Of a stretch of DNA of 10,434 bases, positions 1-10,434 are shown piece after piece. This stretch comes from Bacteroidota bacterium (lineage in GTDB: Bacteria > Bacteroidota > Bacteroidia > B-17B0 > Aurantibacillaceae): assembly GCA_947449125.1 (NCBI GenBank), contig CANFQR010000022.1:1-10434 (forward strand), given 5' to 3'. How positions within the stretch are numbered: the first letter of the stretch is position 1; each line of letters starts with the position of its first letter. The notes under the pieces were generated by a model. That model was not told where the DNA came from. It made no database searches and worked only from the letters and a program-made list of their open reading frames with translations. The position numbers and the translations under genes are program-made.

Positions 1-581
1 ATTCATTAATTGCTGTAAATCCAAACACAACAACAACCTATAGTGTTACAGGGCAAACCGGAAATTGTCTTAATTCAATAGTTCAAACTATAAACGTCAA
101 CCCTTTGCCAACTATCACAATAATTAGTTCTTCAAGTATAATTTGTGTTGGTCAACCAGCAACACTTACTGCAAGCGGTGCATTAACTTATAGTTGGACA
201 AATGGACCAGTAAATTCTACGTATACAATTAATCCAACAACAAATTCAAATTATACAGTAACTGCTACCGATAATAATTCCTGCGTAAATACGAATGTAT
301 TTATTCAGTTAGTTTCCCCATGCACTGCATTAAACGAAAATAGTTTTTCAACAGATTTTAATCTTTATCCTAATCCTACAAGCGATGATGTAACTTTAAA
401 ATTTACCGACAACTCAATTAAAACTATTGAAATATATAATGCATTAGGAAAAAAGATATTTACAGGAGTAATTAATACAACTGAATTTAAAATAAATACA
501 TCAAATTATTCAAAAGGTATTTATATCATAAACATATTTAATAAAAGCACAAGCTATAGTAAAAAATTAATTATAGAATAA
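1..581 (+). CDS. C-terminal part of a large secreted protein with Ig/PKD-like repeats and a T9SS type A sorting domain (5' end outside window)
   Basis: The frame is open from the left edge (first full codon at position 3), so this is the tail of a longer gene; the TTG at 105 is only an internal codon. The visible protein holds tandem, Thr/Asn/Ser-rich beta-sandwich repeats of the kind found in gliding-motility adhesins and other Bacteroidota cell-surface proteins, with phrases such as VNPLPTITI, CVGQPATLTASG and YSWTNG. The last 75 or so residues form a type IX secretion C-terminal domain: FNLYPNPTSD (YPNP motif at about 366-377), a beta-rich stretch containing IEIYNALGKKIF, then GIYIINIF and a basic KKLIIE end. 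This domain directs export across the outer membrane and cleavage or attachment at the surface. The cargo function is unknown because the N-terminal part is missing. The gene ends in TAA and is followed by a clear terminator. Confidence 0.88.
   Translation, partial: SLIAVNPNTTTTYSVTGQTGNCLNSIVQTINVNPLPTITIISSSSIICVGQPATLTASGALTYSWTNGPVNSTYTINPTTNSNYTVTATDNNSCVNTNVFIQLVSPCTALNENSFSTDFNLYPNPTSDDVTLKFTDNSIKTIEIYNALGKKIFTGVINTTEFKINTSNYSKGIYIINIFNKSTSYSKKLIIE
18..296 (+). repeat. Protein-level tandem repeat (about 71-72 residues) in the secreted protein
   Basis: Two copies of the same motif are visible: NPNTTTTYSVTGQTGNC starting at base 18 and NPTTNSNYTVTATDNNSC starting at base 231. The offset is 213-216 bases, or 71-72 codons, with a one-residue length difference before the shared Cys. 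The linker (VNPLPTITI, then ICVGQPATLTASGALTYSW) is the standard start of this repeat class. The similarity is at protein level; the DNA has diverged, so this is an old domain duplication and not a recent DNA repeat. Confidence 0.6.
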
Positions 582-611
582 ACTGCCGTAACAATAAAAA
601 AACAATTCATT

Positions 612-650
612 AACCTGCATTGACTATTCAATGCAGGTTTTTAATTTTTT
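612..650 (+). terminator. Intrinsic terminator after the T9SS cargo gene
   Basis: A perfect 12-bp stem, AACCTGCATTGA (612-623) pairing with TCAATGCAGGTT (628-639), closes a 4-base loop CTAT and is followed by a T-rich run (TTTAATTTTTT to 650). It lies about 30 bases after the stop of the upstream gene and about 60 bases before the next start, so it separates the secreted-protein gene from the lipid-related cluster. Confidence 0.88.
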
Positions 651-709
651 AATAATGTATAATTTATGTTTATATAAACTATACTCACAAAATTTGTAAA
701 ACCTTAATT

Positions 710-1528
710 ATGAAAAAATTTTACAAAACTATTGTTCTATCAGACATTCATTTAGGCACTAAAGCTAGTAAAGCAAAAGAAGTCATCACCTTTCTAAAAC
801 ATCATAAATGCGAAACCCTAATACTTAATGGCGACATTGTTGATGGCTGGCAATTACGTAAGTCAGGAAAATGGACTAAACAACATAGTAATTTTTTTAA
901 ACATATAATTAGTTTAACAGCCAAAAAAAAATGTAAAATAGTTTATTTAAGAGGTAATCATGATGATTTTTTGGAGGAAATAATGCCTCTTAAAATTGGA
1001 AATTTTTCAATAAAAAAGTATTACATACATTACGGTGTAGAAAAAAAATACTTTGTTACGCATGGTGATTTATTTGATAATGTTACCACAAAATTAAAAT
1101 GGATCGCAAAATTAGGCGATGTTGGTTATACTTTTTTACTTTGGTTAAACAGACACTATAATACGTACAGAGAAAAAAGAGGATTACCATATTATTCTCT
1201 ATCTCAAGTTGTAAAATTAAAAGTAAAATCTGCTGTTTCATTTATATCAGATTTTGAAAATGAACTCGCTAAAGTTGCTAAATCCAGAAATTGTAACGGA
1301 ATAATATGTGGACATATACATCAGGCTGCAATAAAAAATATTAATGGCATTGAGTATTTAAATTCTGGCGATTGGGTAGAAAGCTTAACAGCGTTGGTTG
1401 AAGATATAAATGGAAACTGGGAAATAATAAAATACCAAGAATGGATGGATGATTTTCAGCAACAACAACTCAACAAAAAAGAAATAGAAAATATTTTGCC
1501 TCTTGGAATTGAATTAGTAGAATCTTAA
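710..1528 (+). CDS. LpxH-like metallophosphoesterase (UDP-2,3-diacylglucosamine diphosphatase family, COG2908)
   Basis: This 272-residue protein carries the full calcineurin-like metallophosphoesterase motif series: SDIHLG (11-16), NGDIVDGW (40-47), RGNHDD (81-86), THGDLFD (117-123) and GHIHQA (201-206). These supply the Asp, His and Asn ligands of a two-metal centre. The layout and length match the LpxH-like family, whose best-known member cleaves UDP-2,3-diacylglucosamine to lipid X during lipid A synthesis on the cytoplasmic side of the inner membrane. Canonical LpxH has an HGDTLCTDD-type motif; here that segment reads HGDLFDN, so a related pyrophosphatase with another nucleotide-linked lipid substrate is equally possible. 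The ATG start follows an AT-rich leader without a Shine-Dalgarno sequence. The next gene starts 10 bases after its stop, implying an operon with the glycosyltransferase and lipid kinase. Family assignment is firm; the exact substrate is uncertain. Confidence 0.85.
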   Translation: MKKFYKTIVLSDIHLGTKASKAKEVITFLKHHKCETLILNGDIVDGWQLRKSGKWTKQHSNFFKHIISLTAKKKCKIVYLRGNHDDFLEEIMPLKIGNFSIKKYYIHYGVEKKYFVTHGDLFDNVTTKLKWIAKLGDVGYTFLLWLNRHYNTYREKRGLPYYSLSQVVKLKVKSAVSFISDFENELAKVAKSRNCNGIICGHIHQAAIKNINGIEYLNSGDWVESLTALVEDINGNWEIIKYQEWMDDFQQQQLNKKEIENILPLGIELVES

Positions 1529-1538
1529 CTAAGTTAAT

Positions 1539-2621
1539 ATGAAATATATTTTAACTGTTCAGGGCGAAGGTCGTGGTCACATGACGCAAGCGATAACCAT
1601 GTACGATATGTTAATAGAACAAGGCCATACTATTTGCGCAGTTATAGTTGGCTCGAGCTCTAACAGAGAAATTCCAAATTTTTTCTATAAACGAATTCAA
1701 GCTCCAATAATTCAAATACCTAGCCCAAATTTTATTACAGATAAAAAAAATAAAAGCATAAATATTACCAAGTCTGTTTTTTTTAATTTATTTAAAATAA
1801 CCAAATACAGAAAAAGTTTAAACCAAATTGATGAGTTGGTAAATAAATATAAACCAGATACAATCATTAATTTCTTTGATTTGTTAACCGGTTTATATTT
1901 TAGAATACATAAACCAAAAGCTAAACTAGTTTGTATTGCTCATCAATATATTTATTTACATCCTGATTTTGAGTTTCCAGAAGGAAATGAAATTGATAGA
2001 TTTTTAATTAAATACTACACTAAATTAACTACCATACGCTCTTCAAAAAACCTAGCCTTATCATTTTACAATTTGCATATCAAAAATGAAAACGTAATAA
2101 TTGTGCCGCCATTACTCAGAAAAGAAATATTTAAATTAGAATCTAAACAGGAAGATTTTTTTCTAGTTTATCTTGTAAATAACGGATATTTTGAAGAAAT
2201 TATCGAATGGCATAAAACAAATCAGAATATAAAAATTCATTGCTTCACAGATAATGCAGAAAAAATAAAATCAAACTACAACTATAATAAAGAAAAAATT
2301 ATGGTACACGCCATTAACGACACTTTATTTTTAGAAATGATGAGTAAGGCAAAAGGAATTGCTAGCACCGCTGGTTTTGAAAGCGTATGCGAAGCCATGT
2401 ATTTAGGTAAGCCTGTTATGATGGTTCCTATTAAAGGACACTATGAACAATTTTGTAATTCAAGAGATGCTTATAAAGCAGGCGCTGGCATATACGCAGA
2501 TAAATTTGACCTATCAAAACTTGACAATTTTTCTATTACTTTTGACTCAACAAGTCATTTTTTTAAAAATTGGATAGCCAATGCAAAATTCAGAATCTAT
2601 AAAGAAATTATCTCAACCTGA
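1539..2621 (+). CDS. GT-B glycosyltransferase of the MJ1255/MurG-like type
   Basis: This 360-residue protein starts with the glycine-rich GT-B signature MKYILTVQGEGRGHMTQA, resembling the GxGH loop of MurG and other GT28-type enzymes. Its C-terminal half has a nucleotide-sugar binding region: STAGFESVCEAMYLGKPV (276-293), then MMVPIKGHYEQFCNS, where the Glu-Gln pair is typical for UDP-sugar binding. No membrane segment stands out, so it is probably a cytosolic or membrane-associated enzyme that adds a sugar to a lipid acceptor. Donor and acceptor cannot be read from the sequence. It sits 10 bases after the LpxH-like gene and 1 base before the preferred start of the lipid kinase, which favours a glycolipid or envelope-lipid role. 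The fold and family are well supported; the substrate is not. Confidence 0.8.
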   Translation: MKYILTVQGEGRGHMTQAITMYDMLIEQGHTICAVIVGSSSNREIPNFFYKRIQAPIIQIPSPNFITDKKNKSINITKSVFFNLFKITKYRKSLNQIDELVNKYKPDTIINFFDLLTGLYFRIHKPKAKLVCIAHQYIYLHPDFEFPEGNEIDRFLIKYYTKLTTIRSSKNLALSFYNLHIKNENVIIVPPLLRKEIFKLESKQEDFFLVYLVNNGYFEEIIEWHKTNQNIKIHCFTDNAEKIKSNYNYNKEKIMVHAINDTLFLEMMSKAKGIASTAGFESVCEAMYLGKPVMMVPIKGHYEQFCNSRDAYKAGAGIYADKFDLSKLDNFSITFDSTSHFFKNWIANAKFRIYKEIIST

Positions 2622-2622
2622 T

Positions 2623-3516
2623 ATGCCTCGTAAACTATTGTTTATTGTCAACCCAAATGCAGGAAAAAAAGTTTCTTCACTCTTAATTGAAACTATTCGC
2701 AAAGAGTTTCCTCAAAACATCTATTATCAAATTGTTATTTGGAAAGATAAAAATCACTTTAACGAAATATTAGATATATTATACACACAAAATTATACAG
2801 ATGCCGTGGCTGTAGGCGGAGACGGAACGGTTAATGAAGTTGCAAAAAGCTTAATTGGCACTAATATTACTTTAGGCATAGTTCCTTCAGGCTCGGGAAA
2901 TGGCTTAGCCAGAAGCCTTGGTATATCAATGAAAATTGATGAAGCCATTAAACAAATTATTAAAGGCGAAAAAACAAAAATTGATATTGGAAAAGTTAAT
3001 GGCACTCCATTTTTTTGTACAAGCGGTGTAGGTTTTGATGCGCATATTGGAAAGTTATTTGCTACATCAGAAAAACGCGGTTTAAAAACTTATGCAAAAA
3101 TTGTACTCTCACAACTGTTTAACTACAAACCCGAAGAATATGTATTGAGTTTTGGCAGACAAATAATTGAACTAAAAGCATTTTTAATTACAGTTGCCAA
3201 CGCAGGCCAATATGGCAATGATTTTTATATTGCACCAGAGGCGAAACTTAATGACGGTTTATTTCATGTGGTTATTTTAAAACCATTTAAATTATTTCAA
3301 CTCCCTGGATTGATTTATAAACTAATTTCAAAAAAATCTCATTTAAGTTCCAGAATAGAAACATACACGTGTAACCAACTAAGAATTTACAGAAACAAAA
3401 AAAACGCAATTCATTTTGACGGAGAACCCAAATTTGAAAATGAAGATTTGTTGTTTGAACTAATTGACGAAAAATTAAATGTAATTATTGGTACAAAGTA
3501 TAAACGCAATGGCTGA
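2623..3516 (+). CDS. Diacylglycerol kinase-family lipid kinase (DagK/YegS/LCB5-like)
   Basis: The protein has the DAGK catalytic signature in order: FIVNPNAGKK near the N terminus, AVGGDGTVNEVAKSL (65-73 core) for ATP binding, VPSGSGNGLARSLGI (90-101 core), SGVGFDAHI, LNDGLFHVVIL and the C-terminal FDGEP motif (265-269). Family members phosphorylate diacylglycerol or related lipids at the inner face of the membrane, recycling DAG into phosphatidic acid. I prefer the ATG at 2623 (297 residues, MPRKLLFIVNPN), which lies 1 base after the upstream TGA and matches the usual N terminus. The in-frame ATG at 2581 would add 14 poorly conserved residues and overlap the glycosyltransferase by 41 bases. 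Translational coupling is likely. A glycosyltransferase using DAG or nucleotide-lipid products beside a DAG kinase is biochemically coherent. Sphingosine or ceramide kinase activity is an alternative, as some Bacteroidota make sphingolipids. Confidence 0.87.
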   Translation: MPRKLLFIVNPNAGKKVSSLLIETIRKEFPQNIYYQIVIWKDKNHFNEILDILYTQNYTDAVAVGGDGTVNEVAKSLIGTNITLGIVPSGSGNGLARSLGISMKIDEAIKQIIKGEKTKIDIGKVNGTPFFCTSGVGFDAHIGKLFATSEKRGLKTYAKIVLSQLFNYKPEEYVLSFGRQIIELKAFLITVANAGQYGNDFYIAPEAKLNDGLFHVVILKPFKLFQLPGLIYKLISKKSHLSSRIETYTCNQLRIYRNKKNAIHFDGEPKFENEDLLFELIDEKLNVIIGTKYKRNG

Positions 3517-3518
3517 CT

Positions 3519-4751
3519 TTAAAAAGTAACATCAAGTAATTTAACCTCATTTCCTCTCAAAATTTCAAGTTTTACAGTGTCTCCTTTTTTATGATTTGAA
3601 AGTGCTTTCATATATCCTTGCACATCTTTAATCTCAAAATCACCAAGCTTTTTAAACACATCGCCTTTTTTAACTCCGGCTTTAAATGCAGGTTTTCCGT
3701 CAGTCACTCCATCAACACGCATACCCGGCCCCTCAAAGGTATAATCAGGCATAACACCCATTGTAATTTTAAATCCACTTTTTGACGACTCGGGATTTCT
3801 TGTTTTAGTGAATTGTAATTTAGGATATTTGTGTGTTTTTTCAACAATTGAAATAATATAATTTAAAACATCCACCTCTCCTTTAAAATTTATTTTTTCA
3901 ATGTCGTCAGATGGTTTATGATACTCACTATGCTGACCTGTAAAAAAATGAAGTACAGGAATATCTTTTAAATAAAAAGAAGTTTGATCACTTGGACCAA
4001 TTCCACTACTGTCTTTTTTAATACTAAAATTTGTTTTTAATGAATCTATTAACGGCACCCATACCGGCGAAGTACCAACGCCATAAATCATTAATTTTTT
4101 TGTTGAATCATTCAATCGCCCTATCATGTCCATATTAATCATGTAATTAATTTTAGACAATTCAACATCCGGATTTTCGCAATATTTTTTTGAACCTAAT
4201 AAACCTAGCTCCTCACCACTAAAACAAATAAATAATAAATTAAAGGGTTCAGTTTTTTTATTTTTCGCAAAATAATTTGCCAATGCAATAACTCCGGCGG
4301 TACCGCTGGCATTATCATCGGCGCCATTATGAATTTTACCATCCGGATTAGCCTCTAAACTGTTATGGTCCTGCCCTAGCCCTAAATGATCGTAATGTGC
4401 TCCAATAACAATGGTATAAGGGGCTTTATTGTCTAAAAAACCAATTACATTATTAGCCGTTTTTTCTTTAATGCCTAAAGTTGATGTATCATGAGGATTT
4501 GTATTTTTTTTATACGTGAACGACTTTAAATATGAATTACTAAATGCCTTTAATCCGGCACTTTTAAATTTACCTGATATATATTTGGCTGCTAAAAGTT
4601 CCTCAGGTGATGAAGTACCCCTACCTTTTAATTTATCTGAAGCTAAAAAAGAAATATCTTCCTTAATGTTATTTACAGAAATTTCTTGAGAAATTAATGA
4701 AGATGAAAAAGGCAAAAAAGCCAATATTAAAATTATTTTGTGGAAATTCAT
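3519..4751 (-). CDS. Secreted M28-family zinc aminopeptidase with C-terminal PDZ domain
   Basis: The 410-residue protein starts at the ATG whose first base is 4751; a TTG two codons upstream is less likely. The N terminus (FHKIILILAFLPFSSSLIS) is a signal peptide, so it acts in the periplasm or outside the cell. The M28 metal ligands are all visible: His119 in GAHYDHLG, Asp in GADDNASG (143-150), the catalytic and ligand Glu pair in SGEELG (178-183), Asp208 in NMDMIG, and His278 in HSEYHKPSD. This predicts an active co-catalytic two-zinc exopeptidase. Residues from about 325 to the end form a PDZ domain (FEGPGMRVDGV, GKPAFKAGVKKGDVF), as in many Bacteroidota M28 peptidases. It is the only minus-strand gene here, stands alone, and its stop is 2 bases from that of the lipid kinase. 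Confidence 0.92.
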   Translation of the reverse strand: MNFHKIILILAFLPFSSSLISQEISVNNIKEDISFLASDKLKGRGTSSPEELLAAKYISGKFKSAGLKAFSNSYLKSFTYKKNTNPHDTSTLGIKEKTANNVIGFLDNKAPYTIVIGAHYDHLGLGQDHNSLEANPDGKIHNGADDNASGTAGVIALANYFAKNKKTEPFNLLFICFSGEELGLLGSKKYCENPDVELSKINYMINMDMIGRLNDSTKKLMIYGVGTSPVWVPLIDSLKTNFSIKKDSSGIGPSDQTSFYLKDIPVLHFFTGQHSEYHKPSDDIEKINFKGEVDVLNYIISIVEKTHKYPKLQFTKTRNPESSKSGFKITMGVMPDYTFEGPGMRVDGVTDGKPAFKAGVKKGDVFKKLGDFEIKDVQGYMKALSNHKKGDTVKLEILRGNEVKLLDVTF

Positions 4752-4816
4752 GTACAAAAATAATCATTAAAATAGTATGTTTTTACCTTAAAAATTAAGT
4801 TAATTTAATTAATAGA

Positions 4817-4824
4817 CAAATATA
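4817..4824 (-). promoter_or_regulatory. Possible Bacteroidota -7 element for the M28 peptidase gene
   Basis: Read on the minus strand this is TATATTTG, an exact match to the Bacteroidota -7 consensus TAnnTTTG, about 65 bases upstream of the peptidase ATG. A TTG further upstream (4853-4851 on the minus strand) is about 26 bases away, longer than the usual spacer of about 19-21, so no convincing -33 element accompanies it. In such AT-rich DNA this is only a candidate. Confidence 0.3.
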
Positions 4825-4860
4825 AACCGTAAAAAAATTACTACATTTATCAATTAAATT

Positions 4861-5214
4861 TTGAAAAACAGGAAAAATATTCTTAGTGCAATTAACCTAA
4901 TCTTTTTTTTAGGCTCGTTTTTTTTGTGTGCTTATATTGGATTTTCAAAATCAACATTATTAACTGATAAATATCATAATGAAGTAAAACTTGCCACACA
5001 TAATAAGCAAGATATTTCAGATATTAATTATTTGTTGGTTGAAGAAAATGAAAATGAAAACGAAGACAGCTTCGAATTAGTTGGTTTTATCCTACCCTTT
5101 TTTATTTCTGATTTTGAAATTGATTTTTTACACTTTTTCTCAATTAATGTTGAGCCTCTAAAACAAAAACTATCCAACCCAATTTATATTTCAGTTTGTA
5201 ATTTCCGAATCTGA
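4861..5214 (+). CDS. Small hypothetical membrane-anchored or exported protein, TTG start
   Basis: I do not recognise this family. The frame encodes 117 residues from a TTG at 4861; an in-frame TAA at 4855-4857 and the absence of any internal Met leave TTG as the only normal start. The N terminus is basic and then strongly hydrophobic (MKNRKNILSA, then INLIFFLGSFFLCAYIGF), a signal peptide or membrane anchor. An acidic low-complexity patch follows (EENENENEDSFE, 61-72; the DNA repeats GAAAAT/GAAAAC). A second hydrophobic stretch (LVGFILPFFISDF) comes next, and the protein ends NPIYISVCNFRI. It sits 136 bases before the SulP gene in the same direction, so it may be co-transcribed with it or be a small accessory protein. 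The intact frame and signal-like N terminus argue that it is a real gene; the function is unknown. Confidence 0.55.
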   Translation: MKNRKNILSAINLIFFLGSFFLCAYIGFSKSTLLTDKYHNEVKLATHNKQDISDINYLLVEENENENEDSFELVGFILPFFISDFEIDFLHFFSINVEPLKQKLSNPIYISVCNFRI

Positions 5215-5350
5215 TTCTTCTTTTATTTTTAGTAGCATCTGTCATAAAAATCCTAAATAAAGATTAATGATAGTAATGTATTTCATATCATTTATTGATT
5301 TGAAAGCATAATTTGAAAAAAAAGAATTCAAGAATAGATTAAAAGAAATT

Positions 5351-7000
5351 ATGTCAAATAACTCAAATAAAAAATATTATCCTGCTGATTGGTTTGCAGG
5401 ATTAAAAGAAAACTTTTCAAAGGATGCCCTATCGGGTTTTTTAGTATTCTTATTAGCTCTGCCTCTAAGTTTAGGTATAGCTAAAGCATCGGACTTTCCT
5501 GCTATTTTTGGTTTAGTAACCGCAATAATTGGCGGAATTGTTGTAAGTTTTTTTGCAGGTTCTAAATTAACAATAAAAGGGCCTGCGGCAGGTTTAATTG
5601 CAATTTGTGGTGGCGCTATTGCTGAATTTGGGGGAGGAGATACAGGCTGGCACCTAGCATTAGGAGCCATTGTTGTTGCTGGATTAATACAAATTCTATT
5701 TGGTGTTTTTAAATTAGGAAAATTAGCTAATTTTTTTCCAGGTGCCGCTGTGCATGGTATGCTAGCCGCTATTGGGATTATCATAATGTCGAAACAGATA
5801 CATACGTTATTAGGTATCGACCCTAAATTTTTAAAAGGTAAAGAACCGCTTGAACTGTTAGCAATGATTCCCTCAAGTATTATGCACGAAAATGCACACC
5901 TTGCCGAAATTGGAATTGCCTGCTTATTAATTTTAATTGGTATGAGTTTTGTGAAACATAATAAATTTAAAAAAATTCCTGCACCATTAATTGTATTATT
6001 TGTTGCCATACCACTAGGTTTTGTTTTGCATATTAAAACAGATGGCGCAATTTCTAACTTTTCATTAGTGAAAATTGGAAGTATTACTGAAGCTTTTACC
6101 AATGGATTTATCATGAAAGGTGACTTCGTTAGCCGAGGCATTTTTAATGCGGATTTTAATGCATTAACAACTCATACCGGTGATTTTTTAATGTATGTTG
6201 TTTTGTTTGCTTTAATAGGAAGTCTTGAATCATTATTAACCGCAAAAGCTATTGACGGATTAGATCCTTTTAAACGCAAATCAGATTTTAATAAAGACTT
6301 AATAGCCGTTGGTTTTGGTAATACATTGTCAGGATTATTAGGCGGTTTACCAATGATAAGTGAAGTTGCTCGTAGTTCTGCAAACGTTAGTAATGGAGCA
6401 AGAACAAGGTGGGCAAATTTTTTTCACGGCTTGTTTTTACTGTTGGCAGTGTTAATTGCTGTACCATTAATTGAAATGATTCCAAATGCCGCATTGGCAG
6501 CAATGTTAACCTTTGTGGGTTTTAGATTGGCACACCCGAAAGAATTTATTCACATGTGGCATATAGGTAAAGAACAATTTTTAATTTTTACAACCACTGT
6601 AATTATTACCCTTGCTACCGATTTATTGATTGGCGTTGGTTCCGGAATTGCCCTAGAACTATTAATTAATATTATAAATGGAGCAAATTTAAAATCTGCA
6701 TTCAAATTACAGGTTAGTATTAGCAAACTAAATGAAGAAAATTATAACGTTATTATTAATGACGTTTTAGTATTCTCTAATGCCCTAGGATTAAAAAAAA
6801 TATTTTATACTCTTCCGCAAGGCAAAAACATAACTATTGATGTTAGCCAAACTAAAATTGTTGATCATACATCTATACTAACATTAAACGAGTTGATGGA
6901 AAATTACAAGGAAAATGAAGGAACAATAAAAATTAACGGGTTTGAAAATCACCGCCAGTTAAGCCATGCACCAACATCTACCAGAATACTTAAAAAGTAA
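5351..7000 (+). CDS. SulP-family inorganic anion transporter (candidate bicarbonate transporter) with C-terminal STAS-like domain
   Basis: The 549-residue protein is a SulP/SLC26 permease. It opens with DALSGFLVFLLALPLSLGIA, the first core helix, followed by TIKGPAAGL (74-82), the anion-site motif, many hydrophobic helices to about residue 440, and the conserved SLESLLTAKAIDGL (291-304) and GGLPMISEVARSSANV (331-346) segments. The last 95 or so residues (GKNITIDVSQTKIVDHTSIL) form a soluble STAS-like domain. SulP proteins move sulfate, bicarbonate or other anions across the inner membrane. The sequence resembles the SulP group often found beside carbonic anhydrases, and the DabA-family gene two positions downstream supports bicarbonate; sulfate cannot be excluded from sequence. 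The ATG start is preceded by an A-rich leader (AAAAGAAATT). An outer-membrane barrel gene follows 70 bases on with no terminator visible, so an operon is likely. Confidence 0.88.
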   Translation: MSNNSNKKYYPADWFAGLKENFSKDALSGFLVFLLALPLSLGIAKASDFPAIFGLVTAIIGGIVVSFFAGSKLTIKGPAAGLIAICGGAIAEFGGGDTGWHLALGAIVVAGLIQILFGVFKLGKLANFFPGAAVHGMLAAIGIIIMSKQIHTLLGIDPKFLKGKEPLELLAMIPSSIMHENAHLAEIGIACLLILIGMSFVKHNKFKKIPAPLIVLFVAIPLGFVLHIKTDGAISNFSLVKIGSITEAFTNGFIMKGDFVSRGIFNADFNALTTHTGDFLMYVVLFALIGSLESLLTAKAIDGLDPFKRKSDFNKDLIAVGFGNTLSGLLGGLPMISEVARSSANVSNGARTRWANFFHGLFLLLAVLIAVPLIEMIPNAALAAMLTFVGFRLAHPKEFIHMWHIGKEQFLIFTTTVIITLATDLLIGVGSGIALELLINIINGANLKSAFKLQVSISKLNEENYNVIINDVLVFSNALGLKKIFYTLPQGKNITIDVSQTKIVDHTSILTLNELMENYKENEGTIKINGFENHRQLSHAPTSTRILKK

Positions 7001-7070
7001 TTGTTTTATTGTAACCAAATTATTTTAAAAATCACAAGTAATTTCTTAACACAGATTTTCACAATAAACC

Positions 7071-8402
7071 ATGAAAAAATTAAGCTTATTATCAATCATA
7101 TTATTTTCATTATATGCGCATAGTCAATCGCCAACTATAAGATTTAAGGAGGGTTTAAAAATATATTTAAGTGATGACAGCACACGATATATTAAAGCTA
7201 CAGGGTTAGCACAAATATGGTTAAGATACAATGATAATAATCCGGGTTCTACTATATACGGCACAGCCAAAAAAGAAACGTTTGATGTTGGTTTAAGACG
7301 CGTCAGATATCAAATAATGAGTCAGGTTAACAAAAAAACTTTTTTCTATACTCAGTTTGGAATTAATAGTTTCAATAATTTATCTGCAAGTAAAACACCA
7401 TTGTTCTTTCATGATGTAACAGCTGAATATAAAGCGTTTAATGATTATTTTGTTATTGGTACAGGTTTACATGGATGGAACGGAACGTCACGATATGCAT
7501 CTTCCGGTGTAGGTACAATTTTAGGATTAGATTTACCTGTTATTGAAGAAACAACAAACGATGTAACCGATCAATTTGTCAGAAAACTTGGCGTGTATGC
7601 TAAAGGAAAAATTAACAGATTTGATTATCGACTATCTGCTTCAAATCCTTTCCCAATTCAGAGTTCGTTAAATACAGTTGCCTCCCTATCAGGAACAAAC
7701 ACTGCTGCGTATTCAACCAAGGCGCCAGAATTGCAATATCAAGGTTACTTTATGTGGCAATTTTTAGATAAAGAGAGTAATCAATTGCCATACATGACCG
7801 GTTCTTATTTAGGAAAAAAACAGGTATTAAATATTGGCACTGGTTTTACATTTCAGAAAAATGCCATGTGGTACAGAAACTCCTTACTTGATACAATTTT
7901 AACACCACTTAAACAATTAGGATTTGATATTTTTTATGACACATACATTAACAAAGAAAAGCAAAATGCCGTAACAGCATATGCAGCTTATTTAATTTAC
8001 GATTTTGGACCTAATTACATCAGGAATGTTGGCCCTATGAATACAGCTAACGGAACTAATAATAACGCAAGCTATAACGGAGCTGGCAACGCTTTTCCGC
8101 TAATAGGAACAGGAAATGTAATTTATGTGCAGGCAGCTTATTTATTTAAAAAAAACTTATTTAAAACAGAAGGCACAATCCAACCTTATTTTTCTGGAAG
8201 CTTGGCCAATTATAAAAAATTAAACGATCCTGTATTTGTTTACAACATTGGAATTAACTGGATAAGGAGCGGGCAAAATTCAAAATTATCCTTAGACTAT
8301 CAAAGCAGACCTGTTTTTAACACAACTGCAACCGGCGCAATTAAGGAAACCAAAAGCGCAAGACGAGGACAACTTGTATTACAATATCAAATAGCTTTTT
8401 AA
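7071..8402 (+). CDS. Outer-membrane beta-barrel protein (porin-like) in the SulP-DabA cluster
   Basis: The 443-residue protein begins with a clear signal peptide (MKKLSLLSIILFSLYAHSQS, cleavage near residue 18-20). It then has alternating polar and aromatic strands typical of a transmembrane barrel, for example GLAQIWLRYNDNNPG, VGLRRVRYQIMSQ and TFFYTQFGINSFN. It ends in QLVLQYQIAF; the terminal Phe with alternating hydrophobics is the usual beta-signal for BAM-mediated insertion. The general pattern recalls Bacteroidota porins and phosphate-selective-porin-like barrels, but I cannot name a specific family. Its place between a SulP transporter and DabA, with gaps of 70 and 30 bases, suggests it lets the same substrate, probably bicarbonate or carbonate, through the outer membrane. 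That role is inferred from context only; no substrate-binding residues can be pointed to. Confidence 0.75.
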   Translation: MKKLSLLSIILFSLYAHSQSPTIRFKEGLKIYLSDDSTRYIKATGLAQIWLRYNDNNPGSTIYGTAKKETFDVGLRRVRYQIMSQVNKKTFFYTQFGINSFNNLSASKTPLFFHDVTAEYKAFNDYFVIGTGLHGWNGTSRYASSGVGTILGLDLPVIEETTNDVTDQFVRKLGVYAKGKINRFDYRLSASNPFPIQSSLNTVASLSGTNTAAYSTKAPELQYQGYFMWQFLDKESNQLPYMTGSYLGKKQVLNIGTGFTFQKNAMWYRNSLLDTILTPLKQLGFDIFYDTYINKEKQNAVTAYAAYLIYDFGPNYIRNVGPMNTANGTNNNASYNGAGNAFPLIGTGNVIYVQAAYLFKKNLFKTEGTIQPYFSGSLANYKKLNDPVFVYNIGINWIRSGQNSKLSLDYQSRPVFNTTATGAIKETKSARRGQLVLQYQIAF

Positions 8403-8432
8403 TGATTTAAGAATATAACGTAATTAATAAAA

Positions 8433-9080
8433 ATGACAACTAGTAAACATCTAAATCGTTTTAATGAAAACGAAGTTATACATGAGTTAAAACATTTTTT
8501 ACCGGCTCAGGCACCTTTAAAAGATTTTATACATCATAACACATTACACGCTTTTCAAAATTTAAAATGGGATAATGCCATAAGACAAGCAGAAAAAATG
8601 TTTGGGTATAAAGTTTCGCTATCACTAAATGACTATAGAAATCTATATTTTTCAAAAAAAATAAGTCATGACATATTAGAACGAACAATAGTTGAAAAAA
8701 AAGGGGCACATAATATTGAAGATTGGTCAATAAAAACAATTTACCAACATTACGACGAATCTAGTACTGCGCGAATAGGAAACTTACGATCTTTTTGGAA
8801 AACACAATATCATATTAACATAGACTCAGTAACGCATCCTAAACTATTCCGAATTCTTTGTAGTTATTTAGATCAGGGAATTGCGATTTGGAAATTCCCG
8901 ATTAACGAAAAAGGATTTTTAACTTCTTTAAGAGAACTGGAAAAAATCAGCTCTGTAAGTATATTCAATAGCGAAGAAGTAAAAAATTTATTTTTAAACC
9001 AGCGATTTGAAATTGAAGAATTATTATGCCTTTTGGTTGGAGATGAAAAACTATACAAACAATATTTATTTGATCAGTAG
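8433..9080 (+). CDS. dabA: DabA/DUF2309 protein, N-terminal part, ended by an in-frame TAG
   Basis: The 215 codons before the TAG encode the N terminus of a DUF2309 (UPF0753) protein. The hallmark LPAQAPLKDFIHHNTLHAFQ (23-42) corresponds to the conserved pro-rich, His-His-Asn motif at the start of DabA proteins, followed by a typical FGYKVSLSLNDYRNLYFSKKIS segment. DabA is the cytoplasmic, zinc-binding, beta-carbonic-anhydrase-like subunit of DAB inorganic-carbon pumps. Full family members are roughly 800 residues, so a 215-residue product would lack the whole catalytic part and should not work alone. The ATG at 8433 lies 30 bases after the barrel gene and gives the expected N terminus. The frame stops at codon 216, inside a conserved region, and similarity continues in the same frame immediately afterwards. 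The product is therefore part of a broken, read-through or wrongly sequenced gene and not a natural short protein. Confidence 0.85.
   Translation: MTTSKHLNRFNENEVIHELKHFLPAQAPLKDFIHHNTLHAFQNLKWDNAIRQAEKMFGYKVSLSLNDYRNLYFSKKISHDILERTIVEKKGAHNIEDWSIKTIYQHYDESSTARIGNLRSFWKTQYHINIDSVTHPKLFRILCSYLDQGIAIWKFPINEKGFLTSLRELEKISSVSIFNSEEVKNLFLNQRFEIEELLCLLVGDEKLYKQYLFDQ
9078..9080 (+). other. In-frame TAG stop interrupting dabA
   Basis: Codon 216 of the dabA frame is TAG, reading LFDQ-stop-FAHQGWSGMV. The flanking residues are continuous with the family pattern on both sides, with no frameshift, insertion or other in-frame stop up to the right edge. A single C-to-T transition from CAG (Gln) would create it; the true ancestral codon cannot be known from this window. 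The seven genes whose ends are visible and undisputed stop with TAA or TGA. Confidence 0.9.
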
Positions 9081-10434
9081 TTTGCCCATCAGGGCTGGAG
9101 CGGCATGGTTTCATCTATAGAAGACAATCCTCAGACTTTAATGGACCAAAAAAAAATATCACTTAAAGAATTAATTATTTTAGAATGCCTTTTGGAAATT
9201 GACACGCTTAATCATAAGTTAGGTAAAAACTGGATGCCATTATCCAATAAATTAAATGAAAAGCCTGAAGACTTGTTTGACACAATAATTTTAGATGAAC
9301 TAAGCGAAGTTTTATCAATTTGGCAAAGTGCATTTGAATGGACCTATTATGACAGTGTTTTAAGCAGTATCACTTTATCAAACAAGCAACAACATCCTAA
9401 ATCAGAAAAAACATTTCAAGCGCTATTTTGTATAGATGACAGAGAATGTTCAATAAGACGGTATATTGAGGAAAACGACACCAATTGCGAAACATACGGC
9501 ACGCCGGGTTTTTTTGGGGTAGAATTTTATTTTAAACCCGAACATGGAAAATTTTATAGCAAACTATGTCCGGCTCCTTTAACTCCAAACTATTTAATTA
9601 AAGAAATAAATACAAAAAATATCAGAAAAAAAGATGTTCACTTTACAAACAAATCTCACTCACTATTTAGTGGCTGGTTAATTTCTCAAACTATTGGTTT
9701 TTGGTCGGCAATAAAACTGTTCTTTAATATTTTCAAACCAACGTTAAGCCCTGCAGCAGCGCACTCTTTTAATCACATGGATAAATATTCGACATTAACA
9801 ATTCTGAATAAACATCCAGAAGATAAAGAAAACAACCTCCAAATTGGTTTTACCGTAGAAGAAATGGCTGCTCGTGTAAAAGCGTTATTAGAAAGCATAG
9901 GTTTAATTAAAGATTTTGCACCTATTGTATATGTAATTGGTCATGGATCAAGCAGTGTTAATAATCCGCACTATGCCGGTTACGATTGTGGCGCCTGCTC
10001 CGGCAGACCGGGATCCGTAAACTCACGTGTAATCTGTTTTATGTCTAATCACAAAGAAGTAAGGCAATTACTTGCGCAAAAAGAAATTTTTATTCCTGAA
10101 TCTACTCAATTTATTGGAGGCTTACACGATACCTCAAGAGATGATATTGAATTTTTTGATGAAAATTCATTATCCGAAACAAACCAAAAAAATCATTTAA
10201 AAAACAAAAACGTTTTTTTAAAAGCACTTAATTTAAATGCAAAAGAACGTTCAAGGAGATTAATATCAATAAATACCAAATTAAGTCCTGAAAAAATTCA
10301 CGAAAAAGTAAGAACACGTTCTGTTTCCATTTTTGAGCCCAGGCCAGAATTAAATCATGCTACCAATGCACTTTGTATTGTTGGACGAAGAGAATTAACA
10401 AAAGATATTTTTCTCGACAGAAGATCATTTCTTA
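9081..10434 (+). CDS. dabA: DabA/DUF2309 protein, catalytic part after the TAG (3' end outside window)
   Basis: The same frame stays open from 9081 to the right edge and encodes the metal-binding body of DabA. Numbering from the ATG at 8433 and counting the TAG as codon 216, I see CIDDREC with Cys333 and Asp335, GHGSSSVNNP with His504, and DCGACSGRPG with Cys519. In Halothiobacillus neapolitanus DabA the zinc-site residues are, as I recall, C351, D353, H524 and C539; the 2-residue and 15-residue spacings match exactly. Other family landmarks follow: FIGGLHDT, NHATNALCIVGRRELT and FLDRRSFL. If translated separately, the first ATG is 9105 with GGAG 4 bases upstream, but that product would lack the first 224 codons' worth of the fold. 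About 130-200 residues are missing off the right edge, so downstream partners such as DabB are unseen. Confidence 0.87.

What the first reader, a model, noticed from the sequence alone, without database searches (positions are those of the whole stretch)
9078..9080. Single in-frame TAG splits an otherwise intact dabA
The sequence directly shows one amber codon inside a frame that keeps family motifs on both sides, including all four predicted zinc-site residues downstream. No other lesion is visible over 667 codons, and none of the seven other visible gene ends uses TAG. The options are a sequencing or assembly error, a very recent nonsense mutation, suppression or read-through giving a regulated full-length product, or TAG reassignment. 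Error or recent mutation is most likely; reassignment is least likely but cheap to test.
Basis: partly seen in the sequence, partly recalled or inferred. Interest (0 to 1): 0.75.

Follow-up and report, generated by a model that had tools for sequence, protein, structure and literature searches.

The report
Stray stop codon in bacterial dabA
A metagenome-assembled bacterial genome carries one ordinary stop codon in the middle of an otherwise healthy carbon-uptake gene, most likely a very recent knock-out mutation or an assembly error, not a new use of the genetic code.

Summary
One in-frame TAG (9078-9080, codon 216) splits a frame (8433-10433) that matches Pfam DabA on both sides. The window is one whole contig of a 73%-complete metagenome-assembled genome. 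Relatives are intact there: glutamine in 18 of 19 whole-genome relatives, 70 of 73 spanning database loci and all 120 best-listed proteins, one of them 92% identical. Against that one, sequence after the stop is as conserved as before it (422/451 and 193/215), and all four departures from near-invariant columns are shared with it: no private decay. Reassignment is untenable: release factor 1 is complete, and 42 of 332 other long frames in 448 kb end in TAG. No CTA-anticodon tRNA is among 17 found, a weak test. RNA after the stop folds like shuffles. Among 120 listed short homologues, only the window's own shows this truncation; the next is 67% identical. The stop removes all zinc-site residues, so the product should be dead (inferred). 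Best reading: very recent nonsense mutation in the assembled strain; consensus error is the close rival. Reads would decide. Ordinary; low interest.

The parts
8433..9080 (+). dabA, 5' piece: 215 codons and the in-frame TAG stop
   Evidence: PF10070 profile 1-192, E 3.3e-27
9078..9080 (+). isolated in-frame TAG at codon 216, in a column where nearly all relatives examined carry glutamine
9081..10433 (+). dabA, rest of the frame up to the contig end, with the zinc-site residues; gene incomplete at its 3' end
   Evidence: PF10070 profile 197-629, E 8.9e-126; alignment to 9rd0_A
9105..9107 (+). first ATG after the stop (codon 225), with GGAG at 9097-9100; a possible but unsupported restart site
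   Evidence: read directly
5351..7000 (+). SulP-type transporter gene upstream of dabA; same order in relative L025
   Evidence: PF00916
7071..8402 (+). 443-aa protein without Pfam match between SulP and dabA; a similar-sized frame lies there in 5 of 10 relatives laid out (L025-L028, L085)
   Evidence: L025's frame also has no Pfam match

Best explanation
The TAG is a plain stop codon: a very recent nonsense mutation in the strain (or the dominant allele) that was assembled, in a dabA gene that was under selection until then. Translation ends after 215 residues inside the helical N-terminal domain, so no carbonic-anhydrase-like domain, zinc site or DabB-contacting part is made, and the DabA/DabB inorganic carbon uptake unit of this strain is presumably off. 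Shown: the codon, relatives without the stop, lack of private decay, a complete RF1, TAG ending other frames. Inferred: that the base is real, that it is recent, the loss of function, and that a dabB follows beyond the contig.
For: Nearest listed homologue P0001 is 92% identical, 833 aa, with no stop. Identity to P0001 is 193/215 before and 422/451 after the stop; the window departs from 4 of 229 near-invariant columns and P0001 departs at the same 4 plus one. RF1 complete: NF001859, 485 bits against a cut-off of 400, profile 1-347/347. TAG ends 43 of 333 long frames, this piece included, e.g. between a glycosyltransferase and an asparagine synthase gene. Catalytic residues all lie downstream. 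A single in-frame stop elsewhere in dabA is seen in another assembly (L079).
Against: A consensus or assembly error predicts the same picture, and I saw no independent assembly with the truncation: the 215-aa product is listed once, as the window's own, on a 10434-base contig (P0121). The assembly is fragmented (324 contigs, 73% complete), which makes low coverage plausible. The window's four departures from near-invariant columns are more than the median homologue's one (range 0-7), though all four are shared with P0001.
Confidence: 0.55

Rival explanations
1. Consensus or assembly error, or a minor-strain base picked up in the consensus: the organism's gene is intact.
For: Fragmented, 73%-complete metagenome assembly; single private change with no other decay; truncated product seen only as the window's own among the 120 homologues listed of 326 found; relatives without the stop.
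Against: It is the only split gene I recognised among 36 same-frame junctions in 41 contigs (448 kb, 11 of the other 35 checked by Pfam), so the assembly does not look full of nonsense errors. Frameshift errors were not looked for.
Confidence: 0.38
2. Two-piece or leaky DabA: translation restarts at the ATG 24 bases after the stop (9105), or low-level read-through makes some full-length product.
For: An ATG preceded by GGAG four bases away follows the stop. Six of the 119 listed pieces P0241-P0359 align from that methionine, column 225 (P0242, P0243, P0300, P0320, P0336, P0356), but gene calls at contig edges can explain these as well.
Against: The GGAG-ATG stretch encodes the family motif GWSGM, so it is there for the protein's sake. 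End points of the N-terminal pieces that could be placed (100 of 120; the length limit of the search bounds them) scatter over columns 140-379 with no peak near 216. RNA after the stop folds no better than shuffles (z 0.23). No relative examined shares the stop.
Confidence: 0.06
3. TAG is reassigned to an amino acid in this organism.
For: None of eight other frame ends in the window is TAG; that is common by chance when about 13% of ends are TAG (43 of 333).
Against: Complete RF1; TAG ends 42 of 332 other long frames, two of them checked as junctions of unrelated genes; no CTA-anticodon tRNA among 17 tRNAs found (150 of 173 first-look candidates scored, genome incomplete); of the three TAG junctions between frames of 100 codons or more in 41 contigs, only this one splits a gene.
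Confidence: 0.005

Closest known systems
DabA (PF10070, formerly DUF2309/YbcC), cytoplasmic subunit of the DAB/DAC inorganic carbon uptake complex; solved as DabA2 of Halothiobacillus neapolitanus (9rd0)
   Same: Both pieces match the family; counterparts of the zinc ligands and Asp-Arg dyad are present; three relatives checked (L025, L079, L085) have a DabB-like gene (PF00361) directly after dabA
   Different: An in-frame stop at codon 216; the 3' end and any dabB lie beyond the contig
Ordinary nonsense-mutated genes and single-base errors in metagenome assemblies (general knowledge)
   Same: One isolated private stop, close relative without it, no private decay
   Different: Nothing seen
TAG-recoding genetic codes (recalled, general knowledge)
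   Same: A TAG inside a frame with homology on both sides
   Different: RF1 present, TAG ends many other frames, single case

Membership tests
DabA (PF10070) | Sequence match to the family over its length | tested here: met
   Profile 1-192 and 197-629 of 747, the rest being beyond the contig
DabA (PF10070) | Zinc ligands Cys, His, Cys and the Asp-Arg dyad | tested here: met
   Counterparts C333, H504, C519, D335, R337 by alignment to 9rd0_A, all after the stop
DabA (PF10070) | One continuous reading frame | tested here: not met
   TAG at codon 216
DabA/DabB complex | Adjacent dabB (NuoL-like, PF00361) | not testable with these tools
   The contig ends inside dabA; relatives L025, L085 and L079 have it next
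TAG reassignment | RF1 lost or changed | tested here: not met
   Complete RF1, 485 bits, profile 1-347/347
TAG reassignment | TAG not used as terminator, many in-frame TAGs | tested here: not met
   43 of 333 long frames end in TAG, this piece included; of 36 same-frame junctions of 100+100 codons, three are TAG, and the two others join unrelated genes
TAG reassignment or amber suppression | tRNA with CTA anticodon | tested here: inconclusive
   None among 17 tRNAs, but the genome is 73% complete and 150 of 173 first-look candidates were scored
Programmed read-through | Stop conserved in relatives, or a downstream stimulatory structure | tested here: not met
   None of the 19 genes and 73 loci has the stop; fold z-score 0.23

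The most novel reading that the evidence does not exclude
The strain makes a two-part DabA: an N-terminal helical piece and a catalytic piece started at the ATG just after the stop, giving a lowered but still working carbon uptake unit.
Probability: 0.04. Interest if true: 0.35.

Novelty: already known. Interest (0 to 1): 0.08.

Why it matters
Little beyond this genome. If the stop is real it marks a recent loss of active inorganic carbon uptake in one strain; if it is an error it cautions against calling pseudogenes or recoding from one metagenome contig. The test set (RF1, terminator use, relatives, private decay) settles the recoding question without reads.

Tried and rejected
TAG reassignment: rejected on RF1, terminator use and lack of other split genes. 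For the last, 36 same-frame neighbours of at least 100 codons each were listed in 41 contigs, two of them in part. Apart from dabA, 11 of the other 35 were checked with Pfam: 10 have unrelated families on the two sides, and one (L130:352) has no family downstream. The other 24 were judged only by reading the junction residues. A codon-usage listing of possible split genes gave many tandem-gene pairs and was too unspecific alone; of its shorter TAG pairs I looked at four by eye (L120, L125 twice, L131) without a clear split gene and took them no further.

Old decay: rejected, because the part after the stop is as conserved as the part before it and has no private change at near-invariant columns.

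A conserved or recurrent split of dabA at this place: rejected. Break points in the database pieces scatter (many of those pieces may simply end at contig edges). Two further probable split copies, inferred from equal contig lengths and sources (P0135 with P0284; P0131 with P0347), break elsewhere (columns 241/253 and 328/331).

A stimulatory RNA structure after the stop: none seen in the 112 bases folded.

Error against real mutation could not be settled: no reads are available. The search with the downstream piece did not list the window's own 443-aa frame, so it gives no information on independent copies of the split; its length limit also excludes most full-length relatives.

One literature search was made, for the structure and zinc ligands; I made no search on whether split dabA genes are in print and claim nothing on that. 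NCBIfam gave no match for either dabA piece.

Full report
What is there. The window is the whole contig C22 (10434 bases) of a metagenome-assembled genome of 1.907 Mb in 324 contigs, 73.15% complete. That it is a metagenome assembly of a Bacteroidota member is inferred from its fragmentation and from the record titles of the nearest relatives. Its last frame runs from ATG at 8433 to the contig end with one in-frame TAG at 9078-9080, codon 216. Each piece alone matches PF10070 DabA, profile 1-192 and 197-629 of 747, so the two pieces are one gene. Upstream lie a SulP-type transporter gene (PF00916) and a 443-aa protein without Pfam match. Relative L025 has the same order, followed by dabA and a dabB-like gene with PF00361. 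In the window dabB would lie beyond the contig end. The genome search shows no second dabA, though the genome is incomplete.

Relatives at the codon. In 60 whole genomes searched, 20 have a match, the window's own genome included. At codon 216 the 19 others carry glutamine codons in 18 cases and a leucine codon in one (the two rows L019 and L022 are one gene). In genome contigs 75 loci were found; 73 span the site and 70 have glutamine, two cysteine, one histidine. The read-through protein search found 5598 proteins and listed the best 120; all 120 have glutamine. The closest, P0001, is 92% identical and 833 aa long.

No private decay. Against P0001 the window frame is identical at 193 of 215 residues before the stop and 422 of 451 after it. 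Among 229 near-invariant columns (56 before, 173 after the stop) the window departs at four, and P0001 departs at the same four and one more. The median homologue departs at one, the range being 0 to 7, so four is on the high side, but none of the four is private. The TAG is thus the only private lesion visible, as expected for a very recent change or an error.

The code is standard. The genome holds a complete release factor 1 (L023:510-1640, NF001859 485 bits, cut-off 400, profile 1-347 of 347) and a release factor 2. In 41 contigs, two of them in part (448,457 bases, 23.5% of the genome, the window included), 333 stop-to-stop frames of at least 150 codons end in a stop: 260 TAA, 43 TAG, 30 TGA; one of the 43 is this dabA piece. 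These are long frames, not proven genes. At L118:13194 TAG separates a glycosyltransferase from an asparagine synthase gene, and at L155:2640 a HAD-type phosphatase from a family 2 glycosyltransferase. Of 36 same-frame junctions between frames of at least 100 codons, only dabA looks like one gene cut in two. Eleven of the other 35 were checked by Pfam, the other 24 by eye. Seventeen tRNA genes were found (150 of 173 first-look candidates scored), none with anticodon CTA; with a 73% genome this is weak by itself.

What the stop would do. [quoted passage not shown] alanine changes of these impaired growth under CO2-limiting conditions. By the alignment to 9rd0_A the counterparts here are C333, H504, C519, D335 and R337. 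A 215-residue product therefore should end inside the N-terminal domain and has no active site. Loss of function is inferred from this.

Read-through or restart. No relative examined shares the stop and the RNA after it folds no better than shuffles. An ATG with GGAG before it lies 24 bases after the stop, but these bases encode the conserved GWSGM motif. Six of 119 listed database pieces begin at that methionine, but break points of the pieces scatter and many may be contig edges. A restart remains possible but nothing clearly favours it.

Error or mutation. The exact 215-aa product is listed once, as the window's own; the next listed homologue of like length is 67% identical (120 listed of 326). 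That fits both an error and a strain-specific mutation. The single recognised split in 448 kb argues against a generally error-ridden assembly. I put real recent mutation at 0.55 and error at 0.38; these numbers are judgement, not computed.

Verdict. The finding is ordinary.

Noticed in passing
L079:4934-4936: Another dabA in a groundwater metagenome genome (JACPDX010000046.1) is split by a single in-frame TAG, at a different place (window codon 528); both pieces match PF10070 (1-494 and 496-747) and dabB follows.
   Followed up: partly
P0135 with P0284; P0131 with P0347 (database proteins): Two probable further split dabA copies: N- and C-terminal pieces on contigs of the same length (25690 and 7536 bases), broken at columns 241/253 and 328/331 of P0001.
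   Followed up: partly
window:5351-8402: A SulP-type transporter gene and a ~450-aa protein without Pfam match sit directly before dabA, and L025 has the same order. Of ten loci laid out, L025-L028 and L085 have frames of like size there (Pfam checked for L025 only); the other five do not. A possible joined carbon-uptake gene group in part of the Bacteroidota.
   Followed up: partly
window:2581-2621: The glycosyltransferase gene (1539-2621) and the diacylglycerol-kinase-like gene (2581-3516) overlap by 41 bases as listed; the true start of the second may lie further in.
   Followed up: no
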